Assembly (NCBI GenBank): GCA_004299485.1
Contig: SCQP01000016.1
Location: 62,001-126,000, forward strand
Direction: 5' to 3'
Length of the DNA stretch: 64,000 nucleotides
Origin: Acidobacteriota bacterium
GTDB lineage: Bacteria; Acidobacteriota; Terriglobia; Terriglobales; SCQP01
Shown here: piece after piece, positions 1 through 64,000 of the stretch
Position numbering within the stretch: position 1 is the first letter of the stretch
Layout of the letters: each line of letters opens with the position of its first letter
The notes under the pieces: model-generated
What the model was told of the DNA's origin: nothing
Database searches by the model: none
What the model saw: only the letters and a program-made list of their open reading frames with translations
Program-made: the position numbers and the translations under genes

Positions 1-85
1 GCGGATAAACCTAAGATCCGAATGCGCATGAGAAGGCTATAGTTTACATTGCAGCCGGAGCCACCTGAAGCCACCCTTAACGGCT

Positions 86-637
86 CTAGTGGTTGGGGTG
101 CAACTCCGCCTGCGCCGGCGCCGGCAGCCGCTTGGCCCGTTGCAGCAGCAGCGCCAGCGACCAGATTTGGTCATCGCTGAGCGTGGGCCGGAAAGCAGGC
201 ATGCCCGTCAACCGGATGCCATTCTTGATCCGCCAGTAGATCACGCCGGTCGGGTCATCGTCGACCTTCGTGAAAAACTGCGGCGGCGGCGGGAACATGC
301 CCGTGGCGGCATGGGGCACGGCCTGTCCCGGCAGGCCGTGGCAGAACGCGCACTCGGTGGCATACAGTTGGGCGGAGGACGTAAGCCCCGCATCGCTGAC
401 TTTCACCGGAACCACCGCCGGTGCCCCATCGACCGAGGCGTAATGCAGCGCCCGGTCCGCCAGGCTCACCTCCAGCGGCAGCGGATGCGAGTTCGTCGCC
501 ACCGGGAAATGACCACTGTAGGCCACCAGATACGCCAGCACCGGCAGGGTAGCGATGCCCAGAAGATACGCGATCACCACCTTGAGTTTTCCCGCTCTGC
601 GGCGTTCGCCCACAACTGGGCTTGCAATCGGCTTCAT
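86..637 (-). CDS. Membrane-anchored class I cytochrome c
   Basis: 183 aa. A hydrophobic segment at about residues 20-40 follows a basic N-terminus and should anchor the protein with its C-terminal domain in the periplasm. The heme c attachment motif CAFCH is at residues 96-100. A likely distal Met ligand is M146, in GMPAF. The spacing of about 46 residues between CxxCH and Met fits a mono-heme class I cytochrome c. Its ATG lies 3 nt after the stop of the upstream propeller lipoprotein, so the two are co-transcribed. The role is probably electron transfer linked to the periplasmic lipoprotein. The redox partner cannot be read from the sequence. Confidence 0.85.
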   Translation of the reverse strand: MKPIASPVVGERRRAGKLKVVIAYLLGIATLPVLAYLVAYSGHFPVATNSHPLPLEVSLADRALHYASVDGAPAVVPVKVSDAGLTSSAQLYATECAFCHGLPGQAVPHAATGMFPPPPQFFTKVDDDPTGVIYWRIKNGIRLTGMPAFRPTLSDDQIWSLALLLQRAKRLPAPAQAELHPNH

Positions 638-640
638 TTC

Positions 641-1681
641 TCAGTTCACCTCGAAAACCAGAATCTGCGCCGGAGTGTTCGCCGCCTTCGGCACCGCGAC
701 AAAATACCGGCGCAGCGACGGCGCCAGCAGGGCTGTCTTGCCCAAGGCGGCTGATCGGATGATCTCCGTCTGATACTGCGTCGGCGTCTGCTGCTCGAAC
801 ACGTAGATGTTCCCGTCGCAGGCGGCGTACACCCGCCGGCTGGCCGCATCATAAACCATGTCGTCCACCATTTTCCCCAGCGGCAGCGACTGCACTTGTT
901 CGCCCGTTTGCGTGTCGAAAATCACCATCTGCCCGCTCCGGCAGCCTACAAAAAGCAGGTGATCGGCCTCATCCAGCGCCATCGCGGTGGGATTGTTCGC
1001 GCCCTGGATCGGCCACTCGGCCTCGACCTTGTGCGCCTGCGGATCGATCACGGCGATTGCGGCTTTACTGCGCAGATTCAAGTAAATGCGCGCGCCCCCG
1101 GACGCGATCTGCATCGCTTCCATATCGTTGGCGTCGATGTGCATGTCCGAGTGCCGCTTCGCGCTGGTGGTGTCGATGGCGCTGAAGTGCGAATACGGTT
1201 GATGCAGTGCATCGCCGCCGCTATCCACGTAGAGCGTATGGTCGGCCGGGTTGAAGCCGACCGAATCGGCATCCGGCCACAGCTTTACGCTTGCCACCTG
1301 CTGATAGGTTTTGCCGCTATAGATGCGCAGCAGCCCCGCCTCGCCATCGGTGACGTAAAGCCGGTCCACGTCGGGCCGGTAGACGATGCCGTGCGGCTCT
1401 TTGTCGTTGGTGATGGTGTGCAGGATCTTGCCACTCGCCAAATCCACCACCTCAATCGCCCCGCCTTCGTCGGTGCTGAACAGCCGGCCGCCGCTCAGAT
1501 CGATCGCCAGATGGTCGAAGTGGCCCGCTGGCGCATTGTCCAGCGGATAACTCGTGAGCAACCGCAGCGGCGCTGCCGCGGGTGCGACCGTCGTTACCGC
1601 GCTGCTGGATTTGCTGCTGGGGTTCGAACTACTGCAGCCGATCAACAGACCCGCGAACAGGATCAGGGTAAATAGTTTCAT
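641..1681 (-). CDS. YncE-like beta-propeller lipoprotein
   Basis: 346 aa. The N-terminus is a lipoprotein signal with a lipobox ending in Cys16 (LLIGC) followed by a Ser-rich linker. The body contains repeated YVTN-type blade motifs such as DRLYVTDGEAGLLRIYSG, typical of seven-bladed YncE-like propellers. A Shine-Dalgarno (GGGAG, 6 nt before ATG) supports the start. It is the first gene of a pair with the cytochrome c. Binding or scaffold function outside the inner membrane is inferred from the fold; the ligand is unknown. Confidence 0.8.
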   Translation of the reverse strand: MKLFTLILFAGLLIGCSSSNPSSKSSSAVTTVAPAAAPLRLLTSYPLDNAPAGHFDHLAIDLSGGRLFSTDEGGAIEVVDLASGKILHTITNDKEPHGIVYRPDVDRLYVTDGEAGLLRIYSGKTYQQVASVKLWPDADSVGFNPADHTLYVDSGGDALHQPYSHFSAIDTTSAKRHSDMHIDANDMEAMQIASGGARIYLNLRSKAAIAVIDPQAHKVEAEWPIQGANNPTAMALDEADHLLFVGCRSGQMVIFDTQTGEQVQSLPLGKMVDDMVYDAASRRVYAACDGNIYVFEQQTPTQYQTEIIRSAALGKTALLAPSLRRYFVAVPKAANTPAQILVFEVN

Positions 1682-1790
1682 TGCATCTCCCGGCGCAGCC
1701 GCCTAGGTTCTTCCGACCCGCTCCGCGCCTCCACATTCAGTGTCGGCTCGCGCCCAATCCTGCGGCTGAAGCAGCTATTAATTTTTGTTT

Positions 1791-1837
1791 ATTTCGCGGC
1801 AGCAGCCGGTCATCGGCTGCTGCCGCACAAGCGAAAT
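1791..1837 (-). terminator. Strong hairpin after the TonB receptor gene
   Basis: A perfect 13-bp inverted repeat (1796-1808 with 1814-1826, loop 1809-1813) is flanked by further pairing of ATTTCGC with GCGAAAT. It lies just past the receptor stop. The sequence leaving the stem on the minus strand is AT-rich (AAATAAACAAAAATT) but not a U run. A factor-assisted terminator or an mRNA 3'-end stabiliser is therefore as likely as a classical intrinsic terminator. Confidence 0.55.
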
Positions 1838-1845
1838 GCGAACCG

Positions 1846-4800
1846 CTACCAGGTCAACTTCAGCGCGAGCTGCATCTGCCGGCTGGTGCCCCACGTGGAG
1901 TCAATCAAGCCGCCCGACGAGAGCGCATTGCCTTTCGCATCGAACATGTCGGTATTGTCTACCGGCGGATTGAAGTTGGGATGGTTGAGAATGTTGAACG
2001 CCGCAATCCGTAGCTCCAGGTTCGAGCTCTCGTTGATCACGTGCACGGGTATGTTCTTCACCAGCGACAGATCCAGATCGTAGTCGTTCGGCCCGGTGAA
2101 CCCGTTACGCGCCGTATCGCCGCGCACGTTCGCCGGACTGGGCACAGAGAAGCAAGCCGGATTGATGTAATACGGCCCCGCCTGGTACAGGCTGCCCCCG
2201 CATCCCGGTGCGCTGAGATTCACGTTGGGCACATCCCACGGGTGCGAGGCGAACTGGCCCAGCCGGTCGCCGCTGATGGTCAGCGTAAACGGCGCGCCGC
2301 TGGACATGTGCAGGATGCTGCCCACCTGCCAGCCGCCCACCACCGCTTTCGCCACCGAGGGGAGCGAATTGCCGTTCGGCAACTGCCAGAGCACGTTGTA
2401 CATGAACGTCTGCCCCACGTTCAGATCCGAAGTGCCCCGGTCCGCGTGCAGGTTGAACCAGAACAGGCCGGGGATGGCGTTGGCGTTGGTGTCCCCCGCG
2501 ACCGTATCCGTGCCGTCGTCGATTGCATGGCTCCAGGTGTAGGTTGCGGTCATCTGCACGCCATGGCTCATGCGCCGGTTGAGCTGCGTTTCGAGCGCGT
2601 TGTAGTTGCTCTTGCCTTCGAACATCAATCCCCGGATGACGCCCCAGTTAGGATTGACACGATCGTTGTTGGTGGTGTTCGTGGGCCACACCAGCACGTT
2701 CGGGTTGGTGGGCACCACGCCGTTCACTTCCTCCGAACGGAACGGTTCATGCACGCCGCCATCGCCGACGTAACCCACCATCAGTGACATGCTGGGAGTG
2801 AACTGGTGCTCGATGTTGAGGTCGTACTGCATCACGTACGACCGCTTCGGGTATTGGTCCATGAAGGCGTTACGCAGTGTCTTGGTGCTCGAGGCAATCG
2901 AGTAATAGGCATCGGACGGATTCGCAGAGTTGGTAAAACTCCCCGCCGGCGGCGCGTTCGTCACCCCCTCCTGAAAATACGGCGCCGTGAACACATACTC
3001 CAGGTTGAACATGTACGGCAGCGGCAGAATGTCATACATGCCAAAACCGGAGCGGATCGCCGTCGTGCCATGCCCGGTGGGATCCCAGGAAACCCCGAAG
3101 CGCGGCTCAAAATCATACTTCGTAGGGTTGCTCAGATAGTAGCCCCCGGTCAGGTTGGGATTGCAGGCGCCGGGGACGTAGCGGCCGCAGCGGTCCTGGG
3201 CCGCGCTCAGCGTCGGCAGGATCGCGAGATCCCCATGAGTTTCTGTCGGAATGCTGGCGTACTCGTAGCGCAGCCCCATGTTGACCGTCAGGTTCGAGCG
3301 CAACCGCCAGTCATCCTGCACGTAGGCGCCCAGCACCGATTGCCGCACGCTGCGGCCGGTGATCACGCCCCCGCCCAGCAGCGCAGTGTAGTTATGCGGC
3401 GCCGCGTTTGTCAGAAACGAGGACAGCGAGCCATAGCTGTACACGCCGTTGCCGTCCGTCGCCGCGGTGAGATTGTCGCGGATGCGCTGCGCCTCGAAAC
3501 CGTACTTCAGCGAATGATCCCCAGCGGTTTGGCTGATGTCGTCGTAGAACTGGATCGTTGTGTAGTGAAAATCGTAGAACGACGGCGCGCCCACGCCCCC
3601 GGTGAACTCGGTGAGGCCGCCGATCTTCACGTCCGGAGCGGCGTGGCCGGGCACGCTGTCCCAGTCCTTGGTGTCCCCGGCTGCCGCCGTCACCGGCGTG
3701 GTGACGCCCACTTGCGCCGGCGTCCGGTAAATCCCCAGCCGCATCGAGTTCATCAGATTCGGGTCAAAAATGTGCGTCTCCTGCAGGGCATACAGCTCGT
3801 GCTGCACTCCGTAGTTGGCGCGTTTCTGATTGAATTCGTCGGGTGAATTCAGATTGTTTTTGTCGTATTCGAGCGTGCCCGACAAAATATCGTTCGCGCT
3901 GAAGTGGTGATCCAGCCGGCCCGTGAAGAAGTTCTCGTTGTTGATCTGCCGCCCCGCGAACGAGTAAATGCCCGTGTCGCCGGTCACCGCCCCGTTCGGC
4001 TGCGGAAAGAACGTGTTCATGAACTTCTGCGCGTACGCGTCCGGCGTCACCGTGCCCGTGCTCAGGTTGCCCGCCCGTGCCGCCGCGCTCGGCACCACGT
4101 CCACCGCGCTCAGCGACTGCACCTCGCGAATCGCTTCATAGTCGCCGAAGATGAACGTCTTGTTCTTTTGGATGGGGCCGCCGGCGGAGCCCCCGAACTG
4201 GTTGCGGTTGAGCGGCGGCTTGGTGCAGCCGGAACCCGCACCCCAGCAGTCGAAGTAATTGGCAGCATCGAGCGAGCTGTTGCGGATGTACTCGTACAAG
4301 GAGCCGTGAAAGCTGTTGGTCCCCGAGCGCGTAATGGCGTTGATTACGCCGCCACTGGAATCGCCGTACTCGGCCGGATAGGTCCCGGTGAGCACGCTGA
4401 ACTCCTGCACCGCGTCCACGCCCAGCGCGCCGCCTTCTACGTTGCCCGGCCCGCCATTCATGTAATCTTCGACACTGATGCCGTCGATGCGGTAGTCATT
4501 GTCCTGCGGCCGCCGCCCCGAAATCGAAATCTGGCTGCCGAAGCCGCGTTGGCCGCGCCCGCCGTTGAACGGCGGCTGCATTTGCGGATTCGATACACCC
4601 GGCTCCAGCGTCGCCAGATCCGTCCAGGAACGGCCATTCAGCGGCAATTGCTGGATGGTCTGGCTGTTGATCGTCTGGCTCACCGTCGAGGAGGCCACCT
4701 GCACCGCCGGCGCCTCGCCCGTCACTTGCACCACCTGCGAGGTGCTGCCCAGCACCAGCTTGGCGTTGATCGCGAGCTGCTCGCCCACCGTCAGCGTCAG

Positions 4801-5097
4801 CCGCGGTCGCACCTGTTTGACAAATCCGGTAGCCGAATAGGTGACGTCATACTCCCCCGGCTGCAGGTTGGCGAGGTTGTAAAATCCGTGCGCATCTGAG
4901 TTGACGGTGCGCGTCGCGCCCGTGCCCTCGTTTTTGGCCGTGACCACCGCGCCCGGAATCGAGGCGCCGCTCGGATCCGTGACATTGCCGGAAAGCGTTG
5001 CCCCTACGCCTTGCGCGGCCAGCGGCAGCGCCGCTCCCAGCACCAGCGCCAGACTGGCAATCAGCAATCCCCTGCATAAGATTCGGCTTGATAGCAT
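1846..5097 (-). CDS. TonB-dependent receptor, Oar-like, with carboxypeptidase-regulatory domain
   Basis: 1083 aa from the ATG at 5097, chosen because GGAGG sits 11 nt upstream and the protein then begins with a clean signal peptide ending near PLAAQG (residues 25-30). Residues about 33-105 form a CarboxypepD_reg-like beta-sandwich (GNVTDPSGASIPGAVV). A TonB plug follows at about 120-240, containing LPLNGRSWTDLATLEPG. The rest is a large outer-membrane barrel ending in an aromatic residue (LKLTW). Such proteins import or handle large substrates such as glycans or peptides at the outer membrane; the ligand is not deducible here. A histidine kinase gene ends 67 nt upstream on the same strand, suggesting linked regulation. 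Confidence 0.9.
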   Translation of the reverse strand: MLSSRILCRGLLIASLALVLGAALPLAAQGVGATLSGNVTDPSGASIPGAVVTAKNEGTGATRTVNSDAHGFYNLANLQPGEYDVTYSATGFVKQVRPRLTLTVGEQLAINAKLVLGSTSQVVQVTGEAPAVQVASSTVSQTINSQTIQQLPLNGRSWTDLATLEPGVSNPQMQPPFNGGRGQRGFGSQISISGRRPQDNDYRIDGISVEDYMNGGPGNVEGGALGVDAVQEFSVLTGTYPAEYGDSSGGVINAITRSGTNSFHGSLYEYIRNSSLDAANYFDCWGAGSGCTKPPLNRNQFGGSAGGPIQKNKTFIFGDYEAIREVQSLSAVDVVPSAAARAGNLSTGTVTPDAYAQKFMNTFFPQPNGAVTGDTGIYSFAGRQINNENFFTGRLDHHFSANDILSGTLEYDKNNLNSPDEFNQKRANYGVQHELYALQETHIFDPNLMNSMRLGIYRTPAQVGVTTPVTAAAGDTKDWDSVPGHAAPDVKIGGLTEFTGGVGAPSFYDFHYTTIQFYDDISQTAGDHSLKYGFEAQRIRDNLTAATDGNGVYSYGSLSSFLTNAAPHNYTALLGGGVITGRSVRQSVLGAYVQDDWRLRSNLTVNMGLRYEYASIPTETHGDLAILPTLSAAQDRCGRYVPGACNPNLTGGYYLSNPTKYDFEPRFGVSWDPTGHGTTAIRSGFGMYDILPLPYMFNLEYVFTAPYFQEGVTNAPPAGSFTNSANPSDAYYSIASSTKTLRNAFMDQYPKRSYVMQYDLNIEHQFTPSMSLMVGYVGDGGVHEPFRSEEVNGVVPTNPNVLVWPTNTTNNDRVNPNWGVIRGLMFEGKSNYNALETQLNRRMSHGVQMTATYTWSHAIDDGTDTVAGDTNANAIPGLFWFNLHADRGTSDLNVGQTFMYNVLWQLPNGNSLPSVAKAVVGGWQVGSILHMSSGAPFTLTISGDRLGQFASHPWDVPNVNLSAPGCGGSLYQAGPYYINPACFSVPSPANVRGDTARNGFTGPNDYDLDLSLVKNIPVHVINESSNLELRIAAFNILNHPNFNPPVDNTDMFDAKGNALSSGGLIDSTWGTSRQMQLALKLTW

Positions 5098-5164
5098 GAC
5101 GAGTGTTCCCTCCGCGTACAAGGCGAAGTCTACGGCGCGCACTCCCGCCAGCATGAACGGCAAA

Positions 5165-6613
5165 TTAATATTTGTTAACTTCCTCCAGCGCCGCGCCGCT
5201 GGACACCGCGCCCTCCGGCGCCGGGGGCAGCCGGACGGCAAAGCGGGAACCTCCGCCCTTGGCGGCGTGGTAGCTCACCGCGCCCCCGTGCGCCGTCGCA
5301 ATCGCCTGCGCAATGGAAAGACCCAGGCCGCTTCCGCTTTGATTTTGAATGGCCGGATTCACGCTGCGGTAGAAGCGTTCGAAGATATGCTCCACCTCCG
5401 CCGGCGCCACCCCCGGACCGTGATCCCGGAACGCCACTTCGATCTCCTCCATGTCCGCACGGAGCGTGACTTCCACCGGCGCTCCCGCCGGTGAGTACTT
5501 CACGGCATTGTCCAGCAGGATCACGAACAGCTCGTGCAGAAAAGCTTCGTCGCCGCCATACGCCACCCCCTGGCCGAGCGCGCGCGCCAGCTTTACCTGT
5601 TTGGCGGCCGCCCGCGCCGCCACCAGCTCGCAGGCGTCTTCCAGCACTTCGTTGAGGTACACCGGTTCGCGCAACAGCCGCAGCTGTCCGGCATCCGCCA
5701 GCGACAGCGTCAACAGCCCTTCGACGATATGCGTCAGTCGCCGCAGTTCCTGATCCATCCCCGCCACCGCCCGCTGCACATCCGCCTGGGCCAAGCTCCC
5801 GCTCAGCAGCAATTCGCTTTCTCCGCGCAGCACCGCCAGCGGCGTGCGGATTTCGTGCGACGCGTCCGAGATGAATTGCCGCAGTTGCCGCATCGCCTTG
5901 TCGGCGTGGCTGAACAATCGGTTGAAGGTGGAAGTCAGCCGCTCGATTTCATCCTGGGGCACCGGCAGCGGCAGCGGCTGCCAGCTCTCGCCCGGGCGCG
6001 GGTGAATCATCCGGTCCGCCATCAGCTCAGCATGCGCGGTGAGGGCGCGCACCGGCTCCAGGCTCTTGTCCACGTACCAGGCGGAGATCAGTCCCGCCAG
6101 CAACAGTCCCACGCCCAGCGTCACCGCTACCACCTTGCCAAAGTCGTCCAGAATGTGGTTCATCCCAAACGTAGAGAGCGCCGCGATCAGGGTGTACTGT
6201 TGCCCCAGCCGCGTAAACGGTAGCGCCAGCACTCGCAGCCGCTGCCCGTCTGGACTGTGCGAATAGCCCCAGGCGGGCGTGCGCAGATTGGTCCAGTTCA
6301 CCGCCGGCAGGTCCAGGCCGCTGCTCAGCGCGCTCGATAGTTCCCGCACCTCTCCGGACGAGTCGAGAATCTCGAAATACTGTCCGGGCGAGCCGAACTC
6401 CTTCAGGTCGGCCATGGTCTTGTCTTTGGTCGCCTCAAAGTGCTGCAGCACCGGCACCGCCGTGCTCCGCAGCCGCCGGTCCAGCTCGCGCTGTGCCTGC
6501 TGCCGGAGCAGCAGAAACATGCTCACGTAGGAGGCCAGCAGCAGCGCGCCCACCGTGATCCACGACAGCCGGATCATGCGGTAGCGCAGCGGACGCAGAG
6601 AGTGAGCACTCAT
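5165..6613 (-). CDS. Sensor histidine kinase
   Basis: 482 aa. Two membrane segments (about 15-36 and 162-180) bracket a periplasmic sensor region of about 125 residues. A HAMP linker follows, then a HisKA domain with phospho-acceptor His253 in SDASHEIRTPLA. The HATPase domain has intact N, G1 and G2 features (LLDNAVKYS, DHGPGVA, GSGLGLSIA). The start overlaps the preceding response-regulator stop as ATGA, so the two proteins are translationally coupled. The TonB receptor gene follows 67 nt after its stop. The natural partner is uncertain because the coupled regulator is atypical while a normal regulator gene stands divergently next to it. Confidence 0.9.
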   Translation of the reverse strand: MSAHSLRPLRYRMIRLSWITVGALLLASYVSMFLLLRQQAQRELDRRLRSTAVPVLQHFEATKDKTMADLKEFGSPGQYFEILDSSGEVRELSSALSSGLDLPAVNWTNLRTPAWGYSHSPDGQRLRVLALPFTRLGQQYTLIAALSTFGMNHILDDFGKVVAVTLGVGLLLAGLISAWYVDKSLEPVRALTAHAELMADRMIHPRPGESWQPLPLPVPQDEIERLTSTFNRLFSHADKAMRQLRQFISDASHEIRTPLAVLRGESELLLSGSLAQADVQRAVAGMDQELRRLTHIVEGLLTLSLADAGQLRLLREPVYLNEVLEDACELVAARAAAKQVKLARALGQGVAYGGDEAFLHELFVILLDNAVKYSPAGAPVEVTLRADMEEIEVAFRDHGPGVAPAEVEHIFERFYRSVNPAIQNQSGSGLGLSIAQAIATAHGGAVSYHAAKGGGSRFAVRLPPAPEGAVSSGAALEEVNKY

Positions 6614-7329
6614 GCTTCCTCAGGCCCGATGCGGTAGCCCACGCCGCGCACTGTCTGCAGCAGCGCCTCACCCGTCGCTCGTTGCAGACGCCGGCGCAAC
6701 CGCGCAACGTAGACTTCAATCAAATTCGAGTCGCGCACGCTGGCGCGGTCCCAGAGGTGAGTGGCGATATCGGCATGCGTAGCCGGGCGCGGGGCGCGCA
6801 GCAGCAGCAGTTCCAGCAGGGCGTACTCCTTCCGCGTCAACTCGATCTCGACCGTGCCGTGGCGCGCGCACCGGCTCTGCGGATCCAGCATGAGCCTGGT
6901 CGAGGCCACGCCGGCCACCGCCCTCGTGCGGCTGGCAGATGCACCGGCGCCTGCGCCCGCACCATAGACCAGATGCCGCAGCCGCGCCCGCAGCTCGCTC
7001 ACCCGAAACGGCTCCCGCAAAAAACTGGTGCGGCGGCGATCACCCTCCGCTTGCTCTTCCACGATCGCGGCCGCGTGCCCGGCCGCCGGCAGCAGGAACA
7101 ACACCGGCAAATTCACCTGGTGCGCGCGCAAGTGCTGCCGCACCCCAACCGGACTCATCTCCGGCTCCAGATCAGTGTCCAGCACCAGCGCCGCATAGTC
7201 AGCCGCTTGCGCCGCGCTCAGTACTGCCGCCAGGCTCGCGACCCGATCCACCGCGTGTGCGTCTTCCCGCAGCGCGCGCGCCCAAAAAAGCGCCGTCCGG
7301 CGTTCCGCCTTGCCCAGTAAGACTCGCAT
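6610..7329 (-). CDS. OmpR-family regulator with degenerate receiver domain
   Basis: 239 aa. The C-terminal half (about 145-235) is a normal winged helix (LTRKEYALLELLL, LIEVYVARLRRRL, VRGVGYRIG). The N-terminal receiver is abnormal. The acidic pair expected at residues 7-8 is Lys-Ala (MRVLLGKAE), the switch Thr is replaced (VLFLLPA), and the conserved Lys of the KPF motif is Glu (REPF). A candidate acceptor Asp51 remains. Such receivers usually cannot be phosphorylated in the standard way. It is coupled by an ATGA overlap to the downstream kinase gene and lies divergent from a canonical response regulator. Confidence 0.85.
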   Translation of the reverse strand: MRVLLGKAERRTALFWARALREDAHAVDRVASLAAVLSAAQAADYAALVLDTDLEPEMSPVGVRQHLRAHQVNLPVLFLLPAAGHAAAIVEEQAEGDRRRTSFLREPFRVSELRARLRHLVYGAGAGAGASASRTRAVAGVASTRLMLDPQSRCARHGTVEIELTRKEYALLELLLLRAPRPATHADIATHLWDRASVRDSNLIEVYVARLRRRLQRATGEALLQTVRGVGYRIGPEEA

Positions 7330-7383
7330 ACCCTCTCAGCTTGCAGGCAGCCTATTCCCTTTCCTACTCGCCTGTCAACCACC

Positions 7384-7418
7384 ACCCCAGGTCCCTGGCC
7401 CCCGCCCCCTGACCCCTC
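7384..7418. repeat. Heptanucleotide tandem repeat, C-rich
   Basis: Five consecutive 7-nt units (ACCCCAG, GTCCCTG, GCCCCCG, CCCCCTG, ACCCCTC) lie between the two divergent response-regulator genes. They end about 5 nt before the -10-like hexamer of the rightward gene. The unit sequence differs from the four other heptamer arrays in this window, but the 7-nt period is the same. Confidence 0.6.
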
Positions 7419-7422
7419 TTGC

Positions 7423-7428
7423 TAGACT
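7423..7428 (+). promoter_or_regulatory. -10-like element of a probably leaderless mRNA
   Basis: TAGACT lies 8 nt before the ATG at 7437. A GGAGG at 7431-7435 is only 1 nt from that ATG, too close for normal ribosome pairing. A transcript starting at or next to the ATG explains the layout better. No good -35 box is visible upstream because the heptamer array occupies that position. Confidence 0.4.
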
Positions 7429-7436
7429 TGGGAGGC

Positions 7437-8102
7437 ATGCGAGTGCTGGTGATCGAGGACGAGAAGCGCATGGCAAGCCTGATCGCCCGCTCCTTGCGCA
7501 GCGAGGGCTATGACGTAGACTTGGCGGCTAGCGGCCGCCGCGCTGTGGATCTCGCCGAAGGCTCCAGCGAATACGACGCCATCATCCTCGATCTGCGCCT
7601 TCCCGGCATGGACGGCTTGGAAGTCTGTCGCCAGCTTCGCTCCTTGAACCTGCAAGCCCCGGTCCTGATGGTGACCGCCCGGACCCTGGTGGGGCAGCGC
7701 GTCGAGGGTCTCGACGCTGGCGCCGATGACTACCTCACCAAGCCCTTTGAGCTGGCCGAGCTGCACGCCCGCTTGCGCGCCCTGATCCGGCGGCGCCTGC
7801 CTGCCAGCGGCTCCATCCTGCGCTTCGGAACCCTGGAACTGGACCGCCGCCGCCGCAGCGTCCGCCAAGGCGACAGCGAGCAGTCTCTCACCCCCAAGGA
7901 ATTCAGCCTGCTCGAGTGCCTCATGCTGCGCAGTCCGGAGGTTGTGACCCGCTCGGAAATTGTCGAATATGTCTGGAATCGCAACTTCGAGACCGAAACC
8001 AACCTGGTCGAGGTCTATGTCAACCGCCTGCGCCAAAAACTCGGCCCTGCCCTCGGTCCGCGCCTGCAGACCATCCGTGGCGTCGGGTACCGCCTGCAGT
8101 AG
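7437..8102 (+). CDS. OmpR/PhoB-family response regulator
   Basis: 221 aa from the ATG at 7437, giving the standard start MRVLVIEDE. A complete receiver is present: acidic pair E7/D8, acceptor Asp52 (LDLRLPGMDG), switch Thr80 and Lys102 (LTKPF). A winged-helix DNA-binding domain occupies about 125-221 and ends VRGVGYRLQ. It is divergent from the kinase/degenerate-regulator operon and is the most plausible phosphotransfer partner of that kinase. Its stop is immediately followed, with no gap, by the stop of the convergent dehydrogenase gene. Confidence 0.92.
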   Translation: MRVLVIEDEKRMASLIARSLRSEGYDVDLAASGRRAVDLAEGSSEYDAIILDLRLPGMDGLEVCRQLRSLNLQAPVLMVTARTLVGQRVEGLDAGADDYLTKPFELAELHARLRALIRRRLPASGSILRFGTLELDRRRRSVRQGDSEQSLTPKEFSLLECLMLRSPEVVTRSEIVEYVWNRNFETETNLVEVYVNRLRQKLGPALGPRLQTIRGVGYRLQ

Positions 8103-9191
8103 TTAGCCTCGGCCAGCACCCCGCGCGGGAGCATTCGCCACCACGCTGGCGATGGCCGCTGCCGCCTCGTCCGTCGACGCACTGCCCCCCAGGTCCCGCG
8201 TCCGCGGACCGCCGCTCGCCAACGTGTCCTCGATGGCTCTCTCGATGGCGTCAGCCGCGGCCTCCTCACCCAGATGCCGTAGCATCATTGCCCCGCTCCA
8301 AATCTGCCCGATGGGATTAGCGATGCCCTGCCCGGCAATGTCGGGCGCAGAGCCATGGACCGGCTCAAACATCGAAGGCAACTCCCGTTCCGGATTCAGA
8401 TTCGCCGACGGCGCAATGCCGATCGAACCCGCGATCGCCGGCCCCAGGTCCGAAAGAATATCACCGAACAGATTCGAGCCCACCACCACGTCAAACCAAT
8501 CCGGATGGCGCACGAAGTGCGCCGTCAAAATATCTATGTGATACTGATCCGCCTTCACGTCGGGATACTGTGCCGCCATCGCCCGGAACCGCTCGTCCCA
8601 GAACGGCATGGTGTGCACGATACCGTTGGACTTGGTCGCCGAGGTGACATGCTTGCGGCGCGTGCGCGCCAGCTCGAAGGCGTAGCGCAGAACCCGGTCG
8701 CAGCCCCGGCGCGTAAATACCGATTCCTGCACGGCCAATTCTTCCTCGGTGCCGGGATAGACCCGGCCTCCAATTTCCGAGTACTCCCCTTCGTTGTTTT
8801 CGCGCACTACGCAAAAATTGATCGTCGCCGGCGTTGCTCCCCGCAGCGGACTCTCGGTCCCCGCCAGCAGCCGCACCGGCCGCAGATTCACGTATTGCCG
8901 GAAGCGGCGGCGGATGGGAATCAGCAGTTGCCAGAGCGAGATGTGATCGGGCACGTCCGGATGCCCCACCGCCCCCAGATAAATCGCGTCGCAATCGAGC
9001 AGCGTTTCCAGTCCGCCTTCCGGCAGCAGCCGCCCGGTGCGGACATATCGCTCGCATCCCCAGTCAAACGTCCGCCACTGGAGGCCGAAAGCAAACCTCC
9101 GCGCCGCCGCCTCCAGCACACCCATGCCCGCCGGCACCACCTCCTGCCCGATGCCGTCGCCCGGAATTACTGCAATCGTGAACTGTTTCAT
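8103..9191 (-). CDS. Tartrate dehydrogenase/decarboxylase-like, isopropylmalate dehydrogenase family
   Basis: 362 aa. The N-terminal IPGDGIGQE and the metal/substrate motif GDILSDLGPAIAGSIGIAPSA place it in the decarboxylating beta-hydroxyacid dehydrogenase family. The segments WGCERYVRTGRLLPEGG and AVGHPDVPDHISLWQLLIPI resemble tartrate dehydrogenase rather than LeuB or Icd. These enzymes use NAD and Mg or Mn on malate-like 2-hydroxy diacids. It is the last gene of a six-gene minus-strand cluster, starting 2 nt after the first PrpD-like gene. The context fits breakdown of a hydroxy-dicarboxylate; the exact substrate is inference. Confidence 0.8.
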   Translation of the reverse strand: MKQFTIAVIPGDGIGQEVVPAGMGVLEAAARRFAFGLQWRTFDWGCERYVRTGRLLPEGGLETLLDCDAIYLGAVGHPDVPDHISLWQLLIPIRRRFRQYVNLRPVRLLAGTESPLRGATPATINFCVVRENNEGEYSEIGGRVYPGTEEELAVQESVFTRRGCDRVLRYAFELARTRRKHVTSATKSNGIVHTMPFWDERFRAMAAQYPDVKADQYHIDILTAHFVRHPDWFDVVVGSNLFGDILSDLGPAIAGSIGIAPSANLNPERELPSMFEPVHGSAPDIAGQGIANPIGQIWSGAMMLRHLGEEAAADAIERAIEDTLASGGPRTRDLGGSASTDEAAAAIASVVANAPARGAGRG

Positions 9192-9193
9192 AG

Positions 9194-10714
9194 CTAAGTC
9201 TTGCCCCGTGCCAGGGCGCGGATCAGCGGCGACACATCGGCTAGCTTCTCCAGCGCCGCCACCGTCGCAATCACATACTCGGCTTGGCGCGCAGGCCAGC
9301 GCGCGTATTCGGCGTTACCCCGGAACTTCTCGGCAACCTCGTCGTAGCTCATCGGATTCTGCGGGCTGCCCTTCTGCGGTTGTGTCACTGCTGAAATGGT
9401 GCGGCCACTCTTCAGATGTAGCGTCACCACGCTCGGCTCCAGCAACACTGCCTGGATGTCGGCTCCCTCCGCCGCGCGCCGGTCATACCGCGGATCCCGA
9501 TAGAAACGCACGCGCTCGATCATGGCCTGCATTTCCGGCCGCTGCACCGAGGCGTCCGTGAACTGCACGAGGCCCGCCTTGCCGTCCATTAGAATCACCG
9601 CCACCGCAAACTCCATGCTGAACTTCGCTTCCAGGCCATTCTGCGGATGGTGCCGCATCAGCGTAGTGATGTTCCTCTGGTTACCACCCACCTCCGCCTG
9701 CGCCACCTCGTCCGCCGTAATGTGGTTCTCGCGCACCAGCCGCAACACCAAATCCATCACCGGCTGCTGAATCGTTCCGCACGGGAATCGCTTGATCATG
9801 TCGCCCGGCGTCAGGAACATCCAGGGGTTGCCCAGCCGTCCCGCGATCAAATGCGGCGTGTAGGTCCCGCCGTAAGCCTGAAAGAAACCCAAGGGCGCTT
9901 CCAGAATATCGGCCGCGGCCGTAAATCCGCTCGCCGCCAAATCGGCCGCTGCCACGCCGCCTTCCGCGGCATGGCCCGCGTTGAACGGCTTGGTCATGGT
10001 GCCGTAGTTGCGCCGCAAACCGCTCGCTTCCGATCCCGCAATCCCGAGCGCCATCGCCGTCTCGGTAGGCGTCAGCCCCAGCAGCTTGGCGCTCGCCGCA
10101 GCGCTCCCGAACACGCCGCACGTCCCGGTGGTATGAAATCCGCTGGCCTTGTGCCGCGGCGAAATCGCATCTCCGATCTTGTTCTCGACCTCGACGCCCA
10201 CGTGAAACGCCGTCATCAGGTCCTTGCCGCTGCGCCGCCCCATCTCGCAATAGGCCACCACCGCCGGCAGCAGCGGCGCCGAGGAATGCAGCGATGAGCC
10301 GGTATCGTCGAAGTCATCCGCATGAATGGAAATGCCGTTCGCCAACGCCGCAAACCGGGCCGGTGACTTGTACTCGGTGCCCCAAATGCTGACCTGGCCC
10401 TGCAACCATCCCTGCCGGCCCAGATAGAGCCGCACATGCCGCCCCGGTTCCGATACCGATCCCGCCAGTCCCACCCCGAACGCATCCAGCAGCGTCTTCT
10501 TCCCACGCGCAATCACTTCCGCGGGAATATCTTCGTACTTCGTCCCCACGATGAACTCGGATACGTAGCGCGTGAGTCCCGGCGAATGCGGAAGCGCCTC
10601 CGGTTCGCACGCTGCTGCCGGCTTCACGGTCTGGGCCCAAAGCCCCGGCCCGGCGCTCGCGGCCACCGCCGATGATCCCAGGACAACGCTCGTCAGAAAC
10701 TTGCGCCGTTCCAT
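9194..10714 (-). CDS. Exported MmgE/PrpD family protein (copy 1)
   Basis: 506 aa from the ATG at 10714. GAGG lies 6 nt upstream and the protein then opens with a Tat-like leader (ERRKFLTSVV, hydrophobic stretch, Ala-rich cleavage region). The body is a full MmgE/PrpD fold, the family of 2-methylcitrate dehydratase and cis-aconitate decarboxylase (LLDAFGVGLAGS, HADDFDDT, GTCGVFGSAAASAKLLGL, SYDEVAEKFR). Characterised members are cytoplasmic, so an exported copy is unusual. Its start lies 7 nt after the heme/propeller gene. A close paralogue lies at 14012-15538 in the same cluster. Confidence 0.85.
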   Translation of the reverse strand: MERRKFLTSVVLGSSAVAASAGPGLWAQTVKPAAACEPEALPHSPGLTRYVSEFIVGTKYEDIPAEVIARGKKTLLDAFGVGLAGSVSEPGRHVRLYLGRQGWLQGQVSIWGTEYKSPARFAALANGISIHADDFDDTGSSLHSSAPLLPAVVAYCEMGRRSGKDLMTAFHVGVEVENKIGDAISPRHKASGFHTTGTCGVFGSAAASAKLLGLTPTETAMALGIAGSEASGLRRNYGTMTKPFNAGHAAEGGVAAADLAASGFTAAADILEAPLGFFQAYGGTYTPHLIAGRLGNPWMFLTPGDMIKRFPCGTIQQPVMDLVLRLVRENHITADEVAQAEVGGNQRNITTLMRHHPQNGLEAKFSMEFAVAVILMDGKAGLVQFTDASVQRPEMQAMIERVRFYRDPRYDRRAAEGADIQAVLLEPSVVTLHLKSGRTISAVTQPQKGSPQNPMSYDEVAEKFRGNAEYARWPARQAEYVIATVAALEKLADVSPLIRALARGKT

Positions 10715-10721
10715 CGTTCCC

Positions 10722-12431
10722 TCAATTCGGCAGAATCTGCAGCCGTGCAATCTTGCCGCGATGCACCTCCGGAATCCAGATGGTCGGTGGCGTGGTCGAG
10801 CTATCGACCGTGATCCAGCGGATTTCGGCATTGCGCGTCGGCAGCAAATAGCTGGTCCATTGCCCGGTTTTGGGGTTCAGGCGATAGACGAAATCCGTGC
10901 TCATGCCGCCCGTCCAGACATCGCCCAAGCGGTTGCGCATCGCCGGATACGGCCCGCTCCAGGGAATTGGCGGCGTCCATTCCCGGAACTGATGCGTGCG
11001 AGTATCGAACATGCCCAGCTTGCTCGAATAGTTTTCGCCAAACCAAAGCTTGCCCGTCGCATCCATCGACATGCGCCGCGGACCCGATTCCAGCGTCGGC
11101 GTCTTGTACAGCGTCGCCTTCCCCGTCACCGCGTTGATCTCGCCAATATTGCCTCCCGCGATATCGGCGAAATAGACGTTGCCCGCGGCATCGCACGCCG
11201 TGCCGTAGCTCCGGTGGCCCGTCGGCTTGGTGCTATGCCCATAGACATCCACGGTATGGGCCGGATGATAGCTGGGGAAAAGCGGAAACACATCAATCTT
11301 GCCCGTCGCCGGGTTGAGCTGGTACATCACGCGGTTCTCCGTATCCGGAAACCAGACTACGCCATTCGGCCCGCACGGGGAGACATGCGAAGTATCCGAG
11401 CGCGCGTTGTTATAGTCGGCCGGCACCGGCCAGGTGGTGAACTTTTTTGTGCGCGGATCAAAGCGCGTCATGCCCGCCTTGCGAAACCGTGGGATCCACA
11501 GGTCGCCCTCCGGACCAAACTTCAGCGACAACAGCCCTTCCGGCCACCCCGGCTTCAGCGCCGGAAGCTTCCATTCTTTATACTGGCCGGTGCGGGGATC
11601 CAGTCGCCCGACCAAATCACGCTGAAAATCGTTGTACCAGATGTCGCCCCGGTACGGTCCCGGGCGATAGTCCACAATGGCGTCGTGCGGCAGCGCCCCC
11701 GGATCGAGCGTGTATTCCGTGATCAGCACGTCCGTCGCGGCGCCCGCCGGACGCGGATTGGTCGTGAGCTTGGCCGTCTGATAGTCCCACTTGGCATCCG
11801 GACCGCGGTTGATGCTCGCCAGGTAGGCTGCCAGCACCGGATCCGGCTTGATCGCCTCGCTGAACGGCAGTTTCACCGGACTCGACCGCACGCTCTCGCC
11901 GCCCCAGTTCCGCATCCGGATCAGGACCGCCATCCAGCTTTGGGCGCTATAGCTGCTCTCGACGATGGGCGTGATCGAGTGGCACGCCACGCAGTGATAC
12001 AGCGCCTGCTTTTGCGCGGGCGTGCCGGGCACGCTCTGCAACCATTCCGAGCCCGTCAGTTGGCCGGCCTCATCGCGGGCTGGAACCAGCTCCAGGTCCA
12101 CGTGAGCCGTCTTGCCCGCCGCTACCGCCGCCGGCCGCGCTTGGACAAGATCGAAGCCTTCAGCACGAATGGTCAGTTGGTAACTTGCTCGCGCCAGCGT
12201 TCCGGCAGGAAAGCGATAGCTTCCATCCGCCCGGCTATCAACGCTGACCGCAATGTTGCTGTCCGGCCGGCTGGCGGTGACCACCACCCCTTCCATCGGC
12301 TTGTGGTGCGCGTTCCGCACCGCACCCCGCAGAGCCGGTGCCTGCGCAAAGACGAGCGCCGACGTCGCGAAAAAGAGGACTGCCCAACCGGACCAGCGCC
12401 GGACGTTAGTGAACACCGAATCCGGGAACAT
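10722..12431 (-). CDS. Exported heme c protein with Vgb-like propeller and carboxypeptidase-regulatory domain
   Basis: 569 aa. A signal anchor or peptide spans about 13-30. A CarboxypepD_reg-like domain follows at about 33-115 (GAVRNAHHKPMEGVVVTAS). A single heme c site CVACH is at residues 147-151. The remaining 350 residues form a streptogramin-lyase (Vgb)-type beta propeller with repeats such as GNVYFADIAGGNIGEIN and GKLWFGENYSSKLGMFD. The ATG overlaps the upstream hydrolase gene by 26 nt; GGAGG 9 nt before it supports that start. The three-part architecture suggests a periplasmic redox-linked enzyme or sensor. It is unlikely to be an antibiotic lyase. Confidence 0.8.
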   Translation of the reverse strand: MFPDSVFTNVRRWSGWAVLFFATSALVFAQAPALRGAVRNAHHKPMEGVVVTASRPDSNIAVSVDSRADGSYRFPAGTLARASYQLTIRAEGFDLVQARPAAVAAGKTAHVDLELVPARDEAGQLTGSEWLQSVPGTPAQKQALYHCVACHSITPIVESSYSAQSWMAVLIRMRNWGGESVRSSPVKLPFSEAIKPDPVLAAYLASINRGPDAKWDYQTAKLTTNPRPAGAATDVLITEYTLDPGALPHDAIVDYRPGPYRGDIWYNDFQRDLVGRLDPRTGQYKEWKLPALKPGWPEGLLSLKFGPEGDLWIPRFRKAGMTRFDPRTKKFTTWPVPADYNNARSDTSHVSPCGPNGVVWFPDTENRVMYQLNPATGKIDVFPLFPSYHPAHTVDVYGHSTKPTGHRSYGTACDAAGNVYFADIAGGNIGEINAVTGKATLYKTPTLESGPRRMSMDATGKLWFGENYSSKLGMFDTRTHQFREWTPPIPWSGPYPAMRNRLGDVWTGGMSTDFVYRLNPKTGQWTSYLLPTRNAEIRWITVDSSTTPPTIWIPEVHRGKIARLQILPN

Positions 12432-13896
12432 CCGGTAGCACCTCCGTGCCTTCGATCCGCACCGCCTGCAACTGGTTCGGATCCGCCCCCAGCAGCTTCA
12501 CAATCGTCGGTGCAAGCTGCATCGTATGCACCGGTGCGCGCACGTGCCGCGGCCTCCAGGCCACGTTGCTGATCATGATCGGCACGTGCGTGTCTTCGTA
12601 GCTGAAACCGCCATGTTCGGCGATGGTCGGATTGCTCGGTTTCGTGTAGATCACCCCCAGCGAAGGCTCGACGATGATGTCGGGCGTGCGCGGATCCGTC
12701 GCCGGATTACGGTACAGCAGGTTCAACGCCGTACCCGAGAAGATCCGCCGGATGTGCGCCTGCTTCTGGATGGCTTCGAGTGCCGTCACCGCTGCCGCCG
12801 TCTTGCTGTGGTCCTTCAGCCAGAACATGTAAATATCGTCGCCCGTGCTGTCCGCCACCAGACCTTGCTGCACGCCATTGACCGCGTTCACCATCACGCT
12901 CGGGTCCACCTTCACCAATTTGTTGATGTCAATCGGCATCTGCCCGTGCTTGGCGGTCACGATCACCGTGGTCGAATCGTACAGGCCGTTCTTCCGGAGC
13001 TCGGCCAGCACCCGGCCGATCTCCATGTCCGTATGGTCGAAGGCCGATAGCAGCGCCGGGCTCTTGGTGCCGGTGCCGTTCGTCCAGCCATAGCCGGCTT
13101 TCAGCTTCTCGCCCACGCTAATGGCCTGATAAGTGAGCCCCATGATGTTGGGCACCGGCTCTTTGTGCGCGCCGGTATGATCCCGGCCGTCAATTTCGTG
13201 CAGCAGCGCCTCGGTGCGCAGGTCATCGAAATGGAAGATGCCGGGAAGGCTGTGGGCCGCATGGGCGTGATGCAGTTCGATCTTCAGGAAGTCGTCAATC
13301 GCGTGTCCAGTCGGCCCCTGATCCATCTCGTCGCCAATCTGCTTGTCAATCCACGCGGTGTACAGCCCCTTCGCCTTGAGCACGTCAAAGATCGTGTTCA
13401 CCCGCAGCAGGTCGTGTGGATACACCGGCGTACAGCCCTTGTCCGGGTTCAGCGTCAACTTGGCGGGATCGATGCCGCCACCGCCATTGAGCGCGTTGGG
13501 ATCGTAGTCGATCGATTCATCGAGCGCGATTTCGGTTCCCCGTGTGGCACAGTGCGAGCCCGGCGGCGAAAGCTTGCGGCTGTAGCTGATCTCGTACCAC
13601 ACGCCCGTCGAATAGGGCGTGCCGCCGGTGATGATGGCCATCTCCGCCGGAAACGAATCCGACGGCCAGGGCGTCGAGGCGTCGTTATAGAAGATCGCGT
13701 GCCGGTAAAGCGCCGCCAGATTAGAATGCGGATGGCTGTTAACGTAGTTCTGCAGATCGATCGCGTGACTGCCGTCCATCGTCAGCACCAGCACATGTTT
13801 CGTCTGCCCCGGCGCTGTTTCCTGGGCGCGGGCACTCATCCCCACGCTGCTCACCAGAACGGCCGCAGCGGCAACAAGCAAAAAACGGGTTCGCAT
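12406..13896 (-). CDS. Exported alkaline phosphatase superfamily hydrolase (type I phosphodiesterase-like)
   Basis: 496 aa with a Sec signal peptide (residues 1-24, cleavage near ARA-QE). Superfamily hallmarks are the first metal Asp in VLVLTMDGSH, a nucleophile region STPWPSDSFPA, FDHTDMEIGRVL, the metal His in TAKHGQ, and EDTHVPIMIS near the C-terminus. These match nucleotide pyrophosphatase/phosphodiesterase and related sulfatase-like enzymes. The substrate is probably a phosphate or phosphonate ester; it cannot be narrowed further. GGAGAGGAG lies upstream of the ATG. It sits between the two exported PrpD paralogues. Confidence 0.8.
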   Translation of the reverse strand: MRTRFLLVAAAAVLVSSVGMSARAQETAPGQTKHVLVLTMDGSHAIDLQNYVNSHPHSNLAALYRHAIFYNDASTPWPSDSFPAEMAIITGGTPYSTGVWYEISYSRKLSPPGSHCATRGTEIALDESIDYDPNALNGGGGIDPAKLTLNPDKGCTPVYPHDLLRVNTIFDVLKAKGLYTAWIDKQIGDEMDQGPTGHAIDDFLKIELHHAHAAHSLPGIFHFDDLRTEALLHEIDGRDHTGAHKEPVPNIMGLTYQAISVGEKLKAGYGWTNGTGTKSPALLSAFDHTDMEIGRVLAELRKNGLYDSTTVIVTAKHGQMPIDINKLVKVDPSVMVNAVNGVQQGLVADSTGDDIYMFWLKDHSKTAAAVTALEAIQKQAHIRRIFSGTALNLLYRNPATDPRTPDIIVEPSLGVIYTKPSNPTIAEHGGFSYEDTHVPIMISNVAWRPRHVRAPVHTMQLAPTIVKLLGADPNQLQAVRIEGTEVLPDVPGFGVH

Positions 13897-14011
13897 CAGC
13901 GGTTCACTCCTCTCCCGCAGTTTCGCCCCGGCGTGCGCCCCGAATCTGAAGCGGGCATTAAAATTTATTCACCTGAGCGGCCCGCAAACGCTCCCGGCTG
14001 GATGTACCGAT

Positions 14012-15538
14012 TCAGCTCGCCAGCAGGTGCGTCAGCGCGCTCGCCGCAGGCAGCGTCTCCAGTTTGGCCACCAGGCCGACCACCTGCCGGGCGCGGCTGC
14101 GCTCCCAGCCCGCAAATTCGCAGCAGCCGTAAAACTTTTCCGCCACCTCGTCGTAGCTCATCGGATTGGCGGGGCTGCCTTTGGCAAAATCCACGCGCCC
14201 GCTCAGGGTCCGGCCGTCCTTCAGGTGAATCGCCAAAAAGCTGGTCATCTTGTCGAAACCGGCGGCGTTGGCGCGCGCATCGGCATACACATGCACGCGC
14301 TTCACCATCGCCTGTACCGCCGGCTGCTGCACCGCCGCCGTGGTGTACTGCGCCAGACCGGCCTGCCCGTGGTTGACCAGCAGCACCGCCAGGCAATACT
14401 GCATGCTGAACTTCGCCTCCAGGCCGGTGTGCGGATCGCTATACAGCAGCGTCTTGACGTTGTGCGAGTTGACGCCGATATCCACCTTCTCGATTTCGTC
14501 CGGTTGCAAATGATTTTTCCGGATCAGCTCCTGCATCAGCCCCATCGCCGGATGCGTCAGCGAGCCGGAAGGAAACGGCTTGATCGAAACTCCCGGCTTC
14601 GCAAACGTCCAAGGATGTCCCAACTTATGCAGCAGCAAGTCGGGCCGGTACTCATAGCTGCCGCCGGCCGCGTGAAAGAACCCCAGCGGCGCCTCCAGAA
14701 TCTCCTCCGAAGCCGTCCATCCCAGCTTCGCCAACTGCGCCGCAAACAACCCGTTGGCCGCCGCCCGCCCGGCATGAAACGGCTTGGTCATGGTTCCGAA
14801 GTTTTCGCGCACCCCCGCCGCTTCGCTGCCCGCAATGCCCAGCGTACGCAGGGTTTCCGTGAGGTTGAGGCCCAGCAGCCGGGCGCTCGCCGCGGCGCTG
14901 CCAAAAGTGCCGATGGTGCCGGTGGTATGAAAGCCTTGAATATAATGATTCGGCGAAATCGCTTCCGCGATCTTCGTTTCTACTTCCACGCCCAGGTGAT
15001 ACGCCAGCAGGAAATCCCGCCCCGAGTGCCGTCCCGGCTGCGTCAGCACCACCGTCGGCGGCAGCACCGGCGAAGTCGGATGACACAGCAGCCCGTAAAC
15101 TCGGCTGGGCTCACCCGCAAGCTGCGTATCGTCGAAATCCTCGGCATGCATCGCCACCCCGTTGGCGAACGCGGCCGATCGCGCCGAGGTCTTCAGCGAC
15201 GTGCCCAGCACGCTATAGCTGCCCGCGCAGTTTCCCTCGCCGCGCAGATACTCCAGCACCAGCGGTCCCGACGGCGCCTTGGCGCCCGCCACCGCCAGCC
15301 CCAGCCCGTCCAAAATCGACTTCTTGCCCAGCGCGATCACCTCGGCCGGGATCTCCTCGTACCGTGTGTTCAAAATGAATTCGCCCACATAGCGGGTAAG
15401 GCCCGGCGTCGCCGGCCACGCCACCGCCGCGTCCGGCTGCGCGCTCCCGGCCGGCTGCGCCGCCAGCCGGCCGGCGCCGCCCAATCCCAGCGCCGCGCAG
15501 GCGGCCAGCGATGCTTGCGTAAATTCCCGGCGGTTCAT
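14012..15538 (-). CDS. Exported MmgE/PrpD family protein (copy 2)
   Basis: 508 aa. The N-terminus MNRREFTQASLAACAALG carries a twin-Arg followed by a hydrophobic stretch, as in Tat substrates. The body parallels copy 1 segment by segment (LTRYVGEFILNTRYEEIPAEVIALG, HAEDFDDT, GTIGTFGSAAASARLLGL, SYDEVAEKFY). The start codon overlaps the stop of the MFS transporter gene as ATGA, indicating translational coupling of importer and enzyme. Dehydratase, decarboxylase or hydrolytic activity on a di- or tricarboxylate is a family-level expectation. The periplasmic location is the odd point. Confidence 0.85.
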   Translation of the reverse strand: MNRREFTQASLAACAALGLGGAGRLAAQPAGSAQPDAAVAWPATPGLTRYVGEFILNTRYEEIPAEVIALGKKSILDGLGLAVAGAKAPSGPLVLEYLRGEGNCAGSYSVLGTSLKTSARSAAFANGVAMHAEDFDDTQLAGEPSRVYGLLCHPTSPVLPPTVVLTQPGRHSGRDFLLAYHLGVEVETKIAEAISPNHYIQGFHTTGTIGTFGSAAASARLLGLNLTETLRTLGIAGSEAAGVRENFGTMTKPFHAGRAAANGLFAAQLAKLGWTASEEILEAPLGFFHAAGGSYEYRPDLLLHKLGHPWTFAKPGVSIKPFPSGSLTHPAMGLMQELIRKNHLQPDEIEKVDIGVNSHNVKTLLYSDPHTGLEAKFSMQYCLAVLLVNHGQAGLAQYTTAAVQQPAVQAMVKRVHVYADARANAAGFDKMTSFLAIHLKDGRTLSGRVDFAKGSPANPMSYDEVAEKFYGCCEFAGWERSRARQVVGLVAKLETLPAASALTHLLAS

Positions 15539-16800
15539 AACGGCTTTCCCTCCAACCCATGCGTTTGCGCAACCGAAGCTCCGCCGGCTTCCTTACCTGT
15601 TTGCACAAAGGAGATCCCGCGCGCTTCCGGCCCCACGGCGATCACGATGGCCGCCGCCACCAGCACGATCACCGCGACCACTCCCATGGCCGTCGAATAC
15701 GGCAGGTGCTGCCCCAGCGTCGCCTCCAGATAGATCACCGTCGAGGCGATCAAAACGCCCAATTGATAGGCAAACCCCGGGAAAAAGCCCCGCAGCGCCG
15801 CCGGCGACAACTCGTTCAGGTGTGCCGGAATCACGCCCCACGCCCCCTGCACCATAAATTGCATCAGGCAGGCGCCCACGATGATCCAGCCCAGACTCGA
15901 ACCCGTCACCCACAGCGGTATGGTCAGCACCGCCAGCAGCAGCGCCACGATCATCGACCGCTTGCGCCCAAACCGCTCCGACCACAGCCCGAACACCAGG
16001 CCGCCCGCCAGCGCCGCCAGCATCGAGAAAATCGTGATCCAGGAGGTGGTGTGTACATTAAAGTGCCGCTGCACGCGCAAAAAAGTGGGGTACAGATCCT
16101 GCGTGCCGTGCGAGACGAAGTTCATCATCGCCATCAGCACCACCAGATAGAGAAACAGCTTCTTATGCCCGAAGATGGCACGCTTGTAGCTCTTCCAATC
16201 CGTCTTCGCCTGATGCCACGCCTCCGTCTCCTTCACCTTGGCGATGATGAACAGCGACAGCAGCCCCGGCAACCCGCCCACAAAAAACATCGCCCGCCAG
16301 CCGTACACGGGATAAATCACCGCATAGGCGATCGCCGCGATGATGTAGCCCACCGCGTAGCCTTCCTGCAGCAGTCCTGAGAGCAGGCCGCGCCAGCGCG
16401 TCGGCACCGATTCCAGCGCCAGCGACGCGCCTACGCCCCACTCCCCGCCCATGCCCACGCCGTACAGGAACCGCAAGGCAAGAAATATGCCATAGGTCGG
16501 CGCCAGTCCCGACAGAACCTCGACCACCGAATAGAAAATAATGTTATAGATCAGCAGCTTGCGCCGGCCCAGCCGGTCCGCAAGCAGGCCAAAAATGAAC
16601 GCGCCTACCGGCCGCGTCATCAGGCTGGCGCTGATGGCAAAGGCAATGTCGGGAATCGAGCGCCCAAAGCCATGCGCCACCGGCCCCAGCACCATCACCA
16701 GGATGAAGAAGTCGAACGCGTCCAGCGTCCAGCCTAAAAATCCAGCCATCACCGCGTTGCGCTGATTGGTTCGCTCCTCGGCCGCAGTGAAGGTAGTCAT
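15535..16800 (-). CDS. MFS transporter, carboxylate/proton symporter type
   Basis: 421 aa with about 12 hydrophobic segments. The MFS loop 2-3 signature appears as GLLADRLGRRKLL, and FLYGVGMGGEWGVGASL is typical of the SHS/MHS branch that imports lactate, shikimate, sialate or dicarboxylates. It is the first gene of the cluster and overlaps the second PrpD gene by 4 nt. Position and family suggest uptake of the compound degraded by the downstream enzymes. Confidence 0.85.
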   Translation of the reverse strand: MTTFTAAEERTNQRNAVMAGFLGWTLDAFDFFILVMVLGPVAHGFGRSIPDIAFAISASLMTRPVGAFIFGLLADRLGRRKLLIYNIIFYSVVEVLSGLAPTYGIFLALRFLYGVGMGGEWGVGASLALESVPTRWRGLLSGLLQEGYAVGYIIAAIAYAVIYPVYGWRAMFFVGGLPGLLSLFIIAKVKETEAWHQAKTDWKSYKRAIFGHKKLFLYLVVLMAMMNFVSHGTQDLYPTFLRVQRHFNVHTTSWITIFSMLAALAGGLVFGLWSERFGRKRSMIVALLLAVLTIPLWVTGSSLGWIIVGACLMQFMVQGAWGVIPAHLNELSPAALRGFFPGFAYQLGVLIASTVIYLEATLGQHLPYSTAMGVVAVIVLVAAAIVIAVGPEARGISFVQTGKEAGGASVAQTHGLEGKPL

Positions 16801-16869
16801 GATAGTCCGGCCCGCGTCACTCTAGCATCGCGGTGACCGCAGCAGTAAAGATGAAACAGACATTAACAT

Positions 16870-18279
16870 CTATTTAGGAGCTTCCGCCACAGGCAATTGC
16901 ACCCGCAGGACGGTTCCCTCCGCTGATGACTCTGCGCGGATGGTCCCGCCAGCCGCTTCGACCACTGCCCGCGCAATCGCCAGCCCCAGCCCGAAGCCTT
17001 GGCTTTCCGGCCCGCGGTGAAACCGCGCAAACAGGAAAGGCATCTGCTCCGCCGGAATGCCTGCGCCATGATCGCGCACCGTCACCACCGGCCCGCGCCC
17101 ATTCGTCACTGTACAAGCCAGCTCCACCGCCGCGCCGCGCGGGCTGTGCAGAATCGCATTTTCGAGCAGATTCACCCACGCCTGTTCCAGATCTTCCGCC
17201 TCGGCGCCCACCGCCGCCGCGCTGTCCAGGCCGCGGCTCCGCAACTCGATCTCGTGCGCCTGCGCCAGCGGCCGCGCCCGTTCCAGCGCACCTTGCAGCG
17301 TGGCTCCCACCTCCGCGCTCGCCGCCGCGCACCGCGCTGCCGGTTGGCCGTCCTGCTCCGCGTCCAGCCGTGCCAGCCGCAGCATCCGCTGTAATAGCAG
17401 CTCCAGCCGCTCCGTGTCCTGCAGCGTCGCCTCCGCCGCCGCGCGGTATTCGGATTCCGCGCGCGGCCGCTGCAGCAGCGTTTGCTGGGTCGATTTCACG
17501 ATCGCCACCGGCGTCTTCAGATGGTGCGCCGTGTCGGCCAGAAACGTAAGCTGCTGCCGGTGCGCCGCTTGCAGCCGCTCCAGCATGCGTTCCAGCGCGG
17601 CAATCAGCGGCTGCACCTCCGCCACCACCGCCCGCGCCGGCGGCGTGAAGCTCCAATGCTGGGGTGAAATCGCCGCCGCCTGCTGCGCCAGCTCGTCCAG
17701 CGGCTCCAGCTCCCGCCGGATCCGCCAGGCCGCGTACCAGCAGGTGAGCGCCAGCAGCACCAGGCTCACCGCCGCAATCGCCACCCCTGCCGCCACCGTC
17801 TGCTGCTCCAACGCCGAAGTGGGTGCGGCGTAATACACTGTCAGCCGCGGCAACGGCAAGGACATGTGCTCTTCGGTGTCGAGCACCGGCAGGTGCGACA
17901 GCACCAGGCCCCGGTACGGCACACCGCGATAGGAAAAATTCCAGTAATGCGCCGCCGCCCCCGGCGCCGGCAGTGCGATGGCGCTGGGAATGCTTCCCGC
18001 CACCGGCGTCGCTCCGCTGCGGATCAGGTACAGCGGCGGCTCCTGCGGCCGCACCGGCGGCGGCACCCGCGTCGTGTCGAAGCGCAGCCCCGGCCCCGTC
18101 TCCGGATACCGTACCAGTGCCGCTATCGCCGCCGCCCGGCCATTGAGTGCCGCGTCGAAAGCCAGCCGCAATTGCCGGTGCGTGAATGCCGTCCCCGCCC
18201 ATACCAGCCCCGCCGCCAGCAACAGTTGCGCCACGATCACCGCTGCCAGCAGCCGCCCGCGTAGCGATACCAGCTTCAC
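16870..18279 (-). CDS. Sensor histidine kinase, QseC/TctE type
   Basis: 469 aa from a GTG start. Two membrane segments (about 8-30 and 160-182) flank a periplasmic domain. A short HAMP-like linker leads to the HisKA box LADTAHHLKTPVAIVKS. The ATPase domain carries NLLENAILHSPRG, RDHGAGIP and GLGLAIARAVVEAAGG. It begins 1 nt after the response regulator stop, a standard regulator-kinase operon. The MFS gene starts 69 nt downstream on the same strand, so the pair may control the catabolic cluster; this is proximity inference. Confidence 0.9.
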   Translation of the reverse strand: MKLVSLRGRLLAAVIVAQLLLAAGLVWAGTAFTHRQLRLAFDAALNGRAAAIAALVRYPETGPGLRFDTTRVPPPVRPQEPPLYLIRSGATPVAGSIPSAIALPAPGAAAHYWNFSYRGVPYRGLVLSHLPVLDTEEHMSLPLPRLTVYYAAPTSALEQQTVAAGVAIAAVSLVLLALTCWYAAWRIRRELEPLDELAQQAAAISPQHWSFTPPARAVVAEVQPLIAALERMLERLQAAHRQQLTFLADTAHHLKTPVAIVKSTQQTLLQRPRAESEYRAAAEATLQDTERLELLLQRMLRLARLDAEQDGQPAARCAAASAEVGATLQGALERARPLAQAHEIELRSRGLDSAAAVGAEAEDLEQAWVNLLENAILHSPRGAAVELACTVTNGRGPVVTVRDHGAGIPAEQMPFLFARFHRGPESQGFGLGLAIARAVVEAAGGTIRAESSAEGTVLRVQLPVAEAPK

Positions 18280-18280
18280 C

Positions 18281-19003
18281 TTAACCCTCCGGCGCCGCCG
18301 GCGCCACGGCTGTTTCCTCCCGCAGCACGTACCCTTGCCCCCGCAGCGTATGGATCAGCTTGCGCGCAAACGGATCGTCCAGCTTGCGCCGCAGCCCGGA
18401 AATATACACTTCAATCACGTTGCTGAATTTTTCCCAGTTGAAATCGTACAAATGTTCCAGCAGCTCGGCTTTCGAGACCACCGTCCCCGGCCGGTGCGCC
18501 AGATACTCCAGCACCCGGTACTCCATGGGCGTGAGGTTGATCGCCCGCTGCTGCCGGCGCACGCTCCGTTCCGCCGTATGCACTTCCAGATCCTCCAGCC
18601 GCAGCACCGGGTTGCGCTGCCCCTGCCCCCGCCGGATCAGCGCCTTCGCCCGCGCCAGAAACTCGCCCATGTCGAACGGCTTGGTCAGGTAATCGTCCGC
18701 CCCCGCGTTCAGCAGCGCCACCACCGATTCCTTCTCGTCGCGCGCCGTCAACACCAGCACCGGTGCCCGGCCGCCACCGGCACGGTAGCGCCGTACTAGA
18801 GTCTCCCCGTCCAGCCGCGGCAGCATCAGATCCACCACCATCAGATCGTAGACCGCCCCCTCGCCCGCCGCCGGCGCTGTCGCCAGATACAGCCCCTGTT
18901 CCCCGTCCCCCGCCGTGTCCACCGCATAACCCGCGTTTTCGCGCAGCGCCTGTGCCACGTTCGCCGCCAGCCGGCTTTCGTCTTCGACGATCAGGACCCG
19001 CAC
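18281..19003 (-). CDS. OmpR-family response regulator
   Basis: 240 aa from a GTG start at 19003. The receiver is complete, with acidic pair VEDE, acceptor Asp57 (VVDLMLPRLDGE), switch Thr and LTKPF. The winged helix is at about 135-228 (LTPMEYRVLEYLAHRPG, VIEVYISGLRRKLD, TLRGQGYVL). The C-terminal tail is Ala/Pro-rich. It pairs with the downstream kinase in a two-gene operon and starts 12 nt after the MCE-domain gene, so all may share one transcript. Confidence 0.9.
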   Translation of the reverse strand: MRVLIVEDESRLAANVAQALRENAGYAVDTAGDGEQGLYLATAPAAGEGAVYDLMVVDLMLPRLDGETLVRRYRAGGGRAPVLVLTARDEKESVVALLNAGADDYLTKPFDMGEFLARAKALIRRGQGQRNPVLRLEDLEVHTAERSVRRQQRAINLTPMEYRVLEYLAHRPGTVVSKAELLEHLYDFNWEKFSNVIEVYISGLRRKLDDPFARKLIHTLRGQGYVLREETAVAPAAPEG

Positions 19004-19015
19004 CGCAGCCCCTCT

Positions 19016-20095
19016 CTAGAAAATATCCAGGTGAATGGTCAGGTACTTCTTCGGGTTGGCGCGAATCGCCTGAATCAGTGCCCGGCTCTCGGCGCTCAGA
19101 TTGTTCAGGTTGTTGTACAGCGCCGGATCCTTCATCAGCTTGGCGATGGTCCCGTTGCCTGTCTGGATTTCCGCCAGCACCGCGTCCAGTCGCGCCAGCG
19201 CGTCTTTCAGTTTGGCGCTGGTCGGCGAGTTGGTCAGCAGCGCGCCAATGGCGCCGTGCCCTTCGTTGATCCCCTGCGTGGTCTGGTGCAGGCTCGACAT
19301 GAGCTGGTCGGCATGATTGTACAGGCTGGGATCGTGGATCAGTTTTGCCATGGTGCCGTTACCGTGCTCCAACTGCGCCACCAGCGTGTTCACATTGTCG
19401 AGCGCGGTTTTCAGCTTCTGATAGAGCGTGTCGTCGGTCAGCAGTTTGCCCGCCGTGCCTTTGCCGGCGTTCAGGTTCGCCGTCAGCACCTCCAGGTTCC
19501 GTGCCGTACTGTCGAATCGGTCGTAGAGCTGGTTGGAATACAGCAGTTTTCCAATCGATCCCTGCCCACCCTGAATCTGGTCGAGGATCTTGCCGATGCG
19601 CAGTTCCAGTTCGTTGGCGTTGGCAAGCACGCTGTGGCTGGTCACGAGCAGGCTGTTGATACCCGTCGACGCGATGCCCCGCAGCACCGTCCCGTTCACC
19701 GCCGGTGGGGATGCCAGCGTCCCCTTGCTGATATTCACCAGCGTCTGTCCCAGCGGCCCTGCCGTGCCCAGCACCACCGTCGAATCCTGCCGCAGCCAGC
19801 GGCTGTGGCCCTTGGCGACGCTCATGGTGATTTTGACCGGTACGCTCGGATCGGGAGGATGCTCGGCCAGGTGAATCTCGGTGACATTGCCGATGGCCAC
19901 CCCTTCCAGGTTCACTCCCGCTCCCGTCAGCATACCGCCGGCATCAGGCACGTATGCATAGAGCGTTATCTTGGGGGAGAAAAGCGACGACTGCCCGGTG
20001 ACCGCGAAGATCACAAACACCAGAATCACGGCCGCAATCGCCACCAATACACCCACGCGTAGCTGCGACCACTTTACGTCTGAGCGGCTGGGCAA
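19016..20095 (-). CDS. MCE/MlaD-domain lipid-transport protein with tandem C-terminal repeats
   Basis: 359 aa from a TTG start, supported by AGGAG 8 nt upstream; no better ATG exists in frame. One N-terminal membrane helix (about 13-33) is followed by an MCE domain at about 38-120 (PDAGGMLTGAGVNLEGVAIGNV). The C-terminal half repeats a unit of about 45 residues with the core GxGTxxKLxxDxxLY: GSIGKLL, GTAGKLL, GTMAKLI, GAIGALL, GTIAKLM. Its helices probably form the coiled needle that stacks in MCE hexamers. MlaD homologues move phospholipids between membranes. No MlaE or MlaF homologue is adjacent, so this is an orphan MCE gene. Confidence 0.85.
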   Translation of the reverse strand: MPSRSDVKWSQLRVGVLVAIAAVILVFVIFAVTGQSSLFSPKITLYAYVPDAGGMLTGAGVNLEGVAIGNVTEIHLAEHPPDPSVPVKITMSVAKGHSRWLRQDSTVVLGTAGPLGQTLVNISKGTLASPPAVNGTVLRGIASTGINSLLVTSHSVLANANELELRIGKILDQIQGGQGSIGKLLYSNQLYDRFDSTARNLEVLTANLNAGKGTAGKLLTDDTLYQKLKTALDNVNTLVAQLEHGNGTMAKLIHDPSLYNHADQLMSSLHQTTQGINEGHGAIGALLTNSPTSAKLKDALARLDAVLAEIQTGNGTIAKLMKDPALYNNLNNLSAESRALIQAIRANPKKYLTIHLDIF

Positions 20096-21033
20096 TGTCT
20101 GTTCTCCTCGCTTCGGATCAGCCTATCATACGCACCCGCCCGCAATCCTTGCGGCAGCAATGTGTGCGCCAGAAATATGTAGAGCACGAAGCATTCCAGC
20201 GCAAACGGCGGAAATCCAATGAATCCGGGAAATGGCATCGCAAAAACCCGGTAGCTATGGAAGATCGGAAAGATGTATTCCCACCGCGCCTGCGCCCAAT
20301 AGTTCCAGAATTCCCAGAAAAACCCGCACGCCCCCCCGGACAGCAGCAGCGCCACCGGCCAGCCCGGCCGTCCCGCTTCCAGCTCACCCAACAGTGAGGG
20401 CCAGCCGCGCCGCCAATGAATGGGGTCGAGCAGAAAGATGAATCCTGCCCACACCAGCGCAAACGAATATGGCGCTAGCGCTGCCGGCAACAGCAGCGGC
20501 ATAACCAGCAACACCACTCCGAGTGTGATCCAGCCGCCGGTCGCCCGCACGCGCCACGGGCGCGACCGCATCCGCTCCGTCCATACACACGCAAATAGTT
20601 CTGCGGTCTCAAAAATCCCCGGAAAAATCGTGGCAAACGCCCAGCCCGCCCCCAGTGCGAACACCCAGAAATCGTGCGGCACACCCACATACGCCCAGTT
20701 CCGCAGCCGCAGGTTATAGGCTTCAAAAATCAGCCACGCCGGAATCGACAGCAGCGTCATCGCCACAAACGTGCCGGGATGGTGCAGCAGCGAGTCCCCC
20801 CGCTGCCGGTATACCGCCGCATCGATCAGCGGAATATAGGCCGTCCAGATCAGCGCCGTGAAAAACGTGATCACCCCGGGCACGCGCAGCGCCAGCAGAA
20901 TCTCCAGCAGCACCAGTGCCCCCAGCGCCCACCAGCCATAGGCCGGAAACGGCCGCGGTGCGGGCCGCGAGCCCAGCCACACCAGCCAGGCCGCAAAGAT
21001 AGCCGCCGCTACACACCCGACCACAACCAGCAT
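20074..21033 (-). CDS. Polytopic membrane protein, function unknown
   Basis: 319 aa with about nine hydrophobic helices and a high Trp/Phe content (GWWALGALVLLEILLALR, GFFWEFWNYWAQARWEYIF). I do not recognise a characterised family. A conserved-looking aromatic and acidic cluster EFWNYWAQARWEY lies in the last third. The 3' end overlaps the MCE gene start by 22 nt, so the two are coupled. A role linked to lipid trafficking is possible but rests on context alone. Confidence 0.65.
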   Translation of the reverse strand: MLVVVGCVAAAIFAAWLVWLGSRPAPRPFPAYGWWALGALVLLEILLALRVPGVITFFTALIWTAYIPLIDAAVYRQRGDSLLHHPGTFVAMTLLSIPAWLIFEAYNLRLRNWAYVGVPHDFWVFALGAGWAFATIFPGIFETAELFACVWTERMRSRPWRVRATGGWITLGVVLLVMPLLLPAALAPYSFALVWAGFIFLLDPIHWRRGWPSLLGELEAGRPGWPVALLLSGGACGFFWEFWNYWAQARWEYIFPIFHSYRVFAMPFPGFIGFPPFALECFVLYIFLAHTLLPQGLRAGAYDRLIRSEENRHCPAAQT

Positions 21034-21076
21034 CTGCCTATGGTAGCTGGCGCAGCCGGGTGGGGCCCGGCACTAG

Positions 21077-21895
21077 TCAATTCCCTGGCTTCGTGGCACG
21101 GATGAACGCGCTCACAAACTTGCCCTCCACTTCCCGTACCACCGCTTCGCGGTCGAACCCATCGCCGCTCAGGAATTCCTCCGCATCCTGCGCCGAGTAC
21201 ACCCGCGTCACTTCCATCGTAGGTGCGGCAAACCCCGCGCGCTGCAGTTTGGCGATGTAATCCTCGTCCCGGAGCGCACCCGCGATGCAACCCGTCCACA
21301 ACTCCATGCTCTTGCGGATCGCCGCCGGCACTTCGCCCCGCACCACCACATCGGAAATAGCAAACCGTCCGCCTGGCTTCAGCACCCGGAACGCTTCCTG
21401 CAGCACGCGGTCTTTATCGCCTGACAGGTTCACCACGCAGTTGGAAATAATCACGTCCACGCTGTTGTCCGGCAGCGGAATATTCTCGATTTCACCCCGC
21501 AGAAACTCGACGTTTTCCAGTCCGCTCTGGCGTTTATTCTCTTCCGCCAGCGCCAGCATTGCGTCCGTCATGTCCAGCCCGTACGCCTTCCCTGCCGGTC
21601 CCACCCGCCGGGCCGAGAGCAATACGTCGATGCCGCCTCCCGATCCCAGATCCAGCACCGTTTCTCCAGCCTTCAGCTCGGCTAGCGCCGTCGGATTGCC
21701 GCAGCCCAAGGACGCCCGCATCGCTCCCTCCGGCACTTCGCCCGATTCACTGGCCCCGTACAGGTCGACAGTGATCGGGTCGCCCCCGCCGCAGCACCCC
21801 GACGGTCCGCAGCAACTGCTGCCTGCGCCCTTCGCCGCGCGCTGCGCAGCTTCGCCATATTTCGCCTTCACAGCCTCTTTCAGTTCGGTATTCAT
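21077..21895 (-). CDS. arsM: Arsenite S-adenosylmethyltransferase
   Basis: 272 aa from the ATG at 21895 (GGAG upstream). A Cys-rich N-terminal segment SSCCGPSGCCGG precedes a class I SAM-methyltransferase fold with motif I VLDLGSGGGIDVLL. The three cysteines used for As(III) binding in ArsM enzymes appear to be present: LGCGNPTALAEL, IISNCVVNLS and WTGCIAGAL. The enzyme methylates trivalent arsenic to volatile or excretable methylarsenicals. It lies 14 nt after arsR on the same strand, so ArsR probably controls it directly. Confidence 0.92.
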   Translation of the reverse strand: MNTELKEAVKAKYGEAAQRAAKGAGSSCCGPSGCCGGGDPITVDLYGASESGEVPEGAMRASLGCGNPTALAELKAGETVLDLGSGGGIDVLLSARRVGPAGKAYGLDMTDAMLALAEENKRQSGLENVEFLRGEIENIPLPDNSVDVIISNCVVNLSGDKDRVLQEAFRVLKPGGRFAISDVVVRGEVPAAIRKSMELWTGCIAGALRDEDYIAKLQRAGFAAPTMEVTRVYSAQDAEEFLSGDGFDREAVVREVEGKFVSAFIRATKPGN

Positions 21896-21909
21896 GCGTG
21901 TCTCCTTGT

Positions 21910-22251
21910 TTACTTGCAGCAGACAACGGCTTGCGGCTCTACCGCCTTGTTTCTGGTGCAGCATTCGGCGTACAGGAACTGCAGCAGCTCCTGCAGCGCC
22001 TCCGAATTCGCCGAGTACCAAAGGTAAGTGCCCTCGCGCCGGACGCGCACCAGGTCTTCGTGCTTCAGCTTCTCAAGATGGTGCGATAACGTCGAGCTCG
22101 GTATTCCCAGCTCCGCCGCCACATCCCCCACCACCATGCCGGCCGGATGCGCGCTCAGCAGCAGCCGCAGAATCCGCAGCCGTGCTTCCGCCCCCAGCGC
22201 CGTAAACTGGTCAGCAATGCGCGTGACGTCCACATCTCTGTACTTCTGCAT
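21910..22251 (-). CDS. arsR: ArsR/SmtB-family metalloregulator
   Basis: 113 aa. A compact winged helix has the recognition region GIPSSTLSHHLEKLKHEDLVRVRREG. Cysteines cluster at the C-terminus (AECCTRN and VVCCK), a plausible As(III)/Sb(III) site. This differs from the alpha-3 CxC site of plasmid ArsR and resembles C-terminal-thiol ArsR types. It is co-transcribed with arsM. TATATT lies 7 nt before its ATG, so the mRNA is probably leaderless. It is divergent from ogt across only 33 nt. Confidence 0.88.
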   Translation of the reverse strand: MQKYRDVDVTRIADQFTALGAEARLRILRLLLSAHPAGMVVGDVAAELGIPSSTLSHHLEKLKHEDLVRVRREGTYLWYSANSEALQELLQFLYAECCTRNKAVEPQAVVCCK

Positions 22252-22284
22252 TTACAGAAATATACCACGCGCTACACTGAGCGC
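22252..22284. promoter_or_regulatory. Divergent arsR/ogt promoter region, both apparently leaderless
   Basis: The 33-nt gap holds a -10-like hexamer for each direction. For ogt it is TACACT at 22272-22277, 7 nt before ATG, with TTTACA at 22251-22256 as a weak -35 at 15 nt. For arsR it is TATATT (minus strand of 22259-22264), also 7 nt before ATG. ArsR bound here would be expected to affect both genes. Confidence 0.5.
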
Positions 22285-22755
22285 ATGGAAAAACTTTTCC
22301 GCACGGTCATGGATTCCCCCGTCGGTCCGCTGACCCTCGTGGTTTCCGGGCAGGGCCTGCGCGAAATCCATTTCGGCGACGTGTCCACTCCCGGCGCTAC
22401 CGACAATCCCCGCCAGACCGCCGCCGTAGCCCGCCAGTTGCGCGAGTATTTTGCCGGCCGCCGCCAACAGTTCGACCTCAAACTGGACTGGCATGGCACC
22501 GACTTCCAGCGCTCTGTCTGGCGCGCCCTTGTGCGCATCCCGTATGGCAAGACCGTCAGCTACGCCGATGTAGCCCGCAAGGTCGGCAAGCCCAAAGCCT
22601 TTCGCGCCGTCGGCGGAGCCAATCGCGCGAACCCCATTCCCATCGTTGTTCCCTGCCATCGCGTCCTGGGCAGCGACGGCAGCCTGACTGGATATTCCGG
22701 TCCCACTCGCCTCGATATCAAGGCTCAATTGCTGGCTCTCGAAGCCGCCCAATAA
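22285..22755 (+). CDS. ogt: Methylated-DNA--protein-cysteine methyltransferase
   Basis: 156 aa from the ATG at 22285. The active-site motif PCHRV (within IVVPCHRVLG) and the helix-turn-helix segment (VRIPYGKTVSYADVARKVG, RAVGGANRANP) are intact. The protein transfers O6-alkyl groups from guanine to its Cys in a suicide reaction. The length matches Ogt-type proteins with a short N-terminal domain. It is divergent from arsR-arsM; pairing alkylation repair with an arsenic methylation unit may be chance or shared control. Confidence 0.93.
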   Translation: MEKLFRTVMDSPVGPLTLVVSGQGLREIHFGDVSTPGATDNPRQTAAVARQLREYFAGRRQQFDLKLDWHGTDFQRSVWRALVRIPYGKTVSYADVARKVGKPKAFRAVGGANRANPIPIVVPCHRVLGSDGSLTGYSGPTRLDIKAQLLALEAAQ

Positions 22756-22773
22756 AAATTTCTAAATGTTGAG

Positions 22774-22831
22774 CCAACAACCGGTTGGCATGCTACACTA
22801 CTGGTGTATTCATTTGACTGACTGGTCAGTA
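22774..22831 (+). promoter_or_regulatory. Operator/promoter of the tetR efflux operon
   Basis: Two inverted repeats are visible. One is CCAAC-n5-GTTGG at 22774-22788, containing the palindrome AACCGGTT. The other is ACTGACTGGTCAGT, about 22818-22831, of the TGACTGACTGGTCAGT kind found upstream of many TetR-controlled efflux operons. TACACT at 22794-22799 lies between them as a -10 candidate. The second palindrome abuts the tetR ATG at 22834, so autorepression is likely. Confidence 0.65.
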
Positions 22832-22833
22832 TA

Positions 22834-23463
22834 ATGACTGTTGCAGGCAAAACCCGCCGTCAGGCCCTCACCGAATTCCGCGAAGCTGAGATTTTAGCGG
22901 CCGCGCGCAAGGTCTTCGGCGAACGCGGCTTTGGAGCTGCGACCGTTGATGCAATAGCCTCGGAAGCGGGTGTGGCCAAAGGCACCCTCTACCTCTACTA
23001 CGACAGCAAAGAGGAGATCTTCTGGGCTGCCCTTTTGTCGCGGCTGCGTGACGCTCTCGAGCTCACAAAGCAGGCGGTCGCAAGCGCGCAGGGGGCCGAG
23101 GCGAAAATCCGCGCGGTGCTGCAAGTGCGATATGACCTGTTCCGCAGCGATGCGGCTTTCGTCCGCATGTACGTAACTGAATTCGGGCATTTCTGCCGCA
23201 ACAAAGGTGGCCCCACGCACGATCTCTACACGGAAGGCGCGGAACTGCTCGCAGGTGTGTTGCGCGACGGCATGGAAGCTGGCGAATTGCGTCGCCTGCC
23301 GCCAATGGAAACCGCCCTGGCCCTCATGGAGATGGTCAAAGGCGTTTTTTTGATGCGCTTCTCCGGCGTGCCGGGTCTCACCGATGACACCGCCTTCGAT
23401 GGCGCCCAATTTGTTTTTGAACTGTTCTGGGCAGGCGTGCGCAAGGAAAACAAACATGAGTAA
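22834..23463 (+). CDS. TetR-family transcriptional repressor
   Basis: 209 aa. The N-terminal helix-turn-helix is at about 15-62 (ILAAARKVFGERGFGAATVDAIASEAGVAKGTLYLYYDSKEEIF). The C-terminal ligand and dimer domain fits AcrR-like regulators of efflux. A palindromic operator overlaps its promoter just upstream. Its stop overlaps the tolC-like gene start by 8 nt, so it is the first gene of a tetR-OMF-MFP-MFS operon and should autorepress the pump. Confidence 0.9.
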   Translation: MTVAGKTRRQALTEFREAEILAAARKVFGERGFGAATVDAIASEAGVAKGTLYLYYDSKEEIFWAALLSRLRDALELTKQAVASAQGAEAKIRAVLQVRYDLFRSDAAFVRMYVTEFGHFCRNKGGPTHDLYTEGAELLAGVLRDGMEAGELRRLPPMETALALMEMVKGVFLMRFSGVPGLTDDTAFDGAQFVFELFWAGVRKENKHE

Positions 23464-24886
23464 GGCCGTTGGCGTTTTCGCAACCGTGGCTCTGGCCACC
23501 ACATTCCTGGCCGCCCAGGGCCTGCCTCCGGCGCATCCCAATCAGGTGCCGCCACTGCAACTGCCCTTGCCCGCTCTCACCCAGACCGATGCCGCCGGCG
23601 GCGTTCCCGCCGGCACGCTCAGCTCCACCCCGCTGCGATTGAGTCTGGCCGATGCGATCACGCGCGGCCTGCGCCAAAATCTCGCGCCCTTGCTGGCCAG
23701 TAACATGAGTGAGCAGGCGCGGGCGCAGCGCATTGCGCAAATGGCGGCCCTACTGCCCCGCGTCGACGCCAGCGCCAGTGAAGTCCGGCAAAAAATCAAT
23801 CTCGCCGCCTTTGGTTTCAGTTTCCCCGGCGCCCCGCAAATCATCGGTCCCTTCAATGTCTTCCAGGCAAGCGCCGCGGCCCACGTGCCCCTTCTCGACC
23901 TCAGCGCCCTCGACAGCACCCGCGCCGCCTCCAGCCTCGAAAAAGCCGCTCACGATGACTATCAATCCGTGCGCAATCTTGTCGTCCTCGCCGTCGCCAA
24001 TCAGTACCTGCTGAGCGTGGCCGATCAGAGCCGCGTGCAGGCCGCGCAGGCCGAGCTCGCCACCGCCCAAAGCGCCCTACAGCAGGCTCAAGACATGCTT
24101 GCGGCCGGAGTCGTGGACAAGCTCTCCGTCGTGCGCGCTCAGGTACAGCGTGATCAGCAGCAGCAGCAATTGACCGCGCAGCAGAATGCCCTCGCCAAGC
24201 AGCGGCTCTCCCTGGCGCGGGCCATTGGCCTGCCGCTGGCGCAGAAATTCGTGCTCACCAGCACCACTCCGTTTGCCACGCTGCCCGCGCCTGCGCCCGC
24301 CGCCGCGGTTGCCGAGGCGCTTGCCACCCGGCCCGACTATCGCGCCTCCCAGCAGGTCGTGCGCTCGGCCCAACTGCTGGTTGCTTCGGCTAAAGCCGGA
24401 CGGCTGCCCACTGTCTCCCTCGACGGTAGCTACGGCACCATCGGTCACGAGCTCGATTCCAACCACCCCATCTTTGCCGTCGGCGCCTCCATCAACCTGC
24501 CCGTTTTTGCCGGCGGCCAAATCGCCGCTGAGCGCATCCGCGCGCAAGCGCAGTTGCGCGACGCTGAGGCGCGCACAGCAGATTTGCAGGCCGCCATCGG
24601 CGTCCAGGTGCGCTCTGCCCTGCTCGATCTCGAAAGCCAGCACCAGCAGGTCGCTGTGGCCCAGCATGCGCAGCAGTTGGCCCACCAGGAGCTGACCTTG
24701 GCGCAGGACCGCTTCCGCGCGGGCGTCGCCGACAACCTCGAAGTCATCCAGGCCCAGCAAACCGTCGCCGTGGGTGACGAAAACTATATCGCCGCCCTCT
24801 ATGGCTATAACCTCGCCAAGGCCTCGCTCGCCCAGGCCCTGGGCGTGGCAGCCACCCAATTTCAGAACTACCTGCCCACCCACTGA
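23456..24886 (+). CDS. TolC-like outer-membrane efflux protein
   Basis: 476 aa from the ATG at 23456, which lies inside the 3' end of tetR. A signal sequence (about 1-21, ending LAAQG) is followed by two repeats of the outer-membrane efflux fold: LRLSLADAITRGLRQNLAPLL, Ala/Gln-rich coiled coils, then VAEALATRPDYRASQQVV and VRSALLDLESQHQQVAVA. It forms the trimeric outer-membrane duct of the EmrAB-type pump encoded next. Confidence 0.9.
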   Translation: MSKAVGVFATVALATTFLAAQGLPPAHPNQVPPLQLPLPALTQTDAAGGVPAGTLSSTPLRLSLADAITRGLRQNLAPLLASNMSEQARAQRIAQMAALLPRVDASASEVRQKINLAAFGFSFPGAPQIIGPFNVFQASAAAHVPLLDLSALDSTRAASSLEKAAHDDYQSVRNLVVLAVANQYLLSVADQSRVQAAQAELATAQSALQQAQDMLAAGVVDKLSVVRAQVQRDQQQQQLTAQQNALAKQRLSLARAIGLPLAQKFVLTSTTPFATLPAPAPAAAVAEALATRPDYRASQQVVRSAQLLVASAKAGRLPTVSLDGSYGTIGHELDSNHPIFAVGASINLPVFAGGQIAAERIRAQAQLRDAEARTADLQAAIGVQVRSALLDLESQHQQVAVAQHAQQLAHQELTLAQDRFRAGVADNLEVIQAQQTVAVGDENYIAALYGYNLAKASLAQALGVAATQFQNYLPTH

Positions 24887-24894
24887 GGCAGTTC

Positions 24895-26205
24895 ATGCTC
24901 GAAGGAAATCGTCAGGAAGAAGGAAAGCCGATGCCCAGCAGTCCCGCCGTCACTAACCCCCCGCCCCTCACGGCCGAAGCCACGGAAGCTCCCGCGCCGG
25001 CCAGGCGCCCGCAAACCAAACACATCCTCGGCATTGTGGTCGTCATCATTGTCGCCGGCGTCATCTGGGCGTATTTTTACTATCGCAACCGCGTCTCCAC
25101 CGACGACGCCCAGATCACCGCCCACATCGAGCCCGTCGCTCCCCGCGTCGCCGGCACCGTGATCTCCGTCAACGTGAACGACAACGAGAGGGTTCACGCC
25201 GGTCAGGTCCTGTTCCAGTTGGACGACCGCGTCTACAAGGCGGAGCTCCAGCAGGCCGACGCCAACCTCCAGGCCGCCGAAGCTGGCGCCTCCAGCGCCC
25301 GCACCAACATCCCCATCACCACCGCCAGCAGCAGCGGCACCCTCAGCGCCGCCCAGGCCGCGACCGAGCAGGCACAGGCCAACGAAAAGCTCACGGCAGC
25401 GCAGGTGGCTGCCGCCGATGCCCAGGTCAAGGCCGCGCAGGCCACGTTACAGCAGGCCCAGGCGCAGGCCGGCAACGCCGTCTCCACCGAGCGCCGCTAC
25501 GCCCAACTCGTGGGCAAGCAGGAAATCAGCGCCCTGCAATACCAGCAGGCGCAAACCGCCGCCACCGCCGAGCAGGCTGGTGTCGCCGCCGCCCAGGCCC
25601 AGGTCACCGCCGCGCAACAGCAGGTCGCCAGCGCCGTCGCCAAAGAAAACGTCGCCCGTGCCGCCGTGGCCGAAGCCGCCGCCAACGAGCGCAAAGCCGC
25701 CACCGCTCCCCAGCAGCAGGCCGTCAGTCGCGCCCAATCCAAGACCGCCCAGGCTAAAGTCGCCCAGGCCGAAGCCGCCGTGGCGCTGGCGCAGCTCAAC
25801 GTCGACTACACCGTCGTGCGCTCCCCCAGTGAGGGCCAGGTCGGCAACAAAACCGTGCAGCTCGGCCAGCGCCTTGCGCCCGGCCAAACCGTCCTGGTCA
25901 TCGTCCCCGTCAGAAACGTCTGGGTCGTCGCCAACTACAAGGAGACCCAGCTCAAAGACATGCACCCCGGCCAGAAAGCCGATGTCAGCATCGATGCCTA
26001 CGGCGAAATCTTGCACGGCACCGTCAATTCCATCGGCCCCGGAACCGGCTCCGTCTTCAGCCTCCTGCCACCGGAAAACGCCACCGGCAACTACGTCAAG
26101 GTCGTCCAGCGCGTTCCCGTCAAGATCGTCTTCGACCCGCGTCAGGACCTGAGCCGCCTCCGCCCCGGCTTGTCGGTCGAAGCCACCGTCTTCACCAACA
26201 AATAG
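24895..26205 (+). CDS. emrA: EmrA/HlyD-type periplasmic adaptor
   Basis: 436 aa. One membrane helix (about 45-65) is followed by the biotinyl-lipoyl half motif DDAQITAHIEPVAPRVAGTV, a very long Ala/Gln coiled coil at about 110-290, and the second lipoyl half (VRSPSEGQVGNKTVQLGQ). It bridges the MFS pump and the TolC-like duct. The start is ambiguous: the ATG at 24895 (GAGG 6 nt upstream) and the ATG at 24931 (AAGGA 6 nt upstream) both have ribosome sites. The Ala/Gln coiled coil is built from highly repetitive GCC/CAG codons. Confidence 0.9.
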   Translation: MLEGNRQEEGKPMPSSPAVTNPPPLTAEATEAPAPARRPQTKHILGIVVVIIVAGVIWAYFYYRNRVSTDDAQITAHIEPVAPRVAGTVISVNVNDNERVHAGQVLFQLDDRVYKAELQQADANLQAAEAGASSARTNIPITTASSSGTLSAAQAATEQAQANEKLTAAQVAAADAQVKAAQATLQQAQAQAGNAVSTERRYAQLVGKQEISALQYQQAQTAATAEQAGVAAAQAQVTAAQQQVASAVAKENVARAAVAEAAANERKAATAPQQQAVSRAQSKTAQAKVAQAEAAVALAQLNVDYTVVRSPSEGQVGNKTVQLGQRLAPGQTVLVIVPVRNVWVVANYKETQLKDMHPGQKADVSIDAYGEILHGTVNSIGPGTGSVFSLLPPENATGNYVKVVQRVPVKIVFDPRQDLSRLRPGLSVEATVFTNK

Positions 26206-26218
26206 CTCCCGTAGTTCC

Positions 26219-26262
26219 TACCAGCTACGAGCTACTAGCTACCAGCTTCATCAGCTACCAGC
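26219..26262. repeat. Heptanucleotide tandem repeat, TACNAGC
   Basis: Four adjacent 7-nt units (TACCAGC, TACGAGC, TACTAGC, TACCAGC) are followed by a 9-nt irregular unit and a fifth TACCAGC. The array fills nearly the whole emrA-emrB gap and ends 3 nt before the emrB ATG, leaving no visible Shine-Dalgarno. Confidence 0.7.
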
Positions 26263-26265
26263 TTC

Positions 26266-27828
26266 ATGACCCGCGATCAGGCCACCCATCCCATCATCAA
26301 CCCCTGGATCATCGCTATCACGGTGATGCTCAGCACCTTTCTGGAGGTGCTGGACACCTCGGTGGTGAACGTCAGCCTGCCCTACATCGCCGGCGGCCTG
26401 TCGGCCACGGTGGACGAAGCGACCTGGGTGCTGACCAGCTATCTGGTGGCTAACGCCATCGTCCTGCCCATCACCGGCTGGCTGGCCAACCAGTTCGGCC
26501 GCAAGCGGTTGCTCATCACCGCCGTCGCCGGTTTCACCGTCGCCAGCCTGTTGTGCGGTTTGGCGCCCTCGCTGCCGCTGCTGGTGCTGTTCCGCTGCCT
26601 GCAGGGCGCCTTCGGCGGCGCGCTACAGCCGATTTCGCAGGCCGTGCTGCTGGAGTCGTTCCCGCCCCAGGACCGCGGCAAGGCGATGGCCTTCTGGGGT
26701 CTGGGCATCGTCGTGGCGCCCATTCTCGGTCCCACGCTGGGCGGCTATTTGACCGACATGTACTCCTGGCGCTGGGTCTTTTACATCAATCTGCCCATCG
26801 GCATCGCCAGCATCATCATGACCCGGATGTTCCTGTTCGACCCCTCCTACATCAAGCCGAGCCGCAGCCGCGTGGATGGCTGGGGACTGGGCATGATGGC
26901 GGTGGGCATCGCCTGCCTGCAGATCATGCTCGACAAGGGACAGGAGGCCGACTGGTTCGGCTCGCATTTCATCGTCGCACTGGCCATCATCGCCTTCGTC
27001 ATGCTGGCCGGCTTCGTCGTCTGGGAACTGACCGTCAAAGACCCCATCGTACATCTACGGGTCTTCAAGGACCGCACCTACGCCACCGGCGTGTTCCTGA
27101 TGACGACGCTGGGTTTCGTGCTCTACGGCAGCCTGGTGCTGCTGCCGCTGTTCATGCAGGTGCTGCTCGGCTATAGCGCCATCACGGCCGGCCTATGGAC
27201 CGCCCCGCGCGGCATCGGCGCGCTGGTCTTCATGCCCATTGTCGGCATCCTGATGTCGAGGCGCTGGGATCCGCGGCTGCTGCTGACCTTCGGGCTGCTG
27301 GCGGCGGCGCTGGGGACCTACCAGTTCTCCTTCTACAACCTGGCCACCGGCCCCTGGTCGTTTTTCTTTCCGCAGATCATTCAGGGCGGCGGCATGGCCT
27401 TCATCTTCGTGCCGCTCACCACCGTCACCATGGACGCCATTCCCCTCAAGGACATGGGCAACGCCACCAGCCTGTTCAATCTCACGCGCAATCTGGGGGC
27501 CAGCGCCGGCATCAGCGTGGCGACCATGCTCGTCGCCCGCCGCTCGCAATTTCACCAGAGCCGCCTGACGGCGCAGATCACCAGCGCCAGCCCGACGTTG
27601 CACGCCATGCTGCAGAACTTCACCCACATGCTGGTCATCCGCGGCATGGATGCCGCCACCGCCTCCCACCAGGCGCTGGGCGCCGTCTACGGCATGGTCG
27701 TCAAGCAGGCCGTGATGCTCAGCTACATCGAGGTCTTTTATCTGCTTGCCATCATCTTCGTGCTGATGGTGCCGCTGGTCATGCTGATGAAGCGCCCGTC
27801 GCACGGCCGATCGGTGTCCATGCACTGA
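26266..27828 (+). CDS. emrB: EmrB-type multidrug MFS exporter (DHA2, 14 TM)
   Basis: 520 aa with 14 predicted helices. DHA2/EmrB hallmarks are LEVLDTSVVNVSLPYIAGGL, GWLANQFGRKRLL and GIVVAPILGPTLGGYLTD. It exports hydrophobic drugs by proton antiport through EmrA and the TolC-like protein. Ribosome binding is unclear because the heptamer array runs up to the ATG. A decayed second copy follows immediately. Confidence 0.93.
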   Translation: MTRDQATHPIINPWIIAITVMLSTFLEVLDTSVVNVSLPYIAGGLSATVDEATWVLTSYLVANAIVLPITGWLANQFGRKRLLITAVAGFTVASLLCGLAPSLPLLVLFRCLQGAFGGALQPISQAVLLESFPPQDRGKAMAFWGLGIVVAPILGPTLGGYLTDMYSWRWVFYINLPIGIASIIMTRMFLFDPSYIKPSRSRVDGWGLGMMAVGIACLQIMLDKGQEADWFGSHFIVALAIIAFVMLAGFVVWELTVKDPIVHLRVFKDRTYATGVFLMTTLGFVLYGSLVLLPLFMQVLLGYSAITAGLWTAPRGIGALVFMPIVGILMSRRWDPRLLLTFGLLAAALGTYQFSFYNLATGPWSFFFPQIIQGGGMAFIFVPLTTVTMDAIPLKDMGNATSLFNLTRNLGASAGISVATMLVARRSQFHQSRLTAQITSASPTLHAMLQNFTHMLVIRGMDAATASHQALGAVYGMVVKQAVMLSYIEVFYLLAIIFVLMVPLVMLMKRPSHGRSVSMH

Positions 27829-27843
27829 GGTACGGCATCCACT

Positions 27844-28514
27844 ATGGACCAGCGCCCCGCCATTAATCCCTGGTTGGTCGCCATCGCCATCGTGCTGCCC
27901 ATCACCGGCTGGCTGTCGAACCATATCGGCCGTAAGCGCCTGCTGCTCACCGTCGTCACCGGCTTTACCGTCTCCAGCGTCCTCTGCGGCCTCGCGCCCA
28001 ACCGCCCTTCCTGATTACCTGCCGCATTCTGCAGGGCACCACCGGCGGCGGCCTGCAGCCCCTCTCCCAGGCCGTGCTGCTGGAGGAATTTCCCCTGGAG
28101 CAACGCGGCAACACCATGGCCGCCCGGGGCATGGGCATCGTCGTCGCGCCGGCTATCTCCTCAGCCGCGCCTTCGATTCCCGTGGCGGCAGCTTGGAGGA
28201 GCCCTGAGCGCCAGCGGGCGGACCCTGCCGGGAATCGAAGCCCGCACTCCAAGCGACCATCGGGAGCGACCCGGGCTGTGCAGGAGGCGCTCGCACACAT
28301 GCAGGGGCTGCTCATCGGCCACGGCGTCAACCCTGCCGACGCGCAGCACATCGCCACCGGCCTGCTTTACGGAACCGTCCAGCAGCAGGCCGCCTACGCC
28401 AGCTACATCGACGTCCGTGCCTTCGGCATCATCTTCTTTGCCGGTATCCCCCTCCTCTGGCTCATGCGCAAACCCCGCACCGGTGCCAAGCCCGGCGCTG
28501 GCGCCGCCCACTGA
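27844..28514 (+). pseudogene. Decayed second emrB copy
   Basis: An opening ATG reads MDQRPAINPWLVAIAIV and then jumps to the helix-2 motif VLPITGWLSNHIGRKRLLL, so the first helix is deleted. A frameshift creates a stop at 28012-28014. In the next frame the match resumes (CRILQGTTGGGLQPLSQAVLLEEFP, GIVVAP), breaks into a dispersed repeat element at about 28181-28270, and resumes as an EmrB C-terminus (YGTVQQQAAYASYIDVRAFGIIFFAGIPLL). Most of the central region is lost. It probably arose by tandem duplication of emrB or from a diverged paralogue. Confidence 0.85.
28171..28270. repeat. Dispersed element copy E1, inside the emrB pseudogene
   Basis: From about 28184 to 28270 this matches the sequence at about 42932-43015 with only a few substitutions, and part of hemG (52357-52473) more distantly. 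Read in the hemG frame it is open and gives RQLGGALSASGRTLPG followed by SDHRE. A 12-bp perfect inverted repeat (CTTCGATTCCCG at 28171-28182 with CGGGAATCGAAG at 28229-28240) spans its left part. It interrupts the EmrB-like reading frame. Confidence 0.75.
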
Positions 28515-28526
28515 CGCCCTGCGCCC

Positions 28527-28559
28527 AATGGTAAAATCACTACCATGACGACTACCATT
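28527..28559 (+). promoter_or_regulatory. Operator/promoter of the vapBC pair
   Basis: ATGGTA (28528-28533) pairs with TACCAT (28541-28546), and a second TACCATT follows at 28553-28559. TAAAAT at 28532-28537 is a -10 candidate 7 nt before the antitoxin ATG. The inverted repeat overlapping promoter and start codon fits autoregulation by the antitoxin. Confidence 0.55.
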
Positions 28560-28856
28560 GATGCTGCCGGAAGAATCGTCATCCCCAAGGCTATCCGCGA
28601 GGAGGCAGAGTTTGGACCGGGCACCGAGATTGAAGTGGAAGTCGACGACGGCCGCGTCGTACTCTCCCCGCGCGTCGCCCACTGGCATACCGAGGTCCGT
28701 GATGGAGTGACCGTTATGGTCCCGGACCGCCCGGTCCCTCCGCTCACCGCGGACATCGTAAACCGCACGCTCGCGCGCATCCGTAACGAACGCGGGCGCA
28801 TGCCGCGGAGGCGCCCGACGGGCCCTCGAACAGGCCGGCCGCGCTCCCCCGCATGA
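28545..28856 (+). CDS. vapB: AbrB/SpoVT-type antitoxin (VapB)
   Basis: 103 aa. The N-terminal 45 residues form a swapped-hairpin AbrB domain (TTTIDAAGRIVIPKAIREEAEFGPGTEIEVEVDDGRV). The C-terminal part is Arg/Pro-rich and likely wraps the toxin. The stop overlaps the PIN toxin start as ATGA, the usual antitoxin-first coupled arrangement. The mRNA is probably leaderless. Confidence 0.88.
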   Translation: MTTTIDAAGRIVIPKAIREEAEFGPGTEIEVEVDDGRVVLSPRVAHWHTEVRDGVTVMVPDRPVPPLTADIVNRTLARIRNERGRMPRRRPTGPRTGRPRSPA

Positions 28857-29290
28857 GCCGCTTCCTGCCGGACACCAACGTCATGATCGCGATGATCCGG
28901 CCGTGGCAGGATCTGCATGCGGCTGCGAACGCGGAATGGCAGCGCCGCATCGGAGCGGACGAGCAGCCTGTCATGGCTGTCCACTGCTGGTCGGAGGCGT
29001 ATTCGGTTCTGACGCGCCTGCCGCCCGCGCACCGCAGCCCGCCCACAGAAACCTGGGACGCACTCGAGCTGGTCTGGAAACGGTTTCCAACTGTCGCTCT
29101 GGATGCCGGCGAATGGCTGGCGACGCTTGCCTCCTGCGCCCGTGACGGCATCGGCGGCGGGCGCATTTACGATGAGCTGATTGCCGCTTGCGCGCGCAAG
29201 GCCAAGGCCGACACCTTGCTGACCTTCAACCCGCGCCACTTCGAACGCCACGCCGATTGGTTCGCAATCTGCGTGCCGGGCCGCGCCTAA
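28853..29290 (+). CDS. vapC: PIN-domain ribonuclease toxin (VapC)
   Basis: 145 aa. The PIN acidic residues are visible: D7 in LPDTNVMIAMI, E in WSEAYSVLTRL, D in IYDELIAACARKAKA, and a last polar position in LLTFNPRHF. VapC toxins cleave specific RNAs, often tRNA or rRNA loops, and are blocked by VapB. The 3' end overlaps the convergent mqnD stop by 4 nt. Confidence 0.88.
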   Translation: MSRFLPDTNVMIAMIRPWQDLHAAANAEWQRRIGADEQPVMAVHCWSEAYSVLTRLPPAHRSPPTETWDALELVWKRFPTVALDAGEWLATLASCARDGIGGGRIYDELIAACARKAKADTLLTFNPRHFERHADWFAICVPGRA

Positions 29291-30129
29291 TCCAGAAAAT
29301 CGAGCTTGGGTTCGTGCGGAATCATGCCCGCGGCGTGCCCGCGCCGCAGCAGCTCCGCGATGGCGCGCTTGTCGTCCTCGCCGTAGCGCAGCGTCCGCTC
29401 GTTCACGTACATGCCCACAAACTGATCCGCCAGATGGTCGTCCATATCGCGCGCGAACTGGTGCGCGTAGGCCAGCGCCTCGTCCCGGTGCTCGAGGCCG
29501 TATTGAATTGAAGCCTTCAACACCGTCGAGAGCTCCGCGGCGAACTCCTTCGGCAGTGCCCGCCGCACCACGTTGCCTCCCAGCGGCAGCGGCAATTGGG
29601 TGCTGTCCAGCCACCAGCGCCCCAGATCGAGCACCTTGTGCAGCCCCGAGGCCGAGTAGGTGAGCTGGCCCTCGTGAATCAGCAGTCCTGCCTCAACCCG
29701 CCCCTCCACAATCGCCGGAATGATCTGATCAAACGGAATCACCGTCGTCTTCACTTCCGGATGCCACAACCGCAGCACCAGCGCCGAAGTCGTACGCTCG
29801 CCCGCGATCGCGATGGTCTTGCCGCGCACTTCTTCCGGCGTGATCGGCCGCGCCGCCACAATCATCGGCCCATAGCCGTACCCCACGCTGCCGCCGTGGT
29901 TCAGCAGCCGGTAGTTGTCCTGCAAATAGGGATAGGCGTGAAAGCTGACCGCGGTCACGTCAAACTCCTGCGCCAGCGCGCGCCGGTTCAGGTCCTCGAT
30001 ATCGCTCAGCACGTGCTTGAACTTCACTCCCGGCAACCCCACTTTGTGGGTCGCCAGCGCGTAGAACATGAAGGCATCGTCGGAGTCGGGGCTGTGGGCG
30101 ACAGAAATTTCTTGCGGGGTCTTCTTCAT
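29287..30129 (-). CDS. mqnD: 1,4-dihydroxy-6-naphthoate synthase, futalosine menaquinone pathway
   Basis: 280 aa. The family signature HSPDSDDAFMFYALATHKV is at the N-terminus, followed by the periplasmic-binding-protein-like fold typical of MqnA/MqnD (GPMIVAARPITPEEVRGKTIAIAGERTTS, LLIHEGQLTY). MqnD converts cyclic dehypoxanthinyl futalosine to 1,4-dihydroxy-6-naphthoate. No other mqn genes are in the window. The presence of this pathway fits an acidobacterial host. Confidence 0.9.
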   Translation of the reverse strand: MKKTPQEISVAHSPDSDDAFMFYALATHKVGLPGVKFKHVLSDIEDLNRRALAQEFDVTAVSFHAYPYLQDNYRLLNHGGSVGYGYGPMIVAARPITPEEVRGKTIAIAGERTTSALVLRLWHPEVKTTVIPFDQIIPAIVEGRVEAGLLIHEGQLTYSASGLHKVLDLGRWWLDSTQLPLPLGGNVVRRALPKEFAAELSTVLKASIQYGLEHRDEALAYAHQFARDMDDHLADQFVGMYVNERTLRYGEDDKRAIAELLRRGHAAGMIPHEPKLDFLD

Positions 30130-30162
30130 ACGAATGGGCGCGGCGATACGCCAGGCGCAAGC

Positions 30163-30201
30163 GCTTCCAATCCGGGGATGGAAGCACGAACTCTGATTTT
30201 A
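30163..30201 (-). promoter_or_regulatory. mqnD promoter and 5' leader hairpin
   Basis: On the minus strand TAAAAT (30196-30201) is a -10 candidate. Just downstream, GCTTCCA pairs with TGGAAGC (30179-30185 with 30163-30169, 9-nt loop), so the mRNA would begin close to a 7-bp hairpin, leaving about 35 nt before the ATG. The hairpin may protect the 5' end. There is no riboswitch-like complexity. Confidence 0.4.
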
Positions 30202-30214
30202 CCACGGGGCCGCT

Positions 30215-31879
30215 CTAGGTCTTCGTCAGCTCCGTGATCAGTGTTTCCCGCCGTGCCAGCGCGATGTGGTCCGTCTGCTCCAGCACCTGCCGATAGGCCA
30301 TCGCCGCCAGCACCGTCAAAATCACCAGTGCCAGCAGTCCCACTTCCGGCTGACGCAGTCCTTTCGCCACCACCACCGCCAGCACCACCAGCGCGATCGC
30401 CACCGCTTCAATCGCCATCGCCATCATGCTGCTCACACCCCGTGCCGCGTGCCGCCCCATGCGTCCGATATCCATCTTCTTGGGCAGATACAGCGATACC
30501 AGATTCCCGGCGGTGAAGCTGCAGATCGCGAGGAACACGTAGCCCAGCACCGCCGCCGTCAGCATGAACGCCGTCGGCCGATAGTGCAGCAACCGCGCCA
30601 CGATGTACAGCAGCACCCCCTCAATCGCCAGCAGTACCGCGTACACCAGGTTTTTTCCTGCCAGGATCTCGCCGAACCGCACCGGTGCCATAAAGTAGAG
30701 CTGCACCCCGCCGGCATCGGCGCCGCAGACGTTATACACCAGATTCATTAGCGTCATCACCGCATAGGCGAGACCGAAGGGAAAGGCGTACGTGCTCCAG
30801 AACTGATCGCTACGGGCGCCGCTGGAGCCTCCGAGCATAAAGAGCACCATCAGTGCCAGCGGCATGGCCAGTGCAAAAAATACGTAGGGACTGCGCCGCA
30901 TGTAGTCGTACTCTTTGCTCGCCACCGCCATCGCCGGCGTGTCGCCGCACGGCCAGCGCACCCGCACCCGCTCCGGCAGCGCCGGCGCCATCGGACGGCG
31001 TGGCGCGGGCGCATTCGGCACGGCCTCGCTGATCACCTCGCCCGCATACTCCGCGTGCAGCCGCAGGTTCAGCAGCTTCAGCACAATCGCCGCGCACACC
31101 GCCAGCAGCACCAGCGCCCCGATGCTCAGCAGCACGTGCCCCGCCGTGCCCGCTGCCAAAACCTTGGCGGGCAGGCCGGGTGGCAGCCACGACGCCAATG
31201 GTACGAACAGCGGCAGGTGCGCCGCCGCCGCGGCATTCGTGCGCAACCGGTGCGTGATCGGCCCGAGAAAATCGATCCCGATGATGACGATGAAAAACAC
31301 CACCGCCAGCATCTCGCGCGTGCGCCGCTTCGCCAGCCATCGCTCCAGCCAGGCGGCAATCATCTGTGTCAGCAGCAGATTGAAGGCGACATACAGCAGC
31401 CCGGCCAGAATCGCCGGCGCCGCCAGCCGAGGCCGCGCGATAGTGACGCCGATCATCAGCCCCAGCGTGCACAACGCGCCCACCAGATTGGCCACATCGA
31501 AGGAGCCATACAGCACGCGCACAAAGCTGTAGGCCCGGAAATTCAGCGGATAGCGGGTCAGGTGGCTCAGGTCGGGATGGTCGGCGAACGCCGTCGCTGC
31601 CAGCGGAAAAATCTGCCAGAACAGAAACAGCGGCCACAGCAGCATCCCCAGCCAGATGGCCTCGCCATTGTGAACGAAGTGCCAGCCGCCAATAGCGAAC
31701 CCGATCGCCCCGCCCACCCCCAGAATCGTGAACCAGATGCCCGCCCACGCGTGCGAAATCGCCTCCAGCGCCCCGCGCGTGGTCCGCATCCCGTTCATCA
31801 TGAGCTGCCAGCGCACCCCCAGAATGGCGCGGAGTTGATCTTGCAGCCGCAGCGGCGCCGCTGCGGTCAGCTCAGCCAC
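30215..31879 (-). CDS. ABC exporter permease
   Basis: 554 aa from the GTG at 31879, chosen because GGAG lies 5-6 nt upstream and the product then starts VAELTAAAPLRLQDQLRAIL. It overlaps the ATPase stop by 13 nt. The longer open frame upstream is Arg/Gly-rich shadow sequence. About 12-14 hydrophobic helices appear in two halves, resembling large putative ABC exporter permeases with no soluble domain. It pairs with the adjacent ATPase. The substrate is unknown. Confidence 0.75.
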   Translation of the reverse strand: MAELTAAAPLRLQDQLRAILGVRWQLMMNGMRTTRGALEAISHAWAGIWFTILGVGGAIGFAIGGWHFVHNGEAIWLGMLLWPLFLFWQIFPLAATAFADHPDLSHLTRYPLNFRAYSFVRVLYGSFDVANLVGALCTLGLMIGVTIARPRLAAPAILAGLLYVAFNLLLTQMIAAWLERWLAKRRTREMLAVVFFIVIIGIDFLGPITHRLRTNAAAAAHLPLFVPLASWLPPGLPAKVLAAGTAGHVLLSIGALVLLAVCAAIVLKLLNLRLHAEYAGEVISEAVPNAPAPRRPMAPALPERVRVRWPCGDTPAMAVASKEYDYMRRSPYVFFALAMPLALMVLFMLGGSSGARSDQFWSTYAFPFGLAYAVMTLMNLVYNVCGADAGGVQLYFMAPVRFGEILAGKNLVYAVLLAIEGVLLYIVARLLHYRPTAFMLTAAVLGYVFLAICSFTAGNLVSLYLPKKMDIGRMGRHAARGVSSMMAMAIEAVAIALVVLAVVVAKGLRQPEVGLLALVILTVLAAMAYRQVLEQTDHIALARRETLITELTKT

Positions 31880-32688
31880 GACAACTCCTGCGTCACTCCT
31901 TGCCCCGAACCCACAATCCGCAGAAAAATCTGCTCCAGCGTCAGCCGCTCCGCTGCCGCTCCTGCGGCTTCGCCGCCTTCGCCGGCCGCCACCGCTTCCG
32001 CCGCTACGCCTTGCCGCAATTGCTCGAGCGATCCCTGCGCCACGAGCTTGCCGTGATGAATGATGGCCACGTGACTGCACAGGCGCTCGACAATTTCCAG
32101 CACATGGCTGGTCAAAAATATCGTCGCCCCGCGCGCAATCATGTTTTGCAGCATGGTCTTGAGCGTCATCGCTGCCACCGCGTCCACGCCCTCGAACGGC
32201 TCATCCAGAAACAGCACCTTCGGCCCGTGAATCACCGCCGCCGCCAGCGCCAGCTTCTTCTGCATGCCGTGCGAGTAATCGGCAATCAGTTTGCGTCCCG
32301 CGTCGGTAAGCTGCATGAACTCCAGCAGTTCGCCCGACCGCCGCGCCGCCGTCACCCGGTCGAGCCCGTACATGCGGCCGACGAAGTTTAGATATTCCGC
32401 CCCCGTCAGCCGGCTGAACAGCGCCATCCCTTCCGGCACCACTCCAATCTGCCTTTTGACCTCAACCGGATGGCTAAACAGATCCAGCCCCAGAATGCTC
32501 ACCCCGCCGCTGCTCGGCGCCAGCAGTCCCGTCAGCATCTTGATCGTGGTCGATTTGCCCGCGCCATTCGGCCCCAGAAACCCAAAAAACTGCCCCGGTG
32601 CGACTGCCAGCGTCACATTGTCCACCGCCGTAAAGGTCCCAAACGTCCGCGTCAGGGCATTCGTTGCGACCGCAACCGCCTCATCCAT
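31867..32688 (-). CDS. ABC transporter ATPase, ABC-2 exporter type
   Basis: 273 aa from the ATG at 32688. Walker A is GPNGAGKST, the Q-loop region is IGVVPEGMALF, the signature is degenerate (YSHGMQKKLALAAA), Walker B is VLFLDEPFEGVDA, and the H-loop is FLTSHVLE. It energises the permease encoded downstream. TACATT lies 6 nt before the ATG, suggesting a leaderless mRNA. It is divergent from padR across 49 nt. Confidence 0.9.
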   Translation of the reverse strand: MDEAVAVATNALTRTFGTFTAVDNVTLAVAPGQFFGFLGPNGAGKSTTIKMLTGLLAPSSGGVSILGLDLFSHPVEVKRQIGVVPEGMALFSRLTGAEYLNFVGRMYGLDRVTAARRSGELLEFMQLTDAGRKLIADYSHGMQKKLALAAAVIHGPKVLFLDEPFEGVDAVAAMTLKTMLQNMIARGATIFLTSHVLEIVERLCSHVAIIHHGKLVAQGSLEQLRQGVAAEAVAAGEGGEAAGAAAERLTLEQIFLRIVGSGQGVTQELSWLS

Positions 32689-32737
32689 CCCCAAAATGTA
32701 GCACGCCGTTGCTCAGCGCCTGATACCATAGCTGGCT
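32689..32737. promoter_or_regulatory. Divergent ABC-ATPase/padR promoter region
   Basis: Leftward: TACATT (minus strand of 32695-32700), 6 nt before the ATPase ATG. Rightward: TACCAT (32724-32729), 8 nt before the padR ATG; the inverted halves CCATAGC and GCTATGG also lie here. Neither gene has room for a Shine-Dalgarno at normal spacing. PadR may bind this gap and influence both directions. Confidence 0.45.
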
Positions 32738-33067
32738 ATGGGGAATGAAACGCTACAGGGGGCCCTCGAACTGCTCGTTCTCAAAACCCTCGAGCGTGCG
32801 CCCAAAGACGGCATGCATGGCTTCGGCATCGCCGAGCATATCCTGGCGGCCTCCAACGATCTGCTGCGCGTCGAAGAAGGCTCACTCTATCCGGCGCTGC
32901 ACCGCATGGAGCAGCAGGACTGGATCGCCTCCACCTGGGGCGTTACCGCGAACAAGCGCCGGGCACGCTACTACCGCCTCCGCCCCGCCGGCCGCCGCGA
33001 GCTCGAGCGCCAGCGCGCCGGCTGGCGCCAGACCGCGGGCGCCGTGACGTCGTTTCTGGAGGCCTAA
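32738..33067 (+). CDS. PadR-family transcriptional regulator
   Basis: 109 aa. A winged helix runs ALELLVLKTLERAPKDGMHGFGIAEHI, then EEGSLYPALHRMEQQDWI (the PadR signature), then RRARYYRLRPAGRREL. It is followed 3 nt later by an ADOP permease gene, a pairing repeated many times in acidobacterial genomes, so it most likely controls that permease. Confidence 0.9.
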   Translation: MGNETLQGALELLVLKTLERAPKDGMHGFGIAEHILAASNDLLRVEEGSLYPALHRMEQQDWIASTWGVTANKRRARYYRLRPAGRRELERQRAGWRQTAGAVTSFLEA

Positions 33068-33070
33068 GCC

Positions 33071-35605
33071 ATGCGCCGCTACTGGAACCTGTTCCGCCGC
33101 AACCGTCTCGTCCGCGACATCGCCGAGGAACTCGCCACCCACGCTGCCATGCTCGAAGAAGCCAACCGGTCCACGGGCGCGAATCGCCGCCTCGGCAACG
33201 ATCTCGCCCTGCGCGAGCGCACCCGCGCCGCCGATGTGCACGTCTGGCTCGACGAGCTGCTGCGCGATATCGGCTTCGCCCGCCGCTCCCTCTGGCGCGC
33301 CCGCGGCTTCGCCGCCGTCGCCGTGCTCACTCTCGCCCTCGGCATCGGCGCCACCACCGCCATGTTCAGCGTAGTCCGCACCGTGGTGCTCGATCCGCTG
33401 CCCTATCCTGGCGCCGCGCGCCTGGTGAGCGTGCGTATGTACGAATCCTGGCAGGGCAAGCGCCGCCTCATCGTAAATCTGCCCACACAAGTCCTGCAGG
33501 CGCTCAGCAGGAGCCGCGCCTTCACCAGCGTCGGTATCGTGGGCTACGACGACGACGCGGTCGTGGTCGACGGCACAGCGCGCGACGCTTACGTCTCGGC
33601 CGCTTCGCCGCGCCTGCTGGCAACCTTGCGCGTGCGGCCTGAAGTGGGGCACGGCTTCAGCGCAAGCGGGCAGGACGCTCTCGTCAGCGATCGCTTCTGG
33701 CACACACAGTTGGGCAGTTCGCGCGCAGTCATCGGCAGAACCATCCGCATTGGCCGCAGGCTCTACGCCATCGCCGGGGTGCTGCCACCCGGCAAGGCGT
33801 ACCCGCCGTACACGTCCGTCTGGATCGCGGGCACCCCCGGACCGGACGCGACCGGCCAGGTTATCGCGCGCCTACCGGACAGCGTGCCCTTGGCGCAAGC
33901 CCGATCACAAGCGCAGGCAGCCATCGCCGTCATCGCCCAGCGCCAGGCGCGCGCGCTTCATTCCTGGGGTGCAGACGGTCTGGCGCTCGTGCCGCCCATG
34001 GAGCAGCTCGCCCGGCCGCAGGCTCGCACCGCGCTTTGGATGCTCTTTGCCGCCGTCGTCTGCCTCTTGCTCATCGCCTGTGCCAACACTACGAACTTGT
34101 TGCTTGGCCGCGGCCTGGCGCGCCACCAGGAATTCGCGTTGCGGCGCGCCTTGGGCGCGGGCCGCCTGCGGCTGGCCTCGCTTCTTCTGGCCGAGGGCCT
34201 GTGGCTGGCGCTGGCGGGTGCAACAGCCGGGGCCGGGCTGGCGTGGCTGCTGCTCCGCCTGGCGCGACTGGGACCCGAAAACATTCCCCGTCTCGACGCC
34301 GTGCAGCTCGATCCAGCGACGTTAGGGTTTGCCGCCGCCGTGGGTCTCGCCGCCGGATTGATCTGCGCGCTGGCGCCGGCGCTGCGCTTCGCCCGCACGA
34401 GCGTCAGAGATTCACACACACAGCGCCTGCGCCAAGGGCTCGTGATCGCCGAAATCGCGCTCACACTTGTTCTGCTGACCGGCGGCACGCTTCTGGTCCG
34501 CAGCTTCAGCAATCTGCTCAACACCGACCCAGGTTTCACTCTGAGCCAGACGACCATCATCGGTCTCACCGCACCCAGCACGGCGGCGGAAAGCAAGCAT
34601 CTGGCCTGGCCGCGCCGCAGCCAGACCTTCCAGCGACTCCTGGCGCGAGTGCGCGCGCTCCCCGGTGTCACCGCGGCCACTTACACCGTGCACCTGCCCT
34701 TTACCCCCGAAAACAGCGCGTTTCTGCGCCTGCCCAGCACACCCGGCCAGAGCCACGCCGCCACGGGCATGATAGAGATCGGCCCACACTATTTTGCGGC
34801 GATGGGCATTCCCCTGCTCGCGGGCCGTTCGTTCTCGCCGGCAGAAGAGAGTCAATTCCCGGGCAAGTCGATGCCCGTGGTCGTGAACGCTGCTCTGGCG
34901 GCACAATTCTGGCCTGGCCAGCCACCTGCCTCCGTTCTCGGCCGAAGCCTTGCCCAAGGAGATGACTCCGACGTGATCATCGGCGTCGCCGGCAACACGC
35001 GCGACAACGACGATCTGGCCGCGGGCAGCCGGTCGCAGGTGTACTTCCCCTACTACGGCAATTTCGACGAGGTGGAGTTTCTCGTTCGCTCGCCGCTGCC
35101 GCCCGCCGCCATCGCACAGGCGCTCGAAGCGCTACTCCCAAGGGCGAGCGCCAATCTCGTTGCAAGCCAGCCCATCACCCTCAACGCGGCGCTCGCAGCC
35201 GCCTTGGCGCAGCCCAGGTTCCGCGCCCTGCTGCTGACGCTCTTCGCTCTCCTCGCCTGGCTGCTGGCGCTCGTCGGCCTCTATGGTGTGCTCGCCTTTC
35301 AGGTGCGCCAGCGCCGGCGCGAAATCGGGGTTCGCATGGCCCTCGGCGCCGACAGCCGCGCCGTCATCCGCATGGTGCTCGGCCAGAACCTGGCCGTGCT
35401 CGCCGCAGGGATCGCCGCCGGCTGGCTGCTGTGCTGGTTTCTGTCGCGCTACATCTCCAGCCTGCTGTTCGGCGTCAGCGCTTTCGACCCGCTGACCTGG
35501 CTGCTTGCCGGCGCGGCCCTGCTCGCCGCCGGTCTGCTCGCCAGCTTCCTTCCCGCACGCCGCGCCCTCCGCATCGACGCTGCCGAAACCCTCCGCTGCG
35601 AATAG
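33071..35605 (+). CDS. ADOP-type MacB/FtsX permease
   Basis: 844 aa. The N-terminus MRRYWNLFRRNRLVRDIAEELATHAAMLEEAN is typical of the acidobacterial duplicated orphan permease (ADOP) family. There are two MacB_PCD/FtsX halves: first helix near residue 80 (VAVLTLALGIGATTAMFSVV), central helices about 320-440, and final helices about 720-835 with RRREIGVRMALGADSRAVIRMVL. No ATPase gene is adjacent, as usual for these orphans. The substrate is unknown; homologous MacB-type proteins handle peptides, lipoproteins or macrolides. Confidence 0.9.
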   Translation: MRRYWNLFRRNRLVRDIAEELATHAAMLEEANRSTGANRRLGNDLALRERTRAADVHVWLDELLRDIGFARRSLWRARGFAAVAVLTLALGIGATTAMFSVVRTVVLDPLPYPGAARLVSVRMYESWQGKRRLIVNLPTQVLQALSRSRAFTSVGIVGYDDDAVVVDGTARDAYVSAASPRLLATLRVRPEVGHGFSASGQDALVSDRFWHTQLGSSRAVIGRTIRIGRRLYAIAGVLPPGKAYPPYTSVWIAGTPGPDATGQVIARLPDSVPLAQARSQAQAAIAVIAQRQARALHSWGADGLALVPPMEQLARPQARTALWMLFAAVVCLLLIACANTTNLLLGRGLARHQEFALRRALGAGRLRLASLLLAEGLWLALAGATAGAGLAWLLLRLARLGPENIPRLDAVQLDPATLGFAAAVGLAAGLICALAPALRFARTSVRDSHTQRLRQGLVIAEIALTLVLLTGGTLLVRSFSNLLNTDPGFTLSQTTIIGLTAPSTAAESKHLAWPRRSQTFQRLLARVRALPGVTAATYTVHLPFTPENSAFLRLPSTPGQSHAATGMIEIGPHYFAAMGIPLLAGRSFSPAEESQFPGKSMPVVVNAALAAQFWPGQPPASVLGRSLAQGDDSDVIIGVAGNTRDNDDLAAGSRSQVYFPYYGNFDEVEFLVRSPLPPAAIAQALEALLPRASANLVASQPITLNAALAAALAQPRFRALLLTLFALLAWLLALVGLYGVLAFQVRQRRREIGVRMALGADSRAVIRMVLGQNLAVLAAGIAAGWLLCWFLSRYISSLLFGVSAFDPLTWLLAGAALLAAGLLASFLPARRALRIDAAETLRCE

Positions 35606-35630
35606 TAAACTGTGGCCCGATACTCTGCCT

Positions 35631-36950
35631 ATGGCCACTGAACCGCTTGCTGCCGCGCCGCCCACCGGCATCGCCCCCTCCACCCCGCGCTGGCGTCTGG
35701 CAACGCGCATCGCCTTCCGCTTCTGCTTCGTCTACTTCGGCCTCTACATCCTGCTGACGCAGATGCTGACTTCGCTGCTCTTCGTCACCACCAACGACAA
35801 CGGTGCCTTCGAGCTGGACATGACCTCGCCCGCGCGCGCCGTTATCACTTGGATCGGGACCCACGTCTTTCACCTCGCTCACATGCTCACGCGCGAGACC
35901 GGCAGCGGCGATCGCCATTACGACTGGGTCGAGCTGGCCCTGATCTTCGTGCTGGCGCTGGCCGCCACGTTCGTCTGGTCCGTTCTCGACCGCAAGCGCG
36001 AACAGTACACCAAGCTGTTCCGCTGGTTCCGCGTAGTCGTGCGCTTCGCCCTGGGCGCCACGCTGCTCACCTACGGCATCGTCAAAATCTTTCCGCTGCA
36101 GATGTCCCCGCCTGGCTATCACCGCCTGCTCGAGCCCTACGGCAGCTTCTCGCCCATGGGTGTTCTCTGGGCTTCGATCGGCGCCGCGCCCGGCTACGAA
36201 TTTTTCGCCGGCTGCGCCGAATTTCTCGGTGGCGCGCTGCTGCTGTTTCCGCGCACCGCTATCCTCGGCGCCCTCATCGCGCTCGCCGACGCTACCCAGG
36301 TCTTCCTGCTCAACATGACCTACGACGTGCCGGTAAAGATCCTTTCCGGCACGCTGATTCTCCTCTCCGTGCTGGTGCTGGCCCCCGAAGCTCAGCGCCT
36401 CTGGGACGCCGTCGTGCGCAACCGTCCCGTCGCGCCCTCACGCCACTTCGAGCTCTGCCGCAGCCGCCGCGCCAACCGCATCGCTCTCGGCGTACAGGTC
36501 GTGATGGCACTGTTCTTGATTCTCGGCAACGTCTGGATGGGGGTTAAAACGTTCCAGTCCCGCCCGCCGCAATCGCCCCTCGCCGGCCTCTGGCAAGTCG
36601 AAACCTTCACCCTCAACAACCAGCCCCGCCCGCCGCTCGTCACCGATGCTCAGCGCTGGCAGCATGTGTTCTTTGTCTCCGCCAACCGCCTGATGGTGCA
36701 AACCATGCCCGGCAACTTCGAGAGCTACAAAGCCGCACTCAACACCGCCGCCGGCACCCTCGCCCTCACCCCACCCCAAGGCCCGCCCGCCCAGTTCACC
36801 TTCCGCCACCCCACACCCGACCAGCTCTTCCTCACCGGAACCCTGGACAACGCGCGCCTCCAGGTCTCCTTGCAGCTCATCCCCCGCTCCAGCTTCCGCC
36901 TCGTCAGCCGCGGCTTCCACTGGGTGCAAGACGCTCCCTTCGACCGCTAA
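35631..36950 (+). CDS. DoxX-like membrane protein with C-terminal periplasmic domain
   Basis: 439 aa from the ATG at 35631. Helices at about 24-45, 68-85, 105-125, 140-160, 200-265 and 300-320 are DoxX/DoxD-like (RFALGATLLTYGIVKIFPLQM, YEFFAGCAEFLGGALLLFPRTAILGALIA). The last 110 residues are soluble and beta-rich (GLWQVETFTLNNQPRPPLVTD), lipocalin-like in feel but not assignable. GATACT lies 6 nt before the ATG, indicating a leaderless message. Function is unknown; DoxX homologues are linked to quinone or thiosulfate redox. Confidence 0.75.
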   Translation: MATEPLAAAPPTGIAPSTPRWRLATRIAFRFCFVYFGLYILLTQMLTSLLFVTTNDNGAFELDMTSPARAVITWIGTHVFHLAHMLTRETGSGDRHYDWVELALIFVLALAATFVWSVLDRKREQYTKLFRWFRVVVRFALGATLLTYGIVKIFPLQMSPPGYHRLLEPYGSFSPMGVLWASIGAAPGYEFFAGCAEFLGGALLLFPRTAILGALIALADATQVFLLNMTYDVPVKILSGTLILLSVLVLAPEAQRLWDAVVRNRPVAPSRHFELCRSRRANRIALGVQVVMALFLILGNVWMGVKTFQSRPPQSPLAGLWQVETFTLNNQPRPPLVTDAQRWQHVFFVSANRLMVQTMPGNFESYKAALNTAAGTLALTPPQGPPAQFTFRHPTPDQLFLTGTLDNARLQVSLQLIPRSSFRLVSRGFHWVQDAPFDR

Positions 36951-37074
36951 GCGCAGCGCCTGGCCGGGGCGACGGGCCCCCGGCCGGGCGCGAGCAAAGC
37001 GGGACGCGCGGCGCAGCCGCGCAGGGGGCCCGCGCCAAGCAATGTCGCAAGACTCTCCCTTCAACCGCTGAGCG
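36926..37074. repeat. GC-rich element flanked by a 28-nt direct duplication (copy E6)
   Basis: The last 8 codons of the DoxX-like gene plus the stop (36926-36953) recur at 37047-37074 with 25 of 28 positions identical. The 93 nt between them is a GC-rich element containing the stem GCGCGGC-GCA-GCCGCGC (37006-37022) and a tract GGGCCCCCGGCC that also occurs near 47391-47405. The arrangement looks like insertion of an element with duplication of the gene's 3' end, or a local tandem duplication later invaded by the element. Confidence 0.6.
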
Positions 37075-37075
37075 G

Positions 37076-37110
37076 CTAACCACTAGCCACTAACCACTAG
37101 CCACTTCTTT
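37076..37110. repeat. Heptanucleotide tandem repeat, CTARCCA
   Basis: Units CTAACCA, CTAGCCA, CTAACCA and CTAGCCA (37076-37103) are followed by CTTCTTT. The array starts 2 nt after the duplicated segment and ends 8 nt before the -10-like CATACT of murJ. Confidence 0.75.
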
Positions 37111-37131
37111 TCTACCGCATACTGAAAGCGC

Positions 37132-38715
37132 ATGCCTCAGGGCGCAACCCAAGCAGAGCGTTTCCCCGCACGGCGCTCGGCGGCGCTCGCCGGTTCCGGC
37201 ATTCTGCTCAGCCGGCTCTCGGGCCTCGTGCGCGAGCGCGTCTTCGCCTACTTCTTCGGCAACTCCGCTGCCGCCGATGCCTTCAAGGCTGCCTTCCGCA
37301 TTCCCAACCTACTGCAAAACCTGTTTGGTGAAGGCGTGCTTTCGGCGTCCTTTATTCCCGTCTACATCGGCCTCATGGCCAAGGGCGATGAAGAGGAAGC
37401 CCGCCGTCTCGCCGGCGGCATTCTCGCCATCCTCGCCTTGGGCACCGCCATCTTCGTCGCCATCGGCGTGGTCGCTGCGCCCTGGCTGATCGACCTCATC
37501 GCCGCTGGCTTCCGCGGCACCACGCGTCTGCTGACGATCCGCCTGGTGCGAATTTTATTTCCGGGCGCCGGCCTGCTGGTGATTTCGGCCTGGTGCTTGG
37601 GCGTGCTCAACAGCCATCGCCGCTTCTTCCTGTCCTACGCCGCGCCGGTAATCTGGAACGGCGCCATCATCGCCGCCATGGTCCTGTTCGGCTGGCGCTA
37701 TGGCCGCTTTGACTTGGCGGAATGGACCGCGCTCGGCGCCGTCGTCGGCAGCGGCTTGCAGGTCGCCATCCAGTGGCCCGCCGTCCATAAAATTTTGGGC
37801 CAGCTCCGCCTCTCGCTGAACTATCGCGCCCAGCACATCCGCGAAGTCATCCGCAACGCCGCGCCGGTGTTTGCCGGCCGCGGCGTCATTCAGATCAGCG
37901 CCTACATCGACGCCTGGCTGGCGAGCTGGCTGCCCACCGGAGCCATGGCCACGCTGGCCTATTCGCAGACGCTCTATCTGCTGCCCATCAGCCTGTTCGG
38001 CATGTCGGTTTCGGCAGTCGAACTGCCCGCCATGTCCGGCGTGGTCGCGGGCGAAGATGCCGAAGCGCAACTACGCCAGCGTCTGGGTTTCGGCCTGCGT
38101 CAGATTGCATTTCTCGTGGTGCCCTCCGCGGTCGCGTTCCTTGCGCTTGGCGACGTCATCGTTGCCGCCATCTACCGCACCGGCGCCTTTGGCTCCAGCG
38201 ACGTCCTTTGGGTCTGGGGTACGCTCGCCGGCGCCAGTGTCGGCCTGGTCGCATCCGGCCTGGGCCGCCTGTATTCGTCGACCTATTACGCCCTGCGCGA
38301 CACCCGCAGCCCGCTCAACTACGCCATGGTCCGCGTCTCGCTGACGACGGTGCTGGGCGTCATCGCCGCCTTCTGGCTGCCTGGCTGGCTGGGCATCAAC
38401 GCCAAGTGGGGCGTCGCCGGCCTGACGCTCGCGGCCGGCATTGCCGCCTGGGTCGAAATGACGCTCCTCCGCCGTGGCCTGCGCCGCCGCATTCAGGCCC
38501 CGCGCGTCTCGCGGCTGTTTCTGGCGAAAATCGCCTCCGCCGCCATCGCCGCCGCCATCGCCGGCCGCGCCCTGCTGCGCGCCCTGCCGCACTGGGGCAC
38601 CTGGTCCACCGCTATCCTGGTGCTCGGCCTCTACGGCGCCGTCTACCTCAGCGCCGCCTGGGCGATGCGCGTTCCTGAACTCCGCGCCCTCCGCCGGCTG
38701 CTGCGGGCGCGGTAA
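37132..38715 (+). CDS. murJ: Lipid II flippase, MviN/MurJ family
   Basis: 527 aa with about 14 helices of the MOP superfamily. The N-terminal signature is intact (LLSRLSGLVRERVFAYFFGNSAAADAFKAAFRIPNLLQNLFGEGVLSASFIPVY), including the Arg residues needed for flipping. It moves lipid-linked peptidoglycan precursor across the inner membrane. CATACT lies 8 nt before the ATG. The last 68 nt overlap, on the opposite strand, the 3' end of the sedolisin gene. Confidence 0.93.
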   Translation: MPQGATQAERFPARRSAALAGSGILLSRLSGLVRERVFAYFFGNSAAADAFKAAFRIPNLLQNLFGEGVLSASFIPVYIGLMAKGDEEEARRLAGGILAILALGTAIFVAIGVVAAPWLIDLIAAGFRGTTRLLTIRLVRILFPGAGLLVISAWCLGVLNSHRRFFLSYAAPVIWNGAIIAAMVLFGWRYGRFDLAEWTALGAVVGSGLQVAIQWPAVHKILGQLRLSLNYRAQHIREVIRNAAPVFAGRGVIQISAYIDAWLASWLPTGAMATLAYSQTLYLLPISLFGMSVSAVELPAMSGVVAGEDAEAQLRQRLGFGLRQIAFLVVPSAVAFLALGDVIVAAIYRTGAFGSSDVLWVWGTLAGASVGLVASGLGRLYSSTYYALRDTRSPLNYAMVRVSLTTVLGVIAAFWLPGWLGINAKWGVAGLTLAAGIAAWVEMTLLRRGLRRRIQAPRVSRLFLAKIASAAIAAAIAGRALLRALPHWGTWSTAILVLGLYGAVYLSAAWAMRVPELRALRRLLRAR

Positions 38716-41700
38716 CGTTGAGGTAGGCGGGGGTCGTTATAGCCGGTTCGCCAGGACTCGTCCCCGTCACGGTGATCGTGTAGAAACCGGGCGGGGTGCT
38801 GGTTACGCCCGTCCCGCTCAAGTCGATATTGTTAATCGGCGCGCTGGCTGCAATGGTCAGCCGGGTTTGCTCAGCGGCCGCCTGGCCTGGCGAGAACGTC
38901 ACCGAAATCTTGCAGGTTGCATTCTGCGCGACCGAGCTGCCGCAGTCATTCGTCTCATGAAAGTCCGCTGCATTTCCGGAACTGAATGAGATCCCGCTGA
39001 TCTGGAGTGGCGCGCTGCCGGTACTGTACAGAATCGCCGTGATCGCCGCGCTCGTCTCTCCTACGCCGACGTTGCCGAATCCAACGCTGGACGGAGACAG
39101 CCAGCCGGTGGCGTTGCCTTGATTCGATGGGGGAGGAGGTGGCGGCACAACTACCTGTGATGGAGAGCCTCCGCAGGCCGCCAGCAACATGAGAGCTAAC
39201 GTCAGGCCGCCGCTGCATGCTGCTGCACGCAGGCGCCGTTTCGCGGTAAGCATCGCTCCGGCTACTGCAGCCCCCAAGGCCACCAGCGCAAACAGCAGCC
39301 GCCAGTCCAGCGGCCAACCTACACCCCAAAAGCTTGCCGATGTAGGCGGCGCCTTGGTCGTAACGGTTAGGGTTGCCGTCGCCGGATTCTTGCCGTCCGG
39401 GGTCAATGTGGCTGGGGAAAATGAGCAAGCCACGAATGGCGGCAAGTTGGAGCAGCCAAGCGTCACCTCGGCGGCAAAGCTACCGTAAGGCGTTAGGGTG
39501 ATGTTATAGGTGCCGCTCTGGCCCTGGGTGACCGTCGGCGTACTCCCGCCGCCAAAAAGCCTAAAAGTCTGCACTGTGCCCTGCAGGCCAAGGCCACCGA
39601 GAGAGTCGCCGTCGGGCCCCGTTACCCCAAACGACACGGTCACAGTCGGGTCCGGCGCGCTGGAAGGCGTCGGTGCAAAGGACGCGGTGACGGTGCAGCT
39701 CTTGCCGCTCGCCAACGTGGCCGGGCAATCCGAGCTGACCGTAAAGGGCACCGTGGAGGAGAAGGGCTTGAGCGCAAGCGACAACGCGCCTTGGTTGGTG
39801 AGCGTGGCCGTCTGCGTTGGGCTTGACTGCCCATATGGCTCTGGAGGGAACGTGAGCTGCGTGGGGCTGAAGACTGGGTTAGCCGGCGTCGGCACTGTAA
39901 GCACATTCGAGGTACTCGCCACGAAGTTCGGTGCGCTGAACTTCGCCGTGATCGTAGCCAAGAGCCCGGGTAGCTCCGGCAAGGAAAACGTCCCCTCGGC
40001 CCGCTCCATACCGGTTGATGCATCAATCTGCGACCCGGAGACCTCGACCGGCACTAGCGCGCTGCTGCCGTTGTAAATTTGAACGAACTCGTCTAGCGCA
40101 GTCTGACTCTGGGCCTCCAGCACAACGTTGATGGTCGCGTTATCCCCCGCGCTAATGCTCAGCGTGGTTGGACTGGGATTGACGATGAGCGTCACCGGCG
40201 CCGAGGTTGCCGCATTATAGCTGCTGTCGCCAGCATAGGCAGCGGTGTATTGATAGGTCTGTGCCGAGTAGGGCGTACTCGAGAACGCCTCACTGCCGGT
40301 GGGGTCGAGCGAAAAACTACCGGGAAGAAAGCCCTGCCCGATCGGCGTGAGAGTGACGCTGCCTGTGGCGATCGCACTGCCCGCCGGCCCACTGACCACA
40401 ACCTGTTCGACCACCGGATCCCCAAAGAATACGGATGAAACTGGCTTCGCGGGATCGCTGGTATAGAACTCCATGGTGACCGTGGGCGTAATCTTTGCCA
40501 GCGTTACGTTCACCGGCACTGACGTGCTCGGCCCGTAGTTGGCGTCGCCCTCGTAGCTCGCCACCACGGTATACGTCCCGCCGGGCAGCCCTGCGGTCGA
40601 GCTCGCCAGCGTCCCGCCCGAACCCAGCGCAAAGCTGCCCACCGCCTGCTCACTGCCGTCGCTGAATTGCGCTAGCAGATCCACCGTGCCCGTAGGCGCC
40701 GGGCCGCTACTTCCCCCGGTGACACTGATGTTCAGCGGAATGCTCTGCCCCACGGTGGCGTTCGCCGGCGGCTTGAGCGTCAGCGCTGTCTGGCTCACGC
40801 CAAATTTGATGCTGCTCCAGTCGTTCACCAGATTGGCAACGTTGAGCGATCCCAGCCCGGTGGCTTCGTCATAGCCGGGCACGGCGTTAAAACCCAGCTC
40901 CCCGCTGGTGGGGCAGTCGGGCGAGCCCGCCACGCAGGGTACGTCATTGCTGCCGCTGGTGACATCGTGGTAAACGCCCGAGGTCGACGCCAGCCGGTAC
41001 AGCACCGGATTCGCCAGCCCCTGCCCCTTACCGCTACCACTCTTCTGATCCACCAGCGCCATCACTCCCGCGAATGACGGCGTCGAGGCCGACGTGCCGC
41101 CCACCACATAGAAATGGAAGCTGCCGTCCGCCGCCACCTGGCAGCTCAAGCCCAGGCAGATCACATAGGGGTCATGGCCTGCAGAAGAATTAAACGCAAC
41201 GTCCGGCACCAGACGCATGCCGCCGCTGATCGCCGCCACCCCCGGCGCCACCTGCCAGTACGGCCGCGCGTACACGCTGCTGGCACCGCCCGATCCCGCG
41301 GAAATGCCGGTGCCGGCCTGACCACCGCCGATCTCATCCCACGGCAGCTCAGGAATATAGCTCAGTGCCGAGGAGTAATCTGCCGTTCGGTTCGCTCCCC
41401 AGTAGCTCGTTGTGCTGCTGCCTTCGTTAAACTGTGTCCCGCCCACCGCCGTGTCGTAAGGGGTCGAGGCAAACCCGCTCACCGCCAGCCCGTTGCTCGC
41501 GGCGGCGGCGCTCGGGTCGTCGCATCCCGCAGCCCCGTTGTCGCCCGCGCTCACCAGCACCGTAATCCTCTCGGCGGCAGCCTGCTCCCACAGGCTGTTA
41601 AAAAACTCATTCCCCGCCGCCGTCATTTGGGCTTCGCACAATCCGTAGCTGGCCGTCAGAATCGGCGCCAGATCGTGATCGACAATGTACAGCGCCGAGA

Positions 41701-42712
41701 GCACGATGCCGTCGGTCGTAGCGCTGCTGTCGGCAACCACCAGATCTACCGTCGCGCTGGGCGCGGCTGCGCCCGCCCATTCCGCGTCCAGCGTGGCCTC
41801 GTTCCCATCGTCCTGAAGGATGCCGGGGGCATTCGCAGTGGCCGGCACCACGTGCAGGCTGCCCGTCGCGCCCGGCTGAAACAGGTTCCGGAAATCGCTG
41901 ACGTCGCTCGGAGTGATTTCCGAGCGCGCTACGATCGCAATCGTTTCCTGGTTTCCATTCACACCCTGCGCAAGTACAGGACTGATGTTGTAAATCGTGT
42001 TGAAGTCACCCGGAACCAGCGCATGCAGATTTGTGCCGTTGTACGTGAAATCCAACTCGGGCGACGGATCCAGCACCGTCGCCACATGGCCCTCGCCTTG
42101 ACCCAAAACCTGAATCGCCGGCCGCGATACGAAATTGTTCAGCGATACCACCCCCGCCACCACCGGCGCCAGCGCCGCCGGAATCGCCGGATCCGTGGCG
42201 TTCGCCCAATACTGCCGCATGGTTCCGCCCGGCTGCTCCGCCCGGTAACGATGCATCGTGGTGTGCAGCCCTTGCCGCACGCTCGCCGCGGTGCCGCTGA
42301 AGTCAATCACCAACCCGCCCGGCGACACGTCATTGACCGTAAAGCCCTGCTTCTCCAGCCACTGCTCCACCGTCGCAATGTCGCTCGCCGCCGGCCCAAA
42401 CTGCTCCCCAAATTGTTGCGGCGTCAGCCCGTGATGGTATTCCGGCGAACCCGCCGTGCGTTGCGCCGCCAGCAATTGCCGCAGCGCTACTTCCTGCGTC
42501 GGCGAGCGTCGCAGCAGCAGCAGCATGTGCTGCAGCTCCAGATCCGGCGGCGCGGCGCCTTCATCTATTGCGGCGTGCGCGCGCCAAACCGTGTTGCCTG
42601 GCAGTCGTACCGTCTGCCGCAGATCGACCGCGCTCCGAATCCGTCGGGGCGCTTGTGCAAAGGCCGTCGCAACCAGTGCCAGGTAAATCGCACACTGATA
42701 CTTCCCACTCAT
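38648..42712 (-). CDS. S53 family serine-carboxyl peptidase (sedolisin/kumamolisin) with long Ig-like tail
   Basis: 1354 aa. Signal peptide about 1-19; pro-kumamolisin activation domain about 35-175; catalytic domain about 215-640 with the Glu305/Asp309 pair (EATLDAEW), oxyanion Asp in SAGDNGAAGCDD and nucleophile Ser541 in GGTSASTP. Ig-like/Big_3-type beta domains follow (about 650-1060). A membrane segment near 1160-1180 and a second hydrophobic stretch ending LLAACGG precede a final choice-of-anchor-D-like domain. It is an acid-active secreted endopeptidase. The last 20 residues (Arg/Gly-rich) are encoded opposite the murJ 3' end and look like a read-through extension into the neighbour. 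Confidence 0.88.
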   Translation of the reverse strand: MSGKYQCAIYLALVATAFAQAPRRIRSAVDLRQTVRLPGNTVWRAHAAIDEGAAPPDLELQHMLLLLRRSPTQEVALRQLLAAQRTAGSPEYHHGLTPQQFGEQFGPAASDIATVEQWLEKQGFTVNDVSPGGLVIDFSGTAASVRQGLHTTMHRYRAEQPGGTMRQYWANATDPAIPAALAPVVAGVVSLNNFVSRPAIQVLGQGEGHVATVLDPSPELDFTYNGTNLHALVPGDFNTIYNISPVLAQGVNGNQETIAIVARSEITPSDVSDFRNLFQPGATGSLHVVPATANAPGILQDDGNEATLDAEWAGAAAPSATVDLVVADSSATTDGIVLSALYIVDHDLAPILTASYGLCEAQMTAAGNEFFNSLWEQAAAERITVLVSAGDNGAAGCDDPSAAAASNGLAVSGFASTPYDTAVGGTQFNEGSSTTSYWGANRTADYSSALSYIPELPWDEIGGGQAGTGISAGSGGASSVYARPYWQVAPGVAAISGGMRLVPDVAFNSSAGHDPYVICLGLSCQVAADGSFHFYVVGGTSASTPSFAGVMALVDQKSGSGKGQGLANPVLYRLASTSGVYHDVTSGSNDVPCVAGSPDCPTSGELGFNAVPGYDEATGLGSLNVANLVNDWSSIKFGVSQTALTLKPPANATVGQSIPLNISVTGGSSGPAPTGTVDLLAQFSDGSEQAVGSFALGSGGTLASSTAGLPGGTYTVVASYEGDANYGPSTSVPVNVTLAKITPTVTMEFYTSDPAKPVSSVFFGDPVVEQVVVSGPAGSAIATGSVTLTPIGQGFLPGSFSLDPTGSEAFSSTPYSAQTYQYTAAYAGDSSYNAATSAPVTLIVNPSPTTLSISAGDNATINVVLEAQSQTALDEFVQIYNGSSALVPVEVSGSQIDASTGMERAEGTFSLPELPGLLATITAKFSAPNFVASTSNVLTVPTPANPVFSPTQLTFPPEPYGQSSPTQTATLTNQGALSLALKPFSSTVPFTVSSDCPATLASGKSCTVTASFAPTPSSAPDPTVTVSFGVTGPDGDSLGGLGLQGTVQTFRLFGGGSTPTVTQGQSGTYNITLTPYGSFAAEVTLGCSNLPPFVACSFSPATLTPDGKNPATATLTVTTKAPPTSASFWGVGWPLDWRLLFALVALGAAVAGAMLTAKRRLRAAACSGGLTLALMLLAACGGSPSQVVVPPPPPPSNQGNATGWLSPSSVGFGNVGVGETSAAITAILYSTGSAPLQISGISFSSGNAADFHETNDCGSSVAQNATCKISVTFSPGQAAAEQTRLTIAASAPINNIDLSGTGVTSTPPGFYTITVTGTSPGEPAITTPAYLNVTAPAAAGGGRGVQERASPRRR

Positions 42713-42759
42713 CAGGCTGCGAGATTATCAGAGTAGAACCTCAGATACAACCCACCGAA

Positions 42760-42905
42760 AGCCCCTGCCGCGTGGCGCCACTTTCGCAATTGTCGCGCCA
42801 TCGCCACCGCGTTCGTGCCAGCATCACCGGCGGCATTGTGATTGTGAAACTCGCCGTCTGGCCCGCGCTCACCGTAGCCGGTCCGCCCGCCGCCAAATGC
42901 GCCAC
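42760..42905 (-). pseudogene. Remnant of an Ig-like tail domain
   Basis: In one minus frame the sequence reads GGPATVSAGQTASFTITMPPV and then degenerates. This resembles the VSAGQTA(S/T)FTI(T) strands in Ig-like tails of acidobacterial secreted proteins, including the neighbouring sedolisin (SGTYNITLTP). Too little remains to name the parent gene. It abuts element copy E2. Confidence 0.4.
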
Positions 42906-42930
42906 AATCGTCATTTGGTGGCAGCTCTGA

Positions 42931-43020
42931 TGGCGGCAGCTTGGAGGAGCCCTGAGCGTCAGCGGGCGGACCCTGCCGGGAACCGAAACCCGCACTCCAA
43001 GCGACCATCGGGACCAGGGC
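42931..43020. repeat. Dispersed element copy E2
   Basis: Nearly identical to E1 over about 85 nt; visible differences are GCC/GTC and ATCGAAG/ACCGAAA plus the ends. In the hemG frame it reads RQLGGALSVSGRTLPG then TRTPSDHRD. A little further right, at about 43045, GACCAACGG recurs (SDQRR), echoing the DQRE core of copies E3-E5. Confidence 0.75.
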
Positions 43021-43149
43021 AAATAGTGGCGAGCCACGGATCCCCGGGCGCCAGCGACCAACGGCGGCAACCAGGCCAAAAAGTGGCGCGCCAATTTCGG
43101 CCAAACTGGAAAAGCCACGGTTACGTATTCGCATTCAGGGAGTGAACTC

Positions 43150-43734
43150 ATGCTGAGCCCAACCAGCGAAACGGACGCCGGCGAGCTGCTGCAGCGCTTA
43201 ACGCTGTATGCCTATGGCCTTTTTGGCTGTTTTCCCCAAGCGGCCGCCGAACCCGTCTTGCGCGCCTCCGGCAAAGGGCCCGAGGACCTGGCCATGGATG
43301 TCCTGACCCGCCACTTCGATCCCACCGACACCCGCGTGCGCTGGGAACCCAGCCGCGGCCCGGTACTCAGTTACCTCAAAACCGTCCTTTGGCATGATTT
43401 TCTCGACCTCAAGCGCGGCGGCCTGCACCGCAGCACCACCGGCGCCGACGATCTCGACGCCCTGGCCGCGCCCCAGTTGCGGCCCGATGTCCGCCTCGAG
43501 CGCACGCAGCAGCGCGAACGCGTGCTCGCACAATTAGGCGACGAACCCGAGTTGCGCTCGCTCGCCGCCCAGCAGCTCGATCCTGACGGCTGGCCCGGCT
43601 ACACCAATCAGGAGCTGGCGGCGCGCCTCGCGATCACCGTCAGTGAAGTAGAAAACCGCAAGAAGCGGCTGCTCCGGCGGCTGCTCAAGATTTGGCGCCA
43701 GCAGGCCGCCCCTGCAGCCTTGGCGAAGTCCTAG
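43150..43734 (+). CDS. RNA polymerase sigma factor, ECF-like
   Basis: 194 aa. Region 2-like sequence lies at about 45-100 (VLTRHFDPTDTRVRWEPSRGPVLSYLKTVLWHDFLDLKR). Region 4-like helix-turn-helix lies at about 135-180 (GYTNQELAARLAITVSEVENRKKRLLRRLLKIW). The spacing and short length match ECF-type factors, though region 2 is diverged. It is followed 10 nt later by a membrane protein with a zinc-finger-like N-terminus, the usual sigma/anti-sigma order. Confidence 0.75.
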   Translation: MLSPTSETDAGELLQRLTLYAYGLFGCFPQAAAEPVLRASGKGPEDLAMDVLTRHFDPTDTRVRWEPSRGPVLSYLKTVLWHDFLDLKRGGLHRSTTGADDLDALAAPQLRPDVRLERTQQRERVLAQLGDEPELRSLAAQQLDPDGWPGYTNQELAARLAITVSEVENRKKRLLRRLLKIWRQQAAPAALAKS

Positions 43735-43744
43735 GGAGAACCCG

Positions 43745-46312
43745 ATGAATAGCGATGAGAAAATCCGGCTGGCGGCAGAAGCCCTGTTGCCCCAAGATGA
43801 GAGCCTGAGCGCGGCCGAGGTCCGCGACCTGCTGCGCGAGGCCGGCGCCGATCCGGACGCCCTGCAGGCCACCTTTGCCGCCCAACTACCCCTGGAATCC
43901 TGTGCCGCCTTCCGGGCGCTCTTGCCCGCCTATCGCGCCGGCACGCTGCCCCCGCCGCGCCGCCTGCTCGTCGAAGATCACCTGCACCACTGCGTCGCCT
44001 GTCGTCACGCCCTCCACCCCACCACTGCACCAGCCGCGATCGCCGCGGCCAAACCCCGGCCGCGCGCCATCCCTGTTTGGCTGGCGGCCGCGGCCGCCAT
44101 CATCGTAATTGCCGTCCTCGTCTGGGGCGCGCGCGCCGGCGTGCTGCCCGGCCAGTCGCAAGCACTCGCCACCGTCGCCCAGAACAGTGGCACGGTCTTC
44201 TCCGTCAGCGGCGCCAGCGTCCGTCCCGTCGCTGCGGGCACGGTGCTCAATAGCGGCGCCGAAATCCGCACCGGAACTACGCAAGGCGCCGAGCTGCAGC
44301 TGCGCTCCGGTACCCAACTCGAGCTGGCCCGCCGTACCGACGTCCTCCTCCAGCGCGGCTGGACGGGCACCACCATCCACCTCCTCCACGGCAACCTCAT
44401 CGTCCGCGCCACCGATCACGGCTGGGCGCGCCGCCTTTATATCGCGACCGCCGATAGCCGCATCACCGACCAGGGCACGGTCTTCTCCGTCGCCCACGGT
44501 CTGATGGGCTCCCGCGTCGCCGTCGCTCAGGGCAGCGTCGCCTTCCGTTACGAGCGCGGCGGCCAGAATTACACCGAAACCGTCCTCGCCGGTCACGAAG
44601 CCACCAGTAATCCCCGCCTCGGCCTCGTGCCCATGCGCGACGCCTTCGACTGGAGCCAGAACGCCGGCCAGTACCTCGCCATGCTTGACGAGTTGACCAA
44701 CATGGGCAAACAGCTCGAATCCCTGCCCGCACCCCCGCCGCGCCATCAATCCGCCCTGCTTTCGCTCGTCCCCGCCAACGCCTTTGTCTACGCCGCCATC
44801 CCCAACCTTAACCAGACGCTCACTCAGGCGCACTCCATCCTCGAAAGCGACTTGGGTAACAGTCCGGCACTCGAAGCCTGGTGGAACCAGCCCTCCGCCC
44901 ACGGCGGTCCCACCAACGGTCAGCAACTCGAAAGCATGCTCAACACCCTGCAGTCGCTCACCAGCTATCTCGGCGATGAGATCGCAGTGGCTGCCGCCCG
45001 CAAGCCCTCCGCGGGCGTCGTCATTCTCGCCTCGGTCAGCAAGCCCGGTCTCGCCGCTCAACTCGAGCAGCAATCCGGCCACGGTCCCCAGCCGCGCGTG
45101 CTCTCCAATCCCGCCGCCGCTGGTCCCGGCAGCAGCAAATCCATGCTGATCTGGATCGGCAACGGCAAACTCGTCGCCACGCACAACGGCACGCTCCTGC
45201 AGGAATGCGCCGCCCTTGCCGGCCAGCCGGGCCCCGGTCCATTTCTTGCAACTCCGCTCTATCAGAAAGTCGCACCCCTCTATCAGGCAGGCGCAAGCTG
45301 GATTCTCGCCGCCGATGTGAACCAAATGCACTTCGGCGCCGTACATAAAACCGTGAATCCCGCGCCCTCCAGCGGCTCCCATCCGGAATTTCTGGTGGCC
45401 CGCAGCCAGTTGCACAGTGACGGCACGCCATCTTACGTCCAGGTTGACTTCAGCGGCCCGCGCACCGGTCTCTTCGGCATATTGGCCGCGCCCGGTCCCA
45501 TGGGCGGCCTGCAGTTTCTTTCGCCGAACGCCACCATAGCCGTCAGTTTCCTCACCGAGTCTCCCGCCCAGGTCATCGCCCTGCTGCACGGCAACCATCA
45601 CCATGCTCAGCCCGCCAAGCCGCAAACGCCCGAACAACAGGCCCTGAACGCCGATCTCAAAACCATCTCCGGTCTGCTGGGCGGCGAATTTACCTTTGCG
45701 CAGGACGGTCCCGTGCTCCCTAAGCCCGCCTGGAAAGCCGTGGTCGAAGTCAACGATTCCCAGGCCATGCAAAACGCCATTGTGCAACTACTGCACGATG
45801 GCGACGCCGCCGCCAATCCCAAACATCACTTCACCCTCACCCAGCAGTCCACCAACGGCAACACCATCTACAGCGTCAACCAGAACGCCGAAACCGTGTT
45901 GGCCTACACCTACGCCGGCAGCTATTTACTCGCCGGATCGAGCGTCGCCGAAGTCCAGGACGGCCTCCAGACCGACGACTCCGGCACGAGCCTGCCCTTC
46001 TCCAGCCAGTTTCAGGCCCAGTTGCCGCAGAACGGCCACACCAATTTTTCCGCGTTGTTCTACCACAATCTCGGCGACCGCCTCGGGCCGCTGGCGCAAA
46101 AACTGCTGCCGTCGATCTCCTCCACCTTCCAGCCCGAGGTCAAGGCGCTGCTCGGCAACGCCACGCCAGGCCTGACCTACGCCTACGCTGCCCCCACCTC
46201 GATTGAAGTCGCCAGCACCCGCGGCCTGCTCGGCCTCACCCTCCAGAACATGCTAGCGTTAGGTCTATCGCCGCACAAAACCGTGCCCAAAGGCTCCCAT
46301 GGCCATCGCTGA
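43745..46312 (+). CDS. Anti-sigma factor/FecR-domain membrane protein with large periplasmic domain
   Basis: 855 aa. The N-terminal region holds a zf-HC2-like motif HLHHCVACRHA (residues 79-89). One membrane helix spans about 110-128. A FecR-like domain follows at about 140-270 (TRTDVLLQRGWTGTTIHLLHGNLIVRA, SRITDQGTVFSVAHG). The remaining 570 residues are a periplasmic region without an obvious family, opening SLVPANAFVYAAIPNLNQTL. It should hold the sigma factor at the membrane and release it on a periplasmic signal. Good ribosome site GGAG, 6 nt upstream. Its 3' end overlaps the ABC ATPase start by 14 nt. Confidence 0.75.
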   Translation: MNSDEKIRLAAEALLPQDESLSAAEVRDLLREAGADPDALQATFAAQLPLESCAAFRALLPAYRAGTLPPPRRLLVEDHLHHCVACRHALHPTTAPAAIAAAKPRPRAIPVWLAAAAAIIVIAVLVWGARAGVLPGQSQALATVAQNSGTVFSVSGASVRPVAAGTVLNSGAEIRTGTTQGAELQLRSGTQLELARRTDVLLQRGWTGTTIHLLHGNLIVRATDHGWARRLYIATADSRITDQGTVFSVAHGLMGSRVAVAQGSVAFRYERGGQNYTETVLAGHEATSNPRLGLVPMRDAFDWSQNAGQYLAMLDELTNMGKQLESLPAPPPRHQSALLSLVPANAFVYAAIPNLNQTLTQAHSILESDLGNSPALEAWWNQPSAHGGPTNGQQLESMLNTLQSLTSYLGDEIAVAAARKPSAGVVILASVSKPGLAAQLEQQSGHGPQPRVLSNPAAAGPGSSKSMLIWIGNGKLVATHNGTLLQECAALAGQPGPGPFLATPLYQKVAPLYQAGASWILAADVNQMHFGAVHKTVNPAPSSGSHPEFLVARSQLHSDGTPSYVQVDFSGPRTGLFGILAAPGPMGGLQFLSPNATIAVSFLTESPAQVIALLHGNHHHAQPAKPQTPEQQALNADLKTISGLLGGEFTFAQDGPVLPKPAWKAVVEVNDSQAMQNAIVQLLHDGDAAANPKHHFTLTQQSTNGNTIYSVNQNAETVLAYTYAGSYLLAGSSVAEVQDGLQTDDSGTSLPFSSQFQAQLPQNGHTNFSALFYHNLGDRLGPLAQKLLPSISSTFQPEVKALLGNATPGLTYAYAAPTSIEVASTRGLLGLTLQNMLALGLSPHKTVPKGSHGHR

Positions 46313-47306
46313 TAGCGCCCTCCCGCAGGTAACGCCGGTTGCCACTCCGGTAATCGAGTTGGAAAACCTGCGGGTCCGCTACGGCCAGCGCATCGCCCTC
46401 GACGGTCTCACCGCCCGCCTTACCGGCCGCGCCGTCGGCCTGCTCGGTCCCAACGGCGCCGGCAAATCCACCCTCATCGCCACCCTCCTCGGTTTCGTCA
46501 AACCCGCCGCAGGCTCCGCCCGCCTCCTCGGCCAGCCGATCGGCCGAGGGCGCGGCAAAGGGGAGGCCGACCAACGGGAGGCCCGGGGCGCAGCCCCGCC
46601 TGAGGGCGGCGTGAGCCGCGTGGGGTACATGCCCGAAAACGACGCCTTCATCGGCAACATGAGCGCCGTTGCGCTCACCCGCATGATGGCCGAACTCAGC
46701 GGACTGCCGCCCGAAACCGCTCTCGAACGCGCCCACGAAAGCCTGTTCTATGTCGGCCTCGGCGAAGCGCGCTATCGTCCCCTGAACAGCTACTCCCAAG
46801 GCATGCGCCAGATGGCCAAGCTGGCGCAGGCAATCGTCCACGGCCCTAAGCTGCTGATCCTCGACGAGCCCACCAACAGCCTCGATCCCGAAGGCCGCGA
46901 GCGCATGCTCCGGCTCATCCGCCAGATGCGCGACGCCACCGGCATGCGCATCATTCTCTGCTCGCATCTGCTCCGCGACGTCGAGCAGACTTGCGACGAA
47001 GTCCTCATCCTCAAGCACGGCCGCGCCGTCCATCAGACCCGCCTTGATGCCACGCCGCCCGCTTCGCGCCTGCTCGAGCTCGAAACTGCCGATGACGGCA
47101 CCGCCTTCGCGGCCACCCTCGCTTCCCTCGGCTGCGAAGTCGCCCGCCGTGGCCGCCGCCTCAAAACCGTCCTCCCCTCCGGCCTCGAACTGCGTGACAT
47201 CTACCAGGCCGCCGCCGCCGCCAACATCCAGCTCCGCCGCGTCCAGTTCCGCCGCGACACCCTGGAAGACATCTTCCTCCGCGCCATGGACGAGAACGGA
47301 ACTTAG
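46299..47306 (+). CDS. ABC transporter ATPase carrying an in-frame repeat insertion
   Basis: 335 aa. Walker A GPNGAGKS is at 50-57, the signature is NSYSQGMRQMAKLAQA, Walker B is KLLILDEPTNSLDPEG, and the H-loop is ILCSHLLRD. Between LLG and the Q-loop RVGYMPEND, where family members have about 10-15 residues, there are 28 (QPIGRGRGKGEADQREARGA...). The excess matches the dispersed element DQREARGAAP. The frame stays open and all catalytic motifs remain, so the protein is probably functional. It energises one of the downstream permeases. Confidence 0.88.
   Translation: MAIADSALPQVTPVATPVIELENLRVRYGQRIALDGLTARLTGRAVGLLGPNGAGKSTLIATLLGFVKPAAGSARLLGQPIGRGRGKGEADQREARGAAPPEGGVSRVGYMPENDAFIGNMSAVALTRMMAELSGLPPETALERAHESLFYVGLGEARYRPLNSYSQGMRQMAKLAQAIVHGPKLLILDEPTNSLDPEGRERMLRLIRQMRDATGMRIILCSHLLRDVEQTCDEVLILKHGRAVHQTRLDATPPASRLLELETADDGTAFAATLASLGCEVARRGRRLKTVLPSGLELRDIYQAAAAANIQLRRVQFRRDTLEDIFLRAMDENGT
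46545..46620. repeat. Dispersed element copy E4, in frame inside the ABC ATPase gene
   Basis: The core 46569-46598 reads GACCAACGGGAGG then CGGGGC-GCA-GCCCCG (6-bp stem, GCA loop). It continues as GGCGGCGTGAGCCGC. The same order recurs between genes at 55611-55655. In the ATPase frame it encodes DQREARGAAPPEGG. Confidence 0.75.
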
Positions 47307-47379
47307 CTTCCGCCTGGCCTAAATTCACGGAACCGCCCTCCCCCGAGCCCGTACCTTCTGGGCAGAAGAACCGCACCGG

Positions 47380-47500
47380 GCGGGGCGTAGGGGCCCCCGG
47401 CCCGGTGCAGCGAGGACGGAGAGAGCGGGCGGCTTTGCGAGGCCCCGCAGGGGCCGAGTGGCGCAGGCGCCAATGGCGCCTGCGCGGGTGCCCGCGATTA
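47380..47500. repeat. GC-rich multi-hairpin spacer between ABC genes (copy E7)
   Basis: The spacer contains an outer stem CACCGGGC/GCCCGGTG (about 47383-47408), the GCA-loop hairpin GGCCCC-GCA-GGGGCC (47441-47455), and a perfect 11-bp hairpin GCGCAGGCGCC-AAT-GGCGCCTGCGC (47461-47485). The tract GGGGC-n4-GGGGCCCCCGGCCCGG resembles copy E6. No U tract follows, so this is more likely a repeat element or attenuator than an intrinsic terminator. Confidence 0.6.
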
Positions 47501-47510
47501 AGATAGATCG

Positions 47511-48371
47511 ATGGCCGTCTACAAGCAGACCTACCGCGGCTACGAAGGACCCCTCGCAGCCTCCGCCTGGCAGCGAGTGGGCGTCATTCACCGCTACGCC
47601 CGCCGGCGCGTCTTCGCCTCCCGCTTTCTGACGGTCCTGTTCCTGATCTGCCTGCTCGTCCCCCTCATCCAACTTGTGCTGGTCTACGTCTCCAACAATC
47701 TCGGTTTTCTCAGCCAGTTCGGCAACTTCCACTCCTTCGTCACCATCGACAACAACTTCTTCGCCCAATGGCTGCACACCGAGTGCGTCTTCGCCTTTCT
47801 GTTTGCCGCCTTTGCCGCGCCCGGCCTGGTCGCTCCCGACGTCACCAACGGCGGCCTCAGCCTCTACCTGGCGCGCCCGCTCTCGCGCTGGGAGTACATG
47901 CTCGGCAAGTTCAGTGTGTTGTTTGCTCTGCTGTCGGCCTTGACCTGGGTTCCGGGCCTCATCGTCTACGCCGTGCAGATGAGCATCGGCGGCGCCGCCT
48001 GGCGCTCCCAGTTCGGCTGGATCGGCATCAGCATCGTGCTCGCAAGCTGGATCTGGATCACCGTGCTCTCACTCCTCGCCATCGCCGTTTCCTCCTGGGT
48101 ACGCTGGAAAATCATCGCCATCGGCGCCTTGCTGGGTATTGATTTCCTGGGCGCCGGTTTCGGCGCTGCCATCAACGCCACGCTCTCCACCCAGGCCGGC
48201 GATCTGTTCAGCTTCAACGCCCTGCATCTCGTCGTCTGGACCGCCATCTTCCGCCAGCCCCCGCTCGCGCCCCTGCTCGTCGCGGCTGCCTGGATCGTCG
48301 TCGCCGCCATCGCCGGCATTTCGCTCTGGCTGGTGCAGTTGAAAATCCGCGGCCTGGCGGTGGTGCGATGA
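47511..48371 (+). CDS. ABC-2 type permease
   Basis: 286 aa with six hydrophobic helices: about 38-58, 87-107, 140-160, 172-198, 205-225 and 248-275. There is a cytoplasmic N-terminus (MAVYKQTYRGYEGPLAASAWQRVGVI). Layout and length match ABC-2 family exporters. It lies between the two ATPase genes and overlaps the second by 4 nt. TAAGAT is 6 nt before the ATG, indicating its own leaderless promoter after the hairpin spacer. Confidence 0.82.
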   Translation: MAVYKQTYRGYEGPLAASAWQRVGVIHRYARRRVFASRFLTVLFLICLLVPLIQLVLVYVSNNLGFLSQFGNFHSFVTIDNNFFAQWLHTECVFAFLFAAFAAPGLVAPDVTNGGLSLYLARPLSRWEYMLGKFSVLFALLSALTWVPGLIVYAVQMSIGGAAWRSQFGWIGISIVLASWIWITVLSLLAIAVSSWVRWKIIAIGALLGIDFLGAGFGAAINATLSTQAGDLFSFNALHLVVWTAIFRQPPLAPLLVAAAWIVVAAIAGISLWLVQLKIRGLAVVR

Positions 48372-49300
48372 CCGCCACAACCGGCGTTGTCTTTCACGAC
48401 GTCTCCAAGTTCTACGGCGAAGTCCTGGGTATCAACCACGTCAATTTAGCCCTGCCGCCCGGCATCACCAGCCTGGTCGGCCCCAACGGCGCGGGCAAGT
48501 CGACGTTGATGAATCTGCTTTCCGGCTTGATCCAGCCCACGCGCGGTCACATCGAGGTCTTGGGCGTGACCAACGAGGATCCGGAGCGCCTCTTCCGCCT
48601 GGTCGGCTACAGCTCGCAGTTCGATAGCTTCCCGCGCGGCATGTCCGCCTGGCAACTTCTCACCTCCTTCCTGCGCCTGGCGGGCGAAACCACCAGCGTC
48701 GACCGCCTCGCCACCGCCGCGCTGGACCGCGTCGGCCTGCTCGCCTCCGCCCGCCAGAAGCTCGCCAGTCTGAGCAAGGGCAATCGCCAGCGTGCCCGTC
48801 TGGCGCTCGCCCTGGTGCTCGAACCGCCGGTGATGGTGCTCGATGAACCCCTGAACGGCCTCGATCCCTTGGCGCGCGCCGAAGCCATTGCCCTGTTTCA
48901 AAGCTGGGCCGTCGCAGGCAAGTACGTCATCCTCTCCAGCCACGTCCTCCACGAGGTCGATGCCATCTCCGATCAGGTGGTCATGCTCAGCAACGGTTAT
49001 GTGGTCGCCGAAGGCGCCATTCAGGGCGTGCGTGAGGAGATGCCTGAGCATCCGCTCCAGGTCCGCGTCCGCTGCCGCCGCGCCCGCGCCCTCGCCGCCG
49101 AAGCCTTCCAGTTGCCCGGCGTACTGCAGGCCGAGCTGGGCGAGGGCGCCGTGCTCGTCACCACCCGCGATCCCCGCGAATTTTTTCTCGCCCTCAACCG
49201 CTGGGCGCTGGCCGATTTCGACATCGAAGGCGTCCAGCCCGCCGATGAAGACGCCCGCGCCGTCTACGACTATCTCGTCCAGCCTGGAGGTACGCGATGA
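48368..49300 (+). CDS. ABC transporter ATPase
   Basis: 310 aa. Walker A is GPNGAGKSTLMN, Q-loop GYSSQFDSFPRG, signature SLSKGNRQRARLALA, Walker B VMVLDEPLNGLDPLA, H-loop ILSSHVLHEVD. An extra domain of about 95 residues at the C-terminus (VRVRCRRARALAAEAFQLPG) resembles the regulatory tail of CcmA/NatA-type exporters. It overlaps both neighbours by 4 nt as ATGA, so this is a tightly coupled operon. It has no element insertion at the place where the other ATPase has one. Confidence 0.9.
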   Translation: MTATTGVVFHDVSKFYGEVLGINHVNLALPPGITSLVGPNGAGKSTLMNLLSGLIQPTRGHIEVLGVTNEDPERLFRLVGYSSQFDSFPRGMSAWQLLTSFLRLAGETTSVDRLATAALDRVGLLASARQKLASLSKGNRQRARLALALVLEPPVMVLDEPLNGLDPLARAEAIALFQSWAVAGKYVILSSHVLHEVDAISDQVVMLSNGYVVAEGAIQGVREEMPEHPLQVRVRCRRARALAAEAFQLPGVLQAELGEGAVLVTTRDPREFFLALNRWALADFDIEGVQPADEDARAVYDYLVQPGGTR

Positions 49301-50370
49301 AAGGCCGCTGGCGCCAACTCGCCGTCGTCTTCCGTATGGAGTTGCGCAAAACGCTCTGGTCGCACCGGAGCTGGTGGATCTACCTGTTAGCGCTCGCGCC
49401 CCTGGGCCTGATCGCCGTCTACGGCGCCCAGGTTCACTTCCTCGCACAGCAGCGCGCCGCCTGGATGGCCCATGGCGAGCATCCCATCACCGACGCCGAT
49501 TTTTCCAATTTGGCCACCGGCATGACGCCCGCCCAGGTCCTGCAGCGCCTTGGCCCTCCCGCCGAACAAAGCGGCCGCATGCGCCGCCACCACCACGAGC
49601 TCCAGTACTTCCGCTACGCCACCTCCGACGCCATGTACAACGTGGCCTTCCTCGACGGCAAACTGAATGGCTGGAGCCGTCGTCTCGCCCCCAGCTTCGC
49701 CGATAGCGGCCGCGTCTTCGGTTCGATCTACGAGTTCTTCACCCTCCGCCTGGTCGTCTTTTTCGGCTGCCTCGGGATTTTTCTGCGCCTCTTCCGCGGC
49801 GAGCTGATGGACCGCAGCCTGCACTTCTATTTCCTCGCCCCGGTCCGCCGCGAAATCGTCCTCGCCGGCAAATTCCTCGCCGGTCTTCTCGCCGCCGTCA
49901 TCATTTTTAGCGGCAGCGTCACCCTGCAACTTTTAATTCTCGGCTGGCAAATGGGCCCGCTGATGCGTTCCCAGCTCCTCGGCGTCGAGCACGGCTGGGC
50001 TCAGTTCGGCGCCTACATTGGCGTCACTGCCCTGGCCTGCCTCGGTTACGGCGCCTTTTTCCTTGTGGTCGGCCTGTTTGCCCGCAACCCCATCATCCCG
50101 GTGGTGGCGCTGCTGGTTTGGGAAGGCATCAACCCTTTCCTGCCCTCCCTGCTGAAGCACATCAGCATCATCTACTACCTGATCGGCCTGCTCCCCCTCC
50201 GCCTCGCCTCCGGCCCCGGCACCAATGCCCTCTTCCAGCTCCTCGCTACCAGCGGCAACGCCCTCGCCCCCGCCTGGGACGTGTTGGGCGTCTTCATCGC
50301 CGCCGCCCTCCTCCTCTGGCTGGCAAGCTGGCGCGTCCGCCACCTCGAAATCGACTATGCAAGCGAGTAA
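49297..50370 (+). CDS. ABC-2 type permease with BamE-like insert
   Basis: 357 aa. Helix 1 is at about 27-46. A soluble loop of about 80 residues follows (58-135) with the SmpA/OmlA (BamE) pattern LATGMTPAQVLQRLGPPAEQ ... YFRYA ... YNVAFLDGKLNGW. Five more helices follow from about 145. The insert would lie outside the inner membrane, where BamE-like domains bind partners or envelope components. Start supported by GGAGG 6 nt before ATG. The family as a whole exports lipids, glycans or peptides; the substrate is unknown. Confidence 0.8.
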   Translation: MKGRWRQLAVVFRMELRKTLWSHRSWWIYLLALAPLGLIAVYGAQVHFLAQQRAAWMAHGEHPITDADFSNLATGMTPAQVLQRLGPPAEQSGRMRRHHHELQYFRYATSDAMYNVAFLDGKLNGWSRRLAPSFADSGRVFGSIYEFFTLRLVVFFGCLGIFLRLFRGELMDRSLHFYFLAPVRREIVLAGKFLAGLLAAVIIFSGSVTLQLLILGWQMGPLMRSQLLGVEHGWAQFGAYIGVTALACLGYGAFFLVVGLFARNPIIPVVALLVWEGINPFLPSLLKHISIIYYLIGLLPLRLASGPGTNALFQLLATSGNALAPAWDVLGVFIAAALLLWLASWRVRHLEIDYASE

Positions 50371-50374
50371 CGGG

Positions 50375-50434
50375 AGGGAAAAGGGATAAGGGAAAAGGGG
50401 CGACCCTGAGCCCGTTCCCTTTTCCCTCTTCCCT
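50375..50434. terminator. Heptamer-built inverted repeat between convergent genes
   Basis: Left arm: AGGGAAA, AGGGATA, AGGGAAA, AGGGGCG (50375-50402). Right arm: GTTCCCT, TTTCCCT, CTTCCCT (50414-50434). GGGAAAAGGG (50390-50399) pairs perfectly with CCCTTTTCCC (50417-50426). The site sits between convergent stop codons and the last unit touches the S10 peptidase stop, so it could end both transcripts. It is both a heptanucleotide array and a bidirectional terminator candidate. Confidence 0.6.
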
Positions 50435-51981
50435 CAGTGCGTTAAATTCATCGGTTGATCGTGGCTGGAGTTCGCGATGAACTGTTCGACGTCCTTCGCC
50501 AGCTTGGTCCGCGACGGCGTGTCCTGGTAGATCATGTGGCCGGTCTGATAAAGCTCCACGACGATATGGCTCTGCTCCGAAGGCGGCAGGAACAGGTGCC
50601 ACATGCTGTACTCAGCTTCAAAGAACGGGCACGCCAGATCGTAGTACCCGCCCGCCAGCATCAGCTTCATGTACGGATTTTTCGCGAAGGCGCTCTCCAG
50701 TAGGGTTGACATGTTCTGGTCGTAGTCCATGTTGAACTGCCACGGCCGCGCAATCCCACCGCCATAAACCTCATCGGTCTTGTAGCCCAGGTTCTCGCGC
50801 ACGTACTTCAGAAACATCTGCGTGTACACCGGCCGCTGCACCCAGCTCGGGTCAAAATCGTTGTACGGGTTGCCGGGAATCCGGTTGAAGCTGGTCATGC
50901 GGCCGTCGAGCCGCCCCACCGCCCGTTTTTCGCCGCGCAGCAGCGAGCTCTCGAATAGCGAACTGTCGATCCGCAGGTTGTAATTGTCGAGCAGCTTGGG
51001 ATCGAGGCCGGTGTAACGCGCCATCTGCGTAATCGCCTGCTGCCGCGCCGCGCCCTGCAGCCGGTCGCCCATCTCCAAGTCCATCATGTAGTCGTGCGTG
51101 GCCCAGTTCTCGACTTGCTTTTCCAGCTCCGGCAGCGTCAGCTTTTCCAGATCGGCGGGTAGCTTCTTGTGATACCAGGCAATCGCGGCATAGGAGGGCA
51201 CGAACAGTACGTTGGGCAAGTCATTGTCGGGCGACTCATCGAGTGTGTGCATATTGAGCACGCTCGACAGCAGCACCACCCCGTTCAGCGCGATACCCTG
51301 TTGCGCCAGGTATCCCGCGAGACCCGCCGACCGGAACGTGCCGTAACTTTCCCCGGCGATATAGAGCGGCGAACTCAACCGCCCGTAGTTGGTCAAATAG
51401 AGGCGGATGAACTGGCTCAGCGACTGCAGGTCGCCGGCTACACCCGACGTGTACTTGAGCGCTTTTTCGTTCACCGCACGGCTGTAGCCGGTGCCGTCGG
51501 GATCGATAAAGACCATGTCGGTAAACGGCAGCCAGCTCTCCTGGTTATCCACCAGCTTGTACGGCGGCGGCGGCAGCGTGCCGTCTTCCTGCAGCTCGAT
51601 CCGCTTGGGCGCAAAGCCGCCCATCTGCACCCAGATCGCCGGCTCGCCCGGCCCGCCGTTATAAATGAACGATAGCGGGCGGCTTCCGGCCTTGGCGCCA
51701 TCGAGCGTATACGCTACAAAAAAGATGTGGGCTTCGGTCTTGCCTTCCGCATCCGGCACCGGCAGCCGCCCCGTCGTCGCCGTATACGCATACGTCTGCC
51801 CGCCAATCGTAATCTGATGATGCGTCACCACCGGCGGCGGATCCGTCGGCTTGGGATCATACGGATGCTGCTGCGCTCCGGGCTGGAAAAAGAACCGCCG
51901 CTGCGCCAGCAACGGCGTAGCCAGTGCCAAGGCTAAAATTGGCAAGAGAGCCGCGGAAACGCGCGGAACCCGAATCCTCAT
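50434..51981 (-). CDS. S10 family serine carboxypeptidase
   Basis: 515 aa from the ATG at 51981 (AGGAG 8 nt upstream, then a signal peptide ending LLAQR). The catalytic Ser is in GESYGTFRSAG, the Asp in GGYYDLACPF and the His in QTGHMIYQD, with the oxyanion region FIYNGGPGEPA. These enzymes remove C-terminal residues from peptides at acid pH in the periplasm or outside. With the sedolisin it points to acid proteolysis as a nutrient strategy. Monocistronic between convergent and divergent neighbours. Confidence 0.9.
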   Translation of the reverse strand: MRIRVPRVSAALLPILALALATPLLAQRRFFFQPGAQQHPYDPKPTDPPPVVTHHQITIGGQTYAYTATTGRLPVPDAEGKTEAHIFFVAYTLDGAKAGSRPLSFIYNGGPGEPAIWVQMGGFAPKRIELQEDGTLPPPPYKLVDNQESWLPFTDMVFIDPDGTGYSRAVNEKALKYTSGVAGDLQSLSQFIRLYLTNYGRLSSPLYIAGESYGTFRSAGLAGYLAQQGIALNGVVLLSSVLNMHTLDESPDNDLPNVLFVPSYAAIAWYHKKLPADLEKLTLPELEKQVENWATHDYMMDLEMGDRLQGAARQQAITQMARYTGLDPKLLDNYNLRIDSSLFESSLLRGEKRAVGRLDGRMTSFNRIPGNPYNDFDPSWVQRPVYTQMFLKYVRENLGYKTDEVYGGGIARPWQFNMDYDQNMSTLLESAFAKNPYMKLMLAGGYYDLACPFFEAEYSMWHLFLPPSEQSHIVVELYQTGHMIYQDTPSRTKLAKDVEQFIANSSHDQPMNLTH

Positions 51982-52065
51982 TGAAATGACTCCTGATGGT
52001 TTAAAATAGTCCTGCGCGCGCATTATGGCATTCAGAGACTGCGCTCTTCCAGAGAAATCGTGTCC

Positions 52066-53490
52066 ATGACAACTAGTTCAGGACTCACAGCCATCATCGG
52101 TGGCGGTATCGCCGGCCTCAGCGCCGCCTGGACGCTGCAGCAGGCCGGCCGCGCGTGTGTGGTGCTGGAAGCGAGCGATCGCTGGGGTGGCGCCATCGCC
52201 AGCGAGCGTGTGGATGGATTTCTGCTCGAAGGCGGTCCCGATTCTTTCCTCGCCGGCAAGCCCGCTGCCGTGGAGCTTTGCCGCGAGCTCGGCCTGGAAG
52301 GCGAGCTCATCGGCACCGAGCCCCAACCCGGCGGTCCGCGCTTGCTCCATCGTGGCCATACGCGGCAACTTGGAGACGCCCTGATCGCCAGCGGGCGTCC
52401 GTTCCCGGGGAGCGACACTCGGCCACAGCCCGACCAACGGGAGGGCGGCTCCAACCAGAGGTGGCCGTGCCACTTGCAACCCCTCCCCGCCGGCTGGCGC
52501 ATGCTGGCGCCGACGCGCCTCGGCCCGGTCCTGCGCTCGCCCCTGTTCTCTCCTGCCGTCAAAGCCGCGGTCATCTGGCACTGGCCCCGCACCGCTGCGC
52601 CACCACGCGAGGATGAGACGGTCGCCGCCTATCTCGAGCGCCGCTTCGGTCGCCATGCTGGCCGCGCCTTCACGCAGATCATCGTGCAACCGCTTCTCGC
52701 CGGGGTTTATGGTGGCCGCGCCGATTGCCTTAGCGCCGTCCCACCCTCCGCGCCCGGCGATCGGCCCTCCGGTGCACCCATTTTCATGACCCTGCGCGGC
52801 GGCATGGGTACGCTGGTCGCCAAACTGGTCGAGCGCTTGCAGCCCTGCCTTCGCGCGCACTCCTGCGTCCAGGCGATCGCACGAAACGGCGCCGGTTTCC
52901 GTCTGGAACTGGAACAGGGCGACCCGCTCGACGCCTCCAGCCTCATCGTCGCCGCCCCCGCCTGGCGCGCTGCTACCCTATTGCGCGATTTCGATGCCGA
53001 ACTCGCGGCTCCACTGGCGTCCATCCCGTTCTCTTCATCGGTCAACGTCAATCTGGCCTATCGCACCGCCCCCGCGCTGCCGCCCGGCCACGGCTTTCTC
53101 GCCGGCGGCGATTCGGATCTCCAGGCCTGCACCTTCGCCCATCAGAAGTTTTCCGGCCGTGCCCCCGCCGGCGCCGCCCTCCTCCGGCTGTTCTACGGCG
53201 AAGCTCTGGCGGAAGCCGCCAACGCGCTGATCGAAGCCCACGCCCGCGCCGATGTTGCAGCCATCCTCGGCGTCACCCAGCCTCCGGATCTGGTCCGCAT
53301 TCGCGCTTGCCGTCGCGCTCTGCCGCAATACACCGTTGGCCATAACGAGCGCGTAAAGCGGCTGCTCGCCGCCCTGGAGCGATATCCCCGCCTGGCCCTC
53401 GCCGGCAATGCCTACGCTGGTGTCGGTGTGCCCGACTGCATCGCCTCCGGTGTTGCCGCTGCGGCCAGGATCACATCGGCGTTAGGATAG
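52066..53490 (+). CDS. hemG: Protoporphyrinogen oxidase with in-frame repeat insertion
   Basis: 474 aa from the ATG at 52066; a GTG at 52060 is an alternative. The FAD-binding dinucleotide motif IIGGGIAGLSAAW, followed by LEASDRWGG and FLLEGGPDSFLAGKP, is typical of oxygen-dependent HemG/HemY-type enzymes oxidising (copro)protoporphyrinogen. The C-terminal FAD segment is ALAGNAYAGVGVPDCIASG. In homologues a short RRGxLxPLPxGW stretch follows residue 98; here about 39 extra residues (RQLGDALIASGRPFPG ... DQREGG) separate LLHRG from LQPLPAGW. The extra block matches the dispersed element and keeps frame. Confidence 0.88.
   Translation: MTTSSGLTAIIGGGIAGLSAAWTLQQAGRACVVLEASDRWGGAIASERVDGFLLEGGPDSFLAGKPAAVELCRELGLEGELIGTEPQPGGPRLLHRGHTRQLGDALIASGRPFPGSDTRPQPDQREGGSNQRWPCHLQPLPAGWRMLAPTRLGPVLRSPLFSPAVKAAVIWHWPRTAAPPREDETVAAYLERRFGRHAGRAFTQIIVQPLLAGVYGGRADCLSAVPPSAPGDRPSGAPIFMTLRGGMGTLVAKLVERLQPCLRAHSCVQAIARNGAGFRLELEQGDPLDASSLIVAAPAWRAATLLRDFDAELAAPLASIPFSSSVNVNLAYRTAPALPPGHGFLAGGDSDLQACTFAHQKFSGRAPAGAALLRLFYGEALAEAANALIEAHARADVAAILGVTQPPDLVRIRACRRALPQYTVGHNERVKRLLAALERYPRLALAGNAYAGVGVPDCIASGVAAAARITSALG
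52357..52473. repeat. Dispersed element copy E3, in frame inside hemG
   Basis: 117 nt, a multiple of three. The left half aligns with E1/E2 (GCGGCA-CTTGGAG, CGCCAGCGGGCG, CCGGG). The right half contains CGACCAACGGGAGG, the core of E4/E5. E3 therefore joins the two motif types seen separately elsewhere. In frame it reads RQLGDALIASGRPFPG followed by DQREGG. Confidence 0.75.
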
Positions 53491-53494
53491 CGCC

Positions 53495-55132
53495 GTGGAG
53501 TCCTCAACACCGCTCCTCCAGGTCGTCCACGCGCTCTACCCGCAGTCGCCGGGCGAAATCGAGCAGTACGCGTGGGAAGTCGCGCGCGCCCTCGGCGGTT
53601 GGGTGCTCAGCCTCACGCCCCAAAGCGGCCCCGCGCCGCCGGCCTGGGAAGGCCTCAACGTCATGACCCCGGCGGCAGGGGAAGGCGCCTTATCCGCCTG
53701 GCATCGCGCTCTCGATATCGCCCAGCCCCAGGCCGTCTTCGTCCAAAGCCTGGGCGCAGTGAGTCCGTCCCTGCTGCTCGACCTGCGCGAGCGCGGCATT
53801 CCCTACGCCGTCTTCCTGCATGATTTCACCCCCCTCTGCCCCACCCAGCGCCTCTGGCATCGCACCGAAGAGCGCTGCTCCGGCCCCGGCCGCACCGGCT
53901 GGAAATGCGCTTGGTGCGTCAGCGGCGAGTTGCGCCGTATGGCCGAGCTGCCCCTGCGCATGGTTCTCTACCGTCATCGTCCTGAGGATTGGCGCACCGC
54001 CCTCGTCCGCGCCGATGCCCTGGTCGCCAGCTCGCGTTTCGCCCGCGACTTCTGGATCGAACAGGGTGCCCCACCCGAACGCATCGCCGTCATCGCCCCC
54101 CGCCTTGGCCTCCACGATCGCGCGCAGGCGCTCTCGCCCCTCAACCGCACCCGGCGATTGCTCTATGCTGGCGGCCCCGGTCACGCCGCCGGTGCCGAGC
54201 TACTCGGCGCCGCTCTCGACCAGATGCAAGAGCCGTTGCAACTCGACATCCTCCACGTCCACGATGAGCCCGCACAGCTCCGTCTGCGCGCTGGCTTCGC
54301 CGCCCGTCATCAGATCGTCTTTCACCCGCCCGTCCCGCCGCCTGAAATGCCGGCGCTGTTGTCCGCCTGCGGCGTGGCGGTCGTACCCTCCCGCTGGGAG
54401 CAGCCCTTTAGCCGCCTGTTGGCGGACGCCCAGGCGGCAGGCGCACGCATCGTGGCCACCGCAATCGGCGGTTTAGCCGAGCAGATCATCCATGGCGTCA
54501 ACGGCTTTCTCGCTGCGCCCGACGATGCCCTCGCCCTGGCCGACGCTCTCCGTGAGGCCTACGCCGTAAGCGACGTCTGGGCCGGCGATCTCGTCGCCAA
54601 AAACGCCCAGGCGCAGGGCCTCGCCAGCGCCGGCGCACTCCGCAGCCTCTTCGATCTACTGGCCCGCGGCGCCACCGAACCCGATCCCGCACTCGCACTC
54701 GAGCACGGCGCCTGGCTGGCTCAACAAGCTAGCTGCGACCATTCGACCCCGCTCGAAGCTGCCCAAAGGCTCGCCCTCGCCCTGCGCCACGGCGAAGAAT
54801 CCAGTCCTGCTTATGAAGTCCGGGCCTTTGCTACCACCCGGCGCTGGCGTATGGAGATGAACCACGCCATCGCGTTTTTCCGCGGCTGCGGCTGCCGCCG
54901 CGTTGCCAGCGTCGGCCCGGAGCCCGCCTCTCCCATCGCAGTGGAGAGCTTTACCACCTGGGGACTGCAGTTGGTTGCCGCCCAGGATTTGCCCGATGGC
55001 CTTTGGTTTGAAGGAGATAACCCCAACCCAGACTTGTTGCAACGCCGCTTCCCGCAGGCCAAGGCGCTGGTCGAGAGCCTCCCCGAAGGCATTGAAACCC
55101 TGGACTGGACAGACAACCTGACCGAATTGTAA
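53495..55132 (+). CDS. Glycosyltransferase, GT4-like, with C-terminal extension
   Basis: 545 aa from a GTG. The N-terminal Rossmann domain contains a Cys cluster typical of some GT4 enzymes (HDFTPLCPTQRLW, CSGPGRTGWKCAWC). The GT4 donor domain has PPEMPALLSACGVAVVPSRWEQPFSRLLADAQAAG. About 170 residues after position 375 are not part of the usual fold and lack a recognisable motif. TAGGAT lies 6 nt before the GTG and partly overlaps the hemG stop, so it may start its own leaderless transcript. Probably builds an envelope glycan. Confidence 0.82.
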   Translation: MESSTPLLQVVHALYPQSPGEIEQYAWEVARALGGWVLSLTPQSGPAPPAWEGLNVMTPAAGEGALSAWHRALDIAQPQAVFVQSLGAVSPSLLLDLRERGIPYAVFLHDFTPLCPTQRLWHRTEERCSGPGRTGWKCAWCVSGELRRMAELPLRMVLYRHRPEDWRTALVRADALVASSRFARDFWIEQGAPPERIAVIAPRLGLHDRAQALSPLNRTRRLLYAGGPGHAAGAELLGAALDQMQEPLQLDILHVHDEPAQLRLRAGFAARHQIVFHPPVPPPEMPALLSACGVAVVPSRWEQPFSRLLADAQAAGARIVATAIGGLAEQIIHGVNGFLAAPDDALALADALREAYAVSDVWAGDLVAKNAQAQGLASAGALRSLFDLLARGATEPDPALALEHGAWLAQQASCDHSTPLEAAQRLALALRHGEESSPAYEVRAFATTRRWRMEMNHAIAFFRGCGCRRVASVGPEPASPIAVESFTTWGLQLVAAQDLPDGLWFEGDNPNPDLLQRRFPQAKALVESLPEGIETLDWTDNLTEL

Positions 55133-55221
55133 ATTTTATCCAAGAATTTTGTAACTTCGCCGGGATTTGCCCGTTGTCAGTGGTAGACGGCGCTAGACGT
55201 GAATCGCCGAGGATCATGGGC

Positions 55222-55548
55222 ATGGAACACAACGAATACCGCGATTTCTTCTCCACTTTGTCAAACGTTTCCCGCATGGCGATTGTGCAAATGCTGCGCC
55301 GGCGCGGCGCCACCGTCTCCCAGATCGCCGAGACCCTCAGCTTCGAGCAGAGCCGCGTTTCCCACTCCCTCGCGCGGCTGCAGCGCGCCGGCATCGTCAT
55401 CTGCCGCTGGGAACAGAAACGGAAGATGTTTCATCTCGTCGACGGCGTCGCTCCGCTCCTGCACGAGATTGAGACCTACCTGGAAACGCGCCCCAAGCCA
55501 ACTCGCGCCGAAGTCGCCGCCACTTGGCAGACCGCCAGCGCCGTCTAG
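55222..55548 (+). CDS. ArsR-type winged-helix regulator
   Basis: 108 aa from the ATG at 55222 (GAGG 9 nt upstream); an ATG two codons earlier is possible but crowds the ribosome site. Helix-turn-helix: FFSTLSNVSRMAIVQMLRRRGATVSQIAETLSFEQSRVSHSLARLQRAGIV. The only Cys is in IVICRWEQ and there is no metal-binding cluster, so metal sensing is unlikely. It follows the glycosyltransferase gene by 89 nt; its target is unknown. Confidence 0.8.
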   Translation: MEHNEYRDFFSTLSNVSRMAIVQMLRRRGATVSQIAETLSFEQSRVSHSLARLQRAGIVICRWEQKRKMFHLVDGVAPLLHEIETYLETRPKPTRAEVAATWQTASAV

Positions 55549-55607
55549 TCCCGCCGTCGGCCCAGCCCCTGCGGACGAACCAGCTCGCAGCGCCGGATAC
55601 GGCGGGA

Positions 55608-55661
55608 AGACGACCAACGGGAGGCGCGGGGCGCAGCCCCGAGTAAAAGCGGCGCGAACCG
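55608..55661. repeat. Dispersed element copy E5
   Basis: Core GACCAACGGGAGG then CGGGGC-GCA-GCCCCG (55627-55641) and GCGGCGCGAACCGC. It parallels E4 in order and spacing. Read in the E4 frame it gives DQREARGAAPSKSG before a TAG. The element ends exactly where the stop codon of the convergent DUF892 gene begins. Confidence 0.7.
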
Positions 55662-56162
55662 CTAGGCCGCTTTCGCGAACAGCGGCTGCGAAACATCCGT
55701 CAGCCGTTCGTCGGCAGTCCGCTCTTCGGCTTCGTTGTCGGCCAGCAGCCGAGCCACCTGCATTTCCCCGATCCGGTCGGCCAGCGTGCGTAGCGTGCCA
55801 TAGCCGGAGATCTCGTAGTGTTCGATTTTCTGTGCCGCGACGACGAGGCTCAAATCGGCGCTGGCCGGATCGCGGTCCTTCCCTTCGTCCATGCTTTCTT
55901 CGGCCTCATTCACCAGCCCCTGCATGCCCTTGCAGGTCTGCGCCTTCGCTTTTACCTTGAGCAGTGTAAACGCCTGTTGGAGCCGCTCGATGTGCCCCCG
56001 CGTCTGCTGCAGGTGATCTTCGAAGCATTGGCGAAGCTGGGGTGAGTGCGCCGCCTTCGCCATCTTCGGCAGCGCCTTGACAAGCTGGTTTTCTGCATGG
56101 AGGAGGTCTTCCATCTCATCCACCAGCAGCGATTGCAACTGGGGCAGGTTCTCATGCGGCAT
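55662..56162 (-). CDS. Ferritin-like DUF892 (YciE/YciF) protein
   Basis: 166 aa from the ATG at 56162; a longer frame upstream runs through the tRNA and is rejected. The four-helix bundle has the family metal-ligand pattern LLVDEMEDLLHAENQLVKALPKMAKAA, EDHLQQTRGHIERLQQAF and VVAAQKIEHYEISGYGTLRTLA. DUF892 proteins are stress-induced and thought to bind di-iron. Element E5 abuts its stop. Confidence 0.88.
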   Translation of the reverse strand: MPHENLPQLQSLLVDEMEDLLHAENQLVKALPKMAKAAHSPQLRQCFEDHLQQTRGHIERLQQAFTLLKVKAKAQTCKGMQGLVNEAEESMDEGKDRDPASADLSLVVAAQKIEHYEISGYGTLRTLADRIGEMQVARLLADNEAEERTADERLTDVSQPLFAKAA

Positions 56163-56242
56163 CGCATCTCCTTCGCTCGGACCAATACCGCCTCCGATGC
56201 TTCCCCCAAAATCGCCGTTGCTAGGGTAAAATAGTCGGACGT

Positions 56243-56329
56243 GCCGCAGTGGCGGAACTGGCAGACGCGCGTGGTTCAGGTCCACGTTCTCGCAAGGGAG
56301 TGGGGGTTCGAGTCCCTTCTGCGGCACCA
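56243..56329 (+). tRNA. tRNA-Leu (anticodon CAG)
   Basis: 87 nt including encoded CCA. Acceptor stem GCCGCAG/CTGCGGC is perfect, with discriminator A326 and CCA at 56327-56329. Anticodon arm CGTGG-TTCAGGT-CCACG gives CAG. A long class II variable arm follows, as expected for Leu, and GGTTCGAGTCC forms the T loop. TAAAAT at 56227-56232 is a -10 candidate upstream. Confidence 0.95.
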
Positions 56330-56360
56330 TCTTGAATCGCCGGCGCCCCGCCTCTCGGCT

Positions 56361-57797
56361 CTACGCCCCAGCTTCGCTGCTGGCTTGTAGTGGCAGCTCC
56401 AGCGTAAAGCGCGTCGCCTTGCCCGGCTCGCTCCGGACGCTCAGCGTGCCGCCGTGATCGCGCGCAATCTGCGCCGCTCCGAATAGCCCCAGCCCCATCC
56501 CCTGCGGCTTGGTGGTGTAATACGCCTCAAATAAACGCGGAAGATTTTCCGGTGCGATCCCAGGACCGTTGTCCTCCACCCAGACGCGGACGTGATCCAT
56601 GTCGGCTTCCGTGTGGACCACGATCCGCCCCGGTAACGCTCCCAGTGCTTCGACGGCGTTAAAGACCAGATTCACCAGCACTCGCTGCACATCGTTGCGC
56701 TGTGCCTCAACGTTGGGTACAGGTTGCAATGCAGCCACCAACTCCAACGCCGGATGCGCGCGCCACAGTGGCCGCGTCAGTTCGATGACTTCCGCTGCAA
56801 TTGTCGTGAGATTGACCTGCGTGCGCGTTGTGCCCCCTGCCATGTAGTCCCGCAGCCGGCGTACCAGCAAGCTGCCGTCAACCGCCGCGCGGTCGATCAT
56901 CTCGCGGTAGCGCCGCCGCTCCTCCGGCGGTGCGTTCTCGTGCAACTCCAGCACCGCCAGCGCGCGACGAACGATGTCCAGGACATGATTGAAGTCGTGC
57001 GAAAGGCCGGAAAACATCTGCCCCACCGCTGCGTGCCGTGCGGTTTCCACCAGCCGCATCTGTAGATTCTTGACCGCCGTCCGGTCGGTGATGACCACCA
57101 CCGAGCCCTCGATCCGATTCGGCGCCGTGCGCCAGGGGATGACGTGGATCGTCACTTCAATCCGCCGGTTGCGGCTCAGATCTGTGATCGTGCCCCGTTC
57201 GTGGATCGTGATGCCCGTCCGCGTGGCCGCCGCCAGATTGGGCGGTCGCGGCGCCACCGGCGGGGTTTCCGGCGTGAACTGGAATCGCCGCTGCAAGTCG
57301 TCGGCGTGGTCGCCCAACAGCGTCCCTCCCGGACGGTCGAGCATCACATGCGCCCCGGCATTCATCGAGATCACGCGAAAATCGCGGCCAAAAACCAATA
57401 CGGCGTCACTGACGTTGCGCATGATCGCCGCCAACTGCTGCGCCCCGCTGGCCAGCCCGCGCCGGCTCCGCGTCCGCTGATCCATCAGCCACACCAGGAA
57501 CAAGCCCACCACCAGCAGGATCAGTTCTTCGACGGCTACGTAGCGCACCGGCTCGATATTCTGTGTCGATTGCAGCGGCAAATACCAAATGCGGTAATAG
57601 AAGCTGGCGGCAACGCTCAGCAGCACCGAACCCACGCCTGCCCACGGCCCAAACACTGCTTCGGCGATCACGATGCCCGGCAGGTACACCAAAAGCGTGA
57701 CCTCGCGGCTGGGCTGAATCCAGAACAATGCGCACATGGCGGCCAGCGATAGGCCGATGATCGCCAGTACAATCCCGATAGAGCGGAGCAGGCGCAT
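56361..57797 (-). CDS. Orphan PAS-domain sensor histidine kinase
   Basis: 478 aa. Four N-terminal helices (about 8-105) are of the KdpD DUF4118 kind (LPGIVIAEAVFGPWAGVGSVLLSVAASFYY). A PAS domain follows (about 120-250, ILRNVSDAVLVFGRDFRVISMN-like), then a HisKA-like helix with the His in FSGLSHDFNHVLDIV, then HATPase (NLVFNAVEALG, EDNGPGIAPENL, GMGLGLFGAAQIARDHGG). No response regulator gene is nearby. It starts 34 nt after lipA on the same strand. Confidence 0.85.
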   Translation of the reverse strand: MRLLRSIGIVLAIIGLSLAAMCALFWIQPSREVTLLVYLPGIVIAEAVFGPWAGVGSVLLSVAASFYYRIWYLPLQSTQNIEPVRYVAVEELILLVVGLFLVWLMDQRTRSRRGLASGAQQLAAIMRNVSDAVLVFGRDFRVISMNAGAHVMLDRPGGTLLGDHADDLQRRFQFTPETPPVAPRPPNLAAATRTGITIHERGTITDLSRNRRIEVTIHVIPWRTAPNRIEGSVVVITDRTAVKNLQMRLVETARHAAVGQMFSGLSHDFNHVLDIVRRALAVLELHENAPPEERRRYREMIDRAAVDGSLLVRRLRDYMAGGTTRTQVNLTTIAAEVIELTRPLWRAHPALELVAALQPVPNVEAQRNDVQRVLVNLVFNAVEALGALPGRIVVHTEADMDHVRVWVEDNGPGIAPENLPRLFEAYYTTKPQGMGLGLFGAAQIARDHGGTLSVRSEPGKATRFTLELPLQASSEAGA

Positions 57798-57813
57798 CCA
57801 TATGCTTGGATGC
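57794..57813 (-). promoter_or_regulatory. Hairpin enclosing the kinase start codon
   Basis: GCATCC-n8-GGATGC forms a 6-bp stem that contains the ATG at 57795-57797 in one arm. In mRNA it could mask the start and limit translation, for instance of read-through transcripts from lipA. Confidence 0.35.
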
Positions 57814-57831
57814 AGCTTCCAAGTGTCGGCA

Positions 57832-58743
57832 CTACATTGGTAATGTGCGCGCGACTACCTGCTCGGCCTGGTCACGGGCATGGTAGGAGCTTCTGACCAG
57901 TGGCCCAGCTTCCACATGCCCAAAACCCATCGTCAGCGCCTGCTGCTTGATGTCAGCAAACTCCTGCGGTGTGTACATCCGTTTCACCGGCAGATGGTTG
58001 CGCGAGGGTCTCAGGTACTGGCCGAGTGTCAGAATGTCGCACCCTGTGTCCGCCAGCCGCTGTAGTGCCGCCATAAGCTGCGCTTCCGTTTCCCCCAGCC
58101 CCAGCATCAGGCCGCTCTTGCTCAGCATGCCCGGTGCGAAGCGCTTTACGTTGCGCAGCAGCTCCAGCGACCGGTCAAATTTGGCCCCCGGCCGCACAAA
58201 GCGGTACAGCTCGGGCACCGTTTCCGTGTTGTGGTTAAGGATTTGCGGTCGCGCATTCAGCACAATCCGTAGCGCCTCCTCGCTGCCGCGAAAATCCGGA
58301 ATCAACACTTCCACCGAGCACTCTGGCAGCTGCTCATGGATGGCCGCAATCGTCTGCGCGAACACCCGCGCTCCGCCCAGGTTGTCGTCATCGCGGTCCA
58401 CCGAGGTAATGACGGCGTGCCGCAGCTTCAGCCGCTGCACCGCGTCCGCCACCCGCCGCGGTTCGTCCCAGTCGATCGCCAGCGGCCGCCCTTTGGGCAC
58501 CGCGCAGAAGCCGCAGCGCCGCGTGCACAGATTCCCCAGAATCATGAACGTGGCTGTGCCCCGGTTCCAGCAGTCGCCGATATTGGGGCAGTGCGCCGAT
58601 TCGCACACTGTGTGCAGCTCGAGCTGGTGCACCATGCTCTTCAGCCGCTGGTAGTTCTCGCCTCCCGGCAGCCGCACCCGCAGCCACTCCGGCCGCGCTT
58701 CCCGCGGCGGCGCCTCGGTCTCGAGCTGTACCAGCGTTTCCAT
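57832..58743 (-). CDS. lipA: Lipoyl synthase
   Basis: 303 aa. Both iron-sulfur clusters are encoded: the auxiliary motif CESAHCPNIGDC and the radical-SAM motif CTRRCGFC. The C-terminal region HLPVKRMYTPQEF and the conserved RSSYHA near the end are intact. The enzyme inserts two sulfurs into octanoyl groups on lipoyl domains of 2-oxoacid dehydrogenases and GcvH. Strong Shine-Dalgarno AGAGGAG upstream. lipB is not adjacent. Confidence 0.95.
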   Translation of the reverse strand: METLVQLETEAPPREARPEWLRVRLPGGENYQRLKSMVHQLELHTVCESAHCPNIGDCWNRGTATFMILGNLCTRRCGFCAVPKGRPLAIDWDEPRRVADAVQRLKLRHAVITSVDRDDDNLGGARVFAQTIAAIHEQLPECSVEVLIPDFRGSEEALRIVLNARPQILNHNTETVPELYRFVRPGAKFDRSLELLRNVKRFAPGMLSKSGLMLGLGETEAQLMAALQRLADTGCDILTLGQYLRPSRNHLPVKRMYTPQEFADIKQQALTMGFGHVEAGPLVRSSYHARDQAEQVVARTLPM

Positions 58744-58808
58744 TCCGTTCTCCTCTTTAAGGTAACACTCCCAGCGCTATCCCCCTCCTCCTCCGTCCAT
58801 CCCGCTCC

Positions 58809-58843
58809 GCTGTAAGCTGTAAGCTGCAAGCTGTAAACTGTTT
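58809..58843. repeat. Heptanucleotide tandem repeat, GCTGTAA
   Basis: Units GCTGTAA, GCTGTAA, GCTGCAA, GCTGTAA, ACTGTTT lie in the lipA/Cys-rich gene divergent gap and end 4 nt before the GAGG ribosome site of the rightward gene. Confidence 0.75.
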
Positions 58844-58858
58844 TTCAGAGGTGCTCGC

Positions 58859-59269
58859 GTGAGCGACGAGGCGTGCAAGGAGCGTGTGCGATGGTTTGCC
58901 AGCCAGGTCGGCCTGGAGGTGTTTTTCGTGGCCGCCGGCGAATTGCATCCCGACTCCGCCCTGGGTGCGGTCTTCACGCTCGAAGACTTCGACTCCCCGC
59001 TCGAGCCCGTCGATCCGGCCGATAGCGAAGAACAGTTGCGCACCGTCGTCGAGCGCGCGCGCCGCCATCTCGCCCAGCGCTGCGGTTGTGAAATCGTGCA
59101 CGATGGCGCCGGCGTGTTCCGCTGCCTCACCCACGATGTCGAGTGCGACACCGGTGAGGAGCAGGACCCCGTCATCCGTCAAACACTGCGCTGGACTGCC
59201 GCCTGCCCCATTGGCGGCGTGACACAGGCCTTTCATCTGCTCGGATATCGTCCTCCGGAGGGTAAATGA
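58859..59269 (+). CDS. Small Cys-containing protein, function unknown
   Basis: 136 aa from a GTG with GAGG 7 nt upstream. No signal peptide or membrane segment. Five cysteines lie after the start region at about C6, C76, C90, C97 and C116 (QRCGCEIVHD, FRCLTHDVECD, TAACPIGG). Metal or redox binding is possible but no known motif is present. The stop overlaps the SYLF gene start by 4 nt, so the two are coupled. Not recognised. Confidence 0.65.
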   Translation: MSDEACKERVRWFASQVGLEVFFVAAGELHPDSALGAVFTLEDFDSPLEPVDPADSEEQLRTVVERARRHLAQRCGCEIVHDGAGVFRCLTHDVECDTGEEQDPVIRQTLRWTAACPIGGVTQAFHLLGYRPPEGK

Positions 59270-59967
59270 CGCAACGCAATGCCAACCATTTCCTGGCGCT
59301 CGCTCTGGGCCTCGGCCTGCTCGCCGCGCTCGCTCCGCGCGCCCACGCGCAAAAGGCGCTCAAACGCCTGCAGCGCTCCGCCGAAGTGTTTCATGAAATC
59401 ATGAGCGCCCCCGACGGCGGCATTCCCAGCGCCATCCTGAAGCATACCCAGTGCGTGATGATTGTGCCCGGCTACAAGCGCGCCGGCTTCGGTTTTGGCG
59501 GCGCCATGGGCCGCGGCGTCGTCACCTGCCGCCTGGACTCCGGCAAGGGCCGCTCCGCCGGCTGGTCCGCGCCCCTGTTCGTCAGCCTCGGCGGCGTCAG
59601 CTTCGGCCTGCAGATCGGCGCCCAGGAATCCGACGTGGTGATGCTGATCATGAACCGCGAAGGCGAAAACCACCTGCTGCACGACAAGTTCACCCTCGGC
59701 GGCGACATGGCCGCCACCGCCGGCCCCGTCGGCCGCAGTGCCGACGCCCAGACTGACCTCACCATGCACGCCAAAATGCTCGCCTACTCCCGCAGCCGCG
59801 GCCTCTTCGGCGGCATCACCATCAAGGGCGGCGTCATCAAGCAGGACCACGACAGCAACCGCTGGCTCTACCACACCGCTACCGCCCGGCAGATCCTCGA
59901 CGGCGCCGTCGCCCGCCCCGCCGCCGCCGATTCCCTCCTCGCCGAACTCAATCACCGCGGCGACTGA
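59266..59967 (+). CDS. SYLF/Ysc84-domain lipid-binding protein
   Basis: 233 aa. Signal peptide about 1-25 (ending AHAQK). The SYLF domain spans about 55-225 (IPSAILKHTQCVMIVPGYKRAGFGFGGAMGRGVV, SAPLFVSLGGVSFGLQIGAQESDVVMLIM, YSRSRGLFGGITIKGG). Eukaryotic SYLF proteins bind phosphoinositides; bacterial exported ones are uncharacterised envelope proteins. GGAGG upstream lies within the coding end of the preceding gene. Confidence 0.88.
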   Translation: MTQRNANHFLALALGLGLLAALAPRAHAQKALKRLQRSAEVFHEIMSAPDGGIPSAILKHTQCVMIVPGYKRAGFGFGGAMGRGVVTCRLDSGKGRSAGWSAPLFVSLGGVSFGLQIGAQESDVVMLIMNREGENHLLHDKFTLGGDMAATAGPVGRSADAQTDLTMHAKMLAYSRSRGLFGGITIKGGVIKQDHDSNRWLYHTATARQILDGAVARPAAADSLLAELNHRGD

Positions 59968-59971
59968 CGCC

Positions 59972-60361
59972 CTAAACCAGCTCGACGGTCGTCCGCGCCA
60001 GCGGACACCGCGCCAGCCCGCGGTCCCGCGTGAGTAACGGACAGCCGAGTCCCTCGGCCAGCGCCAGATAAGCTGCATCATACGCGCTGAGCGCGTCTCT
60101 CAGCTCCCATATGCGGTCGCGCAGCGCCAGATGACCATGCCGCCGGAAGCGCATCGCGTCCAGTTGTGTCCATGCTAGAGCGGCACTCGCGTCACTCGCT
60201 TCTCCCCGGCGGACGATGCGACGCAGCGCTTGCATTACCTCCAGATCAAGCAGGTGCGGCACATGCACTTTCTGCTGCCTCCCGGTCACCCGGCTTACGG
60301 TCACCGGCTCGAGGCGCAGCAGCAGCAAATCGACGGCCACCGACGCGTCCAGGACGATCAA
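59972..60361 (-). CDS. PIN-domain ribonuclease toxin
   Basis: 129 aa from a TTG start that overlaps the antitoxin stop. Acidic PIN positions: D5 (IVLDASVAVDLLL), E41 (LLDLEVMQALRR), D94 (AYDAAYLALAEGLG) and D113 (LLTRDRGLARC). A second VapC/FitB-like toxin, unrelated in detail to the one at 28853. The stop lies 4 nt from the convergent SYLF stop. Confidence 0.85.
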   Translation of the reverse strand: MIVLDASVAVDLLLLRLEPVTVSRVTGRQQKVHVPHLLDLEVMQALRRIVRRGEASDASAALAWTQLDAMRFRRHGHLALRDRIWELRDALSAYDAAYLALAEGLGCPLLTRDRGLARCPLARTTVELV

Positions 60362-60588
60362 TGGCTGTCCCGGTCCGCACGAATAATTTCCGCCGTCGAA
60401 AAATTGCCGGTAACCGGCGTCAATCGCCGCAGCCGCTCCCGTATTTCCGACTCGGTGGGCGTGTTCGCAATCTCCACCAGTTCCTCTCGCAGGTATTGCG
60501 CCAGCGACTGGCCCTTTTCCGCCGCACGTATGCGCAGCTTGCGATGAAGCGATTCCGGCACGTCCCGGATTTGAATGATGCGTTGCAT
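60358..60588 (-). CDS. FitA-like antitoxin
   Basis: 76 aa from the ATG at 60588. The N-terminal half is a FitA/RHH-like DNA-binding segment (IIQIRDVPESLHRKLRIRAAEKGQSLAQYLREEL). The C-terminal tail would block the toxin. A perfect -10 (TATACT) lies 6 nt before the ATG and two TGCATGCA palindromes flank it. Confidence 0.85.
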   Translation of the reverse strand: MQRIIQIRDVPESLHRKLRIRAAEKGQSLAQYLREELVEIANTPTESEIRERLRRLTPVTGNFSTAEIIRADRDSH

Positions 60589-60611
60589 GCAGGTAGTATA
60601 CCGTGCATGCA
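60584..60611 (-). promoter_or_regulatory. Toxin-antitoxin promoter with paired TGCATGCA operators
   Basis: TGCATGCA occurs at 60584-60591 and again at 60604-60611, 20 nt apart centre to centre (two helical turns), with GTATAC midway. The consensus -10 TATACT (minus strand of 60595-60600) lies between them and 6 nt from the ATG. This is the layout expected for an RHH antitoxin operator and a leaderless mRNA. Confidence 0.7.
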
Positions 60612-60616
60612 AATGG

Positions 60617-63600
60617 CTAAAACAGGATTTCCGCCACCAACTGGATTGCGCGCGGGCCGCCGTCCCCGAAGTAGGGATTGAACACGTCCGGCGTGCTCGT
60701 GAGCCGGTAGCCGGAGCCGAAAATGGTCGACGGCGAGGCGAAGTTGGGGTGATTGAAGGCATTGAACAGTTCCGCCCGCAGCCGCAGCGTGCGGTCGCCG
60801 GCAAACGCCGTGGTCTTCACCAGCGAGAGATCGAAGTTGTTGCGCCCCGGCCCGTAGAAGGTATTGCGCCCTAGATCGCCGTACGTCCCCGGCGCGGGCA
60901 GCGCGAACGCCGCCGGGTTCAGATACGACCCGGTCGGATTGAACGGCGCCTTCGGATCGCCCACCAGCTTGGGCCGGTCGCGGAACTCGCCCGTTCCCGA
61001 GTTATCGCTCGCCAGCATCACCGTAAACGGTGATCCCGACCCAAACGTCGTGATGCCGTTGACCTGCCAGCCCGATAGCACCGTCCGCAACGCCCCCGGT
61101 CCTGCCGTGAACGCGGGCAGAAGATACGCGTACGTCAGGCTCAGGTGTTGCCGCTGGTCGAAATTCGACGGCCCGTAATCGAGCCCCAGGTTGTGGCTGT
61201 CCTGCGGCAGCCCGCCGCTGTAGCCGCCCGCGCCCGAGCTGTCGTCGAGCGATTTCGCCCAGGTGTAGGACACCTGCACATGCACGCCCGCGAAGCCGTT
61301 CAGCCGCGACGAGACCTGCAGGCTGTTGTAATTCGAGTGCGCCGCCGCCGTCAGGATATTGATCACGCGAAAGTCCGGATACGTCGCTGCAAACGGCCGC
61401 CGCGCCTGCTCCTCCGCCGTGCCCGCCGCGCCCGGCGTGGGTTGGTTGGCATCCAGCACCACTGGCAGCCGTGTCCCGCGGCTGCCGTAGTAGGCGACGG
61501 TCAGCGAATTGCCGGTTCCGACGGCCTGCTCCAGCGCTACGTGGTAGACCTGCACGCGCGGGTCAGGAAAATTTTGCTCGACCCCAAACACATCAAACGG
61601 CGGCTGCGCCACCGCGCCGCCAAAAATAGCGACGCCCGGCCCAAAGGGAATCGGCGCCGCCGGGGTCACCGAAAAAATCGCGCTCGACCCAATCGGGTTA
61701 TACACTGGCCCCGCCACCAGCGAGTTCGAAGTCGAGTCCTGCATGTATTGGTCCAGCGCCGCCGGATCAAAATACAATCCCCATCCCGCCCGCCAGATGC
61801 GCCCACCGCGTCCATGCACCGCCACCGCCGCGCGCGGGGAAAAATCCCAGGCGTTCGGCTGATACAGCGTCGCCAGCCCGCTCGCACCCACCGGCACCAG
61901 CCCCGCGCTGGGCAGGAAGTTGCTCAAATGCCCCTCGGTGACATACGGCACCCCGAAGCGGTCATAGCGCACCCCTGCGGTAACCTGCACCGCCCGGCTG
62001 AGCTGCCACTGATCCTGCGCGAACGCCCCCCAGCGCTTTTGCCGCATGTAGCGCTGCCCGTTGCCGCGCGCAATCGCGGTCGCCCCCGGCGCCGGCAGCC
62101 CCGCCAGCAGATCCACCAGCGAGGCAGTGCCAAAATTCTGCGAGAGCGTATCCCCGAGCTGCGACCCGTTGAACACCAGTAGCCCGCGGAAGCCGTTGTC
62201 CACGAACGCGTTCTCCTGAATCGCCGTGTATTCGCCCCCGAAGCTCCACTGCTGCCCGCCCGCCAGGTGCTGCGCGCTCGCCGCAAAGTCGTACACGTCG
62301 CTCACCCGTCCGCGCGGCAGCCCCGTCGAAGCGCCCAGGTTCTCGTAAAATCCCGGCGCGATGTCGATCTCCGGCAGCCCGCTGTCGCGCCCCGAGGCGC
62401 CGGTGTTCAGTCCAAGGCTCGCGGGGTTGAATCCCGCATCGCCCGGCGCCGTGGTCTCGAAAAAGCGCGAGTACCCCGCCCGCGCGTGTTCCGTCCAGGC
62501 GCCGCCGTCGGCCCGCGTCGCCTCCAGGGACAGCAGTTGCACCCGCGTCGGCGACACCACGCTATACGCCGGCAGCCGCGATCCGCTCGTCTCGCCCAGG
62601 TGCCCTTGCGGAAACGTCTGTCCGTTGTCGCCCAAAATATAGGTCGCCGCCAGCTTCGTATGCACACCCACCGCGTGGTCACCCTTGAGCACCATGGTGT
62701 TGCCGTTGTTCAGCCCCAGCACGGAAAAACTCAGCGGTCCTGTCCCCAGCCCCGCCGGATACTGCTTCAGGATCGTCAGCGCCAGCGGATTCACGCTCCG
62801 TCCCGACTGCTGCACCAGCGCGCTCGCCGTCGCGATCTCGCCCGCCGTCGGCAGCCGCGACGCGTACGTCACCCCCACTGCCTCCCGCTGCGCCTCCACC
62901 GACGCAAACCCAAACCCGCCGATGCCCGGCAGCGGCCCGCCCACGGTAAATCCAAACTGGTTATTCCGGAACGCCTGCCGTGGCCGGCCGAAGAAGTTGT
63001 TATAGAAGTTATTGGCCGCCAGTTTGTCGTTGTCGAAGTACTCAAACAGTGACCCGTGCAGTTGCGCCGTACCCGACCGCAGCGTCGTGGTCAGCACCGC
63101 GCCCGAAGGCGTGTACACCGCCCCGGGGTTGGTGACCACGTGAATCTGATCCACCGCCCCCAGCGGAATCAGCACCGCCGGTGCCCCAAACGCCCCGCCC
63201 TGCCCGATCGCCTCCTGCTGCCGGAACGGATCCAGGTCATTGGTCCCGCTTACCAGGTAAGTGTTGTACTCCGACCGGTTCCCGTTCACCGAAAACGATC
63301 CCGCCGTCCCACCCGTCGCCCCCGTCCCCGGCACCAGCGTGTCCAGCTCGCTCGCCGCCTGCCCCCGCAGCGGCAGCGTATTTACTTGCTCGGTATGCCC
63401 GCTCGCCCCCGCCGCCGCCGCGACCGCATGTGCCACTTCCACCCGCTGTTGGTGCACGCCCCAGATGACGGTCAGCGTGTCCCCCGCCCGCAGCGTCAGC
63501 GCCGCCGACCCCAGCGGCTTCGCCCCCGCCCGCGCCGCCTCCAGCGTCCACACCCCCGCCGTCAACTCGACCTGAAACGCCCCATCGGCCGCGGTCACTG

Positions 63601-63808
63601 CACTCACCCGCTGCTCCCCCTGCCGCATCGCGACGGTCACCGCCCCGATCCCCTGTCCGCGCCCGTTCTCGACGTGTCCCCGCAGCGTAAACCCCTGCGC
63701 CGCCGCCGCGCCCGCCCCCAGCCCCAGCAGCAGCGCCAGCGCCAGCCCACGCCTCGCCCCCCGCCAGGCACACACCCCCGCCGACACACAGACCTCAGTT
63801 TTGTTCAT
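60617..63808 (-). CDS. TonB-dependent receptor, Oar-like
   Basis: 1063 aa. Signal peptide about 15-38 (GLALALLLGLGAGAAAAQG). CarboxypepD_reg domain about 40-115 (GHVENGRGQGIGAVTVAMRQGEQRVSAVTAADGAFQVEL). TonB plug about 130-240 (NTLPLRGQAASELDTLVPG, GNRSEYNTYLVSGTND). The barrel ends in Phe (VAEILF), the outer-membrane insertion signal. Paralogous in architecture, but not close in sequence, to the receptor at 1846. Substrate unknown. Confidence 0.9.
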   Translation of the reverse strand: MNKTEVCVSAGVCAWRGARRGLALALLLGLGAGAAAAQGFTLRGHVENGRGQGIGAVTVAMRQGEQRVSAVTAADGAFQVELTAGVWTLEAARAGAKPLGSAALTLRAGDTLTVIWGVHQQRVEVAHAVAAAAGASGHTEQVNTLPLRGQAASELDTLVPGTGATGGTAGSFSVNGNRSEYNTYLVSGTNDLDPFRQQEAIGQGGAFGAPAVLIPLGAVDQIHVVTNPGAVYTPSGAVLTTTLRSGTAQLHGSLFEYFDNDKLAANNFYNNFFGRPRQAFRNNQFGFTVGGPLPGIGGFGFASVEAQREAVGVTYASRLPTAGEIATASALVQQSGRSVNPLALTILKQYPAGLGTGPLSFSVLGLNNGNTMVLKGDHAVGVHTKLAATYILGDNGQTFPQGHLGETSGSRLPAYSVVSPTRVQLLSLEATRADGGAWTEHARAGYSRFFETTAPGDAGFNPASLGLNTGASGRDSGLPEIDIAPGFYENLGASTGLPRGRVSDVYDFAASAQHLAGGQQWSFGGEYTAIQENAFVDNGFRGLLVFNGSQLGDTLSQNFGTASLVDLLAGLPAPGATAIARGNGQRYMRQKRWGAFAQDQWQLSRAVQVTAGVRYDRFGVPYVTEGHLSNFLPSAGLVPVGASGLATLYQPNAWDFSPRAAVAVHGRGGRIWRAGWGLYFDPAALDQYMQDSTSNSLVAGPVYNPIGSSAIFSVTPAAPIPFGPGVAIFGGAVAQPPFDVFGVEQNFPDPRVQVYHVALEQAVGTGNSLTVAYYGSRGTRLPVVLDANQPTPGAAGTAEEQARRPFAATYPDFRVINILTAAAHSNYNSLQVSSRLNGFAGVHVQVSYTWAKSLDDSSGAGGYSGGLPQDSHNLGLDYGPSNFDQRQHLSLTYAYLLPAFTAGPGALRTVLSGWQVNGITTFGSGSPFTVMLASDNSGTGEFRDRPKLVGDPKAPFNPTGSYLNPAAFALPAPGTYGDLGRNTFYGPGRNNFDLSLVKTTAFAGDRTLRLRAELFNAFNHPNFASPSTIFGSGYRLTSTPDVFNPYFGDGGPRAIQLVAEILF

Positions 63809-63906
63809 TTGTTACTCGCAGTGAGCTCGCCAAAGAAAGTTGCAGTACCGAGTTCCCCCATTATACGTTCGCGCTTCCGCGCAGAACAATACGACGCGGC
63901 TGCAAC

Positions 63907-63942
63907 GGACGCAAAACTTGCGTCCGCCGCTAACGCGCGTTA
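63907..63942. promoter_or_regulatory. Two palindromes in the divergent region at the right edge
   Basis: GGACGCAA-AAC-TTGCGTCC (63907-63925) and the perfect 12-bp palindrome TAACGCGCGTTA (63931-63942) lie 12 nt upstream of the next ATG. Both are strong operator candidates. TAGGAT (63941-63946) is 8 nt before that ATG. Confidence 0.45.
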
Positions 63943-63954
63943 GGATCAAGCGCA

Positions 63955-64000
63955 ATGGACACAATCTCGCGCACCGCCCGCAGCCGCAACATGGCGCGAA
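63955..64000 (+). CDS. Start of a probable Vsr-type mismatch endonuclease (truncated by window edge)
   Basis: Only 15 codons are visible, MDTISRTARSRNMAR. The pattern D-x-x-S/T-x-x-x-R-S-x-x-M resembles the N-terminus of very-short-patch repair endonucleases. Too little remains for certainty. Confidence 0.35.
   Translation, partial: MDTISRTARSRNMAR

Follow-up and report, generated by a model that had tools for sequence, protein, structure and literature searches.

A frame-neutral repeat within the hemG gene of an acidobacterium, very probably tolerated as a passenger loop

The protoporphyrinogen oxidase gene hemG of an apparent member of the Acidobacteriota contains, in frame, a complete copy of a short repeat that is dispersed through the genome. 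It is very likely that this repeat is a non-autonomous mobile element, neutral to the reading frame, that inserted in hemG and is tolerated there as a passenger loop. The gene lies in a stretch of 64,000 nucleotides of contig SCQP01000016.1 (the window, positions 62,001 to 126,000; Table 1). The in-frame insertion is no peculiarity of hemG and belongs to a genome-wide pattern that includes about 20 other genic copies.

By sequence and fold the host protein is assigned to the HemG/HemY type of protoporphyrinogen oxidase, with proto- or coproporphyrinogen both possible as substrate. The Pfam profile PF01593 covers residues 17-471, the score against TIGR00562 is 178 bits (cut-off 97.85) and the nearest solved folds are the PPO/CgoX entries 9a78, 2ivd and 3i6d (Myxococcus and Bacillus PPO and a CgoX model). 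A first-pass annotation of the window had described a mobile-looking block of 117 nt and 39 residues that began at position 52357. The insertion is indeed clean and in frame and the block is a full copy of a dispersed repeat, but it measures 114 bp and encodes 38 residues (TRQLGDAL...RWPCH). These lie between HRGH and LQPLPAGW in this HemG alone: none of 28 aligned acidobacterial homologues from the same order, congeners included, carries them, which rules out an ancestral HemG domain. The empty site was found in two congeners (G001 and G003) and in another member of the family (G010), where the flanks are contiguous in the DNA and query residues ~100 and 139 abut.

Table 1. Positions of hemG, its insert and related repeat copies in the window
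Feature	Position	Strand	Remarks
hemG/hemY-type protoporphyrinogen (or coproporphyrinogen) oxidase with insert, assigned by sequence and fold	52060..53490	+	476 aa, intact frame through the block
Complete subfamily-B repeat in hemG	52360..52473	+ (the gene's strand), in frame	114 bp = 38 codons; ends identical in 11 other B copies
3'-terminal hairpin GTGGC-CGT-GCCAC, right end of the hemG element	52461..52473	+	Retained in nearly all copies
C four bases upstream of the hemG element (-4)	52356	+	Strong target-side base
Subfamily-A copy	28183..28276	+	Bases 1-94 of 111, 3' end lost; in degraded MFS-transporter gene
Subfamily-A copy	42931..43037	+	107 bp, 4-bp deletion; intergenic

The first-pass annotation had considered the insertion place to be tight in homologues, and structure models agree: in the insert-free orthologue of a congener, strands 91-94 and 97-100 are joined by a turn of two residues. 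In the AlphaFold model of HemG (pLDDT 85.8) the insert leaves the fold between strands 94-98 and 137-141 with pLDDT mostly below 50 (residues 101-104 and 113-133). As to whether it forms a surface loop, it is predicted to be disordered and to emerge from the tight turn of this beta-hairpin, the remaining enzyme being confidently modelled. The frame is open, the FAD motif and the residues invariant in the alignment are all retained, and a search of the genome for HemG-like genes (a class that leaves out other oxidase types such as HemJ) found no second one. From the intact frame and the conserved enzyme we infer that HemG is still functional and that, as had been proposed, the cell tolerates the block as an internal peptide. 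It seems unlikely that HemG has already lost its activity and is turning into a pseudogene in which the insert merely sits. The insert does lie close to where the substrate-binding region begins, HemG function is a prediction from sequence and model, and the A copy at 28183 sits in a broken gene; against this stand the retained motif, frame and invariant residues, the lack of a second HemG-like gene, and a frame that is still intact after five substitutions in the insert since the consensus. All five of these differences from the subfamily-B consensus (95.6% identity) are nonsynonymous, as expected if the peptide is unconstrained, although five changes prove little. That the insert represents a selected functional domain of HemG we regard as highly improbable: it has persisted, but the repeat is mostly intergenic, its genic copies are read in three frames, and the insert is predicted to be disordered and has changed at nonsynonymous positions only.

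The repeat is present in ~130-150 copies in the 3.3-Mb genome. Copies were counted by searches and in stretches fetched around the hits; in these sampled regions (458 kb) we located 149 copies and fragments, of which 128 are full length (110 of subfamily A, 12 of B and 6 of C). The insert peptide has 142 matches in the genome and, together with the window and genome searches, these rule out chance similarity of the block to the other copies. Sequence patterns for subfamily A detected 132 3' ends and 116 5' ends genome-wide, an excess of 5'-truncated copies, and reversed control patterns gave no hits. The two window matches described by the first-pass annotation are real (28185-28266, 73%, E 1e-8; 42933-43013, 73%, E 3e-8) and do lie outside intact genes, but they belong to the sister subfamily A and are not the same sequence as the hemG block. 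The first sits at the break of a fragmented MFS-transporter gene (27844-28514), and its lost end and the damage to that gene may go back to one deletion. Subfamily B is minor, with about a dozen full copies elsewhere in the genome that are 86-94% identical to the one in hemG.

Subfamily A measures 111 bp in 104 of 110 full copies, B 114 bp in 10 of 12, and C, which is B plus an extra hairpin, 153 bp in five of six (the sixth has 150). In congeners B has 114 bp and C 153 bp, and an A-like form of 108 bp is present (G004); two genomes of another genus of the family (G006 and G011) carry a 108-bp form. Taken together, the five subfamilies in genus and family (108, 108, 111, 114 and 153 bp) all have lengths divisible by three, for which the chance would be ~0.004 if they were independent and the evidence is weaker since they are related. 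The repeat was not found in relatives of the order outside the family, and in a sample of 396 genomes of the phylum (two candidates scored per genome) its own genome was the sole match. Plasmids and viral contigs gave no repeat at the sensitivity used (an exact 47-base match in the viral scan). A scan of the window at Rfam gathering thresholds returned a tRNA only and matched the repeat to no known Rfam family.

The left end of the element is sharp and reads [T/A/C]GGCGGCAG... or [A/T/C]CGCGGCAAC..., and the right end is a small hairpin, GTGGC-n-GCCAC. In G006 and G011 this hairpin reads GCGGC-TGA-GCCGC, the paired bases being altered on both sides. A C four bases upstream of the element, present in 118 of the 128 full copies (92%), is the sole strong external signal. 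Among the 128 copies we found no excess of target duplications beyond k=4 (3 seen, 0.7 expected) and none beyond chance at 5 or more bases, and the element ends do not form long terminal inverted repeats. Where a B copy has entered an A copy (contig C14:136674-136806), the insertion is likewise a clean one of 114 bp without target duplication. Several other properties of the element were considered and set aside. That the complete element folds with unusual strength is unsupported for A (z-scores 0.32/0.55) and has weak support for B (-1.68/-1.59). Selection for few stops is likewise unsupported, as one stop occurs in six frames against 1.5-1.9 expected and low stop density is usual at this base composition, so that open frames alone show nothing. 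The evidence that the TGA in one of the sense frames is under selection is weak, about one third of all A copies lacking it.

The copies in genes are described on the basis of gene calls, not of a curated annotation; the calls were made by a codon-usage program of our own that was trained on the fetched stretches. Only 29 of the 128 full copies lie within called genes when the site is considered empty, against 71% of random points (binomial p ~5e-30). The 23 genic copies with strong gene calls are all at the exact subfamily length and cause no frame shift, compared with 9 of the other 105 copies that deviate from it. Twenty of the 23 are in sense and three in antisense orientation, whereas copies between tandem genes divide 28 to 34 (p=0.0005). 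The sense copies are spread over three frames (6, 9 and 5 copies), which argues that no particular peptide is selected or conserved. In-frame stops are kept in three copies, which lie 14, 17 and 44 residues from the C-terminal end of the host, and the three antisense copies are all within 35 residues of a terminus. In family A the sense peptides are more hydrophilic than the antisense ones. Hosts that Pfam and NCBIfam profiles confirm as real genes are, besides HemG, an ADOP permease, a FadD-like ligase, a GT2-GtrA protein, an M50 peptidase, an FkbM methyltransferase, a MerA-type reductase, EgtD, ThiE, an M24 peptidase, a HycI-type protease and a secretin (near its N-terminus). The EgtD site is empty in 12 relatives, and congeners have genic copies of their own, two of the hosts being genes of 1172 and 867 aa. 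One gene of ~1016 aa when empty (contig C12:33000-38000) contains two A copies in two different frames (34264-34374 and 36362-36472). On the same contig (62851-62964) a B copy lies antisense and in frame in rsmG/gidB, ~65 residues from its start; the RsmG score is below the cut-off and the gene may be damaged.

These data lead us to propose that insertion is random or weakly targeted throughout the genome and that selection would then purge the harmful copies, leaving mostly intergenic ones and tolerated sense-strand loops. Genic copies would survive because the frame is kept and because sense reading gives hydrophilic loops. In hemG, a short non-autonomous repeat would have entered after the lineage split from its congeners, joining without target duplication, in the orientation of the gene and one codon before LQPLPAGW. 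Since the length of the element is exactly divisible by three and the frame used has no stop, the gene would have stayed open and gained a hydrophilic disordered loop of 38 residues, probably a passenger sequence without selected function.

The orientation of the copies gives a further indication of how they may move. Neighbouring copies are on the same strand in 108 cases and on opposite strands in 24. Their orientation is correlated with the GC skew of the surroundings (r = -0.58, Fisher p = 9e-8), used here as a proxy for replication direction, but not with the strand of the genes (r = 0.06). If skew reflects the direction of replication as it usually does, the element in reverse reading, which begins GTGGC, would lie on the lagging-strand template. 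Single-strand transposons of the IS200/IS605 group prefer the lagging strand and REP sequences have a GT[AG]G foot (PMC6006769). We tentatively consider that an HUH enzyme (Y1 or TnpA-REP-like) could transfer the element in single-stranded form into the lagging-strand template at the replication fork. Such an enzyme would be consistent with the GTGG at the foot of the hairpin where the reversed element starts, with the C at -4 and the lack of target duplication, with the clean nested insertion, and with an orientation that neighbours share and that follows skew. It is weakened by the length of the element (108-153 bp against 20-40 bp for REPs), by a leading strand taken from skew, and by the search for the enzyme itself: this genome, G001 and G004, all of which hold the repeat, give no match to the Y1 transposase profile PF01797, and the repeat does not flank the Y1 genes of G002, G003, G006 and G011. 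Copying through RNA, retroposon-like from the 3' hairpin and giving 5'-truncated copies, appears improbable. Partial copies without the 5' end do outnumber those without the 3' end, in line with the counts of ends for subfamily A, but the excess is modest, deletion could explain it, and the reverse transcriptase profile RVT_1 has no match in this genome, G001, G003 or G004. As a resident mobiliser, neither enzyme was found beside or together with the repeat; with the genome assembled in 22 contigs, such a gene may have escaped the assembly if it is itself repeated.

Among known systems the family is closest in behaviour to the Rickettsia palindromic elements (RPEs), dispersed repeats of ~100-150 bp, many of which lie in frame in unrelated metabolic genes and add a peptide (PMC10969869, PMC3733652). 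Here too, dispersed repeats are found in frame in several unrelated genes. The phylum and apparently the sequence are different, however, the acidobacterial copies are mostly intergenic and use three sense frames where RPEs have one conserved peptide, and a small terminal hairpin takes the place of the long palindrome. Judged by these descriptions, the acidobacterial repeat appears to work like RPEs while being an unrelated family. Frame-preserving REPs have also been reported within genes (PMC6006769, PMC3733652). With REP/BIME sequences and their TnpA-REP (RAYT) enzymes the repeat shares high copy number, the lack of target duplication and a terminal hairpin footed by GTGG in reverse reading, but it is 3-7 times longer, is not palindromic overall, bears this hairpin at one end only and has no Y1 gene in its genome. 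Intragenic MITEs (ERIC and RU-1/2/3 of enterobacteria, QMITE1 of Coxiella) sometimes form in-frame gene fusions (PMC2759123, PMC10969869). Our repeat is likewise short, non-autonomous and at times in frame with genes, but its ends lack inverted repeats that span them and it does not duplicate its target. Non-autonomous elements derived from IS200/IS605 resemble it in the absence of target duplication, in the terminal hairpin and in an orientation tied to the replication strand (here by the GC-skew proxy); they differ in recognizing a motif of 4-5 nt instead of one fixed base, and in the Y1 enzyme. The family therefore fails the defining features of RPEs (conserved peptide, palindrome), of MITEs (terminal inverted repeats, target duplication) and of REPs (size, Y1). 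In the literature searched, whose coverage is partial, we came across no description of a comparable family from Acidobacteriota.

The best-known cases of selfish DNA that lies in frame within protein genes come from Rickettsia and are usually explained by reduced genomes and weak selection. Here it occurs in apparent Acidobacteriota with genomes of 3.3 Mb, in more than 100 copies and in five subfamily lengths divisible by three, and such repeats can apparently pass through coding genes without doing harm. As HemG and EgtD are each available in forms with and without the insert, it could be tested directly how proteins acquire loops from mobile DNA and whether mobile elements adapt to harmless translation. 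The data also raise the question of which enzyme moves a repeat without target duplication, with a C at -4 and in replication-strand orientation, in a genome with no detectable Y1 transposase or reverse transcriptase. We may speculate that the family is moved by an unrecognised enzyme acting on one replication strand, that its subfamilies came to differ in length only by multiples of three bases, and that it is coding-neutral selfish DNA from which enzymes keep receiving disordered loops. Among both B- and A-like copies there are long forms with an extra hairpin of ~40 nt at the same internal place (loci L220:3983-4135 and L225:3515-3556, and contig C2:63932-64083), suggesting a modular or exchanged segment.
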